DNA of 64,000 nucleotides, from contig NZ_JARXVM010000008.1 of the NCBI RefSeq assembly GCF_029892285.1, positions 62,001-126,000 on the forward strand, given 5' to 3'. Both the position numbers and the translations under genes were made by a program. This stretch comes from Rhizobium sp. SG_E_25_P2 (lineage in GTDB: Bacteria > Pseudomonadota > Alphaproteobacteria > Rhizobiales > Rhizobiaceae). The notes beneath the pieces were generated by a model. The model did no database searches. It worked only from the letters and a program-made list of their open reading frames with translations, and had not been told where the DNA came from. This document shows, in pieces, positions 1 through 64,000 of this stretch (position 1 is the stretch's first letter; each line of letters begins with the position of its first letter).

Positions 1-359
1 CGTGGCTCGATCATCAAGCGCTTGACCACCTGTTTCTGTCCGCCATCACGGTGGCTGAACTCAGATATGGCGTGAGCATCATGCCGCAAGGAAAGCGCAG
101 ACAGGTTTTGGAACGGCGACTGGAGGAGGAAGTCCTGCCTCTCTTTGCGGAAAGGATCTTGCCTTTCGATCTCCTCGCGTCCGCCACCTACGCATTGCTG
201 ATGTCCTCAGCGAAGAGAAGTGGACGAGCCATCTCCTTTGCAGATGGCTTGATCGCAGCGACAGCTATGTCACGCGGGTTTTCGGTCGCAACCCGCGATT
301 TGTCTCCTTACCAAGCGGCGGGTATCAACGCGATCAATCCCTGGCAGTTTTCCCCCTAA
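1..359 (+). CDS. VapC-like PIN-domain toxin, 5'-truncated by window edge
   Basis: This is the C-terminal part of a PIN-domain ribonuclease, the toxin of a VapBC-type pair. The reading frame is open from base 3, so the true start lies before the window; the GTG at 51 is only an internal valine. Conserved PIN acidic positions are visible: the glutamate in the TVAELRYG segment, the aspartate in SFADGLIAA and the aspartate in ATRDL. About 118 residues are seen out of the 130-140 usual for the family. The antitoxin should lie just upstream, outside the window. The family cleaves RNA, often tRNA; no target can be deduced here. Confidence 0.8.
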   Translation, partial: WLDHQALDHLFLSAITVAELRYGVSIMPQGKRRQVLERRLEEEVLPLFAERILPFDLLASATYALLMSSAKRSGRAISFADGLIAATAMSRGFSVATRDLSPYQAAGINAINPWQFSP

Positions 360-390
360 GAGGCGGCTCGCCATATTCCTAAAAACACAC

Positions 391-412
391 AAGGCGGCCC
401 GTAAGCCGCCTT
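391..412 (-). terminator. Rho-independent terminator of the L,D-transpeptidase gene
   Basis: An 8-bp perfect stem (AAGGCGGC at 391-398 with GCCGCCTT at 405-412) has a 6-nt loop. Read on the minus strand it is followed by a T-rich run (complement of 381-390), so it ends the transpeptidase transcript. It lies between convergent genes and may also slow the toxin transcript. Confidence 0.65.
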
Positions 413-437
413 ATGTCAATCAGATCAGTCAAATGCC

Positions 438-2348
438 TCAGCCCTGGCCGTGACGGGCCTTCCGCGTCGCGTCGAGCGCCCGGCCAAGATACATGTCGCG
501 ATCATAGACATCGTCGAAATACTCCACCACGCCATCCTTGTTCGGGAAGGCGGTGAAATAGGAGACGTAGACAGGGAATCTCTCCGGCGCCTTCACCTGG
601 TGGTTCTTGCCGGTGGCGATCTGCTTGTCGACATCAGCCACCGACATATCGAGCACCGCCGCGGCCATTTTCTTGGGATCGACCAATCGGACGCAGCCAT
701 GGCTCAGCGCACGCATGTCTCGCGCGAAAAATTTCTTCTGCGGCGTGTCATGCATGTAGATGGCGTGCGAATTGGGGAACATGATCTTCAGCTGCCCCAG
801 CGCATTGGCGCTGCCGGGCGGCTGGCGCACATCCACCGAGTCGGTCGTGTTCCAGTCGATATCGGTGGACGACATCTGCTGTCCGCCAACCGAGGTCTCG
901 TAGCCCAGTCGGTCGAGATAGCTCGGGTCTTCGCGCAGCTTCGGCAGCATTTCGTTGACGATGATCGAGCGCGGCACACCCCAATAAGGGTTGAATTCGA
1001 CGATCTCGATCTCGTCCTGGAAGAAATAGGTCTGGTTGGCCTTGGAGCCGACCACGACCTTCATGTCGAACTGCTCGCGGCCGCCATTGTAATAATAGGC
1101 CTTGAACGCCGGCTGGTTGATGAACACGAAACGGGAGCCGAGATCCTTCGGCAGCCAGCGCATCTGCTCCATCGCCACGACGAGCTTGTTGATCTTGGCG
1201 CCCTGGCTGTCGCCGCCGCTGAGCACACGGACCGTGCCGCGCCCGACCACACCGTCACCCTTCAGACCGTTTTCGGTCTGATAGGCCTTTACCAGATCGA
1301 CGATCTCGGGCGCGTAATCCGCCCCGCCCTGATAGGAGGCGAGCGTCAGGGAATGATCGAGCTTGAGCTTGTCGGAACCGCGCTGGCGGATCGCCGCCAC
1401 CACATTGGCCAGTTCGGGATTGAAGTCGCCCGGCTTGATCAAGGTCCCCGGCGCGACTTCCACCCGCGCTTCCTGCTCGCCGTCGACGGCTTTCAGCCGT
1501 GCGAGTTCGGCCTTAAGGGCCTGATACTGCGCGTTTTGTGGATTGCGGCTGACGAGATAGGCCTTGATGTCGCCCGACAACGCGACATTGGTCAACGCCG
1601 CGCCGAGATTGATCGTCTTGCGCTTGAAATCATAATAGCCCGAGATGCGGTTGGGATCGATGCGCCCGCGTTGGGCGTCCTGCACATAGGTCAGGACGGC
1701 GGCCGACAGTTCGATCTCGAACTGCATCAACTGCTTCTGCCGTACGGCGGGATCGACATCCGTGACAGCCCCATCGGGATCGGTCACGGCGTAGTCGGCG
1801 GGATCGAGGCCATCGGCGCCGGCGTCGGCCAGAGCGGCGATCGCGTCGCGCGCCTTGGCGCTCACGCCATTGGCGTCGACCCAGAGGAGTCCCTCATGCG
1901 TTGCGTAATAGGTCTCGATGGCGGTCGCCACTTCGGCGGGCGCCTTGACCTTGACGTCGGCCATGAAGGCGCGCGGCTCAGCGCTGGCGTCAAAGGCGGC
2001 GGGCGCCGACACGGTCTGGATAGAACCGGTGGCCTCCACCGGAGCGGCTGAGGCGGTCTGGCCGGCGACCGCAAATTTGGAGGCGGCGATCCAACGCAAA
2101 GCATCGGCTTTGTAGACATTGTATTTCGGCCCGGTGACCTTCGGCAACGGCTTGGCCGGCGCGGCGGGATCGGGAAATGCGCTGGTGTCGTCGTCGAGGG
2201 AGCCAGCGAAAGGCTGCTGCGAACGCTGCGCCGCCTTGTTGCCCTTGAGGAAGTCGAGCAGAGTTGCGGCGCCGGCGGGCGCAGTGCTCATCCCGATCGC
2301 GCCAGCCACGGCAAGGGCGACGATCGCTGTCGTAGTCTTCATCTTCAT
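438..2348 (-). CDS. Murein L,D-transpeptidase (YcbB/LdtD-like), secreted
   Basis: The 636-residue protein has an N-terminal signal peptide (residues 1-27, hydrophobic core then AGA/AT). It shows a region typical of large L,D-transpeptidases, a peptidoglycan-binding-like segment (AYQTENGLKGDGVVG, about residues 360-375) and a C-terminal YkuD catalytic domain. The catalytic signature SHGCVRL is present, with His550 and the nucleophile Cys552. Such enzymes make 3-3 cross-links in periplasmic peptidoglycan, which are abundant in Hyphomicrobiales with polar growth. The domain order and length match the YcbB class rather than the short LdtA class. The gene is monocistronic, with a hairpin terminator downstream and a perfect palindrome about 115 bp upstream of the ATG. 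Confidence 0.92.
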   Translation of the reverse strand: MKMKTTTAIVALAVAGAIGMSTAPAGAATLLDFLKGNKAAQRSQQPFAGSLDDDTSAFPDPAAPAKPLPKVTGPKYNVYKADALRWIAASKFAVAGQTASAAPVEATGSIQTVSAPAAFDASAEPRAFMADVKVKAPAEVATAIETYYATHEGLLWVDANGVSAKARDAIAALADAGADGLDPADYAVTDPDGAVTDVDPAVRQKQLMQFEIELSAAVLTYVQDAQRGRIDPNRISGYYDFKRKTINLGAALTNVALSGDIKAYLVSRNPQNAQYQALKAELARLKAVDGEQEARVEVAPGTLIKPGDFNPELANVVAAIRQRGSDKLKLDHSLTLASYQGGADYAPEIVDLVKAYQTENGLKGDGVVGRGTVRVLSGGDSQGAKINKLVVAMEQMRWLPKDLGSRFVFINQPAFKAYYYNGGREQFDMKVVVGSKANQTYFFQDEIEIVEFNPYWGVPRSIIVNEMLPKLREDPSYLDRLGYETSVGGQQMSSTDIDWNTTDSVDVRQPPGSANALGQLKIMFPNSHAIYMHDTPQKKFFARDMRALSHGCVRLVDPKKMAAAVLDMSVADVDKQIATGKNHQVKAPERFPVYVSYFTAFPNKDGVVEYFDDVYDRDMYLGRALDATRKARHGQG

Positions 2349-2462
2349 TTTGCTATCATTCCCGACGACGAAACGCCGTCACCCAAATCAAGTTGCCTTC
2401 AGACTAGCGGATCGCCAATCCCCTGAAAAGAAAACGGATGACGGATTGACTTCATTCATGAG

Positions 2463-2478
2463 GTCACAATTTTGTGAC
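2463..2478. promoter_or_regulatory. Perfect palindrome upstream of the L,D-transpeptidase gene
   Basis: GTCACAATTTTGTGAC has two 7-bp arms around a 2-bp centre and lies 115 bp upstream of the transpeptidase start, in the 294-bp gap before the ArsR gene. Its size and position fit a binding site for a dimeric regulator. The regulator is unknown. Confidence 0.45.
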
Positions 2479-2642
2479 GCGTTTTGGGCAAGCCCGATTT
2501 CGAGCATCCACAACACACTGATAACCTTAATTTATTGTTAAGGCGCAAACCGGGTTGCCGAATGATCTACGCCAAAGCGGCGCCAAACGCCGCAGAGTTT
2601 GTTTTGGGATGCTGTGGCGAAAATGGCGCAGAAAACACGCCT

Positions 2643-2990
2643 TTACTTGTGGATCTTCAGCGTTTCCAGCGCCTTCTGACAGATATCTGGGCTGCGGCCA
2701 CAGCAATCCTGCATGAGGAAGCCCAGCAATTCGCCCATGGCGGGTATTTCAGCAAAGTAGCGGATGTTGCGCCCTTCCCGCTGAGGGCGGATAAGATGGG
2801 CCGCAGACAGCATCGTCAGATGTTGCGACAAAGTGTTGGGCCTGAGTTCGAGCGCCACCGCGATTTCGCCGGCGTTGAGTCCCTCGCCGCCGGCCGTGAC
2901 AAGCAGGCGAAAAATATCGAGACGGCCGGCATGTGACAATGCCGTCAGCTTGCTCAAAACCGGTTGCTTATCAGTCTCGATCTCGTCCAT
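2643..2990 (-). CDS. ArsR-family winged-helix repressor
   Basis: This 115-residue helix-turn-helix protein (from the ATG at 2990) has the ArsR/SmtB fold: the segment LSHAGRLDIFRLLVTAGGEG, the recognition region LRPNTLSQHLTMLSAAHLI and the wing REGRNIRYFAEI. Its C-terminus carries CC and C residues (QDCCGRSPDIC) that could bind a metal or act as redox thiols, but the classical ELCV metal motif is absent from helix 3. An upstream ATG at 3056 would add 22 residues outside the family fold, so the internal start is preferred, though neither has a strong Shine-Dalgarno sequence. The inducer and targets are unknown. A weak GC hairpin (2577-2593) follows the stop. Confidence 0.82.
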   Translation of the reverse strand: MDEIETDKQPVLSKLTALSHAGRLDIFRLLVTAGGEGLNAGEIAVALELRPNTLSQHLTMLSAAHLIRPQREGRNIRYFAEIPAMGELLGFLMQDCCGRSPDICQKALETLKIHK

Positions 2991-3175
2991 CGCCGCTCGG
3001 CTCTTGGTCGCCGCCCTTGCTTCAGGGCATATAGGGAGCCATGGCCGCGCTTGCACGTAAATTCTTGCGGCGAGCGAACAGAGCGTCGCCTGCTTGCGTT
3101 AGATTGGCCTCTTCCCTTCTATCGACCGGGGGACTAGACAGACATTACTTGACTCTAATCCGAAGGAATTAATCC

Positions 3176-4564
3176 ATGCCGACACGCATCGAAACCGACA
3201 CTTTCGGCCCCATCGAGGTGGAGGACGACCGTCTCTGGGGCGCGCAGGCGCAACGCTCGCTCGGAAATTTCCGCATCGGCTGGGAAAAACAGCCGGTCTC
3301 CATCGTTAAGGCGCTCGGCGTGGTCAAACAAGCGGCGGCCCGCGCCAATACAAAGCTCGGCCAGCTCGATTCCGCCCTCGCTGACGCCATCGTGACCGCC
3401 GCACAGGAAGTCATCGACGGCAAGCTCAACGATCATTTCCCGCTGGTGGTCTGGCAGACAGGTTCCGGCACCCAGTCCAACATGAACGCCAACGAAGTCA
3501 TCTCCAACCGCGCGATTGAAATGCTCGGCGGCGTCAAGGGCTCCAAGAAGCCGGTTCATCCCAATGACCACGTCAATATGAGCCAGTCGTCCAACGACAC
3601 CTATCCCACGGCGATGCATATCGCCTGCGCGGTCGAGATCGCCCATCACCTGATCCCCGCCCTCACCCATCTGCACAAGGCGTTGGAGGCCAAGTCCAAG
3701 GAATTCGACCACATCATCAAGATCGGCCGCACCCATACCCAGGATGCGACGCCGCTGACGCTCGGCCAGGAATTTGGCGGCTATGCGGCCCAGGTTCATT
3801 CCGCCATCAAGCGGATCGGCGACACGATGGGCGGGCTGTTGCAACTCGCCCAGGGCGGCACCGCTGTCGGCACGGGTCTGAACGCGCCCGTCGGATTTGC
3901 GGAACTGGTGGCGGAAGAAATCGCCGGCATCACCGGCATGCCCTTCGTCACCGCGCCCAACAAATTCGAGGCCCTTGCCGCCCATGACGCCATGGTGTTT
4001 TCGCATGGCGCGATCAACGCCGCCGCCGCCGCTTTGTTCAAGATCGCCAACGACATCCGCTTTTTGGGTTCAGGCCCGCGCGCCGGCCTCGGCGAACTGG
4101 CGCTGCCGGAAAACGAACCGGGCTCCTCGATCATGCCGGGTAAGGTCAATCCGACCCAGTGCGAGGCGCTGACCCAGGTTTGCGCCCACATCTTCGGCAA
4201 CAACGCCGCGATCACCTTTGCCGGCAGCCAGGGCCATTTCGAGCTGAATGTCTACAATCCCGTCATGGCCTATAACTTCCTGCAATCGGTGCAGCTGCTC
4301 GGCGACGCGGCCCTCTCCTTCACCGACAATTGCGTGGTCGGCATCACCGCGCGCGAGGACAATATCCGCCAGGGCGTCGAACGCTCGCTGATGCTGGTGA
4401 CCGCGCTCGCCCCCGTCATCGGCTACGACGCCGCCGCCAAGATCGCCAAGACCGCGCACAAGAACGGCACGACCTTGAAAGAGGAGGCCCTGGCCACCGG
4501 CCTGGTGACGGAAGCGCAATATGACGAGGTGGTTCGGCCGGAGAAAATGGTGGGGCCGGGCTGA
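3176..4564 (+). CDS. fumC: Fumarate hydratase, class II
   Basis: This is the iron-independent fumarase of the TCA cycle, converting fumarate to L-malate in the cytoplasm as a homotetramer. The 462-residue length is typical. The fumarase/aspartase signature [10 protein letters not shown] starts at residue 316, placing the catalytic loop serine at Ser318 as in the E. coli enzyme. The substrate-binding segments [14 protein letters not shown] and [10 protein letters not shown] are also intact. A Shine-Dalgarno-like GAAGGA lies before the ATG. The window also carries an Fe-S class I fumarase, so the organism has both forms. The gene runs convergently towards the ParE-like toxin gene. Confidence 0.97.
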
Positions 4565-4585
4565 GTATAATACAGTGCGCGACGT

Positions 4586-4873
4586 TCAAAGCCGATTCTG
4601 AACGTCGCGGCCGCCGTAGACGATGGACGCGACGAATATCTCGTCGTCCCGAGGCTCATACAGAATGATGTAGTCGCCGACGGTAAGAAAACGCGTCTTC
4701 TCCCCCAACTCAGCTTTCTGCGGTCCGATGTGTGGATGGTCGCTGGCGAGCTTCATCTTCGCGAACAGCCTCAGGATGAGCTTGTCGGCTGCGGCCTCGT
4801 TATGAACGGCAATGGAAAGCCATATCTCTCGTAGATCGTCTTCGGCCTTGGGGCTTAAGACGACGTCAGGCAT
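4586..4873 (-). CDS. ParE/RelE-superfamily toxin
   Basis: The 95-residue protein has the compact ParE/RelE fold. Recognisable parts are an N-terminal beta strand followed by AEDDLREIWLSIA, the central helices, and the C-terminal strands containing RFLTVGDYIILYEP and VASIVYGGRDV. ParE members poison DNA gyrase while RelE members cut mRNA; the sequence looks closer to ParE. The start overlaps the end of the upstream antitoxin gene by 8 bp, the usual coupling in these modules. The unit sits alone between fumC and the GMC oxidoreductase gene. Confidence 0.88.
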   Translation of the reverse strand: MPDVVLSPKAEDDLREIWLSIAVHNEAAADKLILRLFAKMKLASDHPHIGPQKAELGEKTRFLTVGDYIILYEPRDDEIFVASIVYGGRDVQNRL

Positions 4874-5135
4874 CTCGCTGGCGCTCAGCTTTCAACGAAG
4901 CAAGAAACTCATGCGGATCAACTTTCCGCCCTGGCCCGCTTGCCACACCTTCTTCATAGGCTATGCGCAACCGGTCTAGAAATTGGCCGCGCCGGCGTTC
5001 AGACCACATTTCAAGAGCAGCCTCGATGACAACTTCGGGCGAAGAATAGTCGCCAGAAGCGACTGCACGACTGATATCATCGGCAACGGCCTCCGGTAAG
5101 GAAATTGTCAGTTCTCTGCCAGCTTTTGCGGTCAT
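4866..5135 (-). CDS. ParD-like ribbon-helix-helix antitoxin
   Basis: The 89-residue antitoxin has an N-terminal ribbon-helix-helix DNA-binding segment ([19 protein letters not shown] then [13 protein letters not shown]). Its charged C-terminal half should wrap the toxin. It is the first gene of the pair, its 3' end overlaps the toxin start, and it is expected to repress its own promoter with the toxin as co-repressor. The family is inferred from size, fold pattern and partner. Confidence 0.87.
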
Positions 5136-5209
5136 GCCGCAAGCGTAACAGACATGGGGCGGTTACTCAATCGACGCGCAAGTTGGAATGCGGACAATGA
5201 AAAGATCCG

Positions 5210-6838
5210 CTACGCCGCCGCCTCCATCCGCGCATCCTCGAGCGCCATCTGTGCACCCTTCTCCGCCACCATCATCGTCGGCGCATTGATGTTGCCGGCG
5301 GTGACGTTGGGGAAGATCGAGGCGTCGATGACGCGCAGGCCCGGCACGCCATGCACGCGCAGCCGCGCATCGACCACCGAAGTCTCCGCGTCCGGTCCCA
5401 TCATGCATGTGCCGCAGAGATGGTAGATCGAGCCGGAATTGGCGCGGAAATAGTCGAGAAGCGCTTCGTCGCTCTCCGCCTGCGAGCCCGGTGAAATCTC
5501 GCCCTCGGTCAGGGAGGCAATCGTCGGGGCCGAGGCGATGCGGCGCACCAGGCGGCTGCCCTCGATCACCTCGTCGAGATCGCGCTCCGTGGTCAGGTAA
5601 TGCGGCATGATCTTCGGGCTAGCGTGGCTGTCCGGCGAGGAAATCATGATCTCGCCGCGGCTGGTCGGCCGGCAGGAATTGAAGGCGATGAGATAGCCGG
5701 AATAGGGCTCGGGCGTGAGACCCGATTTCGGCGTGTTGGGAATGCGATAGGAGAGCGGGTTAAAGTAGAGCTGAATGTTCGGCCGGGTCTCCTCGGGCCG
5801 TCCGCGAAAGAAGCCGCCAGCCTGATTGACGCTCATCGAGAACGGGCCTCTCCCCGTCAGCACGTAGCGCAGGCCCATGAGCATGCGATGATGGAATTTC
5901 GAGAAGGTGTCGTTCAGCGTCGGGATCTTCGCCTTGTAGTAAAAGCTGGCGCAGAGATGGTCCTGCAGGTTCCGCCCCACCGCCGGCAAATGCTTGCGAA
6001 CTGCGACGCCCGCCTTCTTCAGAACGTCGCCGTCGCCAAGTCCGGAACGCTGGAGAATAGCCGGGCTGCCGACCGCGCCGGCGGCGACGATCACTTCCCG
6101 TCGCGCCGAGAATGTCAGTCTCTCGCCATTGCGGGTCGCTTCGACGCCAACTGCGCGACCGCTGGCGTCAAAGGCCAATCGCTCGACATGCACGAAGCGT
6201 TCGACTGTGAGATTGGGCCGCGACAGGATCGGCTTCAAATATTCAGCGCTGGAATGCGAGCGACGGCCGCGTCGCGTATTGATGTCATAGACGCCGCCGC
6301 CCTCGATCGTTTCGCCGTTGAAATCGTGATTGACCGGCAATTGCAATTCACCGCAGGCATCGAGGAAGGCGTTGGTGATCGGATGCGTCATGCCCCGCAT
6401 CGGCGTGACATGGATGGGACCCTTGTCGCCATGCCAGTCGCTGGCGCCATCGGCATGAGTTTCCAACTTTTTGAACACCGGCAACACGTCCTGATAGGAC
6501 CAGCCAGGATTGCCGGCGGCGGCCCAGTCGTCGAAGTCGGAGGCTGCGCCGCGCACATAGACCATGGCGTTGATCGAACCAGAGCCGCCCTGAACCTTGC
6601 CGCGCGGCACATAGACCCGGCGACCGCCGAGCTCGGCCTCCGGCTCGGAATAGTACATCCAGTTGACCTTCGGGTTGTAGTAGCTCATCGCGTAGCCGAT
6701 GGGGATCTTAAACCAGAAAGAATTGTCCTTGCCACCGGCCTCGATCAGCAGCACGCGATAGCGTCCGTCCTCGGTCAGCCTGTTGGCGAGGATGCAGCCG
6801 GCGGAGCCCGCGCCGACGATCACATAGTCATAGGTCAT
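5210..6838 (-). CDS. GMC-family FAD-dependent alcohol dehydrogenase
   Basis: The 542-residue flavoprotein belongs to the glucose-methanol-choline family. The FAD-binding glycine motif is GAGSAG at residues 9-14. The GMC signatures around [13 protein letters not shown] and the [15 protein letters not shown] segment are present, as are the C-terminal active-site histidine (YHLCGT) and asparagine (GNINAPT). It resembles choline dehydrogenase and other primary-alcohol dehydrogenases; the substrate cannot be fixed. It follows the aldehyde dehydrogenase gene with an 8-bp gap, so the two probably form one oxidation pathway from an alcohol through an aldehyde to an acid. Confidence 0.9.
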
Positions 6839-6846
6839 GGCGGCGC

Positions 6847-8268
6847 TCAGTGCTTGAGGATGACAAGGCGGGTCTGGGTGAATTCCAGCATGCCGTGCTT
6901 GCCGTCGTCGCCGCCGAGGCCGGAGCGCTTCCAGCCGGCATGATAGCCCTGATAGGGTTCGCCCGGGAAGCGGTTGACATAGAGCTCACCGGCTTCCACC
7001 ACATCGGAGGCTCGCATGATGTTGCGATAATTATCGGTCATCAGCACCGACGCGAGGCCATATTGGTGGTCGCTCATCAGCCGGAGCGCCTCATCAAACG
7101 ACGAATAGGCGATGACCGGCAGCACCGGCCCGAAAATCTCCTCGCGCACCACTTCCATCTCATGACGGCAGTTCACCAGCAGCGTCGGCGGGTAGAAAAA
7201 GCCCTCGCCTTCGGGAAGATAACCGCCCGCCGCGACGGTCGCGCCCTCCTGCGTAGCGCGTTCGACCATGGCGTGGACGCGGTTGCGCGACGCCGCCGTC
7301 TGCAGCGGGCCGACCTTGGCCGGATCGACGGACCGGTCGCCGAATTGCCGCGCCTTGAAGGCTGCCGTCAGTTTTTCCACCAGCGCGTCATGCACGCTTT
7401 CATGCACATAGACCCGTTCCGCCGAAGTGCACACCTGGCCGCAATGATAACTTTTCGCGCCGATCAACAGGGCGGCGACCTGGTCGAGATCAGTGTCGGG
7501 CTCTACCACCACCGGCGTCTTGCCGCCGAGCTCCAGCGAGGGCTTGGCGATATTGACCTTGCAGTAGTCGAGCACCGCCTGCCCGGCCGTCACACTGCCG
7601 GTCAGGGTGATCATGCCCACCTGCCGCTGGGTGCACATCACCCGGGCGACGTCGTGATCCATGGTAAGCACATTGAGGAGCCCGGACGGCAGGCCCGCTT
7701 CCTCGGCGCAAGCAGCCAGCGCAAAGGCCGAAGTCGGCGTCGAATTCGACGGGCGGACCACCACGGCATTGCCGGCGATCAGCGCCGGCGCAACCTTGCG
7801 CACGAAAGTGTAGACCGGGAAATTGAAGGGGATCAGGCAGGCGGCGACGCCGATCGGCACGCGCTTCAGAAGCAGCGTCTCGTTGCGGCTGTCGCTTTCG
7901 ATCACTTCGCCCTCGATGCGCCGCGCCCATTCGGCGTGATAGCGCATGAGATCGACGCCATAGCCGGTTTCCGCGCGCGCATCGGCGAAGCTCTTGCCGC
8001 TCTCGGCGGCGAGCGCTGCGGCAATGCGGTCGGCGTTGCGCTCGATCGCGTCGGCGAAGCGACGCAGCACATCGCCTCGCTCAATGGCGGGACGCGCGCC
8101 CCATTCCTTCTGCGCGTCGGCCGCAAGTTCGACGGCCGTCACCGCCTCCTCGGGAGATGCGGCCGGCACGCGACAATACACCCCGCCGGTCGCCGGATTG
8201 ACGACGTCGATCATGCGGTCGGAACGCGAGGCGGCAAAACGCCCGCCAATGAAAATCTGGTGGTCCAT
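6847..8268 (-). CDS. NAD(P)-dependent aldehyde dehydrogenase, AldA-like
   Basis: The 473-residue enzyme oxidises an aldehyde to a carboxylate. It shows the Rossmann segment, the general-base glutamate in LELGGK and the catalytic cysteine in CGQVCTSAERV. Its C-terminal block (GYHAGWKRSGLGG then DGKHGMLEF) closely resembles lactaldehyde/glycolaldehyde dehydrogenase AldA. The ATG at 8268 is preferred over an upstream GTG at 8295 because residues before it lie outside the fold and a GGGA sits upstream. It is the first gene of a two-gene operon with the GMC dehydrogenase. A LysR-type inverted repeat lies about 100 bp upstream. Confidence 0.92.
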   Translation of the reverse strand: MDHQIFIGGRFAASRSDRMIDVVNPATGGVYCRVPAASPEEAVTAVELAADAQKEWGARPAIERGDVLRRFADAIERNADRIAAALAAESGKSFADARAETGYGVDLMRYHAEWARRIEGEVIESDSRNETLLLKRVPIGVAACLIPFNFPVYTFVRKVAPALIAGNAVVVRPSNSTPTSAFALAACAEEAGLPSGLLNVLTMDHDVARVMCTQRQVGMITLTGSVTAGQAVLDYCKVNIAKPSLELGGKTPVVVEPDTDLDQVAALLIGAKSYHCGQVCTSAERVYVHESVHDALVEKLTAAFKARQFGDRSVDPAKVGPLQTAASRNRVHAMVERATQEGATVAAGGYLPEGEGFFYPPTLLVNCRHEMEVVREEIFGPVLPVIAYSSFDEALRLMSDHQYGLASVLMTDNYRNIMRASDVVEAGELYVNRFPGEPYQGYHAGWKRSGLGGDDGKHGMLEFTQTRLVILKH

Positions 8269-8368
8269 GGCCTTGAATCCCGATGCAAGAAACACGCCTG
8301 AAGCGGCTGTTATTTCTCAGGAAAATCCGACTGGGAACAAAGCGCAAGCGAGGAGTTGTCGGGCTAAC

Positions 8369-8385
8369 CATTCCAAAAAGGAATG
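8369..8385. promoter_or_regulatory. Inverted repeat upstream of the ALDH-GMC operon
   Basis: CATTCCAAAAAGGAATG has 6-bp perfect arms and a 5-bp centre. Its core ATTCC-N5-GGAAT satisfies the T-N11-A rule of LysR-type operators. It lies about 100 bp upstream of the aldehyde dehydrogenase ATG. A LysR gene occurs about 2.1 kb away (10485-11396), beyond the chemoreceptor gene; linking the two is inference. Confidence 0.45.
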
Positions 8386-8419
8386 CTTGTATTGCCCATT
8401 GCCTTAGACAGACAAAAAA

Positions 8420-8442
8420 GGCGCCGCGATTGTCGCGGCGCC
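8420..8442 (-). terminator. Rho-independent terminator of the chemoreceptor gene
   Basis: A 10-bp perfect GC-rich stem (GGCGCCGCGA at 8420-8429 with TCGCGGCGCC at 8433-8442) has a 3-nt loop. On the minus strand it is followed by six T residues. It lies directly after the stop of the chemoreceptor gene. Confidence 0.85.
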
Positions 8443-8466
8443 GGGTTTAGGAGCATGTCGTCAAGC

Positions 8467-10380
8467 TCAGAAGTCTTCCCACTCCTGCGGCTTCAAGGCG
8501 GCATTGCCCCGGACGGGGAGAGAAGGTTGGCGCCCCCGCGCCGGCGCTTCCGATCGGGGGCGCTGCACCGGCGCCTGAACCGCACGCGCAGTCGACTGAG
8601 CAGTTCCCGTCTTGAACGTCGAGAGAAGATCGAACAACCGGCGGCTTTCCTGCGCCAGGGTCGCGCCGGCAGCGTTCATCTCCTCCACCATAGCGGCGTT
8701 CTGCTGGGTCGCCTGATCCATATGGTTCACGGCGGTGTTGACCTCGGTGAGACCAGAGGATTGTTCCTGCGCGGCCTGCGCGATCGCAGCCATGTGCTCG
8801 TTGATCTCTTCCACGAGCGTCGCGATCGAACCAAGTCCTTCGCCGGTGTCGTTCACGAGCTTAACGCCCTCGCTAACGGCCGTTTCGGAATTGTTGATCA
8901 GGCTCTTGATCTCCTTGGCGGCGTTCGCTGAACGCTGCGCGAGTTCACGCACTTCCTGCGCTACGACAGCGAAACCCTTGCCGGCCTCGCCGGCGCGGGC
9001 AGCTTCGACACCGGCATTCAGAGCCAGAAGATTGGTCTGGAATGCGATTTCGTCAATCACGCCGATGATCTGGCTAATTTGAGTCGAGGCGTGCTCGATG
9101 CGCTCCATGGCGGAGACAGCGTTACTGACCACGACGCCAGCCTGTTGGGCATGTTCACGAGCCGTGCCAACCAACGTCCTCGCCAAACCAGAGCGGGTTG
9201 AGGTCGCCTTGACGTTCTGGGTGATTTCCGCCAGCGCAGCGGCTGTTTCTTCGAGGGAAGCCGCCTGCTGCTCGGTGCGACGCGAAAGATTGTCGGACGC
9301 CTGGGAGATTTCGCCGGAGCCGGTTGTCACACCATGCCCCACGTCGCCGACAGCAAGCATAGCGGACCGCAACTGATTGACGGAGCGGTTGAAGTCGCGC
9401 CGCAACGGTTCGAATTGCGGGGCGAATTCCTGGCCGATTTCACACATAAGGTCACAATCGGCGAGGCGGCGAAGCGCCGTGGCAAATGAGTCCGTCGCTT
9501 GCGCGACGCGACGTTCGGCGTCCTCCTCGGCGCGGCGCTGCATATCCAGGCGCTCCGCTTCGGCGCGTTGGCGCATGCCGTCGGCATTGGCTTCCATTTC
9601 ACGCTTGGCGATCGCAGAGTGCCGCATCACCTCGACCGCGCCGGCCATTTCACCCAACTCGTCCTTGCGGTCGGTGTCAGGCGCGGCGACATCGATCTTG
9701 CCTTCGGAAATGCCGAGCATGAAGGTGCTCAAACGTTTGATCGGAGCAGAAACGCCGCGATTGATCCACACCGCAAGCGCCACCATGATCACCACAGCGA
9801 TGGCGATAATTGCGATGGTAAGCACGTTCGACGTTTCGAACGCGCTCTGAGCGGCCCCGGCGGAAGCGGCCGCGCCTGCATCATTCAGCTTGATCAACGC
9901 GCCGAGCGCCACGAAAGAGTCGACCAGCGGCTGCCGCGCGGGCGCGATAGCCGCTACAGCCTTTTCCTTGTCACCAGCAGACGCAGCCTCAATGATGCGT
10001 TTTTGGTAGTCGAGATAAGTGGCCCATTTCTGCTCGAAAGTGGACCAAAGCCCCCTTTCGTTATCGTTGAGCAACGCATCTCTCATAGCCGCGTAGGACT
10101 GAGGGATCGACGCGTCCATTTCGACGAACTCATCGTCAAGTCCCTTGATTTCCGCCGGATCCACGGCAATCGCTTTTCGGATTGTCGTTGTATGGTAGCG
10201 GAGCAACGTGAATTGGATGGCGTCGAGCTTGGCCACGCGAGGCATCCACACCTGTCGAGTGTCGGATGCGGCGGAATAGACCGTCGAAATCTGATTATAG
10301 CTGATTATGCCGATAGACATGACGATCGCCAAAGCGGCAGCCGCCATAATGAGCAAACGTGTCGAGATGCGTAAATGCAT
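8467..10380 (-). CDS. Methyl-accepting chemotaxis protein
   Basis: This is a transmembrane chemoreceptor of 637 residues from the ATG at 10380. An earlier start would add 21 residues before the first membrane helix. Order: short cytoplasmic N-terminus, TM1 (about 8-30), a four-helix-bundle-like periplasmic domain, TM2 ([19 protein letters not shown]), HAMP, and a coiled-coil signalling domain whose hairpin tip contains [21 protein letters not shown]. The protein ends in EWEDF, which fits the xWxxF pentapeptide used to tether CheR/CheB in some receptors. No che genes are nearby, so it is an orphan receptor. The ligand is unknown. Confidence 0.93.
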
Positions 10381-10484
10381 AGCGCCCTTCCCGGAACAGG
10401 CAAAACAGTTACTGACCTCCGAAAGGTAATGACTATCCGTCAATTTTTACTAAATAAACAACTGTTAAAGGCGACCAGATCTGA

Positions 10485-11396
10485 TCAAGGCTGCGTCGTC
10501 GTCTCGCATGCGATTTCGGCGTCGAGCCACGCTTTGAAGGCCAGTAGACGGTCGCTCTCGCCGCGCTCCCGCCGGGTGACGAGCCAGTAGGACTGGTGGC
10601 CGGGAACCTCCACATCCATGATCGTCGTCAAAAGCCGTTGTTCCAGCTGTGGCGTGATCATGTGGCGATCGGCCACCGTCACGCCCATGCCGTTGACGGC
10701 CGCCTCTATGGCGAGATCGAGGAGATCGAATTCGAGGCCGCCGCGCGTGTCGACCTCCGCAAGCCCTGCCGCGTCCAGCCAGTGCCGCCAGGTGAGATAG
10801 CGCTGGTTGGACGAGGCCAACACATGCAGGAACGTGAAGCGGGAGAGATCGGCGCCGGTGATCGCGCTCGCCCCGTGCAGCAGTGACGGCGCGCAGACCG
10901 CCACATGACGTTCATTCATCAAATGGCTCACCTGCATCAGCGGCCATTCGCCATCGCCAAAGCGGATCGCGCAATCGAGCAGGCTGCGCTCGCCGAGATT
11001 GTCCTGAAGGTCGGTGCTGATGCTGATATCGACGTCGGGCATTGCGGCCCTGAGCGATGGCAATCGCGGCATAAGCCAGCGCCGCGCGAATGTCGGCGGC
11101 GCATTCAGCCGCAGCCTCGCGCCGCTGCTCTTTTCCATGATCGACCGAACGGTCAGCTCGACATTGTGCAGGGCGTCCTGAAGCGTGGCGTAGAGTTCCG
11201 CGCCCGATTCCGTCAGTTCGAGATCGTGGTGGCGGCGGATGAACAGCGCCTCGCCCAACTGTTCCTCGAGATTGCGCACCTGACGGCTGACCGCGCTCTG
11301 AGTCAGGTTCAGTCGTTCTGCGGCCCGGGTGAAGCTTCGCGTCTGGCCGACGACTTCGAAGATCTTCATGGCGGTCAGGGCAGGCAGTCGGCGCAT
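10485..11396 (-). CDS. LysR-family transcriptional regulator, GcvA-like
   Basis: The protein has an N-terminal winged helix-turn-helix (residues 1-60, with the LysR signature FTRAAERLNLTQSAVSRQVRNL) and a periplasmic-binding-protein-like effector domain. The opening MRRLPALTAMKIFE is typical of the GcvA-like branch. The ATG at 11396 has GGAG six bases upstream, whereas the ATG at 11411 has no Shine-Dalgarno sequence, so a length of 303 residues is preferred. No divergent target gene is adjacent. The ALDH-GMC operon with its T-N11-A repeat is the nearest plausible target, which is inference. Confidence 0.88.
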   Translation of the reverse strand: MRRLPALTAMKIFEVVGQTRSFTRAAERLNLTQSAVSRQVRNLEEQLGEALFIRRHHDLELTESGAELYATLQDALHNVELTVRSIMEKSSGARLRLNAPPTFARRWLMPRLPSLRAAMPDVDISISTDLQDNLGERSLLDCAIRFGDGEWPLMQVSHLMNERHVAVCAPSLLHGASAITGADLSRFTFLHVLASSNQRYLTWRHWLDAAGLAEVDTRGGLEFDLLDLAIEAAVNGMGVTVADRHMITPQLEQRLLTTIMDVEVPGHQSYWLVTRRERGESDRLLAFKAWLDAEIACETTTQP

Positions 11397-11455
11397 TCCG
11401 GTCTCCAGCATGGGGTCGCGCGACGCTATCGTCCCGCGCCCCTCAAGTGAAGCCC

Positions 11456-12352
11456 TCAGCTTCTCCGCTTGAGAATATGATCGAGCGAAATCGGCTCGGC
11501 GACGCGCACCATGTTGCGCCCGGCCCGCTTGGCCTCGTAAAGCGCGAGATCGGCCTCGGCGATCATGTCCTCAAGCCCATTGACGCCGCCATGACTGACG
11601 GCGAGGCCGAAGCTTGCTGTCACGCGACCGCGTTGCAGTGGTTCTATAATAGTGCGCTCGAGGCTTCGACGCAGTCTCTCCGCCACGCCCTTGGCGTCCT
11701 TCAGCGAAGTTCGGGGCAGCAACACCAGAAACTCCTCGCCTCCCATGCGGGCGGCGACGTCATAAGGGCGGAGATTGTCGCGCAGCACTTGTCCCACGGC
11801 CACCAGAACATGATCGCCGATCTCCTGGCCGAAATCCTCGTTGACCGATTTGAAATGGTCGAGATCCATCAGCACGACGCTCAGCGTTTCGCGTCCGCGC
11901 TGGGCGCGCGCCAGTTCTTCCGCGCCGCGGTCAAGCATCGCGCGCCGGTTGACGAGGCCGGTCAACAGGTCGGAGGTTGCCTGGACCTTCAATTTCTTAA
12001 GGGTGATGTCGAGTTCGCCCACCAGGCGCGACACCGAATCCGACACCATGCCGATTTCATCGTCGCGCGCCGATTCGAGGCGCGGCAGGTAGCCTTCCAG
12101 ACGAAACCGTCGCAACCCCTCGGCCAGCTCGCCCAGCGGACGCAAATGCCACCAGACCGCGATCATGCACAGGATAGAACCGAACACAGTGGCGAGCGTC
12201 GGCCAGATCAGCACATGCAGCGGCGGCAGGGTTCCCGCCTGCATCAGCATCACCGCCAATGGCATGTGAACGCCAAGAAGGCAGATGAACGAAATCTTTT
12301 GGACAACGGATGTCCTTATCCCGCGTGATACGGGCCTGTGGTTCGGAATCAT
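11456..12352 (-). CDS. Membrane diguanylate cyclase (GGEEF)
   Basis: The enzyme makes cyclic-di-GMP from two GTP. The N-terminus carries two hydrophobic segments (about 18-38 and 47-68) followed by a HAMP-like linker. The C-terminal GGDEF domain contains the active-site loop ARMGGEEFLVLL and the DLDHFKSVNE metal/substrate segment. The start at 12352 is chosen for its strong Shine-Dalgarno (GAGGGAG, six to seven bases upstream), giving 298 residues; longer upstream forms add a sequence with no recognisable fold. It is transcribed divergently from the class I fumarase gene. Confidence 0.88.
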   Translation of the reverse strand: MIPNHRPVSRGIRTSVVQKISFICLLGVHMPLAVMLMQAGTLPPLHVLIWPTLATVFGSILCMIAVWWHLRPLGELAEGLRRFRLEGYLPRLESARDDEIGMVSDSVSRLVGELDITLKKLKVQATSDLLTGLVNRRAMLDRGAEELARAQRGRETLSVVLMDLDHFKSVNEDFGQEIGDHVLVAVGQVLRDNLRPYDVAARMGGEEFLVLLPRTSLKDAKGVAERLRRSLERTIIEPLQRGRVTASFGLAVSHGGVNGLEDMIAEADLALYEAKRAGRNMVRVAEPISLDHILKRRS

Positions 12353-12610
12353 TCCGAGCTCCCTCTGTTTCCAGGGCTCGATCAAATTAGTTTCAAGGCA
12401 TGAACACGCCTCTAACGGAATAGATACAATTTGAACTGTGCGGGAGGCTTGCGTCACTCTCGAACAGGAAAACTTATATTTGGGATGAAATGAGTTTCGA
12501 TTTTCCAATCGATTAAGCAGAAAGGCCTATCCAGGAGCAGATTGAATTTCCAGCGGCCAGCCTTTACACAAGCCGCAATTGCAGCGCTTTTGGCATCGAA
12601 AGGCAAGCTC

Positions 12611-14218
12611 ATGGCCGCAGATCTCTTCCCCCTCGGCGAGGACAGGACAGACTATCGCAAGCTTTCGTCCGACCATGTGTCGACGGATATTTTCAAAGGT
12701 CAGGAGATCCTGACTGTCGCGGAGGAAGGCCTGCGATTGCTCGCCGAAGCCGCCTTCGCCGACATAAACCACCTGCTGCGCGCCGATCATCTCAAGCAGC
12801 TTGCGTCAATTCTTGACGATCCCGAAGCAACCTCCAATGACCGTTTCGTCGCCTATGATCTCTTGAAAAACGCCAATATAGCTGCTGGCGGCGTGCTGCC
12901 GATGTGCCAGGACACCGGCACGGCGATCATCATGGGCAAGAAGGGCCGCCGCGTCTGGACCGAAGGCGGCGATTACGAGGCCTTGGCGCATGGCGTCATG
13001 GACGCCTATCTCAAGAAGAACCTGCGCTATTCGCAGCTCGCGCCCATCTCGATGTTCGAGGAAAAGAACACCAAGAACAATCTTCCGGCCCAGATCGACA
13101 TCTATGAAGAGGGCGTCGACGAATACGACTTCCTGTTCGTCGCCAAGGGCGGCGGCTCGGCCAACAAGACCTATCTGTATCAGGGCACGCCGTCGCTGCT
13201 CACACATGACCGGATGGTGGCCTTCCTCAAGGACAAGATCCTGTCGCTCGGCACGGCGGCCTGTCCCCCCTACCATCTCGCCATCGTCATCGGCGGGACA
13301 TCGGCGGAGATGAACCTGAAGACGGTGAAGCTCGCCTCCACGCACTATCTCGACGAACTGCCGACAGAAGGTTCGGAAAGCGGCCACGCTTTCCGCGATC
13401 TTGAGATGGAAAAGGAAATTCACAAACTCACCCAGTCGCTTGGCGTCGGCGCGCAGTTCGGCGGCAAGTATTTCTGTCATGACGTGCGCGTCATCCGCCT
13501 GCCGCGTCACGGCGCGTCCCTGCCGATCGGGCTCGGCGTCAGCTGTTCCGCCGACCGCCAGGCCAAGGGCAAGATCACCAAGGACGGGATCTTTCTCGAA
13601 GCGCTGGAAACCGATCCGTCGAAATATCTGCCCGAGATCGAAGACAAGCATCTTGACGACGGCGTCGTCAAAATCGATCTCAATCGTCCGATGGCGGAGA
13701 TCCTCGCTGAACTCAGCAAATATCCGATCAAGACGCGCCTGTCGCTGACCGGCCCGATCATCGTGGCGCGCGATCTCGCCCACGCCAAGATCCGCGCGCG
13801 GCTGGAAGCCGGCGAAGGCATGCCGGACTACTTCAAGAACCATCCGATCTATTACGCCGGTCCGGCCAAGACGCCGGAAGGCTACGCCTCGGGCTCTTTC
13901 GGCCCGACAACGGCGGGGCGCATGGATTCCTATGTGGACCAGTTCCAGTCCTTCGGCGGCTCGATGGTGATGCTCGCCAAGGGCAACCGTTCGCGCCAGG
14001 TGCGCGACGCCTGCGGCAAGCATCACGGCTTCTATCTCGGCTCGATCGGCGGCCCCGCCGCCCGCCTCGCCAAGGACTGTATCAAAAAAGTCGAGGTCGT
14101 CGAATATCCCGAGCTTGGCATGGAGGCGATCTGGAAAATCGAGGTCGAGGATTTCCCGGCCTTTATCGTCATCGACGACAAAGGCAACGACTTCTTCAAG
14201 GAACTCAATCTTGAATAG
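12611..14218 (+). CDS. Fumarate hydratase, class I (Fe-S)
   Basis: This 535-residue protein is the fused alpha-beta form of the oxygen-sensitive [4Fe-4S] fumarase (FumA/FumB type), hydrating fumarate to malate. The cluster-binding segment [15 protein letters not shown] and the [12 protein letters not shown] segment are present, as are later cysteines in SCSADRQ and the [13 protein letters not shown] region. The ATG at 12611 is preferred because GAAAGG precedes it; an upstream TTG at 12542 would add 23 residues. A stem-loop with a T run follows the stop. It coexists with fumC, a common pairing that supplies an aerobically robust and an iron-dependent isozyme. Confidence 0.93.
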
Positions 14219-14264
14219 ACGACGCTATAGTTGGGACATGAGATCGCCATTCCAATGAACTCCT

Positions 14265-14297
14265 CGCCCGGCGTTGTTTCGACGTCCGGGCGTTTTT
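14265..14297 (+). terminator. Rho-independent terminator of class I fumarase gene
   Basis: The stem pairs CGCCCGG (14265-14271) with CCGGGCG (14286-14292), extended by CGT/ACG across a bulge. It is followed by TTTTT at 14293-14297. It lies 46 bp after the fumarase stop codon. Confidence 0.8.
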
Positions 14298-14407
14298 CGT
14301 TCCAACGCGAGCGCTGGCGCTGACGTCGCGGAAAAATCAAAACATTCCGCAAGCAACCGCTTCGATGCGCGGAAGTGTTGAAGATCGTTAACACTTTCCA
14401 AATACTT

Positions 14408-14425
14408 CAAGAATATAAGTTCTTG
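14408..14425. promoter_or_regulatory. Inverted repeat in the leader of the second diguanylate cyclase gene
   Basis: CAAGAA (14408-14413) and TTCTTG (14420-14425) form perfect 6-bp arms around TATAAG, 22 bp before the ATG. It could be an operator or an mRNA hairpin just upstream of the ribosome-binding site. The AT-rich surroundings make it a weak call. Confidence 0.3.
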
Positions 14426-14447
14426 GAAATAGACTGAGGAGTTCTCC

Positions 14448-15512
14448 ATGACAGGTTCGCAGGGCAAGGTGCAGGTGCCGGATGTCGCCGCGCAGGTCAC
14501 CTATGCGATGCGCCAGATGGGAGTATCGCCGATTCCTCGCAATTATGAACTGTTCTACGAAGCCTATATCGGCTCCAATCCGAAGCTGACCAAGGATCTG
14601 GCGGCGCTCGGAAACCGCGCTACGCAGGAAGAGATTGACGCGATCGGCGCGCAATATTTCGGCCGACACCAGGTCAACGCCGTCGATCACGCCCATCACA
14701 AGATCGTTCGCGAGCTCGAAGGCGTCGTGAACATGCTGCGCCAGGAGCAGTCGTCGCTGGAAAGCTACAACAAGCTGCTCGGCGAAACCTACCAGCGCAT
14801 CAATTCCAAGAGCGCAGCCAGCACTGAATTGCTGACCAACGCCATTTCGCTGCTGACGGAAGCCACCGACACGACGATGACCCATGGCCAGGAAACCATG
14901 GTGGGCATGGCCACGAAATCGCGCGAGATGGAAGACATCCGCCGTGAGCTCGACGAATACAAGCGGATCGCCAACACGGATTCGCTCACGCGGCTGTTCA
15001 ACCGCCGCGCCTTCGACGAAAAGCTCGCGTCGATCTTCGACAACCAGTTCGGCCGCGCGACCACTTCGCTGGTGATTGGCGACATCGATCACTTCAAGAA
15101 TATCAACGACAACTTCGGTCACCCCGTCGGCGACAAGATCCTGGCGACCGTCGCCAATGTCATCCGGTCCAGCGTTCGCAAGGACGTCTTCGTTGCCCGC
15201 ACCGGCGGCGAGGAATTCGCGATCATCCTCGAAAGCGCGTCTCAAGAAGAGGCGAGCGCCGTATCCGAGCGGATCCGACGCGCGCTCGAGTCGACGCCGT
15301 TCAAAAACTCCAAGACCGGCGTCAATTACGGCCCCGTCACCCTGTCTCTCGGACTGTGCCTGGCGGCGGAAGCCGAAAGCCCGCAAGAGCTTTACCAAAA
15401 GGCCGACGTCGCCCTTTATTGCGCCAAGAGCAATGGCCGCAACAAGGTGATGGTGTACGAGGACGGGATGAAAAAAGAACTGTCGAAGAGCTGGCTGCTC
15501 TACAAGAAGTAG
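14448..15512 (+). CDS. Cytoplasmic diguanylate cyclase (GGEEF)
   Basis: The 354-residue soluble protein has a helical N-terminal domain (about 1-160, coiled-coil-like, no membrane segment) and a C-terminal GGDEF domain. The active-site loop is ARTGGEEFAIIL around residue 250, and the NTDSLTRLFNRRAFDE and DIDHFKNINDNFGH motifs are intact, so the enzyme should be active. The N-terminal opening is a conserved architecture of alphaproteobacterial cyclases of unknown signal. GAGGAG is spaced six bases from the ATG. A fumarase terminator separates it from the upstream gene, so it has its own promoter. Confidence 0.9.
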   Translation: MTGSQGKVQVPDVAAQVTYAMRQMGVSPIPRNYELFYEAYIGSNPKLTKDLAALGNRATQEEIDAIGAQYFGRHQVNAVDHAHHKIVRELEGVVNMLRQEQSSLESYNKLLGETYQRINSKSAASTELLTNAISLLTEATDTTMTHGQETMVGMATKSREMEDIRRELDEYKRIANTDSLTRLFNRRAFDEKLASIFDNQFGRATTSLVIGDIDHFKNINDNFGHPVGDKILATVANVIRSSVRKDVFVARTGGEEFAIILESASQEEASAVSERIRRALESTPFKNSKTGVNYGPVTLSLGLCLAAEAESPQELYQKADVALYCAKSNGRNKVMVYEDGMKKELSKSWLLYKK

Positions 15513-15539
15513 TCGGCGCGCGAAGCGCGCCGCTGCGGC

Positions 15540-16163
15540 TCAGCCGTCATTGCTGGCGTCAAGTTGTTCGGGGCGAAGTCCATGCTCCGCCCGCGACTTG
15601 GCCATCTCGGCCAGCGCTTTCAGGCATGCCTCGAATCCGGTAAGATCCGTGTAAAGCGCATCGGGCGCGGCCTTGTGGACGGCGATGTGGCCGCCGCGCC
15701 TGATGACGCCGCCATGCATCATCAGATTGTCGATCATGTCGAAATCCTCGAGCGACAGCCCATCCGGCCCGCGCTTGTGGCCGTCTTCGCCAATGTGGAT
15801 CTCGCCATTGTAATAGGCTTTCGTCCGCTCGAAATGGTTCTCGACCACATTGGTGTAGGCAGTGACCATCTTGCCCTGCGCGCACATATAACCGAGCTCG
15901 AAACAGGTGCCGACATCGGCGGCGATGCCGCGGAACGGCGTGAGATTGGCGATGATGGCGTCGGCTGCGTCCATCATCTCCTCGTCGACCCGGCTGATCG
16001 CCAGACCGAATTCGTAAAGCGTCGGCTGCGGGGGAATGTCGAGATCGCCGGGGCAGATCGCCGTGAAGCCGTATTGCGCGCAGAGCGCGGTCTTCTTCGC
16101 CATCACCTCGCGGGCGTTGGGCAGGAACACTTCCGGACCGGCGGTATAGATCTTCAGCGACAT
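15540..16163 (-). CDS. Nucleoside 2-deoxyribosyltransferase
   Basis: The 207-residue enzyme belongs to the nucleoside 2-deoxyribosyltransferase family, which exchanges bases between deoxyribonucleosides in salvage. It begins with IYTAGPEVFLPNA, the base/sugar-binding loop. The active-site region MMDAADAIIANLTPFRGIAADVGTCFELGYM includes the catalytic glutamate of the ELG motif. The ATG at 16163 is selected because GGAG lies seven bases upstream; an ATG at 16178 overlaps the upstream gene and lacks one. It follows the M15 peptidase gene closely and is probably cotranscribed with it. Confidence 0.9.
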   Translation of the reverse strand: MSLKIYTAGPEVFLPNAREVMAKKTALCAQYGFTAICPGDLDIPPQPTLYEFGLAISRVDEEMMDAADAIIANLTPFRGIAADVGTCFELGYMCAQGKMVTAYTNVVENHFERTKAYYNGEIHIGEDGHKRGPDGLSLEDFDMIDNLMMHGGVIRRGGHIAVHKAAPDALYTDLTGFEACLKALAEMAKSRAEHGLRPEQLDASNDG

Positions 16164-16174
16164 GGTAAACTCCT

Positions 16175-16960
16175 TCACTTGCAGGCGGCTACTCCAGAAG
16201 CGCGCCCGATGGCGATCAGTTCCGGGCGATATTCGAAATGCATCGTGTCGTAGTGATACCAGCGCCCGCCCCAGATGAAACCGTGACGTTCGAAAATTTC
16301 GACGATCTCCATGGGATATTTGTTTTTGTAAACAGGCACGCGGCCCGGCTTGCCGCCCGACCAGAGCCAGTAATCGGCGAATTTGGTGTTGAGATCGATC
16401 GCAGCGCCGAAACTGTGAACCGAGAGATTGGCTTGGCCAGACACTTTGCGCCAGTTGAAGACCCCGGCGGACGGCGCGAGATAGGTGCGTAAATTCGACC
16501 GCGCCGACAATTCATCCCGCACCTTGGCGAGCGCCTTGTCGACGCCATTGACGGAAGTGACCTGCAGCGTTTCGCCGAACCAGTCGACCGGCGACAAATG
16601 CGCGCGCACGACTTTGGCGCTGTCGCCATAGAGCGCCTTCATCAGGGGTTCGGAACGGATGCGCCCGGGATCGGAATTGACGACAGGCTTGGGATCGCAT
16701 GGACCGGCTTCATAGAGCTGCTTGAGACTGTCCTCGACATCGCCTTCGGCGAGCATGGCGTCATGGTCGCGGCGGACGCCGTCGTCGATCGCAATCACAT
16801 CGCCGTTGCGCAAGCTTAGCGCATTGCCGCTCCAGCCGGAGATCGTCTCGGGATAGGCCGCGACCAACAGGTCGAGCTTCTCAGCAAGTGTCAGGGCATG
16901 GGCCTGCGTGGCGGCAAGCATCGCCGCCACGCAGGGAACTATGCCAATCTTATTCGACAT
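16175..16960 (-). CDS. Secreted M15-family D-Ala-D-Ala carboxypeptidase-like protein
   Basis: The 261-residue protein has a signal peptide (about residues 1-22, ending AHA) and a C-terminal VanY/M15-type zinc peptidase fold. Zinc ligands are visible as HSFGAAID (His and Asp) and DTMHFEY (His). The helper region HGFIWGGRWYHYD is also typical. Such enzymes trim D-alanine from peptidoglycan stem peptides in the periplasm. Its start overlaps the end of the upstream small secreted protein gene by 11 bp, suggesting an operon. Substrate specificity is not readable. Confidence 0.8.
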   Translation of the reverse strand: MSNKIGIVPCVAAMLAATQAHALTLAEKLDLLVAAYPETISGWSGNALSLRNGDVIAIDDGVRRDHDAMLAEGDVEDSLKQLYEAGPCDPKPVVNSDPGRIRSEPLMKALYGDSAKVVRAHLSPVDWFGETLQVTSVNGVDKALAKVRDELSARSNLRTYLAPSAGVFNWRKVSGQANLSVHSFGAAIDLNTKFADYWLWSGGKPGRVPVYKNKYPMEIVEIFERHGFIWGGRWYHYDTMHFEYRPELIAIGRASGVAACK

Positions 16961-17339
16961 TGATCTTCAGATAGACGCCGTCGTCGCCCTCCATGACCCT
17001 CACATTGATCATGACGTCGCCATTCAACAGCAGGCGGCGCGCTTCGCGGGTGATGGTTCCCGAGCGAACCATGCGTTCGGCGGCGGCGCGATTATCGACA
17101 GACGAAAAGTAGCTGTCGCTCTCGTCGCCGGGCTGGCGCACGCGATATTTATGGAAATTGGCCCGGTCCTGACGGATGATCTGCCAGGGTTCGCGCAAGC
17201 GCTCGCCATTGGAATTGTAAAGATCGTCCTCGCCGATATAGGCATTGTATTCGTCGAGCACATCGTCGGCCCGCGCCGAGATGGACATCGACACAAGCGT
17301 CGCAATGGCGACACTCGACAGGATCAACAATTTCTTCAT
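16950..17339 (-). CDS. Small secreted hypothetical protein
   Basis: The 129-residue protein has a clear Sec signal peptide (MKKLLILSSVAIATLVSMS, cleavage near ARA-DD) and a mature part rich in Asp, Arg and Tyr with no motif I recognise. The ATG at 17339 has GGAGAGG just upstream; an ATG at 17354 is less well placed. It is the first gene of a likely three-gene unit with the M15 peptidase and the deoxyribosyltransferase. A periplasmic role, perhaps with the peptidase, is inference. Confidence 0.75.
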   Translation of the reverse strand: MKKLLILSSVAIATLVSMSISARADDVLDEYNAYIGEDDLYNSNGERLREPWQIIRQDRANFHKYRVRQPGDESDSYFSSVDNRAAAERMVRSGTITREARRLLLNGDVMINVRVMEGDDGVYLKINVE

Positions 17340-17450
17340 GGGCCTCTCCATCACACATCATCAGACTATAGCGCAGCCATGTTCTGGCGTCGCTTGTCAG
17401 GACGGCTTTACGGCCAACTTTATTCGGGACGATCGCGCCTGACGAAAAAA

Positions 17451-18059
17451 TCACCACATGGTCTTGGCGGCCCGGCCCGGCCAGTCGCGATCATAGGCGT
17501 CGCCGTCAAAACCCTGTTTGATGGTCTGCATCATCTGGCCGACCGTCGGCAGGCTCTTGGGGTCGAGATGCTTCTCCGCATTCCAGAGATCGGCGCGCAG
17601 TACGGCGCGGGCGCATTGGGTGTAGACGTCCTCGATCGTGATGACGATCACCGAGCGCGGATGCTTGCCGTCCATCGTAAAGCGGGTCGTCATCGCCTCG
17701 TCGATCACCACGCGGGCCTTGCCGTTGAGACGCATCGTGGTGTTGGAGCCGGGGATCAGGAACATCAGCCCGACGCGCGGATCTCGGACGATGTTGGACA
17801 GCGAATCGACCCGGTTGTTGCCGCGCCAGTCCGGCATCAGCACCGTGCGCTCATCCTCGACAAACACGACCTGGCCGGCATCGCCGCGCGGCGAGCAATC
17901 CAGCCCTTCCGGCCCAGCAGTCGCCAGCGCCACGAAGGGCGAGGCCTCAATCATGCGACGGTATTCCGGCGTCAACCTGTCGATCACCTTGATGATCGAT
18001 GCTTCTCCGGGCTGCCCGTAAAGCGCGTTCAACTCCTCCACCGTCTGCACCGTCTTCAT
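17451..18059 (-). CDS. PPOX-type FMN-dependent flavoprotein
   Basis: This is a pyridoxamine-5'-phosphate-oxidase-like split-barrel protein. The segments FVALATAGPEGLDCSPRGD and DWRGNNRVDSLSNIVRDPRVGLMFLIPG are characteristic of the MSMEG_1061-type subgroup. From the ATG at 18059, which has AGGAG upstream, the protein has 202 residues; an upstream frame to 18158 lies outside the fold. These proteins use FMN or F420 to reduce or oxidise diverse substrates, and the substrate here is unknown. It follows the alpha/beta hydrolase gene after 62 bp and may be cotranscribed with it. Confidence 0.82.
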   Translation of the reverse strand: MKTVQTVEELNALYGQPGEASIIKVIDRLTPEYRRMIEASPFVALATAGPEGLDCSPRGDAGQVVFVEDERTVLMPDWRGNNRVDSLSNIVRDPRVGLMFLIPGSNTTMRLNGKARVVIDEAMTTRFTMDGKHPRSVIVITIEDVYTQCARAVLRADLWNAEKHLDPKSLPTVGQMMQTIKQGFDGDAYDRDWPGRAAKTMW

Positions 18060-18120
18060 CACCGTCTCCTGTTTCTGCAGGACCAGACCATAGTCCGACT
18101 TGATGACAGATCGGCGAGAT

Positions 18121-19014
18121 TTATGACGCTTCGGCGACAAAAGATTTGATGTGTTCAATCGCTTCAGGTGAACTGACGATGCGGCGATGGCCCCAGCCGT
18201 TCAACCATTCGAGCCGGACATGCGGCCCGGCCGTGGCATATTTGCGCGCCGCAGCCGCCGGCACTTCCTTGTCGTCTTCGGCATGCAGCACAAGAACCGG
18301 CAGTTCAGGATGAACCGCAAGCATGGTTTCGGCGGAAAAGGCCTGGATGGGTCGTCCCGCCAACCGTTCCACGGCGTCATCAAGGCCCTGGCGCACGCGA
18401 GCCGAGAAGCCAAGCGTATCGGAAAAGCCTTCGAACACGTCCTTCGCCGCCACTGGCGAGCCGATGGTGACAAGGCGACGTGGCGTACGACGGCGGATCA
18501 GATCATCCGGACCCGCCGCCACCATCGCCGAACAATAGCCGCCAAAGGAATGGCCGATCATTGCATGAAAGTCGCCATAGCGATCCCAGGCAGCGTTGAT
18601 CGCCTCCATCGCCATGAGCACATTGAGCACTCGCCCGCTGGAACGGCCATGGCCGGGCAGATCAAGGCCGACAGTCTCGAACCCCGCTTCCCGCAATCCG
18701 GTAATCAGCGCCTGCAGATAGTCGATGCGCGAACCCCAGCCATGGGCGATCAGCACACGCTGGCCATTGGCCGGACCGATCGGCGCAAAGACATGCGCGG
18801 CGACGCGAGCGCGGCTGGTTTCCAGCATGTCGAGCCGGGCCTCGGCCATGCGCGGCTGGGCGGCGGCAAACAGCGCCTTCTCCTTGGCTGTGCTCGGACC
18901 GGGCTTGGCCGTGCGGCAGAACAGCCAGAACGCCAGATCGCCGCCCAGGCGGGGAGAAACCACGCCAGCGAGATTGATCAGTTGCCCCAAGGCCTTGACG
19001 CTATATGATGACAT
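18121..19014 (-). CDS. Alpha/beta-hydrolase
   Basis: The 297-residue serine hydrolase shows the oxyanion-hole region HGWGSR, the nucleophile elbow GHSFGG (Ser), an acid in LVLHAEDDKEVP and the catalytic His in NGWGHRRIV. There is no signal peptide. The start at 19014 has AAGGTG upstream and leaves room for the palindrome at 19029-19042; an ATG at 19038 lies inside that palindrome. The gene is divergent from a MarR-family gene, so it is probably repressed by that regulator, which would respond to a lipophilic or aromatic compound. The substrate is unknown. Confidence 0.85.
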   Translation of the reverse strand: MSSYSVKALGQLINLAGVVSPRLGGDLAFWLFCRTAKPGPSTAKEKALFAAAQPRMAEARLDMLETSRARVAAHVFAPIGPANGQRVLIAHGWGSRIDYLQALITGLREAGFETVGLDLPGHGRSSGRVLNVLMAMEAINAAWDRYGDFHAMIGHSFGGYCSAMVAAGPDDLIRRRTPRRLVTIGSPVAAKDVFEGFSDTLGFSARVRQGLDDAVERLAGRPIQAFSAETMLAVHPELPVLVLHAEDDKEVPAAAARKYATAGPHVRLEWLNGWGHRRIVSSPEAIEHIKSFVAEAS

Positions 19015-19028
19015 GCCGCACCTTGAAT

Positions 19029-19042
19029 GTTCAGTCATGAAC
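19029..19042. promoter_or_regulatory. Candidate MarR operator between divergent genes
   Basis: GTTCAGTCATGAAC has perfect 5-bp arms and a 4-bp centre. It lies in the 42-bp gap between the hydrolase and MarR starts, where a repressor would block both promoters. Confidence 0.45.
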
Positions 19043-19056
19043 TATAAAGTACAACA

Positions 19057-19536
19057 ATGAACAAAAAGCAAGCCCAACCCTGGGATCATCCCCGTTTTCG
19101 CACCTGGATCGCCGTGGCCCGCGCCTGCCAGCTGATGCAATTGACGCTGGCCCGCAACATCGCCCATCTCGACATCAAGCCGCCGCATCTCGACATCATG
19201 CTCAATCTCTACAGGCGCGAGGGTATTTCCCAGCAGGAACTGGCGCGCAAGCTGCTGGTCGGCCGCTCCAATATGTCAATGCTCTTGCCGCAACTGGAAA
19301 AGCGCGGCCTGATCGAGCGGCGCGGCGACAGCCAGGACAAACGCGTGCTCCGGCTCTTTCTCACCGACGAAGGAAAATCCATCACCGAACAGGCGATGGA
19401 CATCCAGACCAGCCTTATCGACATCGTCATGGCCGGCGCGTCGGAAGAGCGATGCAACGACGTTGCCGATCACATGGAAAGCATTGTCGCCACCCTTCTG
19501 GCCCAAGATGCGAAGGATGGGACTGAAGACCATTAG
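19057..19536 (+). CDS. MarR-family transcriptional regulator
   Basis: The 159-residue winged-helix regulator has the MarR core: SQQELARKLLVGRSNMSMLLPQLEKRG as recognition helices and RRGDSQDKRVLRLFLTDEG as the wing. MarR proteins are dimers that release DNA on binding small ligands. The gene is divergent from the alpha/beta-hydrolase gene and a palindrome sits between them, the classical local-repressor layout. No Shine-Dalgarno sequence is evident before the ATG. Confidence 0.88.
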   Translation: MNKKQAQPWDHPRFRTWIAVARACQLMQLTLARNIAHLDIKPPHLDIMLNLYRREGISQQELARKLLVGRSNMSMLLPQLEKRGLIERRGDSQDKRVLRLFLTDEGKSITEQAMDIQTSLIDIVMAGASEERCNDVADHMESIVATLLAQDAKDGTEDH

Positions 19537-19699
19537 CCGAGATGCGGCGAAGACCGCGCCACAGCCCAGGCGAAAGCCAGCCCCGCGACTGTTATAACGG
19601 CGCCAACCGCGCTCATGCCGTCAGGGGCGGCCGAGGCAAGACAAACACGTCGCCTGCGCCTCGACCATGATTTCGAACATGGCCCGGGCATGCGGATCG

Positions 19700-20713
19700 T
19701 CAGAGAATGTGAAAGTCCGAAAGCGTCACATCGCTGGACTTGACGTCGAGCAGTGTGATCCTGCCGCCATCGAATTCAATGAGCGTATTGTCGCCCTTGC
19801 CTGTTATGAAGATGCCTTTCTTGGATTCCACGCCGAGATAGTCCTGTTTTTGTCCGCCTCCCACGGCGTCGAAATCCGTGACGGTATCTGCGCCGTCGCC
19901 ATCGAAAATTCCAAATGTGTCGGATCCCGCGCCGCCCGTCAGACGGTCATTGCCGACCTGTCCCTCGAGATAATTGTTGTGCTTGTCTCCGGTGATCTTG
20001 TCGCCATATTCCGATCCGTAGATCTCCTCGAAACTGTCGAAGACGCTTGTCCCGGCGCCATCCAACTGCTGGAAGCTGACGCTCCCCTTGGCGAGCGAAA
20101 CGGTGACGCCTTTCGCAGCATAGTAGAAGTCGAGCATGTCGCTGCCGTTTCCGCCGTGAAGCGTGTCCTTCCCGGGCGCCATCACGACGATATCGTCGCC
20201 GGAGTCGCCATAAATCGTATCAGCGCCCTTATAGCCATTGATCACGTCGTTGCCGCCTCCGGCATAGATCGTATCGTCGCCTTCCTGGCTGAATATCTCT
20301 TCGTTTCGGTTCGTGCCTGTCACGCGGTCGGCAAAAGCGGAGCCCCAGAGCCCCTCGACGCTGGTGAAGCGGACCTGCGCCTTGGCGCCATCCGTCACAA
20401 AACTGGCCGCTCCGCTGCCGAGATCGACGGTGACGCCTTTGTCGGCGAAATAGAAATCAAGATAGTCTACGCCCAGGCCGCCATTGGCAGTGTCCGTTCC
20501 GGCGCTAAGCACGAATGTGTCGTCGCCGTTTCCACCAACCAAAAAATCGCTCCCGAGACCGCCGAGCAACACGTCATCACCGTCGTCGCCGTAGATCTTG
20601 TCGTTGCCCTTGAGGCCCCAGAGCGTATCGTCTCCGGCCAATCCCCTGATGACGTCACCCTTGTTCGTGCCTTCAAGCGTGTTGTCGCCGATATCGCCCT
20701 TTTTGGTCGCCAT
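19700..20713 (-). CDS. RTX-type calcium-binding repeat protein
   Basis: The 337-residue acidic protein is built of haemolysin-type nonapeptide repeats (GGxGxDxxx), for example [20 protein letters not shown] and [20 protein letters not shown]. There is an internal duplication of a module containing (D/M)LDFY(F/Y)A(D/A)KGVTV. There is no N-terminal signal peptide; the C-terminus ([10 protein letters not shown]) fits an uncleaved type I secretion signal. RTX repeats bind calcium and fold outside the cell. No type I exporter genes are nearby and no catalytic domain is visible, so it may be a structural or surface protein. GGGAGAGGG precedes the start. Confidence 0.85.
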
Positions 20714-20813
20714 GCCGAAGCCCTCTCCCGATCTTGAAGCAGCACGACATTAACGCGATCGGAAGGGATTTGGAAACCATGTTGGCATGGTTCGGCAAGC
20801 AAAGATTTTTGTC

Positions 20814-21173
20814 TCAGCGATCCCGGCTCAAGCCCTTTTCGGCAAGCTCTGCCTCATAGGCGGCGAAAAGATCGCCTCCCGTCTCGCCAAGCTCGCGCAG
20901 ATACCGCCAGGTAAAGATACCGCTGTCATGCATATCGTCGAACCCGATGCGAACGGCGTAATTGCCCTGAGGCGAGACCGAGAGAATCATCACATTGCGC
21001 TTGCCGGGCACGGTCACCTTCTGGCCCGGCCCGTGGCCCTGCACTTCCGCTGATGGCGAGAGAACGCGCAGCATCTCGGCCGGCAGGGCAAAGCGAGCGC
21101 CGTCGTCAAAGGCGACGCTCAGCGTCTTGCGATCGGGGGAAATGCGGAGTTCGGTCGGCCAATGTTCGGTCAT
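20814..21173 (-). CDS. DUF971 family protein
   Basis: The 119-residue protein belongs to the DUF971 family, which resembles the N-terminal domain of gamma-butyrobetaine hydroxylase. The opening WPTELRISPDRKTLSVAFDDG, the central IGNYAVRIGFDDMHDSG-like segment and FTWRYLREL are the conserved family blocks. Members are small cytoplasmic proteins often found near Fe-S or molybdenum cofactor genes; here moaA is divergent 140 bp away. The molecular role is not established. The first in-frame ATG is used. Confidence 0.85.
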   Translation of the reverse strand: MTEHWPTELRISPDRKTLSVAFDDGARFALPAEMLRVLSPSAEVQGHGPGQKVTVPGKRNVMILSVSPQGNYAVRIGFDDMHDSGIFTWRYLRELGETGGDLFAAYEAELAEKGLSRDR

Positions 21174-21313
21174 GCGTCACCTCTTAGCCGTTCAATAGGA
21201 CAAGCCATGTCGCAGGGGCAAGACATTTCACCTTTAAATCGGTTATGCTGGCCCTATATGAAACTTGACGCAAAGACCGAAAATCCGATGATGGGCTTCG
21301 GAGGAGCAAGCGC

Positions 21314-22351
21314 ATGAACATCATACCCGGTCCGTTGGCGCGAGACGCGGCGCAAGCGCCGATGATCGACCCTTTCGGTCGCATGGTCAGTTATCTCCGC
21401 GTATCGGTTACCGACCGCTGCGATTTCCGCTGCACCTATTGCATGGCGGAGAAGATGGTGTTCCTGCCCAAGAAGGATCTGCTGACGCTCGAAGAGCTGG
21501 AACGCCTCTGTTCCGCCTTCATCGAAAAGGGCGTCAGAAAGCTGCGGCTCACAGGCGGCGAGCCGCTGGTGCGTCACAACATCATGCATCTGATCCGCGC
21601 GCTCGGCCGCAAGGTCGATGAGGGCAGCCTGGAAGAACTGACGCTCACCACCAACGGCTCGCAACTGTCTCGTTTCGCAAGCGAACTGGCCGATAACGGT
21701 GTGCGGCGCATCAATGTCTCCATCGACACGCTCGACCCGGACAAATTCCGCCAGATCACCCGCACCGGCGATCTCGCCAAAGTGCTCGAAGGCGTCGACG
21801 CCGCCCAAAAGGCTGGCCTGAAGATCAAGATCAACGCCGTCGCGCTCAAGGAGTTCAACGATCGCGAACTGCCGGAGATCATGCGCTGGGCGCATGGTCG
21901 CGGCATGGACATGACGGTGATCGAGACCATGCCAATGGGCGAAATCGAGGAAGACCGCACCGACCGTTACCTGCCGCTCTCCGAGCTGCGCGCCGATCTC
22001 GAAAGCCGCTTCACGTTGAAGGACATCCCCTTCCGCACCGGCGGCCCCGCGCGCTATGTGACGGTCGAGGAAACTGGCGGCCGGCTGGGCTTCATCACCC
22101 CGATGACGCATAATTTCTGCGAGAGCTGCAATCGCGTGCGTCTCACCTGCACCGGAACACTCTATATGTGCCTCGGACAGGAGGACGCCGCTGATCTCCG
22201 CGCCGTGCTCCGGGCCAGCGACGACGACGCGGTTCTCTCCGCCGCAATCGACGAGGCCATCCGCCGCAAGCCCCGCGGCCACGATTTCATCATCGACAGG
22301 ACGCATAACCGCCCCGCCGTGTCGCGTCATATGAGCGTCACCGGCGGCTGA
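21314..22351 (+). CDS. moaA: GTP 3',8-cyclase (molybdenum cofactor biosynthesis)
   Basis: This radical-SAM enzyme converts GTP to 3',8-cyclo-GTP, the first step of molybdopterin synthesis. The radical-SAM cluster cysteines are Cys36, Cys40 and Cys43. The second, C-terminal cluster is bound by Cys269, Cys272 and Cys286 ([14 protein letters not shown]). The GGEPL SAM motif is intact, and the protein ends in the conserved GlyGly. The 345-residue length is normal. GGAGG lies eight bases before the ATG. Other cofactor genes (mobA, mobB) lie 3.2 kb downstream on the same strand. Confidence 0.97.
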
Positions 22352-22352
22352 C

Positions 22353-23012
22353 ATGTCCAAAACCACCCTCGTCGCCGTCTCTGCTCTCGCCGTCCTGATG
22401 GCCGCTCAGACGGCGCGGGCCGATGAGGCGCGGGAAATCCGGGCGGCGTTCGCCTGGGCCAAGCCGGTGCTGGGATCGAGCTGCGATTTCGCCTCGGCCG
22501 AAGGCGTCGACGATTTCGGCGGCAGCCGCGTCTACGACATCCGCTATCGCTACAAGGGACAGGACCAGGACGAACAGGATCAGGTCTTCCGACTGATCCA
22601 GCTGTTCTGCATGTCCGGAGCCTACAATGTCAGTTTCGTTTTCCTGGCCGCGGGGATGGAGGCGGGCGACTACAAGCTCCTGTCGTTTGCCGAGCCGAAG
22701 GCGGATTATGACTATACCGACGAGTCCTTCACCAAACTCGCCGCCCCGCCCCGGGTGTCGGGCTTTGTCTCGCGCGGCGAATTGGTCAATGCAGACTTCG
22801 ACCCGAAAACAGGCGTTCTTTCGTCCGACGCCAAATGGCGCGGCCTCGGCGATGCCTGGTCACACGGCGAATGGCGCTTCATTGAAGGCGAATTCGTTTT
22901 GGCCCGCTTTGAGATCGATCCGATTTACGATCTCAACCGCGACGACGCGCAACAGCCGGACCCGGATCCTCAACCGGAAAGCTATGTGATCTACCAGCCG
23001 CAAGAGCCATGA
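22353..23012 (+). CDS. Secreted DUF1176-like protein
   Basis: The 219-residue protein begins one base after the moaA stop and is probably cotranscribed. It has a signal peptide (about 1-23, ending ARA-DE). The mature part contains GVLSSDAKWRGLGDAWSHGEWRFIEGEFVLARFEID, similar in layout to the C-terminal part of DUF1176 proteins (single-strand-rich periplasmic proteins of unknown function). The C-terminal tail is rich in Pro, Gln and Asp. No enzymatic motif is visible. The family assignment is moderate. Confidence 0.7.
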   Translation: MSKTTLVAVSALAVLMAAQTARADEAREIRAAFAWAKPVLGSSCDFASAEGVDDFGGSRVYDIRYRYKGQDQDEQDQVFRLIQLFCMSGAYNVSFVFLAAGMEAGDYKLLSFAEPKADYDYTDESFTKLAAPPRVSGFVSRGELVNADFDPKTGVLSSDAKWRGLGDAWSHGEWRFIEGEFVLARFEIDPIYDLNRDDAQQPDPDPQPESYVIYQPQEP

Positions 23013-23126
23013 TCCGACCTGCGCTGACAAAGCCTACTTTTTTACCTGACGTTACGTTAACCCTATACTTTAGCGAAAATTTGAACCATCGCGAGTAGGA
23101 CTGTCCCAACTAACGAGGGGATTGCG

Positions 23127-24545
23127 ATGATGGATCTCGCGGCGGATGCTGGCAGTCTGTTCATACGCCGATTGATTCTGCCGCTCTGCGCGCTGGTGGC
23201 GAGCTTGATCGTTCTGGCGTTCGTCGGCCTGCTGTGGATCGCGGACTATCAAACCCAGGTGGCCGTCAGGCACCAATCCCGCCTGGCGCGCCACGCGCTG
23301 GAAGTTCAGGCGGAGCGTCTGGGGCCGAGCGCCTCCGACTACGGCTATTGGGACGACGCCGTACTGAATATCGTCGACAAACCGGATCCTGCCTGGATGC
23401 GCGCCCAGATCGGCGCAGGCCCCGAGCAGACCCTTGGTCTCGACTTCTCCTTCGTCATCGATCCCAACGGAAAGACGATCTACTCCTATGTCAAGGGCAG
23501 TCGACAAAACAACGGCGACATCGTCCAGCTGCCGCACGCCTTCCGTCTCGCCTACCGCGCCTGGCTCAAAGACCCGTCAAAGACCTTCGCCGCCGTCGTG
23601 CCCTATCAGAGCCAAGCCGTCACCATCGCGGTCGCGCCGGTCCTTTCCGTGACGGACGCCAAGCGCCCTCCGACCGGTTACGCCATCGTCTTCGTCGACC
23701 GCTTCGACGACACCGCTCTCGATCGCCTGGAACAGAGTTTCGACCTCGCGAAATTGCGGCTCTCCAATGTCGCCGAAGAAGCGCCGCATCCCCAATCGGC
23801 AGTGGAAATTCGCGGCAATGCCGGCGATGGTCAGAAGACCTATCTGATCTGGAACCCGTCGCGACCCGGCGACGAGATGCTGCGGATCGTCATGCCGTTT
23901 TTCCTGCTGTTGGTCATCGCCCTCGCGATACTTGGCCTGTTGCTGGCGCGGTTTATCATCAATTCCAGCCGGTTGATCTCGGATCGCGAACAGCGCGCCG
24001 GATTGGACAGCCTGACCGGTCTTGCCAATCGCGCCCGGCTCAACACGGATCTTGAGGATGCCGTCGGCCGCGTCTCGCGCGGCTTCAGCGGCGTCACCGT
24101 AATGTATATCGATCTTGATGGGTTCAAGCAGGTCAATGACCGGTACGGGCATGCGGGCGGCGACGAATTGCTGCAGGAAGTGGCGCGGCGGCTCAAGGAT
24201 TGCCTGCGGACAAATGATCTCGTGGCCCGCCTCGGCGGCGACGAATTCGTCGTACTAATGACAGGTTGGATCGAGCGCAGCTATATCCAGGCCATCGCGA
24301 CGCGGATCCTTCTGTCGGTTGGCAAACCCATACCGCTGTCGTCGGGCGACGACGCCACTATCGGCTGCTCGATCGGCATCGCCGACTCCTGGGAGCCGGG
24401 CGTCACGGCGCAGGATCTTTTGAAAGCCGCGGACGCCGCGCTTTACGAAGCCAAGGCGGCGGGCAAAAACACGCTGCGTTTCCATCACAGCTCCGCCTCC
24501 TCGCCCAAGGGGCATTTCGACGATCGCCCGGCCATCGCGGTCTGA
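23127..24545 (+). CDS. CHASE4-GGDEF membrane diguanylate cyclase
   Basis: The 472-residue protein has TM1 (about 12-38), a periplasmic CHASE4 sensory domain marked by SDYGYWDDAVLN, TM2 (about 254-276) and a cytoplasmic GGDEF domain with the active-site loop ARLGGDEFVVLM near residue 370. It should make c-di-GMP in response to an extracytoplasmic signal. GAGGGG precedes the first of two adjacent ATG codons. It lies between two groups of molybdenum cofactor genes; a functional link is not evident. Confidence 0.92.
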   Translation: MMDLAADAGSLFIRRLILPLCALVASLIVLAFVGLLWIADYQTQVAVRHQSRLARHALEVQAERLGPSASDYGYWDDAVLNIVDKPDPAWMRAQIGAGPEQTLGLDFSFVIDPNGKTIYSYVKGSRQNNGDIVQLPHAFRLAYRAWLKDPSKTFAAVVPYQSQAVTIAVAPVLSVTDAKRPPTGYAIVFVDRFDDTALDRLEQSFDLAKLRLSNVAEEAPHPQSAVEIRGNAGDGQKTYLIWNPSRPGDEMLRIVMPFFLLLVIALAILGLLLARFIINSSRLISDREQRAGLDSLTGLANRARLNTDLEDAVGRVSRGFSGVTVMYIDLDGFKQVNDRYGHAGGDELLQEVARRLKDCLRTNDLVARLGGDEFVVLMTGWIERSYIQAIATRILLSVGKPIPLSSGDDATIGCSIGIADSWEPGVTAQDLLKAADAALYEAKAAGKNTLRFHHSSASSPKGHFDDRPAIAV

Positions 24546-24681
24546 TACATAACCATACAATAGGTCTGGCCTCCCCGCTCCTTTCCGTCTAGACGGCAAG
24601 CGACCCCGCGCCGTGAAGGCGGCGGGGACCGTCGAGACGCCTTGAGCACATCCAAAGGGCGTTTCCTGCTGGAGGGGACCC

Positions 24682-25581
24682 TTGCCGGACAATCGCAATC
24701 TACGCGGCGCGCTGCTGATGGCGCTGGCCATGGCGGGCTTCGCCTTGAACGACGCCATGGTCAGACTCGTCGCCGGACATATGAACACCGGCGAAATCAT
24801 GCTCCTGCGCGGCGCCATGACCACGCTGATCATCGCGCTGTTCGCCTGGAGAACGAAGCCGCCGGTCTCCATCGCGATGCTGCGTGACCGCGCTCTGCTG
24901 GCGCGCACGATCTGTGAGGCGCTGGCGGCCATCGCCTATGTGCATGCCTTGAGCCTGATGCCGCTCTCCAACGCCGCCTCGATCATGCAGGCGCTTCCGC
25001 TCGTCGTCACCATGGGAGCCGCGCTGTTTCTCGGCGAAAAGGTCGGCTGGCGGCGCTGGCTGGCGATCACGGCCGGTTTTTCAGGCGTGCTGGTCATCAT
25101 CCGGCCTGCCGGAGACGGTTTCAGCGCCGCTTCACTGATCGTCATCGGCAGCGTCTTGACCGCCGCCGCCCGCGACCTCGCCACCAAGCGCATCATGCCC
25201 GGCGCACCCACGCTTCTTGTTTCAGGCGCAGCCTCCGTCGCCGTCACCATCAGCGGCGCGCTGCTCGTCGAGCCGATGGGCGGCTGGCGTCCGCCTGCCG
25301 TCGCGGACCTGATGGCGCTGACATTCGGCGCGATGATGCTGTTTACCGCCTATCAGACCCTGATCATGGCGATGCGCACCGGCGACATCTCGTTTATCGC
25401 GCCCTTCCGCTATACGAGCCTGTTGTGGTCGATCCTGCTCGGCGTGGTTTTCCTCGGCGAGCAACTGGACATGTGGATCATTGCCGGTTCAGGGATTGTC
25501 GTCGTCGCCGGCGTCTATATGTTCTACCGCGAAAACCAGCTGCGGCGCCTGACAGTCGCCACTATCGAACCCGTGTCGTGA
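24682..25581 (+). CDS. EamA-family (DMT) transporter
   Basis: The 299-residue inner-membrane protein has ten predicted helices in two EamA repeats, the usual drug/metabolite transporter plan. A TTG start at 24682 is chosen because a strong GGAGGGG lies just upstream and no ATG is as well placed. The first repeat contains GEIMLLRGAMTTLIIALFAW and the second AYQTLIMAMRTGDISFIAPFRYTSLLW. The substrate cannot be read. Its stop is 7 bp before the mobA start, so it is likely cotranscribed with mobA and mobB. Confidence 0.9.
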   Translation: MPDNRNLRGALLMALAMAGFALNDAMVRLVAGHMNTGEIMLLRGAMTTLIIALFAWRTKPPVSIAMLRDRALLARTICEALAAIAYVHALSLMPLSNAASIMQALPLVVTMGAALFLGEKVGWRRWLAITAGFSGVLVIIRPAGDGFSAASLIVIGSVLTAAARDLATKRIMPGAPTLLVSGAASVAVTISGALLVEPMGGWRPPAVADLMALTFGAMMLFTAYQTLIMAMRTGDISFIAPFRYTSLLWSILLGVVFLGEQLDMWIIAGSGIVVVAGVYMFYRENQLRRLTVATIEPVS

Positions 25582-25588
25582 GCATGCC

Positions 25589-26230
25589 ATGCGCAATCAT
25601 CCACCCCGCCCGGGCGTCCTGCTGAGCGGCGGCCGCTCCTCCCGGATGGGACGGCCGAAGGCGCTGCTGCCATTCGGGTCTCACCGATTGATCGACCACG
25701 TCGCGGCGCGTCTGGCGCCGCAGGTCGACAGCATCGCGATCAATGCAAACGACCCCGATATAGATCTGCCCGGCGCGCCTGCCTTTCCCGATCTGACGCC
25801 GGATTTCCAAGGCCCGCTGGCCGGATTGCAGGCCGCTCTATCCTATGTGGCCAGGACCTGCCCGGACGCCGCGCATGCGGCTGTCATCACCGTCGATAGT
25901 CCATTTTTCCCTCTCGACCTCTTTGATCAACTGGCCGAAACGCTGGAAGACGACGATGTCGTGGCGCTCGCCGCCTCGAATGGGCGCATGCATCCGGTGA
26001 CCGGCCTCTGGCCGGTGTCGATCCTGCCGGCGCTCAACGCCTGGATGGCCGCGCCGCCGACCCTCAAGGTCCGCGCTTTTCTTGAGGACAAGCCGGTCCG
26101 CGTCGTGAATTTCGATGCAACAGTCACTGCGGCTGGCGTCATCGACCCCTTTTTCAACATCAACACCCCCGAAGATCTCGACATGGCCCTCCGCCATCTC
26201 GGCGCCGGATCACCGGAGGGGAGCCACTGA
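25589..26230 (+). CDS. mobA: Molybdenum cofactor guanylyltransferase
   Basis: The 213-residue nucleotidyltransferase attaches GMP to molybdopterin. The N-terminal GTP-binding signature LLSGGRSSRMGRPKALLPFG is present, followed by the DxD-type ITVDSPFF and the FQGPLAGLQAAL segment typical of MobA. The RPK variant of the signature also occurs in MocA-type cytidylyltransferases, but the immediate coupling to mobB favours MobA. The stop and the mobB start share one base (TGATG). Confidence 0.85.
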   Translation: MRNHPPRPGVLLSGGRSSRMGRPKALLPFGSHRLIDHVAARLAPQVDSIAINANDPDIDLPGAPAFPDLTPDFQGPLAGLQAALSYVARTCPDAAHAAVITVDSPFFPLDLFDQLAETLEDDDVVALAASNGRMHPVTGLWPVSILPALNAWMAAPPTLKVRAFLEDKPVRVVNFDATVTAAGVIDPFFNINTPEDLDMALRHLGAGSPEGSH

Positions 26231-26760
26231 TGGATCGGCAGCCGAAGATCTTTGGCGTCACCGGCTGGAAAAATTCCGGCAAGACCGGTCTCGTCGTCCG
26301 GCTGGTGCGGGAACTGACAGCGCGCGGCTACCGCGTCTCGACCGTCAAGCATGCCCACCATGATTGCGACGTCGATCGTCCCGGCGCCGATTCCCATCAG
26401 CATCGCGAGGCCGGGGCCCATGAAGTGGCTCTGGTGTCCGGCGCCCGCGTGGCTGTGATGCAGGAATTGCGCGGCGCGCCGGAACCGAGCCTCGAGGATA
26501 TACTCGCCCGCCTTGCGCCCTGCGACATTGTGCTGGTCGAAGGCTATAAGCGCGAACCGATACCCAAGATCGAAGCGAGGCGGCGGGAGGCGAAAAGCAT
26601 GTCGCCGCTCGCGCCGCTTGACCCGCAGATACTGGCGATCGCCTCCGACCATGCATCCGACACCGACGGATTGCCGCATTTCGATCTCGACGACACCGAC
26701 GGCGTCGCCGATTTCATTCTTCGAACGCTCGGCCTCGCCGGGATCGCCCGCCGCCGCTAG
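26230..26760 (+). CDS. mobB: Molybdopterin-guanine dinucleotide biosynthesis adaptor
   Basis: The 176-residue P-loop protein helps MobA, probably by delivering GTP. The Walker A motif is GWKNSGKT at residues 12-19, followed by the conserved STVKHAHHDCDVDRPGADSHQHREAGA block and LVEGYKREP. The family is small and well defined. It is translationally coupled to mobA and precedes an acyl-CoA thioesterase gene by 46 bp. Confidence 0.94.
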   Translation: MDRQPKIFGVTGWKNSGKTGLVVRLVRELTARGYRVSTVKHAHHDCDVDRPGADSHQHREAGAHEVALVSGARVAVMQELRGAPEPSLEDILARLAPCDIVLVEGYKREPIPKIEARRREAKSMSPLAPLDPQILAIASDHASDTDGLPHFDLDDTDGVADFILRTLGLAGIARRR

Positions 26761-26806
26761 AAAACAGACGCCCTGCAATCACATCCAAAGAAAACGAGAC
26801 GCCGCC

Positions 26807-27202
26807 ATGACAGACCGACCGGCCCGCCCAGACATTTCAGGCGAATTGACCCTGCGCACGCTGGCCATGCCTGGCGACGCCAATGCGGCCGGCGATATTT
26901 TCGGCGGCTGGGTCATGGCGCAGATGGACCTTGCCTGCGGCATCCGCGCCGCCGAGCGCGCCCATGGCCGCGTGGTGACCGCCGCCGTCAAGGAAATGGC
27001 TTTCCAGCTGCCGGTGAAGATCGGCGATACGCTGTGCATCTACACCGACATCATCAAGGTCGGCCGCACCTCGATCACGCTGAATGTCGAAGCCTGGGCG
27101 CAACGCTATCTGTCGCCGCGCATGGAAAAAGTCACCGGCGCCACCTTCGTGATGGTGGCGCTCGACCAGGATGGCAAGCCGACCGCCGTGCCCGAAGAAT
27201 GA
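26807..27202 (+). CDS. Acyl-CoA thioesterase, YciA-like hotdog protein
   Basis: The 131-residue hotdog-fold enzyme hydrolyses acyl-CoA. The signature AMPGDANAAGDIFGGWVMAQMD, with the catalytic Asp in the GDIFGGW region, marks the YciA/BACH type. Although the frame is open further upstream inside mobB, the ATG at 26807 matches the family N-terminus and follows the mobB stop. It is convergent with the RDD gene, whose stop begins at the next base. Confidence 0.92.
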   Translation: MTDRPARPDISGELTLRTLAMPGDANAAGDIFGGWVMAQMDLACGIRAAERAHGRVVTAAVKEMAFQLPVKIGDTLCIYTDIIKVGRTSITLNVEAWAQRYLSPRMEKVTGATFVMVALDQDGKPTAVPEE

Positions 27203-28021
27203 TCAGCCGCGGCCGGCGATAGCGAGTTTCGTGCCGGCGAAACGGTCATGAAAAGTCTTGCCGCGCCAGACGATGAACGGTCCGAAGAACCAGACGATGG
27301 TGAAGACCTGGAACAGGATCGCCGTCGCGATCAGCGAAACGCTCGGCTCCGTCCAGGCGGGAACCGCATCAGCACCCTGTGCGCCGGCAACCCAATACTC
27401 CAGAAAGACGACCAACTGCCAGGCGAAGATGCACAGCGCCGGCAGGAGCTTGAGGCTTTCCCGCTTCAAGGCGCGCCTGTAGGCGAGCGGCCCATCGTCG
27501 TCTGTCGTCACCCGCAACGACATCAGCCATTTGCCCGGTCCGCGTTTTCCCCCGGCGATGAAGAAAGCCAGAATGAGGATGGTGAGCGGAATGGCGATGG
27601 ATGGGGCCGGCGCGGTTGTGAACGCCTCCCCCCGATCGTCGACGCCAACTGTCAGGGTCCGGCTGTTCATCACGCCGTATGTGAGGCCGTCCGAGCCGTT
27701 GCTGGAGCCGCTGACATGGGTGACGGACAGATAGGTCTGGTCCTCAAGGCCGAGAATGCTGATCACGCAGAGCGATGCGGCGCGCATTTCGCCCTCGCGA
27801 AGCGGAAGCGCGGCCTCTATGCTTCGGAGCGCCGGCAATTGCGGCGGGGCCGGCGCGCAAACCGCTTTGGTGGCCGCCGAACTCGCGCCGAGATCGACGC
27901 CGGCCACAATCGACAGCGGCAGCAGGACAAGGCCAGCCAGCACCGAGGCGATCAGGCAATCCAGAACGAACGCCGCGCCGCGGCGCAGGAAATGGCGCTT
28001 GGGAAAGACCGCGTCGTCCAT
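27203..28021 (-). CDS. RDD-family membrane protein
   Basis: The 272-residue protein starts with RRGAAFVLDCLIASVLAGLVLLPLSI, the RDD motif (Arg, then Asp within the first helix). It has three to four further membrane helices, and the C-terminal block RVTTDDDGPLAYRRALKRE is typical of the family. A periplasmic insertion of about 80 residues sits between the first and second helices, larger than in minimal RDD proteins. Some RDD proteins are cation exchangers, but the role here is unknown. Confidence 0.82.
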   Translation of the reverse strand: MDDAVFPKRHFLRRGAAFVLDCLIASVLAGLVLLPLSIVAGVDLGASSAATKAVCAPAPPQLPALRSIEAALPLREGEMRAASLCVISILGLEDQTYLSVTHVSGSSNGSDGLTYGVMNSRTLTVGVDDRGEAFTTAPAPSIAIPLTILILAFFIAGGKRGPGKWLMSLRVTTDDDGPLAYRRALKRESLKLLPALCIFAWQLVVFLEYWVAGAQGADAVPAWTEPSVSLIATAILFQVFTIVWFFGPFIVWRGKTFHDRFAGTKLAIAGRG

Positions 28022-28188
28022 AATATCTCCTTCATCGACGGATGCGGGAGACGTCGCACGCGCCTCACATTACGTCAACGCCGCCCATGCAACCTGACGC
28101 CAATCCGCGTATTTCCCCACCGCCGTCTTGACCGCGCCACACAGCGGGCCGATCAAAGCGGCGTTTTCATAGCTTCCGGGGATTCTCC

Positions 28189-28542
28189 ATGTCTGGCCCA
28201 TTCAATCTACCTGCGCTCCTCCCGATCGGCATGCTGTTCCTGTCGAACATCTTCATGACCTTTGCCTGGTACGGCCATCTCAAGCACAAGACGACCTCGA
28301 TCGTCATCGCCATCATCGCATCCTGGGGTATCGCCTTCTTCGAATATTGTCTGGCGGTGCCGGCCAATCGCATCGGCAGCGCCCATTATTCGACGGCGCA
28401 GTTGAAGACGATGCAGGAGGTGATCACGCTCGTGGTGTTCGTCGGCTTTTCGGTGTTCTGGCTCAAGGAAAGCGTCACGTTCAACCAGATTATTGGTTTT
28501 GCGCTGATCGCGCTGGGCGCCTCCTTCATCTTCCGTTCATGA
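28189..28542 (+). CDS. DUF486 (DMT-superfamily) membrane protein
   Basis: The 117-residue protein has four predicted helices and the family blocks FMTFAWYGHLK, ASWGIAFFEYCLAVPANRIG and KTMQEVITL. DUF486 proteins are half-size members of the drug/metabolite transporter superfamily and probably dimerise; no substrate is known. The gene is preceded by a 167-bp divergent promoter region shared with the RDD gene. Confidence 0.92.
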   Translation: MSGPFNLPALLPIGMLFLSNIFMTFAWYGHLKHKTTSIVIAIIASWGIAFFEYCLAVPANRIGSAHYSTAQLKTMQEVITLVVFVGFSVFWLKESVTFNQIIGFALIALGASFIFRS

Positions 28543-28615
28543 CCGATTTGCTACCTCAAATCCGTCCGATTTCGAGGCCAGCATGGCTTTAACCATTCCG
28601 TCTAGGAGCTAACCG

Positions 28616-30133
28616 ATGTCCCTGTCTCGCGCCACGATGAGCGCCATCCGTTTCGGCTACGGCCTGCGACCAGGAGAGACAGGCCCGGCGGGACCTGATG
28701 ACCTGATGAAACAATTGGACGCTGCCAGCAGCGAGAAATTGCGTTTTCCGGCTGGAGGCGTCGACCAGCGCCGCGCGGATATCGAAGACCTTGATCGCCA
28801 ATTCGCAAAAGTGAAAGAACTGCCTCAGGACGAACGTCAGCCCGCGCGCAGCAAGATCCTCGACAAGGCCCGCCTACTGTTCAACCTCGATCAGCACGCC
28901 CGGATCGAACAAGCCGCGCTGTCGCCAAACGGTTTCGCCGAGCGGCTGGCCATGTTCTGGGTCAATCATTTTTCCGTCTCGGCTCAAAAATCGAAGACGC
29001 GGTTCTATGTCGCTCTTTATGAAGTCGACGCGCTGCGCCCCAACATGGCGGGCCCGTTCCGCGATCTTCTGCGCGCGGCGATTTTGCATCCGGCCATGCT
29101 GATCTATCTCGATCAGGTTCGATCCATGGGACCGAATTCCGATCGCGTGAAGAAGAACGAGAAGCGGGGCCTCAACGAAAACCTGGGCCGTGAACTGCTC
29201 GAACTCCATACTTTGGGCGTCGGAGGCGGCTATTCTCAGGACGACGTGCGCAACGCGGCGCTGGTGCTGACCGGATTGAACGTCAATGGCCAGGGACAGG
29301 TTGTCTATCAACGTCAGCGCGCCGAGCCCGGGCCGATCCGGATGCTGGAAAAGACCTATGGCGGACCGCGGCGCAAGATCGAGGACGTCGAAGCGATGCT
29401 TGACGATCTCGCGGCGGCGCCGCAGACCCGCCGACATATCTGTCGCAAGCTCGTCATCCATTTCGTATCGGACAAGCCGCCGGAAGAACTCGTCGAGGCC
29501 ATGGCGACCGCCTGGGCGAATACCGACGGCGACCTGCGTTCCGTCTATAAGGCCATGCTCGACCACCCCGCCGCCTGGGCCAATCCGAACGAGAAGGCGA
29601 GGCAACCTTTCGATTTCATCGTCGCCGGCTTGCGGGCTACAGTGGCGGACGGGCGGGATTTCGCGGTTCCCCAGCCGAAAGCGATGACGACGCCCGAGCC
29701 GGAAATGGATGAGCGCGAGACTGCCGCGAAATCGATGGATGAAGACGCCGACATGACAATGGCGGCCGATGATGAGCAAACCAAGACCGAACCGAAGAAA
29801 AAGGCGAAGGCGAACAAACTCCGGCTGCCGCGAAACGCGCTCACGGTCGGCGCCTTGCGCCAACTGGGCCAGCCGATATGGCAACCGACCAGCCCGGCCG
29901 GATTTCCCGAAAATTTCGATGCCTGGGTTTCCGCGAGCCAGGTCACCGGACGCATTTCCTGGGCTCAGCGGCTATCGCGCCGCCGCGCTGGTCAAACTGA
30001 TCCGGTGAAATTTCTCAAAGTCGTGCTGGCCGACGCCGCGCGCGACGACACGATCACCGTCGTGTCCCAAGCGCCCAACCGCGCCGCCGGCGTGGCGCTG
30101 GTGCTCGCGTCCCCCGAATTCAACCGTCGCTGA
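28616..30133 (+). CDS. DUF1800 family protein
   Basis: The 505-residue protein belongs to DUF1800, found almost always beside DUF1501, as here. Family blocks include FGYGLRPGE near the start, LAMFWVNHFSVS, the NENLGRELLELHTLGVGGGYSQDDVRNAALVLTG region and FDFIVAGLRA. A charged, lysine- and glutamate-rich linker (about residues 360-410) interrupts the C-terminal half. No signal peptide is visible, whereas the partner has a Tat signal, so it may be exported together with it. The biochemical function of the family is not established. Confidence 0.9.
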   Translation: MSLSRATMSAIRFGYGLRPGETGPAGPDDLMKQLDAASSEKLRFPAGGVDQRRADIEDLDRQFAKVKELPQDERQPARSKILDKARLLFNLDQHARIEQAALSPNGFAERLAMFWVNHFSVSAQKSKTRFYVALYEVDALRPNMAGPFRDLLRAAILHPAMLIYLDQVRSMGPNSDRVKKNEKRGLNENLGRELLELHTLGVGGGYSQDDVRNAALVLTGLNVNGQGQVVYQRQRAEPGPIRMLEKTYGGPRRKIEDVEAMLDDLAAAPQTRRHICRKLVIHFVSDKPPEELVEAMATAWANTDGDLRSVYKAMLDHPAAWANPNEKARQPFDFIVAGLRATVADGRDFAVPQPKAMTTPEPEMDERETAAKSMDEDADMTMAADDEQTKTEPKKKAKANKLRLPRNALTVGALRQLGQPIWQPTSPAGFPENFDAWVSASQVTGRISWAQRLSRRRAGQTDPVKFLKVVLADAARDDTITVVSQAPNRAAGVALVLASPEFNRR

Positions 30134-30151
30134 CGAAAAGGACACTGGACC

Positions 30152-31327
30152 ATGGAAAAGATCGCCCTGAGCCGGAGAACCTTTCTCGCCGGCGCCTGTT
30201 GTGCGGCCGCCTCGCCAGCCTTCACCCCGCTGTCCTTCGCCGCCGCGCCCGGCGACAAGCGCATGGTGACCATCGTGCTGCGCGGCGCGCTGGACGGCCT
30301 GTATCTCGTTCAGCCCTATGCCGATCCGTTGCTGGCCCGCTATCGGCCCGATCTTTCGCTCGACCCATCCAAGGGATTGCTGGATCTCGATGGTCGCTTC
30401 GGCTTGCATCCGCTGGCCAAGGATCTCATGCCGCTGTGGAAAAGTGGCGAACTCGGCTTTGTGCATGCCGTCTCGACTCCCTATCGGGACACGCGCAGCC
30501 ATTTCGATGGTCAGGACATCCTCGAATCCGGCGGCGACGCGCCTTCCGACGAGGAGACCGGCTGGTTGAACCGCGCGATTGGCGGCATCCGCAATGTCGA
30601 TATGCGCCGCGCCATTGATGTGAGTTCCTCTTCCGAACTGATCCTGACCGGCCCCAATCCGGTCGACGTCTGGTCAACCCGCTCGGATCTCGACATGGGC
30701 ACGGACGAGGCATCGTTCTTCAAGCGGCTTTATGCTTCGGATCCGGCGTTTTCCAAGGCGTTCGCGGAGGCGACCGGCGCCGATACGCAGAGCGACGCCA
30801 TTTTCGCCGCCGGCGCCCGCGCCGACAACGCCGCCAGCGTCGCCAAGCTGACGGCAGGCATGTTGAAGGACAAATATCGCATCGCCAATTTCTCGATCGG
30901 CGGTTGGGACTCGCATATCAATCAGAACAATGTCTTCAAGAATCCGCTGAAAAGCCTGGTCGCGGCGATCACCACGCTCAAGCGAGAACTTGGCTCGGAT
31001 GTCTGGTCCAAGACGTCGGTGCTGGCCATGACCGAATTCGGTCGCACCGTGCGCCAGAATGGCTCGAACGGCACCGATCATGGCACCGGCGGCGTGGCGA
31101 TCCTCGCCGGCGGCGCGATCCGCGGCGGCAAAATCTACGGCAAATGGCCGGGCCTGACCGAAGACGCCCTGTTTGAAAACCGTGATCTCATGCCGACGAC
31201 GGACGTGCGCGAAATCGCCGCGTCGCTCTTGAATGCGCAATTCGACATTTCCGCCGGCGATCTCACCACGAAAGTCTTCCCCGGGCTGGACCTCGCCAGC
31301 GCCCGTCCGGCCTATCTCAAGGGATGA
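30152..31327 (+). CDS. DUF1501 family protein, Tat-exported
   Basis: The 391-residue protein begins with a twin-arginine signal (LSRRTFLAGACCAAA). It has the DUF1501 blocks GALDGLYLVQPY, SHFDGQDILESG and MTEFGRTVRQNGSNGTDHGTGG. The last contains the metal-binding-like residues of the alkaline-phosphatase/sulfatase superfamily to which DUF1501 is distantly related. It follows the DUF1800 gene by 18 bp and precedes the PAAR-like gene by 6 bp. The pair probably acts in the periplasm; the substrate is unknown. Confidence 0.9.
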   Translation: MEKIALSRRTFLAGACCAAASPAFTPLSFAAAPGDKRMVTIVLRGALDGLYLVQPYADPLLARYRPDLSLDPSKGLLDLDGRFGLHPLAKDLMPLWKSGELGFVHAVSTPYRDTRSHFDGQDILESGGDAPSDEETGWLNRAIGGIRNVDMRRAIDVSSSSELILTGPNPVDVWSTRSDLDMGTDEASFFKRLYASDPAFSKAFAEATGADTQSDAIFAAGARADNAASVAKLTAGMLKDKYRIANFSIGGWDSHINQNNVFKNPLKSLVAAITTLKRELGSDVWSKTSVLAMTEFGRTVRQNGSNGTDHGTGGVAILAGGAIRGGKIYGKWPGLTEDALFENRDLMPTTDVREIAASLLNAQFDISAGDLTTKVFPGLDLASARPAYLKG

Positions 31328-31333
31328 AGCGAG

Positions 31334-31684
31334 ATGGCCAGGCAGGCCGCGATCATGGCGGCGAAATCGGTCCGATCCATCCTGATCGTTGCCTGTTTTT
31401 GCCCGGCCTGGGCCTCCGCTCAGCCATTGCCGGATTGCGCGCTCAAGGGATCGGTTTCGGTGATGATCGGCGGGCGGCCGGCGCTGCGGCTGTCCGACGT
31501 CGCGCACTGCCCCGCCTCGCTTTATGATATCATCCCCTCCATCCGCATCGAGGGGCAGCCGATGGCGCATCTCAAGAGCGGCGCCGACCAGAGAACGGTC
31601 TGTGCGGCGACCGGCGACGCCAGCGTCCGCGTCGAGGGCAAGCCCACCGCGCGCCTGGGCGATTTGACCTGCCGGCAAAGATAA
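31334..31684 (+). CDS. Secreted PAAR-like protein
   Basis: The 116-residue protein has a signal peptide (about 1-29, ending ASA-QP). The mature domain of about 85 residues has the repeating pattern of PAAR proteins: [31 protein letters not shown] and [20 protein letters not shown] domains normally cap VgrG spikes of type VI secretion and lack a Sec signal. Here there is no vgrG, hcp or tss gene in the window, and the gene follows the DUF1800/DUF1501 pair by 6 bp. Three cysteines in the mature part may form disulfides, consistent with a periplasmic location. Confidence 0.7.
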
Positions 31685-31796
31685 CGGCGCCACCCCGCCC
31701 GCGCGCAACCGGCGCGTCGGCAAGAAACGTCGGTCTGTTTCCCTTTTGTACACGCCGGCACTTTATTTCCCCCGATTCCCGGTCCATATAGTCAGC

Positions 31797-34754
<2,958 letters not shown>

Positions 34755-34868
34755 AGCGCCAGGAACTCGATGCGTGTGCGGGACCGCCTCAAAACGCATA
34801 GCAAAACGGGTCTGGCCTCGCTCTGCGCCATCACCTAAGGATTGCACGGTGTTTTCAGGAGGAAAATC

Positions 34869-35333
34869 GTGCGCCTTCCCGCTCTCTTTGCGATGACGTT
34901 GTCAGTCATTTTTCTCGCTTTCGGCGCTCATGCCGCGACCTACAAGACCCCGCAGGCGCTGATAAAAGCTCTTTACGTCTACGACATCGAAACGAGCGAT
35001 CCTGACGCCCCCTCGCTCTATACCCCGTTCCTTTCAAAGGGCCTCATCGCAGCCTTCAAGAAGGAGAGGGAAATTCTTGGCAATGGCCAGGTCGGCGCGC
35101 TGAATTTCGATCCTGTCATCAACGGTCAGGACGGCGCCGCCACAAATCTCAAGATTGGCAAGCCCGTCGTCAAAGGCGACCGGGCGGAACTGGACGTGAC
35201 GTTCACCAACGGCCTCCCTGTGAGACTCCATTACACACTGGTGCGCGAGAATGGCGGCTGGAAAGTCGACGACATTGCCAACTTGCAGGGCGAATATCCC
35301 TGGAGCGTGCGCGAACTGCTCCAACAAGAGTGA
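34869..35333 (+). CDS. Secreted DUF3828-like protein
   Basis: The 154-residue protein has a signal peptide (about 1-24, ending AHA-AT) and a mature domain of the nuclear-transport-factor-like/DUF3828 type, marked by TPQALIKALYVYD, DPVINGQDG and WKVDDIAN. The GTG start at 34869 is chosen because AGGAGG lies seven bases before it. It probably folds as a small periplasmic alpha-beta protein. Its function is unknown. It stands alone between uvrB and the CAP-RTX gene. Confidence 0.78.
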   Translation: MRLPALFAMTLSVIFLAFGAHAATYKTPQALIKALYVYDIETSDPDAPSLYTPFLSKGLIAAFKKEREILGNGQVGALNFDPVINGQDGAATNLKIGKPVVKGDRAELDVTFTNGLPVRLHYTLVRENGGWKVDDIANLQGEYPWSVRELLQQE

Positions 35334-35569
35334 GCAGAATGCGCTCGGCGCCAAAGTCCTGCGGAATAATGCGCCGGGCATGAAAGACGGGCGCTACAGT
35401 TGACGTCGCGCCAGACCGGCCCAATCACATTGATTGATTAGTATCTATAGATGCGCGCCGCAAAGCCTATTTGCGCCCAATTTTGACACCGCGCACCACC
35501 TTCCCATCGCCATAATCCGCGCTACACTCTCCTCGGCGAATGAAACGCCCCGAGCCGAGGAGACGATCG

Positions 35570-36907
35570 ATGGCTGACATGTCGGCGCAAGAACAATTGA
35601 TGCTGGAATTGACCAACCGGGCGCGAATGGACCCGGCGGGTGAGGCAAAGCGGATGGGCATAGCGCTCAACGAAGGCGTCGCATCGGGCGATACGATCTC
35701 CAGCGCTCCGAAGCAGATTCTCGCCGGAAATGATGATATTGCCCAGGCCGCCGACGCGCATAGCGCCTGGATGCTGGCCCATGATGTGTTCAGCCATTCC
35801 GAGACTGAGAGCACATCAGGATTCACCGGCGTCAATCCCGGCGATCGTATGGAGACAGCCGGCTACATATTCTCCGGCAGTTTCGCCTCCGGCGAGAACA
35901 TCGCCGTGAAGGGGACGTCCGGCGCGCTGACCAACGCCATGCTGACCAGCTTCATCATCGAGCAGCATAAAGACCTCTTCGTCGACGAGGGCATCGAAGG
36001 CCGGGGACACCGGTTGAACATTCTCTCGGACCTGTTCAGCGAAATGGGCGTCGGCCAGAAGGCGGGCGCATTCGACTTCGGCTCCGCCACTTTCAACAGT
36101 TCCATGGTCACCCAGGATTACGCCCGGAGCGGCTCGTCGCTGTTCGTCACCGGCGTGGTCTACAAGGACACGGTGATCAAGGACGACTTCTTCAGCGTCG
36201 GCGAACAGATCGCCGGACGCGGCGTCGCCGGCGGCGGCGAGAGCGACAACACCGGCGCTGGCGGCGGATACGAGCTGGCGTTCGATAGCGGCGCTGCCCG
36301 CACGATCGCTTTTTCGCTGGGCACGGGAAAAGTGTCGGTGCAACTCGGCGCGTTCGACGAGAATGTCAAACTCGACGTGGTCAATGGCAATGAGGTCTGG
36401 ACCAATGGCGATGTGGCGGGCGTCTCGGCCAATGTCCGCCAGATCCATGCGCTGGGCATCGCCGCCGTCGATCTCGTCGGCGGATCGGGAAATCAGTCGC
36501 TGTTCGGCAATCGCGCCGCCAATGCGCTGAACGGCAAGGACGGCGCCGACACACTCGACGGCGCCGACGGCAAGGACCGGTTGACCGGCGGCGGCGGGGC
36601 CGACCAATTTGTCTTCGCCAAGGGCGACAGCGGCGCAACCGCCGCGACTGCGGATGTGATCAGCGATTTTTCTGATGTGGACCGCATCATCCTCGAGGCC
36701 ATCGACGCCAATCAGGGCAAGTCCGGAGATCAGGATTTCAGCTTCATCGGCGCGGCGGCATTCCACGACAAAGCCGGCGAATTGCGGATCGCGACATCAG
36801 GCGGCGACACCCTCATCCAGGGCGACGTAAACGGCGACGGAAGAGCGGACCTGATGATCCGGCTGCTCGGCAAGCACAGCCTCACCGGCGCCGATTTCGA
36901 CCTCTGA
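35570..36907 (+). CDS. CAP/SCP-domain protein with RTX C-terminus
   Basis: The 445-residue protein starts with a CAP (SCP/PR-1-like) domain (residues about 8-170). It contains LTNRARMDPAGEAKRMG, DAHSAWMLAHDVFSHSE (His/Glu cavity residues), SGENIAVKG and HRLNILSDLFSEMGVGQ. A beta-rich middle region follows, then RTX-like repeats (NGKDGADTLDGADGKDRLTGG, about 325-345) and an RTX C-terminal module ending GADFDL. There is no signal peptide, which fits type I secretion. GAGGAG is seven bases before the ATG at 35570. CAP proteins are extracellular with varied lipid or peptide ligands; the specific role is unknown. Confidence 0.88.
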   Translation: MADMSAQEQLMLELTNRARMDPAGEAKRMGIALNEGVASGDTISSAPKQILAGNDDIAQAADAHSAWMLAHDVFSHSETESTSGFTGVNPGDRMETAGYIFSGSFASGENIAVKGTSGALTNAMLTSFIIEQHKDLFVDEGIEGRGHRLNILSDLFSEMGVGQKAGAFDFGSATFNSSMVTQDYARSGSSLFVTGVVYKDTVIKDDFFSVGEQIAGRGVAGGGESDNTGAGGGYELAFDSGAARTIAFSLGTGKVSVQLGAFDENVKLDVVNGNEVWTNGDVAGVSANVRQIHALGIAAVDLVGGSGNQSLFGNRAANALNGKDGADTLDGADGKDRLTGGGGADQFVFAKGDSGATAATADVISDFSDVDRIILEAIDANQGKSGDQDFSFIGAAAFHDKAGELRIATSGGDTLIQGDVNGDGRADLMIRLLGKHSLTGADFDL

Positions 36908-37016
36908 TCGTTCCAAGGCGGCGCAGCCCATCATTTTTGGGAGAATGCCGCCTTTTTCGCGCCGTCGACATCAAATTCCGCTATGGAATCGATTTTTCCA
37001 TTCAGGGGGAACCATC

Positions 37017-37508
37017 ATGAAACGCCTTCTCATCGCGGCGCTCGCCGCCCTCTCCTTCGCCGGTTTCGCACAGGCCGGCGACATCGCCTTCCCGTCGGAT
37101 GCCCCGATCGCCGTCATCACCTTCCCCGAGCCCTGGAGCGCCGAGGAAACCGAGACCGGCGTACAGGCCACTTCGCCGGAAGACGCGATTTATCTCTCCG
37201 CCGATGTCGCCGACGGCAAGAGCGTCGACAGCGCGGTCGAAGACGCGATCAAGTTCCTGACCGACAACGGCGTCGTCATCAATGCAGATAGCGCCAAGCG
37301 CCAGGACACCGAAATCAATGGCATGCCGATCTCGCTGATCGATTGGAGCGGCAAGGACAAGGACGGCGCCGCCTCCATCGGCCTCGCCGCCGTCGTCGTC
37401 GACGAGAAGCATATCCTGGTGCTCACCTATTGGGGCACCCAGGGCGACGAAGACAAATATGATGGCGACGTCGCCTCGATCATCCAGTCGATCCGCAAAG
37501 CCGACTGA
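37017..37508 (+). CDS. Small periplasmic hypothetical protein
   Basis: The 163-residue protein has a signal peptide (about 1-20, ending AQA-GD). Its acidic mature domain includes ITFPEPWSAEETETGVQA and VDEKHILVLTYWGT, the pattern of small alpha/beta proteins found widely in alphaproteobacteria without a known role. The ATG at 37017 matches the signal peptide, while open frame upstream is not coding-like. A strong terminator follows. It is monocistronic between the CAP-RTX gene and the flagellin gene. Confidence 0.8.
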   Translation: MKRLLIAALAALSFAGFAQAGDIAFPSDAPIAVITFPEPWSAEETETGVQATSPEDAIYLSADVADGKSVDSAVEDAIKFLTDNGVVINADSAKRQDTEINGMPISLIDWSGKDKDGAASIGLAAVVVDEKHILVLTYWGTQGDEDKYDGDVASIIQSIRKAD

Positions 37509-37532
37509 GGCACATAATTGTATTATTTGAAC

Positions 37533-37559
37533 ATGGCCGGGTTCGTCCCGGCCATTTTT
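37533..37559 (+). terminator. Rho-independent terminator
   Basis: ATGGCCGGG (37533-37541) pairs perfectly with CCCGGCCAT (37547-37555) around a 5-nt loop, and TTTT follows. It ends the transcript of the small periplasmic protein gene. Confidence 0.88.
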
Positions 37560-37835
37560 GTTTGCCCGGTCGCAGCCGGCGTGGTCGCCGGTGGCGTTAA
37601 CCTTTCGGGCGGCGCTGGGAAAGCGTCGCTGCAAAATCGCGCCATTTCAGCGGCTTGGAGCAGTCATTGATGGCGCAAAGCCGCCACAGATATTAATGAC
37701 TACAACATATAGGATCAAAACTTTACCGTGCGTTAACCATATTCGTTCAGAAACTTGATGATAGTTCAGCGTTTTGGAGCCGTCTTTCCTGGGCTGGAAA
37801 GACATTTTGAAACCACCCATTTTCAACGTCAGGCC
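37560..37835. other. Flagellin upstream region without a gene
   Basis: About 275 bp between the terminator and the flagellin start hold no convincing coding sequence. The stretch is AT-richer than its surroundings from about 37680 onward and should contain the flagellin promoter and a leader. Rhizobial flagellin mRNAs are known to be controlled through their 5' leaders by FlbT, so a long leader would be in keeping, but no specific element was identified. Confidence 0.4.
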
Positions 37836-38834
37836 ATGCCGAGCATCATCACGAACAACAGCGCCACAAAGGCGCTTCAGGTTATCCGCAATATCGGCGG
37901 CGATCTCGCCGATACGCAGAACAAGGTGTCTTCAGGCTATCGCGTCCAGGTCGCCGCCGACAACGCCGCCTATTGGTCCATCGCCACCACCATGCGCTCC
38001 GACACCGATGCGATGTCATCCGTCATGGACGCGCTCGCGCTTGGCGCTGCGACCGCCGACACCGCCTATACCGGCGTCAGCCAGGTCACCGATCTCATGG
38101 CCGAGATCAAGGCCCGCTTCGTCGCGGCGCGCGAACCCGGCGTCGACAAGGACAAACTCGGCGTCGAAGTGGAGCAATTGAAAGCCCAGATCCTCAGCAT
38201 CGGCGAATCCTCCACGTTCAACGCCGAAAACTGGGTGCAGTTTTCCACCAATGACAGCCCCTGGCTGACCGGCGAAAAGGAAATCATCGGCGGCTTCGTG
38301 CGCAGCAATGACAATGCGGTCAGGGTGCAGAGCCTGTTTTTCGGCTCCAACTCCGCTACAGACGGCCCCTACGCCATTCTCGATCTCTCCGACGCCACCG
38401 GCGGCGAATTCGGCGTCCTCACCTCGGAACAATACGCCGTCGATCTCGGCTATTCGACCGGATATGTGCTGTTTGACGTCGCAAGGTCCAATTCCTATTC
38501 CTCCCCAACGCTGACGCCGCAGGAAATGACGCTGTCCAGCGCCACGACCGACGTCGAACTCGACGAAATGCTGCAGGTGATCGATTCCATGCTGCTCGAC
38601 GTCACCGACGTCGCCGGCACGCTCGGCGCGCTCGACACCCGCGTGTCGATGCAGAACGAATTCGCCAACAAGCTGTCCAACACGCTGAAAAGAGGCGTCG
38701 GAAAGCTCGTGGACGCCGATCTCAACCAGGAATCGACCCGCCTCAAGGCCCTGCAAGGCCAGGAATCGCTCGGTTACGAGGCGCTGTCCATCGCCAATGC
38801 CGAGCCGCAATCGATGCTGAGACTGTTGCAGTAA
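37836..38834 (+). CDS. Flagellin
   Basis: The 332-residue protein has the conserved N-terminal D0/D1 region of rhizobial flagellins (SIITNNSATKALQVIRNIGG, SSGYRVQVAADNAAYWSIATTMRSD). It also has the matching C-terminal D1/D0 region (LGALDTRVSMQNEFANKLSN, LVDADLNQESTRLKALQGQE, LSIANAEPQSMLRLLQ). The variable centre is short. It polymerises into the flagellar filament after export through the flagellar type III apparatus. The start at 37836 matches the family N-terminus. No other flagellar gene lies in the window, so this is an orphan, probably minor or alternative, filament subunit. Confidence 0.93.
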   Translation: MPSIITNNSATKALQVIRNIGGDLADTQNKVSSGYRVQVAADNAAYWSIATTMRSDTDAMSSVMDALALGAATADTAYTGVSQVTDLMAEIKARFVAAREPGVDKDKLGVEVEQLKAQILSIGESSTFNAENWVQFSTNDSPWLTGEKEIIGGFVRSNDNAVRVQSLFFGSNSATDGPYAILDLSDATGGEFGVLTSEQYAVDLGYSTGYVLFDVARSNSYSSPTLTPQEMTLSSATTDVELDEMLQVIDSMLLDVTDVAGTLGALDTRVSMQNEFANKLSNTLKRGVGKLVDADLNQESTRLKALQGQESLGYEALSIANAEPQSMLRLLQ

Positions 38835-38872
38835 ACACGCCTGGACTTGCTGTCGGGGCGGATCGGGCCGGC

Positions 38873-39466
38873 CTACTCGGCCGCCTCTTCCCGTACCGCC
38901 TCCACCAGCGCTTCGAGCTCGTAGCTATAGCCTTCGAGCATGGCGTAGGCGCGTTCGATGGTGACGATCTGTTCTTCCGACTTGCGGATCGCTTCGGTGA
39001 TCGACTGGCTGCGCGCCCGGAGCATCGAGCCGAGAACATCGGTCTCGGGACGGCGGCCAAGCCGGTCGATATGCTGGCGCACCCGGTTGCGATGGCGCTC
39101 GAGTTCGAGAATATGCATGCGGTTCTTGACGATATCGTCCGACAGCTTGCGCCGCATCGCCGCGACGGGATCGAAACTGCCGGGCTCGCGCTCGTCGAGA
39201 ATCACGTCGTTGACCAGTTTCTCCAGCATCATCACGCCCTGCAGATCGCGCGGATCGGCCAGTTCGGGATCATAGCCGGTATCGTCGAACACGCGGCGGC
39301 GCACGGGGTCCTTCAGCACATCGTAGGCGGTCTGCAGCCGGGCGAAATCCTCCGCGTCGCCGCCCGCGTCGGGATGCGCCGTTTTGGCGGCCTTGCGCCA
39401 GGCGTCGCGAATCACCTGTTCGCCCGCGTCGCGGTCCACGCCCAACACGCTATAGGGATCGATCAC
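38873..39466 (-). CDS. J-domain protein
   Basis: The 197-residue protein has an N-terminal J domain with the HPD motif at residues 31-33 (KTAHPDAGGDAEDF), which stimulates DnaK ATPase. A mostly helical, coiled-coil-prone region without the DnaJ zinc finger follows. It is therefore a class C J protein, and the client is unknown. A GTG start at 39466 is used because it aligns with the J-domain opening (IDPYSVLGVD) and AGGAAG lies upstream. The gene lies 143 bp downstream of dusA on the same strand. Confidence 0.85.
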   Translation of the reverse strand: MIDPYSVLGVDRDAGEQVIRDAWRKAAKTAHPDAGGDAEDFARLQTAYDVLKDPVRRRVFDDTGYDPELADPRDLQGVMMLEKLVNDVILDEREPGSFDPVAAMRRKLSDDIVKNRMHILELERHRNRVRQHIDRLGRRPETDVLGSMLRARSQSITEAIRKSEEQIVTIERAYAMLEGYSYELEALVEAVREEAAE

Positions 39467-39609
39467 GCTGCGTCTTCCTCTTCCGTCTCGACGACCCAAG
39501 GCCTATCCCCTCGCCCTCGCCGCTTCAAGCACGAAGCGGCCCGCTTCTCTTTTTCCACCGGCAGGCGACGAAATTGTGGACGGAGCACAGGCAAATAACG
39601 AAACGTGCG

Positions 39610-40629
39610 TCACCCGGCTGCGGCCAGTTCCGAGCCGACTCCCACCGCGGCGAAGGCGCGGGCGATCACCTCTGGGCCGGCCCCGGGCTTGACCGCGTCG
39701 GAAGACAAGATCTGACGGAAGCGGCGCGCCCCATCAATGCCGGAAAACAGGCCGATCATGTGGCGGGTGATATTGCCGAGCTTGCCGCCCTGGGCGAGAT
39801 GCGCCTCCGCATAGGCCATCATCGCGTCGCGAATGGCGATCCAGTCAATGGACGTCGCCGGTTCGCCATAGACGCGGGCGTCGACGTCAGCCATCAGCGC
39901 CATGTCGTGATAGGCGGCGCGCCCGAGCATGACGCCATCGACATGGGCGAGATGCGCCTCGGCCTGATCCAGCGTCTGCACGCCGCCATTGATGCCGATG
40001 AAAACATCCGGATAGTTTTGCTTGAGCCGGTACACCCTGTCATAGTCCAGCGGCGGAATATCGCGGTTTTCGCGTGGACTGAGCCCCTGCAGCCAGGCTT
40101 TGCGGGCATGCACCCACAGCGCGTCCGCGCCGGCGGCCAGCGCGGCTTTTGCAAGCATGTCGAGCGCCTGCTCGGGATCCTGATCGTCAACCCCGATCCG
40201 GCATTTCACCGTGACCGGAATATCCACAACCGCTTTCATAGCCGCAACGCCTGCGGCCACCACGTCGGGCGTGCGCATCAGGCAGGCGCCGAAGGTTCCG
40301 GACTGCACACGGTCGGAGGGGCAGCCGACATTGAGATTGATCTCGTCATAGCCCCAGTCGGCGCCGATGCGCGCCGCCTCCGAGAGCTTGGCGGCATCGG
40401 ACCCGCCGAGCTGGAGCGCAACCGGATGCTCCGATGGAGCAAATCCCAGAAGCCTGTCGCGCTTGCCATGGATCGCGGCATCCGCCACGACCATTTCTGT
40501 ATAGAGCAGCGCTCGCTTGGAGAGCAGCCGCAGCAGGTAGCGGCAATGCCGATCCGTCCAGTCGAGCATCGGCGCCACGGCGAAAACGGGAGCTTTGAAA
40601 TAATTAGCATTTTGTTTTTTTACAGGCAC
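39610..40629 (-). CDS. dusA: tRNA-dihydrouridine(20/20a) synthase
   Basis: The 339-residue FMN enzyme reduces uridines 20/20a in the tRNA D-loop. The TIM-barrel opening APMLDWTDRHCRYLLR and the catalytic cysteine Cys103 in NVGCPSDRV mark DusA. The start is GTG at 40629. Codons 18-27 carry one copy of a 29-bp repeat whose other copy is at 49520-49548. The first 17 codons plus flank are unusually AT-rich (19 of 51 bases G or C). This suggests the 5' end was supplied by an integrated element while the reading frame was kept. The gene should be functional if the element-derived start is expressed. Confidence 0.95.
   Translation of the reverse strand: MPVKKQNANYFKAPVFAVAPMLDWTDRHCRYLLRLLSKRALLYTEMVVADAAIHGKRDRLLGFAPSEHPVALQLGGSDAAKLSEAARIGADWGYDEINLNVGCPSDRVQSGTFGACLMRTPDVVAAGVAAMKAVVDIPVTVKCRIGVDDQDPEQALDMLAKAALAAGADALWVHARKAWLQGLSPRENRDIPPLDYDRVYRLKQNYPDVFIGINGGVQTLDQAEAHLAHVDGVMLGRAAYHDMALMADVDARVYGEPATSIDWIAIRDAMMAYAEAHLAQGGKLGNITRHMIGLFSGIDGARRFRQILSSDAVKPGAGPEVIARAFAAVGVGSELAAAG
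40550..40578 (+). repeat. Left attachment repeat inside dusA
   Basis: It starts CGATCCGTCCAGTCGAGCAT and encodes, on the minus strand, codons 18-27 of DusA (VAPMLDWTDR). It matches 49520-49548 at 27 of 29 positions in the same orientation, and homology stops sharply on the dusA side. Confidence 0.8.
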
Positions 40630-40686
40630 TTACGGCACTTTCTTCATTGTCTCGTTTGCGCCCGTTCTGCGTTATTTCCGCCGATG

Positions 40687-40737
40687 TTGGCACTAAATTT
40701 GGTACAATGCACCAATTATCGTTTTTCACGCACCAAC
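40687..40737. repeat. Cluster of TTGGTGC-like repeats between attachment site and integrase remnant
   Basis: Four related short motifs occur in 51 bp: GTTGGCAC (40687), TTGGTAC (40699), GCACCAA (40709) and GCACCAAC (40730). The last two are inverted relative to the first two. Such clusters near a phage-type attachment site can be arm sites for an integrase or excisionase. They could equally be an operator for dusA or the integrase gene. Confidence 0.35.
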
Positions 40738-40749
40738 TGAAGCACGGTT

Positions 40750-40853
40750 ATGGGCACGATCACAGCTCGCAAGCGCAAGGACGGCGGTATCGGCTACATG
40801 GCGCGAGTGCGGGATGGGGTGAAGCCTATCACGAGACCGACACCTTTAACAGA
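40750..40853 (+). pseudogene. Site-specific integrase, N-terminal remnant with frameshift
   Basis: An ATG at 40750 opens with MGTITARKRKDGGIGYMARV, the usual arm-binding N-terminus of tyrosine integrases. After residue 25 (DGVK) the frame is lost. Shifting one base, from 40824, restores integrase-like sequence AYHETDTFNR, which fits the loss of one G in a GTGAAGGCC context. The sequence then ends at IS21-derived DNA, so the catalytic domain is missing altogether. Its position directly upstream of dusA is where dusA-type elements keep their integrase. Confidence 0.72.
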
Positions 40854-40987
40854 CCGTTGGTTTCCACGCGGAACTTAGCCGGTTTTTCTACCGAGAAGTG
40901 AGGCGTTTCTGAGTATGATTTTCTGATCAGGGTTTGGTCAATGTGTTGGCTTTTTCTCCTCTTGTTTGTGCTGTGGCAGCCGAACTG

Positions 40988-41206
40988 GTTTTTGGAGCGG
41001 AAGCTGTGGTTTCCTGTTTCCAGGATTTGGCGACGGTGGGTCAGATGGTCGCGCAGAGCCGTCGTCATTTCGGCGTCGCCAAAGACGGTGTCCTATTCGC
41101 CGAAGCTGAGATTGGTCGCGATGGCGACGCTGGTACGCTCATAGAGCTTGCTCAGCAGGTGGAAGGGTAATGCGACGCCGGAGGCGCTGAACGGAAAGTG
41201 TCCGAG
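40988..41206 (-). pseudogene. IS21-family istB remnant
   Basis: On the minus strand this encodes a C-terminal part of the IstB transposition ATPase: LGHFPFSASGVAL, FHLLSKLYERTSVAIATNLS, then VFGDAEMTTALRDHLTHRR and ILETGNHSFRSKN. A TAG stop (41093-41095) replaces the tryptophan codon of the usual GEW. The 5' half of istB and all of istA are absent. It is debris of an IS21 insertion that probably destroyed the integrase. Confidence 0.78.
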
Positions 41207-41438
41207 TACTTGGCCCAACGCGGCCCCGCATTTTCGAAAACCGACAAAATTGACGCAAAATTCTGATTTTGCTAAATTTTCAGAAGCTCCTCAACGATCC
41301 AGAATACGGAACGAGAGAGGAATGTCCAAGTCATTCCGCCCGCCTGTCACGGACGATGTTCGGCCCGTTCGACTAGCCGAATGGGGAGGCGTTGCCCCCT
41401 GCCTGCCGCAGCAGGGCAACGCCTCCGGGCTGGCCGCC
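41207..41438. other. Gap between IS remnant and nitrilase gene
   Basis: No gene is supported here. The stretch holds an AT-rich perfect inverted repeat (GCAAAAT at 41255-41261, ATTTTGC at 41266-41272) and, at its end, the hairpin that probably closes the nitrilase operon. Confidence 0.4.
41385..41426 (-). terminator. Long hairpin after the nitrilase gene
   Basis: GGAGGCGTTGCCC (41385-41397) and GGGCAACGCCTCC (41414-41426) form a perfect 13-bp stem with a 16-nt loop, 13 bp after the nitrilase stop. No T run follows on the minus strand, so it may act as an mRNA-stabilising 3' hairpin or a weak terminator for the seven-gene operon. Confidence 0.55.
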
Positions 41439-42452
41439 TCAGGCTTCTTCTGCTTCCAGCGGGATGACGTCAAAAGACGGCTTTTCGGGCACGTTGCGTT
41501 CTTCCATGACCTGGCGCTTTTCGCGGTTGATCACCAGCTTGACGGCATCGGCACGAGAGTAGTGACCGGCCGGATCGGCGGCCGCCTTGGCGATGGCGAT
41601 CATTGCCGGATCGAGATCGGCATAGAGAATGCCTTCCTGATCTTCCGGGATCGGCTCGCAGAGGGCGCGGCCGTCAGGTCCGAAGATCTGCGCAAAACCG
41701 CCACCCGGCTTGGATGTCTGCGGGTTGAGGAACATCGCCTTCTGTGGCGTGTCTGCCATGATGTCGAACATCTCCTGGCTGACGATGGCGCAGGGCGCGA
41801 GCACATAGGCGCTGCCCTCGACGGCATACTGGCGGCTCGCACCCAGATTGACTTCCGGCCCGAGAGCATAGGCCATTTCACGGTAGACGCAGAAGCTCGG
41901 CCAGCCGGCGACATGAACTTCTTCATGCTGCGCATACATCGCCATCTTCACCAGCGGCTGCATGTGCTCCCAGCAGTTGAGAGCGCCCAGGCGACCAAAG
42001 GCCGATTCGACAACCTTGATATCGGAACCGTCGCCGTCTCCGTAAATCGTCCGCTCGACATGCGTCGGCTTCAGCTTGCGGCGGTTGAGCAGGATCTCGC
42101 CCTCCTCCCCGATGATGACCTGCGACATGTAGCGGCTGCCGCCATCGCGCTCTGAATAGCCCATGACGAGGGTCACCTCGTGTTTTGCCGCGATCTTCTG
42201 CAGACGCTTCATTTCCGGCGAATGTAGTTCCATGCTGTTTTCATGGTAGGTCGGAATGAACTTCATGCCCTCCGCTGGAGCGCCCAGCCAGATGAACCAG
42301 GGATAACCGGGCAGCCAGGTCTCCGGAAACGCCACCAGCTTGGCGCCGTTTGATGCGGCTTCGGCGACGATCTTTTCCGCCTTGGTGATGGACGCGTCGA
42401 GGTTGAGGAATACGGGGGCCGCCTGAACTGCAGCTGCTTTGATTGGCTTCAT
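41439..42452 (-). CDS. Nitrilase
   Basis: The 337-residue enzyme hydrolyses a nitrile directly to a carboxylic acid and ammonia. The catalytic triad is visible: Glu44 ([12 protein letters not shown]), Lys126 ([12 protein letters not shown]) and Cys160 (GALNCWEHM). The CWEH motif and the HVAGWPSF block separate true nitrilases from other members of the carbon-nitrogen hydrolase superfamily. The chain preference (aryl, arylaceto or aliphatic) cannot be read. AAGGAAC lies seven bases before the ATG. It is the last gene of the operon, 35 bp after the aldoxime dehydratase gene, so its substrate is probably the nitrile made by that enzyme. Confidence 0.94.
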
Positions 42453-42487
42453 GGTGAAGTTCCTTCTTGCTTGGGGGGGGTGGGAAG

Positions 42488-43495
42488 TTACTGGAACAGG
42501 CCCGAAATGCCCGTGCCGGGATGGCAGTTGATGTATTCGAAATGCTGCTCGCCGCTTGGCAGTACGACCACCTCGTGCCAGAGCCGCAGGCTGATCTTGT
42601 TGTCGCGCGCCTTCAGCAGCTTGAAGAAGCTGCCGAAGATCGAGAGGTGGGTTGGATGGCTCTTGGCCCAGTCCTCAAGGTGCTTCATGCTGACAAAGAG
42701 ACAGTTGCCGAAGGTGCGGGCAAGCGGCGTGCCGTCGGAGGTGATTTCAACGGCATAGCGGGAGGCGGCACAGCCGATCTCCAGACCTTGCTCCGCGAGA
42801 AAGGTCATGCCGGCGGCCAGGTTAGGCTCGACGACCTCGCTATAGACTGCGCGCTCTTCGGCGCTCGCATCCGTAAGGTCCTGGCCCGATCGGATGATGC
42901 AGAGGTTCAGCGGGGCGTTCACGACGATACGTGTCCCCGGCCCGGTCGAACGGCGCGCCAAAGTGTCTGTGATCGGGGTGTCGAGCCAGTCGTCCTTGGA
43001 CAGGGCAATCCGATCGCGCATTCCACCCCAGTAATTGTGTTCGCGAACCGGACCCTTCAGGTCGACACCATGGGCATGGCCATCAGGCGCCATCGACGAA
43101 TGTAGGCTCTCCATACGTTGCGCCGGAAGCGTCAGGCGCTCCTGCCAATAGCCGCAGGCATCGGAGAGCCGGGCGTCGCTCTTCCACCAGGCGTCAAAAC
43201 CGGACGCTTGGGCCCAGGCATCGAAATGGGTTGGGCCGTTGAAGTAGGCGATGGCAAAGGCATCCGTGGGAGCAGCGCCCATGCTTGATATCGCGAAGTC
43301 GACATGGAAGGGGCCGCCTTCCGTCGTGAGGAAGGCCTGGATGCGGGAGAGTCCCTCCTGCGCTAAAGACCGGTCACTATTCTGCGCACTGAGATAGGCG
43401 ATGGTAGTCTTGTCCGCTCTTGGCATGGCAGACCATGCGGGCACGGGAGGTTCCCAGTTTTCTGGCATGGCCGAGACGGGTTTTTCAGGTTTCAT
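42488..43495 (-). CDS. oxd: Haem-dependent aldoxime dehydratase
   Basis: The 335-residue protein belongs to the aldoxime dehydratase family (phenylacetaldoxime dehydratase type), b-type haem enzymes that dehydrate R-CH=N-OH to the nitrile. Family blocks are visible: [42 protein letters not shown] and the C-terminal [22 protein letters not shown] and [11 protein letters not shown]. His283 (THLSIF) is the likely proximal haem ligand and His307 (LWHEV) the likely distal acid-base residue; this spacing resembles OxdB-like enzymes. GGAG precedes the start. It sits directly before a nitrilase, the known aldoxime-nitrile pathway partner. Confidence 0.9.
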
Positions 43496-43521
43496 GGCAG
43501 TTCTCCGAATGGATCAGGTCT

Positions 43522-44502
43522 TCAGACGATGGGACGGGGACGGTGTTGAACGGGCAGGAGATCGAACCGGAGCCAGCTGCGAGCGATGCCCCAGAGCCCC
43601 TGGGGGCGATAGATCGTGATGCCGATGGCCAGCAGGCCAGAGAGGATGAAGTAGCCACTGCCCAATCCCGAAAGGTATTCGCGCAACACGAAGTAGACGA
43701 TCGCGCCGATGATCGGGCCTTCGATGGAGCCCAGCCCACCCATGATGACGATGAAGATCACCATGGCGGTCCAGTTCATGGAAAAGGCGCTGGCGGGCGA
43801 AATCTGCACGCTTGAAATGTAATAGGCGGCGCCGGCGCAGCCTGTTGTGAAGGCGGCGATCGCCAGCGTGGCATAACGGACCCGTGCAACATTCACGCCC
43901 ATAGCCTGGGCAGCATGCTCGCTGTCACGCACGGCCCGCAGCGCCAACCCGAAGCGGGAGCGCATCAGCACCAAACAGACAATCACCGACACCATCAGGA
44001 CTGCTGCTGCTGCATAAAAATTGAACGTCATCCGCCACGTACGATCGACCAGCCGCATGACGCTGAGGTTCATTCCCCCGCCGCCGCCCAGCGACGGCGA
44101 CAGCAGCACGGCCAGGCGCGCAATTTCCGCCAGAACCCAGGAGCCGATGGCAAGCTGCGGTCCATTCAACCTGAACAGAAGCGGTGCGACGATGAGAGCC
44201 ACCAGGGCTGCGGCGACACCCCCGACTGCGATGAGCGCATAAGGCGGGACGCCAAGCGCGTTGGCCAGCAGATAGAGCACATAGCCACCAGTTCCGATGA
44301 ACAGCGGCACGCCGATGAAGACGATGCCCGCAAAACCAGCCAGCAAGTTCCACATGATCGCGATGGCGAGCACCGCGCAGAACTCGGTGGCGAGCGACAA
44401 ACCCGCTCTATCAGCAAGCGCCGGCAGGGCGAGAAGGACGACGGCAAGCGCCAGAGTAAAGGTCATGGTTCTGGGCAGGGATGATATCGAGACGCCGCGC
44501 AT
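43522..44502 (-). CDS. Branched-chain-type ABC transporter permease (LivM-like)
   Basis: The 326-residue inner-membrane permease has about nine helices and the LivM-type C-terminal block, including FSMNWTAMVIFIVIMGGLGSIEGPIIGAIVY. It pairs with the LivH-like permease encoded just upstream; the two genes share one base (TAATG on the coding strand) and GAGGG precedes the start. The ATG at 44502 is used because earlier in-frame sequence lies within the preceding gene. It is part of a five-gene HAAT-type importer with probable aldoxime, nitrile or related nitrogen substrate, which is inferred from context. Confidence 0.9.
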   Translation of the reverse strand: MRGVSISSLPRTMTFTLALAVVLLALPALADRAGLSLATEFCAVLAIAIMWNLLAGFAGIVFIGVPLFIGTGGYVLYLLANALGVPPYALIAVGGVAAALVALIVAPLLFRLNGPQLAIGSWVLAEIARLAVLLSPSLGGGGGMNLSVMRLVDRTWRMTFNFYAAAAVLMVSVIVCLVLMRSRFGLALRAVRDSEHAAQAMGVNVARVRYATLAIAAFTTGCAGAAYYISSVQISPASAFSMNWTAMVIFIVIMGGLGSIEGPIIGAIVYFVLREYLSGLGSGYFILSGLLAIGITIYRPQGLWGIARSWLRFDLLPVQHRPRPIV

Positions 44503-45359
44503 TATTTTGCCCTCTTTGCAATCAGGCCCTGCGGGCGGATCAGAAGGATAATCAGGAAGACGATATGACCGGTAATCGGTCCATAGACGGGCGAGATGCT
44601 CTGGCCGAGCGATTGCGCCAGACCGAGAACGATCCCGCCGACAAACGTGCCCCAAATCGAGCCGAGTCCGCCGAGAACGACTGCTTCGAAGGCAAACAGC
44701 ATGCGCTCCGGTCCCGCAGCGGGGGAAAAGGTCGCGCGCATGCCGAGAAAGATGGCCGCAACGGCAGACATTGCGAGCGACAACCCCAGCGCCAGCGCAA
44801 AGATGTGATGGATCTCGATACCCATCAGCCTTGCAGTGCGTCCGTCATCCGACGTGGCGCGCAATGCACGGCCGAAATTGGTGCCCTTGAAAGACAAAGA
44901 GACGATCGCAAAGACGGCAACGGCGAGTAGAAGGAATACCATCGGCATCACGCCGACAGAGACGCCGCCGATGTCGATCGAGAGCGGGCCGATGGCGCCT
45001 GGGTCAAGGCTGCGAGTATCGGCGCTGAACATCTCCTGAAGTGCGTTCTGCAGGATGACAGATAGTCCGAAGGTGACGAGCAGGGGCGACAACTCGCTTT
45101 GACCCATGGTGCGGTTGAGGACAAACCTCTGAAGCACATAGCCAACAGCGAACATCAGCAACGCCACGAACGGGAGCACGAGGATTGGATGCAGTCCGGT
45201 CAAGTCCACCATGAAGAAGGCCAGGTAGGCAGACAGTACGATCAGATCGCCATGAGCGAGGTTGATCTGCCGCATGAGGCCGAAGGTGACGGCGAGGCCG
45301 ATGCCGAAAAGCGCGTAGAGTGAGCCGGTGAAGACACCGTTAATCATCAGTTCAAGCAT
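44502..45359 (-). CDS. Branched-chain-type ABC transporter permease (LivH-like)
   Basis: The 285-residue permease begins MLELMINGVFTGSLYALFGIGLAVTFG, the standard LivH opening, and has about eight helices. It contains the EAA-like cytoplasmic loop (FGRALRATSDDGRTARLMGI) and the FEAVVLGGLGSIWGTFVGG block. The ATG at 45359 is preferred because GGAGAG precedes it and sequence further upstream belongs to the ATPase gene, which it overlaps by 8 bp. Confidence 0.9.
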   Translation of the reverse strand: MLELMINGVFTGSLYALFGIGLAVTFGLMRQINLAHGDLIVLSAYLAFFMVDLTGLHPILVLPFVALLMFAVGYVLQRFVLNRTMGQSELSPLLVTFGLSVILQNALQEMFSADTRSLDPGAIGPLSIDIGGVSVGVMPMVFLLLAVAVFAIVSLSFKGTNFGRALRATSDDGRTARLMGIEIHHIFALALGLSLAMSAVAAIFLGMRATFSPAAGPERMLFAFEAVVLGGLGSIWGTFVGGIVLGLAQSLGQSISPVYGPITGHIVFLIILLIRPQGLIAKRAK

Positions 45360-46059
45360 GGTGCTTCTCTCCGAAATAGGCCGCCGAGATTGCGGCGAGA
45401 TCAGCACCCCGCGAGACACCCGAGAGCGCGATCTCACCGTGGCGCATGCAGGCAAATTGGTCGCTTTCTGTCAGCGCGCGGGCAATGTCCTGCTCGACGA
45501 TGACCATGGAGACGCCTTCCTCGCGCACCTTGCGCAACCCGGCATAGACCGTGTCGACCGCCGAAGGAGAGAGCCCGAGCGAGAGTTCGTCGCAGAGCAG
45601 CAGAATGGGATTGGCCATCAGGGCGCGCCCGATGGCAACGAGTTGCTGCTGCCCTCCAGACAGGGCCGGCGACGGTCGGTTCCTTAAGGGTTCAAGCGTC
45701 GGAAACAGTTCATAAATGCGGTCGAGCTGCCAGGGACCGGGTCGCCCGGCATAGGCCCCGGTCATGAGGTTCTCTTCCACGGATAGGCTGGGGAAAAGCT
45801 TGCGCCCCTCCGGCACCATGGCGATCCCCTGCCGGACGAGCTGGCGCGCAGAGAGACCGGAGAGTGACCGGCGCTGCAGTTGCACGTCGCCTTGGGCGGC
45901 AGGGAGAAGACCGGTGAGGATGCTGAACAGCGTTGTCTTGCCGGCCCCATTGGCCCCGACCAGGGCCAGGGTCTCGCCTTCGCCCAGGTCAAGGTCGACC
46001 CCGAAGAGGACCTTCAGAGAGCCATAGTTCGCCTGCAGGTTACGGACAGAGAGGACCAT
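45352..46059 (-). CDS. ABC transporter ATPase (LivF-like)
   Basis: The 235-residue nucleotide-binding subunit has Walker A GANGAGKTT, Q-loop region VPEGRKLFPSLSVEENL, signature ALSGGQQQLVAIGRAL and Walker B ILLLCDELSLGLSP. The VPEGR Q-loop marks the LivF group. In Walker B the usual Asp-Glu pair is present as DE. It overlaps the LivG-like gene by 20 bp and the LivH-like gene by 8 bp, showing tight coupling. The second start (46059) matches the family N-terminus. Confidence 0.9.
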   Translation of the reverse strand: MVLSVRNLQANYGSLKVLFGVDLDLGEGETLALVGANGAGKTTLFSILTGLLPAAQGDVQLQRRSLSGLSARQLVRQGIAMVPEGRKLFPSLSVEENLMTGAYAGRPGPWQLDRIYELFPTLEPLRNRPSPALSGGQQQLVAIGRALMANPILLLCDELSLGLSPSAVDTVYAGLRKVREEGVSMVIVEQDIARALTESDQFACMRHGEIALSGVSRGADLAAISAAYFGEKHHA

Positions 46060-46825
46060 CGATCTCCGGCTCCATTCCAAGGTAGAGTTGACGGACGGTG
46101 GGCGTGGCCATGGTCTGCCCAGGCTCGCCTTGGGCCAGGATCCTGCCTTCGCCCAGCACGATCAGACTGCGGGCCGTCGAGGTCAGAACGTGAACGAGAT
46201 GTTCGATCCAGATCACCGTGACACCGCTCTTGTTGATCTCGGCAACGGTCGCTGCAATCTCGTGCGCCTCATCGTCCGTCAGACCCCCGGCGATTTCGTC
46301 GAGCAGCAGAAGTTTCGGACGCGTCGCCAGAGCGCGGGCCAGTTCCAACCGCTTGCGGTCGAGGAGCGGCAGGTTTCCCGCCAGCATGTCGGCCTTGTTG
46401 GCAAAGCCGGTCTGCTTCAGCACCTGCAACACATACTGCTCCGCCGCCCGTGCGCCCAGACCTGCTGCGAAGCGCGCACCGACCAGCAGGTTTTCATAGA
46501 CGGACATACGCTGAAAGGACTGCGGCACCTGGAAAGTCCTGCCAACCCCCTTGCAGGCCCGTTGTGCTGCACTCAGGCGCGTGACGTCTTCGCCGTCAAC
46601 GAGGACGGATCCGGCATCAGGACGAAGCTGGCCGGAGACGACGCCGAACAGCGTCGTCTTGCCCGAGCCGTTCGGGCCGATGACGCCCAGAAGCTCTCCT
46701 TTCGGCACCGCGAACTCGACACCGGAGAGGACACGCGGCCCTCCCCCGTAGGATTTCTCGATGCCGACAACAGCGAGAACAGGCGGCTGCACGGCGCCAA
46801 CCGTTTGTTCCTGCACTAGGTTCAT
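46040..46825 (-). CDS. ABC transporter ATPase (LivG-like)
   Basis: The 261-residue ATPase has Walker A GPNGSGKTT, the LivG-type Q-loop GVGRTFQVPQSFQRMSVYENLLVG, a signature region NLPLLDRKRLELARAL and Walker B LLLLDEIAGGLTDDE. The classical LSGGQ is replaced by NLPLLDRKR, a divergence often seen in LivG proteins. Its start overlaps the stop of the binding-protein gene by four bases (ATGA). It forms the ATPase heterodimer of the importer with the LivF-like subunit. Confidence 0.9.
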   Translation of the reverse strand: MNLVQEQTVGAVQPPVLAVVGIEKSYGGGPRVLSGVEFAVPKGELLGVIGPNGSGKTTLFGVVSGQLRPDAGSVLVDGEDVTRLSAAQRACKGVGRTFQVPQSFQRMSVYENLLVGARFAAGLGARAAEQYVLQVLKQTGFANKADMLAGNLPLLDRKRLELARALATRPKLLLLDEIAGGLTDDEAHEIAATVAEINKSGVTVIWIEHLVHVLTSTARSLIVLGEGRILAQGEPGQTMATPTVRQLYLGMEPEIDGPLCP

Positions 46826-48123
46826 TTGCCCAGCACCACGCTGAACGGACGATCCACCGGGACTGTCGGCATGTTTTTGTTGTAGGTGACGGCGAGCTCG
46901 AAATCGCCGTTGTCGGCCACATCCCACTGGCCGCCGGCAATAGCCATCTTGGCAACGTTCCTGATCGGGCTAGAGGCCCAGTCCAGCTTTCCGACAATCG
47001 TGTCGAGCGACATCGCCGAGATCGCCGCCTGTACAGACGCCGGATCGGTCGGATCTTCGGCCGTCCTCAATGCAGCAACGCCCGTTTCAAACAGCGCGTG
47101 GATGACGCCGATCGGCTGAGTCCAGCGCTTGCCCGTATCCTGCTGATAGGCGGAAGCAAGCTCCGCTGCGGACTGACCGGTAATCGAAGACTGAAAGGGA
47201 TACTTCGGCGTCCACCAGATCTCAGTCGACATGTTGTTCGCGGACGGTCCAAGCGCCTGAATGCCGGCCGGAAAGAGCAGCGCCTTTGCGACGGTTGCAA
47301 CTTTCGGCTTGAACCCGAGCTGCTGGGCCTGGCGCCAGAACACGACCCAGTCCGGTGGATCGAAGAGACCGGTAATGATCTCGCACCCCGCATCGCGATA
47401 GGCCGCGATCTGGCGCGAGAAATCGTTCGCGCCCGGCTCGAACAGCCCGACATCGACTGCCTCGTAGCCCGACGCTTTCAGCGCCGCCGGAAAGCCCAGT
47501 GCAGCATCGGCAAAAGCCTGACCGGGAATGTCATTGGTAAAGCAGGTCGCGACCTTCCGGTTAGTCTCTATTCCGGACCACATGCCGATATAGGTCGACA
47601 TGATGTCTTCCATGCCCCAAAAGAAGTGGTTGGAGAACTCGAAGCCAACATCCGGCGCCCCGCCGAGCGGGAACATCCAGGCTTGCCACGGCGTGTTCGT
47701 GGTGATCGAGGGAATGCCGGCCAGTTCGCACTGCGCCGAGACATTGCCCACGGTGACGGCGCCCTGCGCAAGGACCAGATTTACCGCGTCGGCATTGATC
47801 AGCTTCTGAACGCCGCTGGTGGCCCGATCCGGGTTCGATTGATCGTCGACATCGACGAACTCGATCTCATAGGTCTTGCCCTTGTTGACGATGCCACCCC
47901 TCAAGGCCTCTCTCAACTGCTTGAGCAGGAAGCCATCCGCCTCGGCGAAGGGGGCGAAATTGCCGGTGCGCGGGCTGAGATAGCCGATCTTCAGCCTTGA
48001 GGTAGAGGCGATGGCCGGGGTCGGAAACAGGTTGGGCACGGTCGCCGCCGCAGCACCGACAATGGCGCCGCCGATCAGCTGCCTGCGATTGAGGAGAAGG
48101 CCGGATCTGTCTGTCACTTTCAT
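46822..48123 (-). CDS. ABC transporter substrate-binding protein (amino-acid/amide type)
   Basis: The 433-residue periplasmic binding protein has a Tat-type signal (LNRRQLIGGAIVGAAAAT, cleavage near AIA-ST) and the Peripla_BP_6 fold: LKIGYLSPRTGNFAPFAEAD, LVLAQGAVTVGNVSAQCELAGIP and GLFEPGANDFSRQIAAYRDAGCEI. It is the first gene of the operon, with GGGAG before the ATG. The group includes binding proteins for short amides and urea as well as branched-chain amino acids. Its fixed place upstream of oxd and nitrilase suggests it binds the pathway substrate, which is inference. Confidence 0.9.
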   Translation of the reverse strand: MKVTDRSGLLLNRRQLIGGAIVGAAAATVPNLFPTPAIASTSRLKIGYLSPRTGNFAPFAEADGFLLKQLREALRGGIVNKGKTYEIEFVDVDDQSNPDRATSGVQKLINADAVNLVLAQGAVTVGNVSAQCELAGIPSITTNTPWQAWMFPLGGAPDVGFEFSNHFFWGMEDIMSTYIGMWSGIETNRKVATCFTNDIPGQAFADAALGFPAALKASGYEAVDVGLFEPGANDFSRQIAAYRDAGCEIITGLFDPPDWVVFWRQAQQLGFKPKVATVAKALLFPAGIQALGPSANNMSTEIWWTPKYPFQSSITGQSAAELASAYQQDTGKRWTQPIGVIHALFETGVAALRTAEDPTDPASVQAAISAMSLDTIVGKLDWASSPIRNVAKMAIAGGQWDVADNGDFELAVTYNKNMPTVPVDRPFSVVLGK

Positions 48124-48204
48124 GGTGAGCTCCCAGTTGCATGAAGGCTCTCACCGGTCGCTCCGGTGTCGCAGCCTTCTAAATGTTGTTAGTTCCCTTG
48201 CCGC

Positions 48205-48266
48205 TTTTGCGGTCTGAATTGCGCTCAGGTTACCCGCGCCCAAATTTTGCGCACTGTTGACAGCGC
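48205..48266. promoter_or_regulatory. Divergent regulatory region of the aldoxime-nitrile operon
   Basis: The 247-bp gap between the divergent operon and regulator genes holds two direct copies of TTTTGCG exactly 40 bp apart (48205 and 48245). It also holds an imperfect dyad at 48249-48266 (GCGCACTGTTGACAGCGC). AraC-type activators bind direct repeats spaced by whole helical turns, so this is a candidate activator region. The call is positional. Confidence 0.35.
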
Positions 48267-48370
48267 CAACAAAACGGGCTTCTAGTGCCAGAACGGCATC
48301 CGGAAGCGCCTGCTCCACGCCCGGGCCTCAAGCATTCTCACTCGTCGTCAGCGATAATCCGGAGGGTCAG

Positions 48371-49285
48371 ATGACGCAGCTCGATCCGAAATCGTTCGAG
48401 CACTGGCAGGAAAGGTTGTGGTCAACCTATGTGCGGCTGGAAAGCCAGACGGACGATGCGTCATTCTTTGGGCATGTGCGGGAAGCGCTTCCGAACTCGA
48501 ACGCCCTGTCCTTCGTCCATTCGACGCGCCAGATAACCGAACGAACGAATGCCAATATCCGGAGCGACCCACAGGAAGTGGTAATCTTTGCCATCCAGGC
48601 ATCGGGTTATGGCTTTGTCGAGCAGGCCGGTCGACAGGCACGGTTGGAAAAGGGCGACTTCACGATCTACGAGACCACCCGGCCCTATCGACTTTTGTTC
48701 GACACGCCGTTTGACCAGCTGATTTTTCGCATGCCGCGCCATTTGCTGGAAAGGCGCCTTCCCAATCTGTCGTATCAGACCGCGCGCCGCTTCCACGGCC
48801 AGAAAGGGGCTGTCGCCCTCGCTGCCGGTTTTGTGTTCCAACTGGCCAAGAATGCGGAATCGCTTGGTACAGGCGGTCTGGAGACCTTCACCAGCTCCGC
48901 CGCCGACCTGATCGCCAATGCCATACAGTTCGAGACGTCAGGCGTGGATGACGCCGACCTGCTACGCTTCGAACGCCTGCAGGCCCGGATCCTGCGCTAT
49001 ATCCGAAGCTCCATTCCCGACTATAAGGAACTGGCTGAAATGGAGGGCATGTCGCTCAGGACCCTGCACCGGCTGTTTCAGATCCATGGCATGACACCGG
49101 GCAAGTGGATCCTTGATCAGAGACTGGACGGCGTAGCCGACGATCTGCGGGCAGTCGCGCTGAAGTCGCGTTCGATCACGGAGATTGCCTTTTCCTGGGG
49201 TTTCAACGATCTCTCAAGCTTCAACCGGGCATTCAAGACCAAATTCGGCCTGAGCCCACGGGCACTGCGTTCACAGGCTTTTTGA
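48371..49285 (+). CDS. AraC/XylS-family regulator of the aldoxime-nitrile operon
   Basis: The 304-residue protein has an N-terminal ligand-sensing domain of the AraC-binding-like (NitR/XylS) type, with LEKGDFTIYETTRPYRLLF, and a C-terminal double helix-turn-helix (about 205-300). The latter contains LAEMEGMSLRTLHRLFQIHGMTPGKW and ITEIAFSWGFNDLSSFNRAFKTKFGLSPRAL. It is divergent from the operon. NitR, which activates nitrilase in Rhodococcus, and regulators next to oxd genes are of this family. GGAGGG is five bases before the ATG at 48371. It likely senses an aldoxime or nitrile and activates the operon. Confidence 0.9.
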   Translation: MTQLDPKSFEHWQERLWSTYVRLESQTDDASFFGHVREALPNSNALSFVHSTRQITERTNANIRSDPQEVVIFAIQASGYGFVEQAGRQARLEKGDFTIYETTRPYRLLFDTPFDQLIFRMPRHLLERRLPNLSYQTARRFHGQKGAVALAAGFVFQLAKNAESLGTGGLETFTSSAADLIANAIQFETSGVDDADLLRFERLQARILRYIRSSIPDYKELAEMEGMSLRTLHRLFQIHGMTPGKWILDQRLDGVADDLRAVALKSRSITEIAFSWGFNDLSSFNRAFKTKFGLSPRALRSQAF

Positions 49286-49519
49286 GCCCCCGCATGGCCG
49301 GTCACAGTATCATCAGCGTGCGGTTTGCGCGCGACCCGCCAACACTCGAAGAGAGCGTTGTCACTCGAAGTTTTGCGCCTGATATGCGCCCCACGCTGAT
49401 CAGCGGAAGGTCCCAAAAGCCTCAACTGGCTTTCCACGATTCGTTATCAGATTAAAAAACCTGATACTTGGGACATACCTCTTCGCACATCATATTGTTA
49501 TATATAAAGAAAATTATAA
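49286..49519. other. Non-coding right end of the island
   Basis: No gene is supported. The AT-rich end contains nested dyads: GTCCCAA (49410-49416) with TTGGGAC (49468-49474) enclosing TATCAG (49445-49450) with CTGATA (49461-49466). The last 40 bases before the repeat are strongly AT-rich. These could be recombination sites or transcript hairpins. Confidence 0.4.
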
Positions 49520-49548
49520 CGATCCGTCCAGCCGAGCATCGGCGCGAC
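49520..49548 (+). repeat. Right attachment repeat of the island
   Basis: It starts CGATCCGTCCAGCCGAGCAT and matches the dusA copy at 40550-40578 in 27 of 29 positions. It is not inside a gene here, as expected for the displaced 5' end of the original dusA. Confidence 0.78.
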
Positions 49549-49559
49549 TGGACGGATCG
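49520..49559. repeat. Perfect 12-bp inverted repeat at the right attachment site
   Basis: CGATCCGTCCAG (49520-49531) and CTGGACGGATCG (49548-49559) are exact inverses around a 16-bp spacer. The outer arm extends past the attachment repeat into chromosomal DNA. On the minus strand it precedes a T-rich stretch, so it may also terminate terC. Confidence 0.7.
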
Positions 49560-49599
49560 TTTCTATCTTGGCGAATGCCGCGATGTATGTGCGCAACTC

Positions 49600-50289
49600 T
49601 TAGTGAACCGCAGCCGGCCCGCCGCTTTTCAACAGCGGAATATTCGGCAGCGTATGGCCAAGCACCTGATCCGCGCCTTCATAGATCATGCGGATGGCGA
49701 CATAGAAGATCACCAGCAGACCGACCCAGGCGATCCAGCGGAAGCGGTGCAGCAGCTTGGCGATGGCGGCGGAGGCGGCGCCCATCAGCACCACGGACAG
49801 ACCGAGACCGAAAATCAGCGCGGTCATGTGGTCGCGGGCGGCGCCGGCGACGGCGAGCACATTGTCGAGCGACATCGACACGTCGGCGACGATGATCTGG
49901 AACACCGCGTCGCGCAACGACTTGCGCGGCTTGCCGCCCACCACGCCATCGGCGTTCTGGTCGCTGTCCGTCAACGCCTCTTCGGCGTTGACCACCTCTT
50001 CTTCCTTGACCGTGAGTTCGCGATACATCTTCCAGCTCACCCACAACAGCAGAATGCCGCCAATCAGGATGAGGCCGATGATCTGCAGGAGCCAGGTCGT
50101 CGCCAGGGCGAAGACGATGCGGAGCACCGTGGCGGCGAGAATGCCGATCAGGATCGCTTTCTTGCGCAGATCGGGCGCGAGCCCGGCCGCTGCCATGCCG
50201 ATGACAATGGCGTTGTCCGCAGCAAGAACGAGGTCGATCATCACGACCTGGGCGAAGGCGGCGAATGCCGCATAGTCGATGCCAAACAT
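49600..50289 (-). CDS. TerC-family integral membrane protein
   Basis: The 229-residue protein has seven predicted helices and the two acidic membrane motifs of TerC/YjbE-type proteins (MIDLVLAADNAIVIGMA and DVSMSLDNVLAVAGAARDH). A charged cytoplasmic loop sits between helices three and four. The family exports or handles Mn2+ and other metals, in part during co-translational metallation. GGAG precedes the start at 50289. It borders the right end of the genomic island and is chromosomal, not cargo. Confidence 0.9.
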   Translation of the reverse strand: MFGIDYAAFAAFAQVVMIDLVLAADNAIVIGMAAAGLAPDLRKKAILIGILAATVLRIVFALATTWLLQIIGLILIGGILLLWVSWKMYRELTVKEEEVVNAEEALTDSDQNADGVVGGKPRKSLRDAVFQIIVADVSMSLDNVLAVAGAARDHMTALIFGLGLSVVLMGAASAAIAKLLHRFRWIAWVGLLVIFYVAIRMIYEGADQVLGHTLPNIPLLKSGGPAAVH

Positions 50290-50442
50290 CTGAACTCCGG
50301 TTTCGGGATCACGTCAATGGGATGGCTTGCTGATTGGACGCAAACGGCTGGACTGTCAACCTCGGGCGCGTTCAAAGGCTTGCATTACCGGCTACCTAAC
50401 GAAAAACTACGCGCATGAGTTCAAAAGGAATCGGAGGATGCA

Positions 50443-50970
50443 ATGCCCATTTACGCGCTGGACGAGGAAACGCCTGTCACCCCGGCGGCGGGACGCTTCT
50501 GGATCGCCCCCGATGCGCATGTCATCGGCCGGGTGACGCTGGGCGAAGATGTGGGCGTCTGGTTCGGCGCGGTGCTGCGCGGCGACAATGAACGCATCAG
50601 CGTGGGAGCGCGCACCAATATCCAGGAAGGCGCGATGATCCATACCGATTGGGGCCATCCGGCGACGATTGGCGAAGGCTGCACCATCGGCCATCACGCC
50701 ATCGTCCATGGCGCGGAGATCGGCGACAATTCGCTGATCGGCATGGGCGCGACGATCCTGAACGGCGCGAAGATCGGCCGCAATTGCCTGGTGGGCGCCA
50801 ATGCGCTGGTGACGGAGGGAAAGGTTTTTCCCGACAACTCTCTCATCGTCGGCTCCCCGGCCCGCGTGGCGCGGACGCTCGATGAAAAGGCGGAGGACGG
50901 CCTGCGCCGCTCCGCCGACAGCTATGTCGAAAACTGGAAACGTTTCGCCAAGGGGCTCATGACGCTTTGA
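50443..50970 (+). CDS. Gamma-class carbonic anhydrase-like hexapeptide protein
   Basis: The 175-residue left-handed beta-helix protein carries hexapeptide repeats and the three zinc-ligand histidines of the gamma-carbonic anhydrase family: His67 (MIHTD), His84 and His89 (GHHAIVHG). Many bacterial members (PaaY/YrdA type) have weak or redox-gated hydratase activity and form trimers. GGAGG is five bases before the ATG. The gene is monocistronic and ends 4 bp before the convergent GGDEF-EAL gene. Confidence 0.92.
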   Translation: MPIYALDEETPVTPAAGRFWIAPDAHVIGRVTLGEDVGVWFGAVLRGDNERISVGARTNIQEGAMIHTDWGHPATIGEGCTIGHHAIVHGAEIGDNSLIGMGATILNGAKIGRNCLVGANALVTEGKVFPDNSLIVGSPARVARTLDEKAEDGLRRSADSYVENWKRFAKGLMTL

Positions 50971-50974
50971 CGGC

Positions 50975-53900
50975 TCAGGCGATCTTGCGCTTGTCCGGCT
51001 CGACGAGTTCGAAGGTCGCATCGCCAGGCGTCGGCCGGCCGAAGAAGTAGCCTTGCGCCATCTCGCAGCCGATAGACCGCAGCATCGCCGCCTGCTCGGC
51101 GGTTTCCACCCCTTCGGCGGTGGTCATCATGCCAAGGTCGCGGCAGAGATTGGTGACGGCCCTGATGATGGCGATCGATTCCGGATCGGCGTCCATCCCG
51201 CGCACGAAACTCTGGTCGATCTTGATCTTCTGGAATGGAAATTTGCGAATATAGCTGAGCGACGAATAGCCAGTGCCGAAATCGTCCATGGCGAAGGCCA
51301 CGCCCAGGGCCTTGAGTTCGTTGAGCACCGCCATGGTGGCCTCGGTGTCGTTGAGAAACACGCCTTCGGTGATTTCGAGCATCAGCCGGTTCGGGGCCAG
51401 GCCTGCCCGCTCGAGCGCGCCGGCGACCACCGCTGGCAGATCGCCCGCATCGAATTGCAAGGGAGAGATGTTGACGGCCACCACCACATCCTCGGGCCAG
51501 CGCGTCGCCATCTGGCAGGCGGCGTCGAGTATCCAGGCGCCGAGTTCGCAAATCAGGCCCGTCTCCTCGGCCACCGGAATGAATTCCGCGGGCGACACGA
51601 AACCGCGCCGCGGATGCTTCCAGCGCGCCAGCGCCTCGAAACCGACGATCCTCTCGCCTTGCAACATCACCAGCGGCTGGTAATGGAGTTCGAACTGGCG
51701 GGCGCTGATAGCCTCGCGCAGATCATGCTCCATTTCGCGCCAGTCGCGCATCCGCCGGTCCATGTCGGGCTCGAAGAAGCGATGCTTGCCACGCCCTTCC
51801 TGCTTGGCGCAATACAGCGCGAGGTCGGCGTTTTTCGCCAATTCGTCCGCATCGGCTCCATCGCGGGGCGCAAGCGCGATCCCGATCGACGTGCCGATGA
51901 CGATGTGGTGACCGTCGATGTCGAAGGGCGCGTTGACAACCGCAATGATTCTTTCGGCAAGCGCCCGCGCGCCTTCCGGCTGGGCCACGCCCGTCTGCAG
52001 GATGGCGAATTCATCGCCGCCGAGCCGGGCGGCAAAGCAGCCGCCGCCCAGGGCGCCGCGCAGCCTGTCGGCCACTTGGACGAGAAGCACGTCGCCGACC
52101 GGATGGCCCAGCGTGTCGTTGACGATCTTGAAGCGATCGAGATCGAGGTAAAGCAGCGCCGCGTCCCGAGCGTCGGCGGCGTCGAGCTTTTGCGCCATGA
52201 CATGACTGCGAAACAATGTGCGGTTGGCGAGATTGGTCAGCGCGTCATGCAGCGCCATATGGGTGATCTTCTGCTGCGCCGCCTGCTTTTCCGTAATGTC
52301 CTCATGGGTGACGACGTGACCGCCATCCGGCAGGCGGGTCACCGTCATCGTCATGATGCGGCCGTCCTCGAGTTCCACCATGCGCTGGGAATGCTGATAG
52401 CCCTTGCGGAGATCTTCGGCTTCGCCCAGCACGTCGTCCGACAGCGTGCGCTTGATCCCGACGCCGTTGCGGCGGCAAATAGCGATGAAATCACCGACGG
52501 GCATGCCGACGAGATCGATCTCCTCGCCCCTCATATAAAATTCATGCAGGCGGCGGTTGGCGACGATGATCTTGCCGTCGTGATCGAGCATGAACAGAGC
52601 CTGCGGCATGTTTTCGACCGCGCCATAGAGACGGTCGCGCTGGATCGACAATTCATGCCGGCTCGCTTCCTGCAATTGGCTTCGCGCCTTGGCCAGCGCC
52701 TGGAATGTAGAGGCGAACTTTTTGGCGAGATCGCCAATTTCATCCGCCCGCGACAACAGCGCCGGATCGATCGGGTCCGCGTCGAAATCTTCCTTATTGG
52801 CGAGGGCGCTGACATCCGCAGTCAAGGCTTCAAGCGGCTCGGTGACCGCGCGGCGGAAATACATGCCGGTGATCAGCAAAAGCGTCGCGCTCAGGAAAAC
52901 GCTGAGCGCGATTTCCCAGGAGGCTGCAATCGACTGCTGTTCGGTTCTGAGCTGTGCGTTGCGGTTGATCCGCTGCGCGACATCCATGATGTTCAGCAGA
53001 GCGACCGAATATTGTCCCTGCTCGCGCTGGAGCCGCGACACCAGCGCCTGCTTGGCGATCTCGCTCTGCACCACACTGGTTTGCGCATTGAAGATCGAGG
53101 CCGGCGCAGTGTGGGACACCAGTTTCGCCTTGGCCACCAATGCATTCAGCCGGTCGAATTCCTCAATCCTGCCTTCGCGCTCAAAATGGCCGCGCGCATC
53201 GGTGAGCACCCGTTGTATCGCCTCAAGCCGACCCCAGAAACTCTTGCGCAACCGGTTGAGATCGTAGAGCCGCGGCGCGTTGGCGAATTTGGTGTTGATG
53301 CCGCCCAGTTCGATCGCCAAAATCTTGAGCTTGTAGAAATTTCGCAGATCGCCGGAAACCGTGCGGCTGGCGGGATCTTGCGGCGCGGACGATCCGATCG
53401 CCGGATTGCGGATCGCGCCTTCATAGCTGAGTTCGGGGCCCCAGGAATCGGCGGCCTTTTTTTCGATTTCCATGATTTCGGTCGAAACCTCGACCTCAAG
53501 GAGATTGACGATGCCGCGCAACGCGTTTTCGCCGATCGCCACCTGCGCCTTGCCCGCCGTCACGCGATGGCAGACATCGAGCAGGGCGCTGCGTGTCTTG
53601 AAGATTTTCGAACCCGAAAACTCGTAGCGCCGCAATTCCTGCGCCGCATCGGCCTGCTCGGCCATGGTGGTGAGAAATTTCAGCTTGCGGGTCTGGTTTT
53701 CGGAGGATTGCTTGAGATAGCGCTCGGCGCCTTCAAGGCCCACGCAGTTCTTCATCACCGGATCAAAAACGCTTTGCAGCTTCTGATAGCTCTCAGACAG
53801 CGAAATGACGCCGATCAACAAGGGAGACGCAGCGGCCGACGAGAACTTCACCGCATCCTCGACCTTGTTGATGTTGTAGATGGCGTTGACGCCGCCGGCG

Positions 53901-54007
53901 AGCGAGGCGATCACGCTCAGCCCGACGCCGAACATCACCTTCTTGCGAAAGCGTATGTTCGTCTCCAGGGAAAAACTGAGAAACCTCTTGGCGAAAGAGC
54001 GTTTCAT
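50975..54007 (-). CDS. PAS-GGDEF-EAL membrane c-di-GMP protein
   Basis: The 1010-residue protein has TM1 (about 26-46), a long helical periplasmic domain, TM2 (about 360-382), HAMP, PAS (about 460-560), GGDEF with the intact loop ARLGGDEFAIL near residue 660, and EAL with FEALARWKHP near 790 and DDFGTGYSSLSYI. Both catalytic motifs look intact, so it may make and degrade c-di-GMP, switched by periplasmic and PAS signals. The ATG at 54007 is used; a GTG 24 bp upstream is possible. The adjoining 247-bp upstream gap shows no gene. Confidence 0.92.
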   Translation of the reverse strand: MKRSFAKRFLSFSLETNIRFRKKVMFGVGLSVIASLAGGVNAIYNINKVEDAVKFSSAAASPLLIGVISLSESYQKLQSVFDPVMKNCVGLEGAERYLKQSSENQTRKLKFLTTMAEQADAAQELRRYEFSGSKIFKTRSALLDVCHRVTAGKAQVAIGENALRGIVNLLEVEVSTEIMEIEKKAADSWGPELSYEGAIRNPAIGSSAPQDPASRTVSGDLRNFYKLKILAIELGGINTKFANAPRLYDLNRLRKSFWGRLEAIQRVLTDARGHFEREGRIEEFDRLNALVAKAKLVSHTAPASIFNAQTSVVQSEIAKQALVSRLQREQGQYSVALLNIMDVAQRINRNAQLRTEQQSIAASWEIALSVFLSATLLLITGMYFRRAVTEPLEALTADVSALANKEDFDADPIDPALLSRADEIGDLAKKFASTFQALAKARSQLQEASRHELSIQRDRLYGAVENMPQALFMLDHDGKIIVANRRLHEFYMRGEEIDLVGMPVGDFIAICRRNGVGIKRTLSDDVLGEAEDLRKGYQHSQRMVELEDGRIMTMTVTRLPDGGHVVTHEDITEKQAAQQKITHMALHDALTNLANRTLFRSHVMAQKLDAADARDAALLYLDLDRFKIVNDTLGHPVGDVLLVQVADRLRGALGGGCFAARLGGDEFAILQTGVAQPEGARALAERIIAVVNAPFDIDGHHIVIGTSIGIALAPRDGADADELAKNADLALYCAKQEGRGKHRFFEPDMDRRMRDWREMEHDLREAISARQFELHYQPLVMLQGERIVGFEALARWKHPRRGFVSPAEFIPVAEETGLICELGAWILDAACQMATRWPEDVVVAVNISPLQFDAGDLPAVVAGALERAGLAPNRLMLEITEGVFLNDTEATMAVLNELKALGVAFAMDDFGTGYSSLSYIRKFPFQKIKIDQSFVRGMDADPESIAIIRAVTNLCRDLGMMTTAEGVETAEQAAMLRSIGCEMAQGYFFGRPTPGDATFELVEPDKRKIA

Positions 54008-54278
54008 CAACGGCGCATCCTCATCTCTCACGTAGCGGCATCCTATGCGCCACTACTTGAAAATGAATTAAGCGCGAGGCAAACTTTCACGCGACCTTAA
54101 GAAAGCGCTGACTTTCATTCACGCACAGGCATGCACGAGATTTCGTCGCCATTTTTCTGGATTCTTGGTGTTTTCCTCGAATTTTGACCGCGTATTGCCA
54201 TCCCGATCCCGGGCTTTGGAATGCACAAAGCTCCCGCGCGAGACTTAAGCATGTGTAAACTGCGTCATTTTCAGACAG

Positions 54279-56648
54279 TCAGACAGGCGTGCGTTTCAAC
54301 CTCAAGGCGTTGCCGATGACCGAAACGGACGACAGGCTCATCGCCGCCGCCGCCGCCATGGGAGACAGAAGCGAACCGGTGAAGGGGTAAAGCAAACCCG
54401 CCGCCAGGGGTACGCCGACCGCATTATAGGCGAAGGCGAAAAAAAGATTCTGGCGGATATTGGCGAGCGTCGCCCGCGCCAGCCTGCGCGCCCGCCCAAA
54501 GGCGGCAAGATCGCCCTTGACCAGAGTGACGCCGGCGCTTTTTAGCGCGACATCGGAGCCCGCGCCCATGGCGAGACCGACATGGGCGGCGGCGAGCGCA
54601 GGCGCGTCGTTGACGCCATCGCCGGCCATGGCGACGATGAGCCCCTCGGCGCGCAGGGCGTCGACCAAAGCCTTCTTGTCTTCCGGCGACTGCCCGGCGC
54701 GAACATCCTTGATTCCCAGCGCGGCGGCGACATATCGCGCTGCAGGCAGGCTGTCTCCGGTCGCCATGACAACACGCATGCCCTCCGCTTCAAGACGGCG
54801 GATCATCTCGGCGGCTTCGGGTTTGATCGGATCTCGCACTGAAACAAGCCCCGCGAGCCGACGCTCGACAACCAGAAACACCACCGTGTCGCCCTTGCCG
54901 GCGAGATCGTCGGCAATTTTGGCGAGAGGATCATCCTTGCCGAGATATTCGCCGGCCAACGCCGCATTGCCGAGCCCCAGCGCCTGGCCCTCGACCTGGC
55001 CCGTCACGCCCTTGCCGGCCAAGGACGAGAAATCCGTCGCGGCCAGACGGGCGAGCCCCCGCGCTTCAGCGCCTTTCACGATTGCCGAGGCGATCGGATG
55101 TTCCGATCCGGCCTCGAGCGCGGCCGCGAGCTGCAGGATGCGATCCGCGTCGAAACCCGTATTGGCGACGACATCGCCGAGCGCGGGCCGCCCTTGCGTC
55201 AGCGTGCCGGTTTTGTCGATCACCAGGCAGTTGGCGGCGGCAAGCGCTTCGAGACTGGCTGCGTCACGCACCAGCACGCCCGCCGCAGCGCCTCGCCCCG
55301 CCGCGATCATCACCGACATCGGCGCAGCAAGGCCGAGCGCGCAGGGGCAGGCGATGATCAGTACGGAGACAGCGGCGATCAGAGCGTAGATCAGGCTGGG
55401 TGACGGGCCGTAGATCAGCCAGGCGCAAAAAGCGACCGCCGCCACCGCGACAACTGTCGGCGCGAACCAGGCAGAAACGCGATCGGCCAGCTTCTGGATC
55501 GGCGCGCGCGAACGTTGCGCCTCCGCCACCAACGCGACGATGCGAGACAGCAGCGTGTCCGCGCCGACATTCGAGGCCGTCATCACGAATGTGCCGGATC
55601 GATTGACCGTGCCGCCGGTGACCGTCGAACCCGGCTCTTTGTCGACCGGAATGGGTTCGCCGGTGAGCATGCTCTCATCGACCGACGATCGCCCTTCGAT
55701 CACGACGCCATCGACCGGCGCCGCCTCCCCCGGGCGCACCCTGAGCTTGTCGCCCGGCAGGATGTTTTCGAGCGGCGCGTCGAATTCGGAACCATCCGGC
55801 TGGATGCGGCGCGCGGTCTTCGGCGCCAGGCCGATCAGCGCCCGAATGGCGTCGCCGGTTTTCGCCCTCGCCTTCAACTCCAGGATCTGGCCGAGAAACA
55901 CAAGCGTCACGATCACCGCCGCCGCCTCGAAATAGACAGGCGGCAGCCCGCCATGGCCAGCGACGTCATGCGGGAAGATCTGCGGCGCGACGACGGCGAC
56001 GAGGCTATAGGCGAAGGCGGCGCTGACGCCCAACATGATCAGCGTCCACATATTGTAGTGGCCTGTTCTGAGCGAGGCCCAGCCGCGCTCGAAGAACGGC
56101 TTGGCCGCCCAGAGAACCACGGGCGCGGCAAGCGCCAGCTCCACGATGGCCGCCAGTCTTTCACCGACCCAGTCGCGAACCGGCAGGCCGAGCATTGGTC
56201 CCATCGCCACGACGAGCAACGGCAAGGTCAATGTCGCAGACACCTGGAAACGGCGAGTGAAATCGATGAGCTCGGGATTGGGGCCGTCTTCCGCAGACGG
56301 CGTCATCGGTTCCAGCGCCATGCCGCAGATCGGGCAGGCGCCCGGCTCGGCGCGAATGATTTCCGGATCCATCGGGCAGGTGTATTGCACGGCCGCCTTG
56401 GCCTGCTTCGGCTTGTTCTTCGAATGGCCCGACAGATAAAACCAGGGATCGGCGGCAAAGCGGACGCGGCATTTCGGATTGCAGAAATGATAGTCGACGC
56501 CCTCATGCGAGAGTGTTGGCTTGCCGATCCCGAGCTTCACCGTCATGCCGCAAACGGGGTCGATCGCCGTCGGCGGATCGCTGGTTTCACCCGACGGCGC
56601 AGCCGCGTCGAACAACCGGTCGAACATGCCGCCCTCGAATTTCTGCAT
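54279..56648 (-). CDS. P1B-type heavy-metal ATPase (Cu+-type) with YHS and HMBD N-terminus
   Basis: The 789-residue pump has a YHS domain ([23 protein letters not shown]) and a heavy-metal-binding domain ([26 protein letters not shown]) instead of the usual CxxC HMA domains. Eight membrane helices follow, with the phosphatase loop TGEP, metal-binding CPC in [13 protein letters not shown] (about residue 434), phosphorylation site DKTGT (about 478), the HP motif (SEHPIASAI) and GDGVNDAP. The layout matches CopA-like copper exporters with His/Met-rich N-termini. It is monocistronic, upstream of nothing related to copper in this window. Two in-frame starts (56648, 56627) are possible. Confidence 0.92.
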
Positions 56649-56719
56649 CTCGTCGTCTCCCGCTCATGCCTGCGCCACTCTCTCCTAGCCGGTCGGGATG
56701 GCCGGAGTCTTGACGCATA

Positions 56720-57121
56720 TCAAGCGCAATTCTTGCAGGCGCCGCGGATTTCGATCGTGGTCTTCTCAGCCTTGAACTGGGTGGCCGCCTGCCATTGCTT
56801 GAGCTGATGCTCGATGGTGTGATCGTGAAACTCGGTCACCTGTCCACAGGTTTCACAAATCGCAAAGGCGATGACGCCGTGATGGTGGTCATGATGATCA
56901 TGCGGATGCGCGCAGGCGACGAATGCGTTGAGACTTTCCAGCCGATGCACCAGCCTCTGCTCGACGAGCTTCTCAAGCGCCCGATAGACTTGCAGCGGCG
57001 CGCGAAAACCGTCGCCGCGCAGCCGGTCGAGAATGTCATAGGCGCTGAGCGGGCCTGCCGCGCCATTCAGCGCGCCGAGCACCAGCGCCTGGTTCTTGGT
57101 GAGCGTTTGCTCTGTTTTCAT
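56720..57121 (-). CDS. zur: Zinc uptake regulator, Fur family
   Basis: The 133-residue Fur-family repressor has a winged helix (SAYDILDRLRGDGFRAPLQVYRALEKLVEQRLVHRLESLN), a His-rich metal site (HPHDHHDHHHG) and structural zinc cysteines (CETCG and CKNC at the C-terminus). It follows znuB by overlap (ATGA), so it is made with the transporter it controls. The second ATG (57121) is chosen because GGGAGG is five bases from it; the first is too close. With zinc it should repress znuA and znuC through palindromes in their shared promoter. Confidence 0.92.
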   Translation of the reverse strand: MKTEQTLTKNQALVLGALNGAAGPLSAYDILDRLRGDGFRAPLQVYRALEKLVEQRLVHRLESLNAFVACAHPHDHHDHHHGVIAFAICETCGQVTEFHDHTIEHQLKQWQAATQFKAEKTTIEIRGACKNCA

Positions 57122-57933
57122 CATGTCCTCCCTTCCTCGGCCAGCCGATCGCGACCCACCGGCAGCAGGCTGACGACAAACAGCGCGAGCGCGGTCACCA
57201 CGATGGACGGGCCCGACGGCGTGTCGAATTGCAGCGATCCATACAGCCCGCCCCACACCGCGACAACGCCGATGACCGCCGAGAGCGCCGCCATGATCTC
57301 CGGCGAGGTCGAAAAGCGCCGCGCGGCTGCAGCGGGGATGATCAGAAGCGAGGTAATCAGCAGGATGCCGACGATCTTCATGGCGATGGCGATGACCACG
57401 GCGAGCAGCAGCATGAAGATCAGCCTCGCCCGTTTCGGCTGCAAGCCTTCTGCCTCGGCCAGATCCTCCGAGACGGTCGAGGCCACCAAGGGCCGCCACA
57501 GATAGACCAGCGTCATCAGAACGAGAATGCCGCCGCCCCAGATCAGGTCGATATCGCCCTCGCCGATGGCGAGAATGTCGCCGAACAGAAAGCTGACGAG
57601 ATCGACGCGCACCCAGGACATGAAGGCGAGGATCACCAATCCGACCGACAGCGAGGCATGCGACAGGATGCCGAGCAGCGAGTCCGCCGACAGAGACTGC
57701 ACTTTCTGCAACAGCAGCAGCAAGAGCGACACCGCCGCCGCCACCACGAACACTGCGATCATGATATTGAGATTGAACAACAACGACAGCGCCACGCCAA
57801 GCAAAGCCGAATGCGCCATCGTGTCGCCGAAATAGGCCATGCGCCGCCAGACGATGAAGCAGCCGAGCGGCCCCGTGGTCAAGGCGAGCCCGGTGCCGCC
57901 GATCAGCGCGCGGATGAAGAAGTCGTCAAGCAT
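57121..57933 (-). CDS. znuB: Zinc ABC transporter permease
   Basis: The 270-residue inner-membrane permease has about eight helices and the family opening RALIGGTGLALTTGPLGCFIVWRRMAYFGDTMAHSALLG. The SLLIIPAAAARRFS segment near the C-terminus is also conserved. It overlaps znuC at the start (8 bp) and zur at the end. The three form a ZnuABC-type importer with znuA on the other strand. Confidence 0.95.
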   Translation of the reverse strand: MLDDFFIRALIGGTGLALTTGPLGCFIVWRRMAYFGDTMAHSALLGVALSLLFNLNIMIAVFVVAAAVSLLLLLLQKVQSLSADSLLGILSHASLSVGLVILAFMSWVRVDLVSFLFGDILAIGEGDIDLIWGGGILVLMTLVYLWRPLVASTVSEDLAEAEGLQPKRARLIFMLLLAVVIAIAMKIVGILLITSLLIIPAAAARRFSTSPEIMAALSAVIGVVAVWGGLYGSLQFDTPSGPSIVVTALALFVVSLLPVGRDRLAEEGRT

Positions 57934-58840
57934 CGCGGCCTCCTGCAGTCATGGTCTTGGGCAGAACCAGCCGGTTGCGTTCATGGCCGCAGCCGCAATC
58001 GGGACCATGAACATGGTCCTCATCCTCGTCGTGATCGTGATGATGCCCATCCTCTGGATGGCAATGATCCGTGACGGAGCCGTCGGCATGCTGCACCCGG
58101 CCATCGGGCAGATGGGTGTGATCATGATGATGAGCGTAGATCGCCAGCGCGCCTGCGCCGCGCTGGCCGAACAGGCGCTGATATTCCGGGCTTTGGGTCA
58201 CCGCTTGCGGCGTGCCGGTGCAGCAGACATGGCCATTCAGGCAGATCACCGTATCGGTCGCCGCCATCACCACATGCAGGTCGTGCGAGATCAGCAGCAC
58301 GCCGCAGCCGATGCGGTCGCGGATCTCGCCGATCAATTCGTAAAGGGCAATCTCGCCCGAAAAATCCACACCCTGCACGGGCTCGTCCAGCACCAGCAGA
58401 TCGGGCCGGCGGGCGATGGCGCGGGCCAACAACGCGCGCTGGAACTCGCCGCCCGACAGATGCTGCACCTCCGCCTTGGCGAGGTGACTGACGCCGGTTT
58501 CTGCGAGCGCATTGGCGATATCGCGCCGGGGCAACGGACCGGTCAGCGTCATCAGCCGCTCGACGGTCAGCGGCATGGTGCGGTCGATGCTCATCTTCTG
58601 CGGCACGTAGCCGACCCGGAGTCCATCTCGCTTCGACACCTTGCCCTCGTCGGGCTTGATCAGCCCCAGCGCCATGCGCGCCGAGGTCGATTTTCCCGAG
58701 CCATTGGGGCCGATCAGCGTGACGATCTCGCTTTTGCGCACGGAGAAGCTCACACCGCGCACCAGCCAGCGGCCATTGCGCGAGATCCCGGCGCCATCAA
58801 GGCCAACCAGCTGATCATGTTGAGGTATTCTGTCGAGCAT
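57926..58840 (-). CDS. znuC: Zinc ABC transporter ATPase with His-rich tail
   Basis: The 304-residue ATPase has Walker A GPNGSGKST, signature LSGGEFQRALLARAI and Walker B LLVLDEPVQGVD. After the ATPase fold (about residue 240) it carries a histidine-rich tail of about 50 residues (HHHDHTH, HCHPEDGHHHDHD, HVHGPDCGCGHE). This tail could buffer zinc or sense it; such tails are known in ZnuC proteins. It is the first gene of the znuC-znuB-zur operon. Confidence 0.95.
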   Translation of the reverse strand: MLDRIPQHDQLVGLDGAGISRNGRWLVRGVSFSVRKSEIVTLIGPNGSGKSTSARMALGLIKPDEGKVSKRDGLRVGYVPQKMSIDRTMPLTVERLMTLTGPLPRRDIANALAETGVSHLAKAEVQHLSGGEFQRALLARAIARRPDLLVLDEPVQGVDFSGEIALYELIGEIRDRIGCGVLLISHDLHVVMAATDTVICLNGHVCCTGTPQAVTQSPEYQRLFGQRGAGALAIYAHHHDHTHLPDGRVQHADGSVTDHCHPEDGHHHDHDEDEDHVHGPDCGCGHERNRLVLPKTMTAGGRDA

Positions 58841-58881
58841 AGAATTTTCCAGAGTCGGGACTTGGCAGGGGTTATGTCATA

Positions 58882-58896
58882 CGTTATAGCGTAACG
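58882..58896. promoter_or_regulatory. Candidate Zur box 1
   Basis: CGTTA and TAACG form 5-bp perfect arms around TAGCG, in the 116-bp divergent promoter between znuC and znuA. Its core GTTATAGCGTAAC fits AT-rich Zur palindromes of alphaproteobacteria. Confidence 0.55.
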
Positions 58897-58903
58897 CAAT
58901 TTA

Positions 58904-58918
58904 TGTAATAACATTACA
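58904..58918. promoter_or_regulatory. Candidate Zur box 2
   Basis: TGTAATAACATTACA has perfect 6-bp arms around AAC, between znuC and znuA and 38 bp before the znuA ATG. Similar half-sites occur in the palindrome at the COG0523 gene start, supporting a shared regulator. Confidence 0.65.
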
Positions 58919-58956
58919 GCGACATTCCAGTCGTAACGGGTTAAAAAGGACCGCCG

Positions 58957-59994
58957 ATGCGTTCAATGCTTGCCACCGCCCTCGCCTCCGCCTCGATTAT
59001 AGCCCTGTCCGCCTTCGCGGCCCAGGCAGCGCCGAAGGTGGTGGTGTCGATCAAGCCCATCCACTCGCTGGCCGCCTCGCTGATGAAAGGCGTAGGCGAA
59101 CCCGAACTGTTGGTCGACGGCGTCGCCTCTCCCCACACCTATCAGATGCGCCCCTCCGACGCCTCACGCCTTCAGAACGCCGATGTGATCTTCTGGGTCG
59201 GCCACGACATGGAGAAATTCATGGAGAAGCCGCTGGAAACGCTCGGCGGCAAAGCGCGGATCCTCGAACTCGACGAGGTCGAGGGGCTGTTGAAACTTCA
59301 TACCCGAGAAGGCGGCGCTTTCGAAGGTCACGACCATGGCGAAGAGGACCACGACCACGCCGAAGCGGGCCATGAGGAGGGTGAGCACCACCATGACGCC
59401 GAGGAAAAGGCGGCAGAAGGTCACGATCACGGCGCCGAAACTCATGAGGGCCATGAAGGCCATGATCATGAGGAAGAAACGGACCTGCATCTCTGGCTCA
59501 ATACAGGCAACGCCAAGCTGATGGCCGCCGCGATGACCAAAACCCTGGTCGAGGCCGATCCGGAGCATGCCCAGACCTATGAGAAGAACCTCGCCGATCT
59601 CAACGCCAGCTTCGACGCCTTGGCGGTTAAGATCAAGGCCGAGCTTGAGCCGGTGAAGGACAAGCCTTTCATCGTCTTCCACGACGCCTACCAGTATTAT
59701 GAGAAAGAGTTCGGCGTGAAAGTCGCAGGTTCGATCACGGTTTCGCCGGAAACGATGCCGGGTGCGGCAAGGCTCAAGGAAATCCACGCCAAAGTGGCCG
59801 AACTCGGCTCCACCTGTGTTTTCGCCGAACCGCAATTCGAACCGAAACTGGTGAAGGTCGTGCTCGAAGGCACAAACGCCAAGAGCGGCGTGCTCGATCC
59901 TGAAGGCGGCTCCTACCAGAAGGGCGAAGCCCTCTACGGCGATCTCATGCTCGGCATCGCCCGTTCAATCAAGGATTGCCTCGCCGCGAAGTGA
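58957..59994 (+). CDS. znuA: Zinc ABC transporter substrate-binding protein
   Basis: The 345-residue periplasmic protein has a signal peptide (about 1-24, ending AQA-AP). Cluster A-I zinc ligands include His in SIKPIHSLA, a large His/Asp/Glu-rich loop (about 126-178), and His in DLHLWLN and VFHDAYQYYEKEFG. The loop is typical of high-affinity ZnuA proteins. AAAAGGA precedes the ATG. A terminator follows the stop, so the downstream COG0523 gene has its own promoter. Confidence 0.95.
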   Translation: MRSMLATALASASIIALSAFAAQAAPKVVVSIKPIHSLAASLMKGVGEPELLVDGVASPHTYQMRPSDASRLQNADVIFWVGHDMEKFMEKPLETLGGKARILELDEVEGLLKLHTREGGAFEGHDHGEEDHDHAEAGHEEGEHHHDAEEKAAEGHDHGAETHEGHEGHDHEEETDLHLWLNTGNAKLMAAAMTKTLVEADPEHAQTYEKNLADLNASFDALAVKIKAELEPVKDKPFIVFHDAYQYYEKEFGVKVAGSITVSPETMPGAARLKEIHAKVAELGSTCVFAEPQFEPKLVKVVLEGTNAKSGVLDPEGGSYQKGEALYGDLMLGIARSIKDCLAAK

Positions 59995-60010
59995 CGAGGT
60001 CGAACAATCG

Positions 60011-60036
60011 AGGCGGGCGCTCGCACCCGCCTTTTT
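60011..60036 (+). terminator. Rho-independent terminator after znuA
   Basis: AGGCGGG (60011-60017) pairs with CCCGCCT (60026-60032) and is followed by four T. It isolates znuA from the downstream GTPase gene. Confidence 0.8.
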
Positions 60037-60050
60037 CGGACATCAACATG

Positions 60051-60066
60051 TAATGGTATAACATTA
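60051..60066. promoter_or_regulatory. Candidate Zur box overlapping the COG0523 start codon
   Basis: TAATG and CATTA form perfect arms around GTATAA; the last base is the A of the ATG at 60066. The half-sites resemble those of the znuA box. Its placement implies a promoter just upstream and either a leaderless mRNA or a later start. Confidence 0.55.
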
Positions 60067-61286
60067 TGAAAGCTCCAATCGTGGATACCCGTCTTCCCGT
60101 CACCGTGCTCTCAGGCTTTCTCGGCGCCGGCAAGACGACCTTGATGAACCATGTTCTCAACAACCGCCAGGGCCTGAAAGTCGCGGTCATCGTCAATGAC
60201 ATGAGCGAGGTGAACATCGACGCCGAACTCATTCGCGAAGGCGGCGCGGATCTGTCGCGCACCGACGAACAACTGGTCGAGATGACCAATGGCTGCATCT
60301 GTTGCACGCTGCGCGACGATCTCCTGAACGAAGTCAGCCGTCTCGCCCGCGAAAAACGCTTCGATTACCTGCTGATCGAAAGCTCCGGCATTTCCGAACC
60401 GCTGCCGGTGGCCGCCACCTTCGAATTTCGCGACGAAGCGGGCTTCAGCCTGTCGGATCTCGCCCGGCTCGACACGATGGCGACGGTGGTCGACGCGGCC
60501 TCGCTTTTGAAAGACTACGCCTCCGACGACTTCCTCGCCGATCGCGGCGAAACGGCGGGCGAAGGCGATGCGCGCCTGCTGGTGGATCTCTTGGTCGAGC
60601 AGATCGAATTCGCCGATGTGGTGATCATCAACAAAGTTTCGGACGCCAGCCCCGCCGATCTCGACGCAGCCCGCAAGATCGTCACAGCGCTCAATCCCGA
60701 CGCTCACATCATCGAGACCGATTTCGCCCGCGTCGAGTCTTCGGAAATTCTCGGCTCCGGCCGCTTCGACTTCGAAAAGGCTCACACGCACCCGCTCTGG
60801 TACAAGGAGCTTTACGGCTATGCGGAGCACACGCCGGAGACCGAGGAATATGGCGTCCGCTCCTTCGTCTATCGGGCGCTCAGGCCCTTCGATCCCGCCA
60901 AGTTCAAGGCTTTCGTCAACCGCTCCTGGCCGGGCGTCGTGCGCGCCAAGGGCTTTTTCTGGCTGGCCACGCGTCCGCATTATGTCGGCGAACTCAGCCA
61001 TGCCGGCGCGATCGTTCGCACCCAGAAAATCGGCCTGTGGTGGGCGGCCGTGCCGCAAGAGCGCTGGCCGACGGATGAAGGCAGCCGCTCGGCGATCTAT
61101 GACCGTTTCGACCCGGTCTGGGGCGACCGCCGACAGGAGATGGTGTTCATCGGCGCCGATCCGATGAGCGAGGCCGCCATCCGCGCCGAACTCGACGCCT
61201 GCCTGGTGCCGGAAACCGATTTCCGCCCCGAGCGCTGGCGCGATCTCAACGATCCCTTCCCCGATTGGAGCGCGAAAGCGGCATGA
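60066..61286 (+). CDS. COG0523 (CobW-type) GTPase, putative zinc metallochaperone
   Basis: The 406-residue G3E-family GTPase has the P-loop GFLGAGKTT, the metal-binding CxCC motif ([11 protein letters not shown]), and a C-terminal CobW_C domain with the [12 protein letters not shown] block. Zur-controlled COG0523 proteins deliver zinc to key enzymes when zinc is scarce. The neighbourhood (znuA, znuBC, zur) and the candidate Zur box support that role over a cobalamin one. No Shine-Dalgarno precedes the ATG. Its stop overlaps the start of a small downstream gene. Confidence 0.9.
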
Positions 61287-61477
61287 ACGAGGAGCGACCA
61301 CGCCGACGCTATCACTGCTTTGAAGTCGATGGCGACGGCAAGATCATAAAACCGACCTTGCGGCCTGATCCCCCGGGCCGGCGGGCGGGTCCGGTTATCT
61401 GGCCGGGCGAAGCGGAAGCGCTGATCTTCAGGGATCGCGGAGCTGTGGAGCCGCAGACGCCAAAGCGGATGGCCTGA
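61283..61477 (+). CDS. Small hypothetical protein coupled to the COG0523 gene
   Basis: The 64-residue protein starts by ATGA overlap with the GTPase gene. It is rich in Arg and Pro ([20 protein letters not shown], then [20 protein letters not shown]) and has a single Cys next to His. No family is recognised. The tight coupling suggests it is a real gene, perhaps connected with the GTPase. Confidence 0.5.
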
Positions 61478-61536
61478 GAGACCTCCGCGCCAGCCACGAT
61501 GCTGCATAATCGGGCGATTCGAACGGAGCGCCCGAC

Positions 61537-63432
61537 ATGCAAGACCGCCTCACCACCGCCCGCGCCGCTCTGGACGCGGGCGATCTCGACGCGGCGTTCA
61601 GTATCATCAACGCCGCATTGGCGGAGGGCGACGCGCGCGCCGAACTTATTGGCCTGTTCGGAGACGCCCTGCAGACGGTCGGGATGACGAAGGACGCCAT
61701 CGGCGCCTATGACATGGCGGCCAGCGCCGCTGGCGCGAACGCATTTGTCTATTGGAAGAAAGCCGCCCTCGCCCATGACGCTCTCGGAGACAGCGACCAG
61801 GCGCTGGCTGCGGCGATCAAGGCGCAGAAGGCGCAGGATGGCGATCCCGACATCATTTTCCTGCTGGCGCGCGAATTCCACGCGCGCGGCGAGCGCGATC
61901 TGCTCGGCCTCGTCAAGAACCGACTGACGGCGAGCAATGATCCGAACCATCTCAATCTCGCCGCAGAACTCATTGCGGGCGAAATGCGCAATCCTTTCAA
62001 TCTGCCGCTGTTCAAGAAACTGGCCGCGCTCAGGCCCGACGACGACGTCGCCCAGGCCAAGCTGATGGCGGTGGCGCGCGAATTCTGCGACTACGATACG
62101 ATCGAGGCGCAGGAGCGCTGGATGGAGGAGCGGCGCGCCATGCTCGGGGACGCCGCCGCCCATGACGGCGAGACGCCCTACGCCAATCTCCTTCACTGCG
62201 GCGACCAAAGAGTGAACCGGCTGGCCGCCAACCGCCAGAATGTCGGCCCCGGCTACTCCCCAGATCGCGCCGCCGCCCGACGCGCCGCCGCGCATGTCTG
62301 GGGAGAGGGTCTTCGCATTGGCTACTTCTCCAATGATTTCAGCAGCACGCACGCCACAATGCGGCTAATGCGCGAGGTGCTCGAACGCCATGACGCAAGC
62401 CGCTTTGATGTCACCCTCTATTGCTACACGCCGGATGACCTGATCCGCCGCGACGATGGCGGTCGCTCCAAATGGGGCCGCATTGTCAGCGTCACCAGCC
62501 TGAGCGACACCGAAATCGCCGAACGGATGCGCGCCGACGGCGTCGATATTCTCGTCGACCTCAAGGGCCATACCGGCGGCTCGCGCAGCCAGGTGCTCAA
62601 TTTCCCGATCGCGCCCGTTCATATCGCCTGGCTCGGCTATCCCGGTTCGACGCAGATGATCGATCTGGATTACGTGATCGGCGATCATTTCGTGCTGCCG
62701 GATGCGGCAAAACCATATTTCCACGAAAAATTCATTCGGCTGCCGGACAGCTATCAGCCCAACGACGCCAGCACGCGTCCGCAGCCGACCCCGACGCCGC
62801 CTTCGCGCGCCGCGCTCGGCCTGCCCGAAGATCGCTTCCTGTTTGCGAGTTTCAACGCCAATCGCAAGATCACGCTGGAAACGCTGGAACTGTGGTCCGA
62901 GATCCTGCGCAAGACGCCGGAGAGCCGTCTCTGGATACTGCTGGAAACGCCGTTGATCCGCGAGAATTTCGCAACGCGAATGGAGAAGCAAGGCGTGGCG
63001 CGCCACCGCCTGATCTTTGCCGAAAACGCAGATTATGCCCGGCATCTGCACCGCGCCGCAGCCGCAGACCTGCATCTCGACACCTTTCCCTATAACGGCC
63101 ACACGACCACGTCGGACATGCTCTGGGCGGGCGTGCCGACGCTGACGAAAAGAGGCTCGAACTTCGCGTCGCGCGTCTCCGAAAGCCTGCTGAACGCGGC
63201 GGGCATGCCGGATCTCGTGGCGCCGGACGCCCAAACCTTTGTCGCAATGGCTGCAAGCTTCGCCACGGCCCCGGATAGCCTGAAACTCGTCCGCAAGCGG
63301 CTGGTCGAAACACGCCGAAAGGCGCCACTGTTCGACGCTGAACGTTTCCGACATCACCTCGAAAAAGCCTATATGCTTGCGGCTGACCGAGCCCGCCGCG
63401 GCCTCGAACCAACTGACCTCGATCTATTTTAG
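61537..63432 (+). CDS. TPR and O-GlcNAc-transferase-like (GT41) glycosyltransferase
   Basis: The 631-residue protein has a TPR-like helical N-terminus (about 1-200) and a GT41 catalytic region. The latter includes IGYFSNDFSSTHATMRLMREV, VDILVDLKGHTGGSRSQVL, the IAWLGYPGSTQMIDLDYVIGD block and the C-terminal HLDTFPYNGHTTTSDMLWAGVPTLT sugar-nucleotide site. Such bacterial enzymes glycosylate proteins, for example flagellins or adhesins, using UDP-sugars. GGAG precedes the ATG. It is monocistronic; acceptors are unknown. Confidence 0.9.
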   Translation: MQDRLTTARAALDAGDLDAAFSIINAALAEGDARAELIGLFGDALQTVGMTKDAIGAYDMAASAAGANAFVYWKKAALAHDALGDSDQALAAAIKAQKAQDGDPDIIFLLAREFHARGERDLLGLVKNRLTASNDPNHLNLAAELIAGEMRNPFNLPLFKKLAALRPDDDVAQAKLMAVAREFCDYDTIEAQERWMEERRAMLGDAAAHDGETPYANLLHCGDQRVNRLAANRQNVGPGYSPDRAAARRAAAHVWGEGLRIGYFSNDFSSTHATMRLMREVLERHDASRFDVTLYCYTPDDLIRRDDGGRSKWGRIVSVTSLSDTEIAERMRADGVDILVDLKGHTGGSRSQVLNFPIAPVHIAWLGYPGSTQMIDLDYVIGDHFVLPDAAKPYFHEKFIRLPDSYQPNDASTRPQPTPTPPSRAALGLPEDRFLFASFNANRKITLETLELWSEILRKTPESRLWILLETPLIRENFATRMEKQGVARHRLIFAENADYARHLHRAAAADLHLDTFPYNGHTTTSDMLWAGVPTLTKRGSNFASRVSESLLNAAGMPDLVAPDAQTFVAMAASFATAPDSLKLVRKRLVETRRKAPLFDAERFRHHLEKAYMLAADRARRGLEPTDLDLF

Positions 63433-63630
63433 CGCGTATGGAAACTCATAGGCTATTCGGGTTGACGAGACGCCCGCGCGCCCCGTAACGTCGCCTTAGT
63501 TGCGCGATCGGATTCGGTCGCGGACATTGTTCTCGCGTTACAACTGACTTGTCGGCGTCACGTATAGGCTCGCGCCATTTCGCGCGACTTTCGCGTGACT
63601 TAGGGGCAATTAAGAGGGAAAGGAACGTCC

Positions 63631-63870
63631 ATGAAATTCAAGACTCCCACGATCATCGCCATCTCCATGGCTATCGGCATCGCAACCGGCGCAGGCGTCA
63701 CCGCAATCGCCGCCCAGCCCAATATGAGAAGCGCGCTTGACCATCTTGTCGCCGCCGACGCCTTTTTGGCGCAAGCGAATGACAACAAGGGCGGCCACCG
63801 CGTGAAGGCTCGCAGCTTGATCAGCATGGCGATCCAGGAAGTGCGCGCCGGCATCCGCTACGCCAACTGA
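63631..63870 (+). CDS. Small secreted helical protein
   Basis: The 79-residue protein has a signal peptide (about 1-28, ending IAA-QP). Its mature part of about 50 residues is a helical hairpin with the motif DNKGGHRVKARSLISMAIQEV. Similar hairpins with the GGHR core occur in many small bacterial exported proteins of unknown function. AAAGGA precedes the ATG. A strong terminator follows. Confidence 0.75.
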   Translation: MKFKTPTIIAISMAIGIATGAGVTAIAAQPNMRSALDHLVAADAFLAQANDNKGGHRVKARSLISMAIQEVRAGIRYAN

Positions 63871-63891
63871 TTTTCTCGATACGTCGAGGAC

Positions 63892-63923
63892 AAGCCCGGC
63901 TGCATGCGCGGCCGGGCTTTTTT
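63892..63923 (+). terminator. Rho-independent terminator
   Basis: AAGCCCGGC (63892-63900) pairs perfectly with GCCGGGCTT (63911-63919) around a 10-nt loop, followed by four further T. It ends the small secreted protein gene. Confidence 0.88.
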
Positions 63924-63930
63924 AGTCCCC

Positions 63931-64000
63931 TCACATCTGGCGTTGATAGGTGAACCTGTCGAAATCCGCCGCCTTTGCGCTGCCGGTGATGTCATAGGCG
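63931..64000 (-). CDS. 3' end of an unidentified minus-strand gene
   Basis: A minus-strand frame is open from the window edge to a TGA at 63931-63933. It encodes 22 residues (AYDITGSAKAADFDRFTYQR then QM). It is convergent with the small secreted protein and shares its terminator region. Too little is seen to assign a function. Confidence 0.45.
   Translation of the reverse strand, partial: AYDITGSAKAADFDRFTYQRQM

Follow-up and report, generated by a model that had tools for sequence, protein, structure and literature searches.

An aldoxime dehydratase-nitrilase operon with embedded Liv-type importer genes in a predicted dusA island of Rhizobium sp. SG_E_25_P2

The window analysed here, a stretch of 64,000 nucleotides from Rhizobium sp. 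SG_E_25_P2, carries on its minus strand, between positions 41439 and 48123, seven tightly ordered genes encoding, from 5′ to 3′, a binding protein, two ATPases, two permeases, an aldoxime dehydratase (oxd) and a nitrilase (nit), with a regulator gene divergent from them. We consider it probable that this operon is a horizontally acquired import-and-degrade unit under the control of the regulator, in which the importer feeds an aldoxime to Oxd and the nitrilase. All eight genes are open, and profile matches place them where the first-pass annotation had seen them. Successive genes of the operon overlap by 4, 20, 8 and 1 bases, and are then separated by 26 and 35 bases; with all of them co-directional and overlapping or at most 35 bases apart, a single transcript is likely, as had been proposed. 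No known RNA family was matched at gathering thresholds.

The enzyme identities were confirmed. The protein encoded at 42488-43495 (minus strand) matches PF13816 with 248.3 bits (cut-off 25) over positions 1-310 of the 310 of the profile, and thus falls within the aldoxime dehydratases, with a predicted conversion of aldoxime into nitrile; its score against the OxdA equivalog model NF050090, 241.3 bits, is below the cut-off of 600. Its solved relatives are 7f2y, 3a15 and 3w08, and the first two of these, both dehydratases, align with it at [21 protein letters not shown] (279-284) and INCHPGTG (322-329), motifs whose histidines are presumably the proximal and distal ones. The nit product (41439-42452, minus strand) matches PF00795 CN_hydrolase with 177.7 bits, and has as best solved relative NitA, 6zby (394.9 bits), which we take to be an arylacetonitrilase; against TIGR04048 it scores 229.6 bits, below the 502.6 cut-off. 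It retains two motifs, [16 protein letters not shown] and LNCWEH, in intact form, and we assume that they supply the Glu-Lys-Cys residues; these motifs, together with a closest relation to nitrilases, assign the protein to this family.

The five remaining genes of the operon are those of a Liv-type (HAAT) importer: a periplasmic binding protein (46822-48123; PF13458 Peripla_BP_6, 123.7 bits), two ATPases with PF00005 matches in the LivG (46040-46825) and LivF (45352-46059) positions, and two BPD_transp_2 permeases (PF02653) in the LivH (44502-45359) and LivM (43522-44502) positions. Among the matches listed, all curated Liv and Urt models scored below cut-off (best UrtD, LptB and LivG for the first ATPase, UrtE and LivF for the second, and 19.2 bits against a cut-off of 477 for the binding protein), so that the system does not classify as a Liv or Urt importer proper. 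A twin arginine at residues 13-14 of the binding protein, invariant in 28 aligned sequences, suggests Tat export; the NCBIfam Tat-signal models gave no match at E 0.001. The structure model of this protein has a mean pLDDT of 87.4. Its profile retrieved 4q6w and 4ey3 as best solved relatives, both aromatic-acid complexes by title (that of 4q6w being partial), with leucine-binding proteins also among the relatives, and by fold alone the predicted model ranks urea-binding UrtA on top. In the tree, the protein forms a long lone branch (1.39), and it departs from the consensus in 31 of the 131 conserved columns (the median per row is 6.5, and four other rows deviate more); transfer of a ligand from its relatives is therefore weak. 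A close orthologue was ruled out by searches of 394 genomes of the family, where none was more than 49% identical, and of 241 plasmid records, where none reached at least 60% identity; no close DNA relatives were found on plasmids either.

The regulator most likely starts at the ATG at 48371 and extends to 49285 on the plus strand, because the frame in Rhizobium sp. FY34 begins at the matching ATG, and not at 48257, where its own longest frame opens. Matches to PF12833 and PF14525 agree with its earlier description as a divergent AraC/XylS-type protein. FeaR is its nearest NCBIfam model (NF007243), with 155.9 bits for a cut-off of 199, and the protein is best described as a relative of FeaR only. 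FY34, the nearest relative, has the same regulator, oxd and nit (94% identical for nit) and lacks the importer; the best binding-protein matches in its genome are 24-35% identical, none of them a close homologue. An operator- or promoter-like element between regulator and operon (48247-48290, its core picked by eye) is covered when the region is aligned locally with the spacer between oxd and araC of FY34; this alignment scores 74, the top of 200 shuffles being 41. The importer block is bracketed by sequence conserved with FY34, namely this element on the regulator side and, on the other, the oxd leader of about 39 bases. Clusters made up of this trio of regulator, oxd and nit are already known, and since FY34 has one without the importer, with conserved sequences flanking the place where the block sits in the window, we conclude that the importer is an addition to the trio. 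Between the two strains, dN/dS is 0.133 for oxd and 0.036 for nit, Oxd having diverged faster.

The operon cassette lies in what the sequence indicates is an acquired island in the dusA integration site. A 29-bp repeat at 40550-40578, in the present 5′ part of dusA (DusA, 503.8 bits, cut-off 269), is identical at 27 of 29 positions to a second one at 49520-49548, in the displaced original 5′ part, and both align to one site in a congener (G163, L124 8858-8886). The site is uninterrupted in two congeners, namely G163 and, judging by gene spacing, G084. Inside the left boundary, a probable integrase N-terminal remnant (matched part 40750-40812, plus strand, the frame stopping at about 40875) was detected by tblastn against phages, where the best matches are annotated as integrases, that to Burkholderia phage DC1 being weak (76% over 21 amino acids, E 0.008); no match was found in Pfam, PHROGs or plasmids. 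It is followed by an IS21 istB remnant (40856-41207; PF01695, 41.9 bits), 82-85% identical to plasmid stretches of which several, among the 10 matches listed, are annotated as IS21-like istB. The eight genes appear to be the only intact ones recognised in the island, and none of them is for aromatic-ring breakdown. In the accessible part of PMC4482086, dusA-specific genomic islands are described as sitting in the 5′ part of dusA, between imperfect direct repeats, and as themselves supplying the 5′ end. The present island shares all three features, its repeats being semiconserved, and differs in that an integrase is visible only as a short probable remnant, and by its cargo, the aldoxime operon.

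The initial proposal that the importer is part of the pathway receives indirect support from other bacteria, and the tie is one of position rather than of family. Of 63 oxd loci other than that of the window, 8 have an importer run with a binding protein and both permeases, its nearest gene within 3 kb, and in 6 of these 8 the run is directly contiguous with oxd on one strand; the coupling is thus not peculiar to the window, which corrects the first reading. The other 55 loci have no such run within 3 kb, and import is therefore not needed for the pathway. These counts cover 21 of the 34 plasmid records in which Oxd was matched (13 left out), omit weak or partial PF13816 matches (G286, G465, G531, G597, G730, G811, G830, G1086, G1093), and would miss importers past the ends of some contigs, short ones or ones breaking off close to oxd (L039, L042, L045, L097, L099, L142). 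Loci with an importer 4.1 kb away on the other strand (L143) or 8.1 kb away (L119), or with a binding-protein-like match alone (L098, L103, L161, L163), were kept out of the coupled set. On rough binomial estimates, which treat oxd loci as independent in a non-random sample, direct contiguity would arise by chance with a probability of at most 1.1×10−9 for 6 of 63 loci, and at most 5.7×10−8 for 4 of the 23 clusters into which Oxd falls at 60% identity; with the 3 kb criterion the excess is weaker (p 4×10−5 to 5×10−3). The Liv-type importers adjoining oxd, that of the window included, form five non-orthologous groups, whose binding proteins are 22-29% identical between groups (31% for one pair), which rules out a single orthologous family. 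On the Oxd tree, where long branches (L162 and L164 among them) are placed unsurely and the short L171 was left out, the importer label needs 6 changes, which may be gains or losses; 3 of 500 shuffles gave as few, a more clustered distribution of the label than expected by chance.

Homologous importer modules (binding proteins 42-49% identical) are common in the family without oxd or nit, which partly bears out what had been named as evidence against a dedicated importer. In a context survey which left out some close homologues (e.g. G583, G1438, G1403), most transporter kin adjoin genes of no clear pathway, while some adjoin gentisate dioxygenase, a ring hydroxylase with a catechol-type dioxygenase, or benzaldehyde dehydrogenase. 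Together with the aromatic-acid complexes among the solved relatives, this would fit an importer for an aromatic acid, aldehyde or alcohol co-occurring with aldoximes, which shares the promoter and not the pathway. We regard this as unlikely, given that five non-orthologous groups adjoin oxd and that the island has no recognised intact gene for ring breakdown. Because some importers of the rhizobial subfamily adjoin aromatic catabolism, our best guess for the ligand is an aromatic compound, for instance of the arylacetaldoxime type, the pathway nitrile coming next; on sequence grounds, an aromatic aldoxime or nitrile is the most likely cargo.

The cargo could also be the pathway nitrile, an amide or a urea-like nitrogen source instead of the aldoxime, the operon being then a general nitrogen-scavenging unit. 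In the A. tumefaciens/Ochrobactrum group, the binding proteins are similar to those for urea (357.7 and 360.7 bits, below the cut-off of 494.8), and amides or urea may accordingly be what some of the coupled importers carry; some of these urea-binding-like importers adjoin an amidase, one coupled importer adjoins an amidase and a nitrile hydratase, and UrtA is also the top match by fold for the window protein. The latter is nevertheless just 23% identical to that of A. tumefaciens and has no match to the NCBIfam urea-binding model at E 0.001, and no amidase was found in the window operon by profile search, which makes this reading improbable for the present locus. As for a chance co-insertion of functionally unrelated importer and enzymes, the island is patchy, with its integrase and IS21 remnants, and homologous importers occur often among members of the family; overlapping genes, a shared operator-like element and recurrent coupling elsewhere make such an accident very hard to credit.

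We found no report of Liv-type importers coupled to oxd in the literature searched. The aldoxime-nitrile clusters of Bacillus sp. OxB-1 and Bradyrhizobium, as presented in the main text of PMC8955678, likewise have oxd beside a nitrilase and an AraC-type regulator, NitR; they differ from the window, where five importer genes sit between regulator and oxd, and in that main text the word transporter occurs 0 times and no transporter is described. Another parallel is the cluster of Bradyrhizobium barranii pCC829_2 (L176), whose single run of genes combines oxd and a nitrilase-type gene with those for a binding protein, two permeases and two ATPases, in another order and with low identities (23-24% for the binding protein, 32% for Oxd). 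By description, the importer also resembles CouPSTU of Rhodopseudomonas palustris, an ABC importer with a LivK-family binding protein and aromatic cargo, next to catabolic genes; the CouPSTU ligands given in the accessible part of PMC3610893 are phenylpropenoids, unlike the ligand proposed here.

Gene identities and order, the shared element, the island and the coupling elsewhere are read from sequence; from these we infer an inducer, a ligand, a direction of transport and a fate of the product, as follows. The AraC/XylS-type regulator would sense an aldoxime or a derivative, and activate the divergent seven-gene operon via the conserved element at about 48247-48290. Once in the periplasm, the compound would be captured by the binding protein and carried inward by the Liv-type importer; the haem dehydratase would then remove water from the aldoxime, and the resulting nitrile would be turned into acid and ammonia by the nitrilase. 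The bacterium would gain nitrogen, and the detoxification of a plant defence chemical. Production of auxin from indoleacetaldoxime via the operon is possible. Profile search of the source genome found no match to PaaA or PaaC, so mineralisation of phenylacetate via the usual paa route is not expected.

To our knowledge, little is established about the natural role of bacterial aldoxime dehydratases. Non-orthologous importers beside oxd in other bacteria hint that the pathway includes a dedicated uptake step which has been overlooked. More tentatively, and with somewhat more doubt than confidence, we suggest that binding-protein-dependent import of aldoxime or nitrile is a real step, acquired in about five recruitments of non-orthologous Liv-type importers, the window protein being among the first aldoxime binders recognised. 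A binding protein in an oxd operon offers a direct probe, since identifying its ligand would reveal the natural substrate, both here and at the other coupled loci. If that ligand is an aldoxime, plant-associated bacteria would scavenge plant defence aldoximes at low concentration, beyond detoxifying what leaks in, and aldoxime uptake would be a trait that moves on islands and plasmids.

All eight genes of the first-pass annotation were found, with open reading frames. On the minus strand, from 48123 to 41439, seven of them run in the order binding protein, ATPase, ATPase, permease, permease, aldoxime dehydratase (oxd, 42488-43495) and nitrilase (nit, 41439-42452). The overlaps reported between the importer genes (43522-48123) were measured at 4, 20, 8 and 1 bases, in order, and the spacing is 26 bases before oxd and 35 before nit. 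The regulator is indeed of the AraC/XylS type and divergent from the operon, with a likely start at 48371. The identity of the haem aldoxime dehydratase was confirmed: Oxd scores 248.3 bits against PF13816, and its motifs align with those of the solved dehydratases 7f2y and 3a15. The top solved relative of the nitrilase is 6zby, NitA, which we take to be the arylacetonitrilase of Pseudomonas fluorescens EBC191. The importer is of the Liv (HAAT) class, and stays below cut-off with all the curated leucine and urea transport models shown. Tat export of the binding protein, also proposed, would follow from its invariant twin arginine; no Tat-signal model matched the protein.

A cluster of adjacent regulator, oxd and nit genes is already known (PMC8955678) and recurs across many of the loci fetched here; the importer is the addition to this core trio. 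Rhizobium sp. FY34, the closest relative, has all three genes (identities of 85% for the regulator, 78% for Oxd and 94% for the nitrilase) without an importer between them, and no close binding-protein homologue was found elsewhere in its genome (best 24-35% identity). An element of the window's regulator-side spacer recurs in the spacer of FY34 (alignment score 74, against a maximum of 41 in 200 shuffles), as do ∼39 bases directly upstream of oxd. Since both are kept in FY34, the importer sits, relative to that strain, between an operator-like element and oxd. The next five nearest rows on the Oxd tree are all uncoupled, that is, devoid of a Liv-type binding protein and both permeases with the nearest gene at most 3 kb from oxd; at one of them, L119, a permease of Liv type is encoded at a distance of 8.1 kb. 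Because these five are uncoupled, it is simpler to suppose that the window's lineage gained the importer, a loss in FY34 being possible. Between window and FY34, Oxd (42488-43495 against 10001-11008 of FY34 locus L038) is far more diverged than the nitrilase, with dN/dS of 0.133 and 0.036 respectively, as if its specificity had shifted.

On sequence grounds, the whole cassette (40550-49548) is an island at the dusA integration site. A 29-bp imperfect repeat (27/29) occurs once within the 5′ part of dusA as it now stands (40550-40578; the gene spans 39610-40629 and scores 503.8 bits as DusA, cut-off 269) and again at 49520-49548; the first gene past the island (49600-50289) codes for a membrane protein of the YjbE family (204.3 bits, cut-off 134.8). 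Both copies align to a single place in the congener G163, and in G163 and G084, two congeners without the cassette, the matched parts of dusA and of the YjbE-family gene are 39 bases apart. Among nine genomes of the genus, five of which are 90% complete or better with contamination of 5% or less, the one with an Oxd match is that of the window. Between the left repeat and nit lie an IS21 istB remnant and a probable integrase N-terminus, which matches phage integrases (best E 0.008) and found no match in Pfam, PHROGs or plasmids. These features are consistent with the dusA-specific islands of PMC4482086, which span 4.8 to 185 kb; the present one measures ∼9 kb.

Coupling by the same 3 kb criterion was then scored over 64 oxd loci, made up of the window, 8 loci from one search, 34 from further genomes and 21 of 34 plasmid records. 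The association of importer, oxd and nitrilase read in the window extends, as importer-oxd coupling, to 8 of the 63 other loci, and the remaining 55 are uncoupled. At six (L099, L160, L162, L168, L176, L180) the importer run is directly contiguous with oxd on the same strand; a single amidase gene separates them at L164, and at L120 the run starts with a nitrilase-type gene that is divergent from oxd. The coupled importers fall into five sequence groups, with between-group identities of 22-29% (one pair 31%): the window; genome G066; genome G293 with Bradyrhizobium (57-59%); A. tumefaciens with Ochrobactrum quorumnocens (51%); and Aminobacter. On the Oxd tree (63 rows), the coupling label requires 6 changes, which may be gains or losses and all of which the starred branches impose. 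Counts this low arose in 3 of 500 shuffles, a clustering beyond chance; the placement of some long rows is unsure. With 13-32 family matches per genome (three genomes counted), the probability that an importer on the same strand directly adjoins oxd is roughly estimated at 0.0008-0.0016 per locus. Contiguity exceeds this rough chance estimate, with p ≤1.1×10−9 for 6 of 63 loci and ≤5.7×10−8 for 4 of 23 other Oxd clusters, and the excess is weaker under the 3 kb criterion (8 of 63, p 4×10−5 to 5×10−3); these values assume independent loci and an unbiased sample, assumptions that this sample does not satisfy. Another uptake partner of oxd clusters is possibly the PF13557 (MetA-pathway) protein, encoded beside or near oxd in Erwinia (L166, 8008-8883), Pantoea (L172, 7417-8283) and a Rhizobium plasmid (L163, 9995-10900), none with a coupled importer; L160 has both. 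Close to oxd and its importer, a gene for a methyl-accepting chemotaxis protein occurs on both an Aminobacter plasmid (L162, 11475-13622) and a Bradyrhizobium plasmid (L168, 9216-10898), where chemotaxis toward the substrate is possible.

Of 199 family genomes, 134 hold homologues of the binding protein at E 0.001 or better, many of which are only distantly related; the closest is 49% identical, and none closer was found in a search of 394 family genomes. At the best 20 homologue loci of the 199-genome search, the full gene order is kept in 17, and neither oxd nor nit was found in the stretches fetched. Such transporters are common in the family without the pathway. An aromatic gene is present at 5 of the 20: the closest homologue (L070) neighbours a gentisate 1,2-dioxygenase (574.8 bits, cut-off 442.1), and L072, L080, L086 and L088 carry a gene of a sequence cluster containing an FAD ring hydroxylase, so named from a scan of its member at L092. 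The latter, a paralogue locus in the window's genome, holds this hydroxylase and a catechol-type dioxygenase. Besides the window's own protein, that genome has six homologues, the one at L092 included (L090-L095; contigs C3, C4, C9, C25; 37-44% identity). Homologues also neighbour a cupin, fumarylacetoacetate hydrolase, maiA and benzaldehyde dehydrogenase (Agrobacterium leguminum plasmid), an intradiol dioxygenase (Martelella plasmid) and a cytochrome P450 (Aminobacter MSH1); more of the 20 loci have SDR, cyclase-family, IclR-type or 3-hydroxyacyl-CoA dehydrogenase neighbours, with no evident pathway. Among solved chains, a profile of 28 members ranked 4q6w (title known as far as '3-Hydroxy Be') and 4ey3, a p-hydroxybenzoic acid complex, on top (E 5×10−16 and 4×10−14), closely followed by leucine-binding types; by fold only, urea-binding UrtA came first. 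The window's protein forms a lone long branch and is off consensus at 31 of the 131 conserved columns, against a median of 6.5 per row and with larger deviations in four others, a divergence that would suit a changed ligand without proving it.

No report of an importer coupled to aldoxime dehydratase was found among the open-access papers searched, and 'transport' occurs 0 times in the aldoxime dehydratase review PMC11568032. The combination of a known pathway with a recurrent importer is apparently unreported; the transporter fused to this pathway, which the first-pass annotation called unusual, has counterparts of other groups beside oxd in other bacteria.

Starting from what is established, namely gene identities and order, the shared element, the island and the repeated coupling, we infer an inducer, a ligand, a direction and a benefit. 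The regulator would sense a compound, which the binding protein and importer would carry inward; Oxd would form the nitrile, and the nitrilase would yield the acid and ammonia. As PaaA and PaaC found no match in the window's genome, the benefit of the operon is likelier to be nitrogen gain or detoxification than growth on phenylacetate as carbon source.
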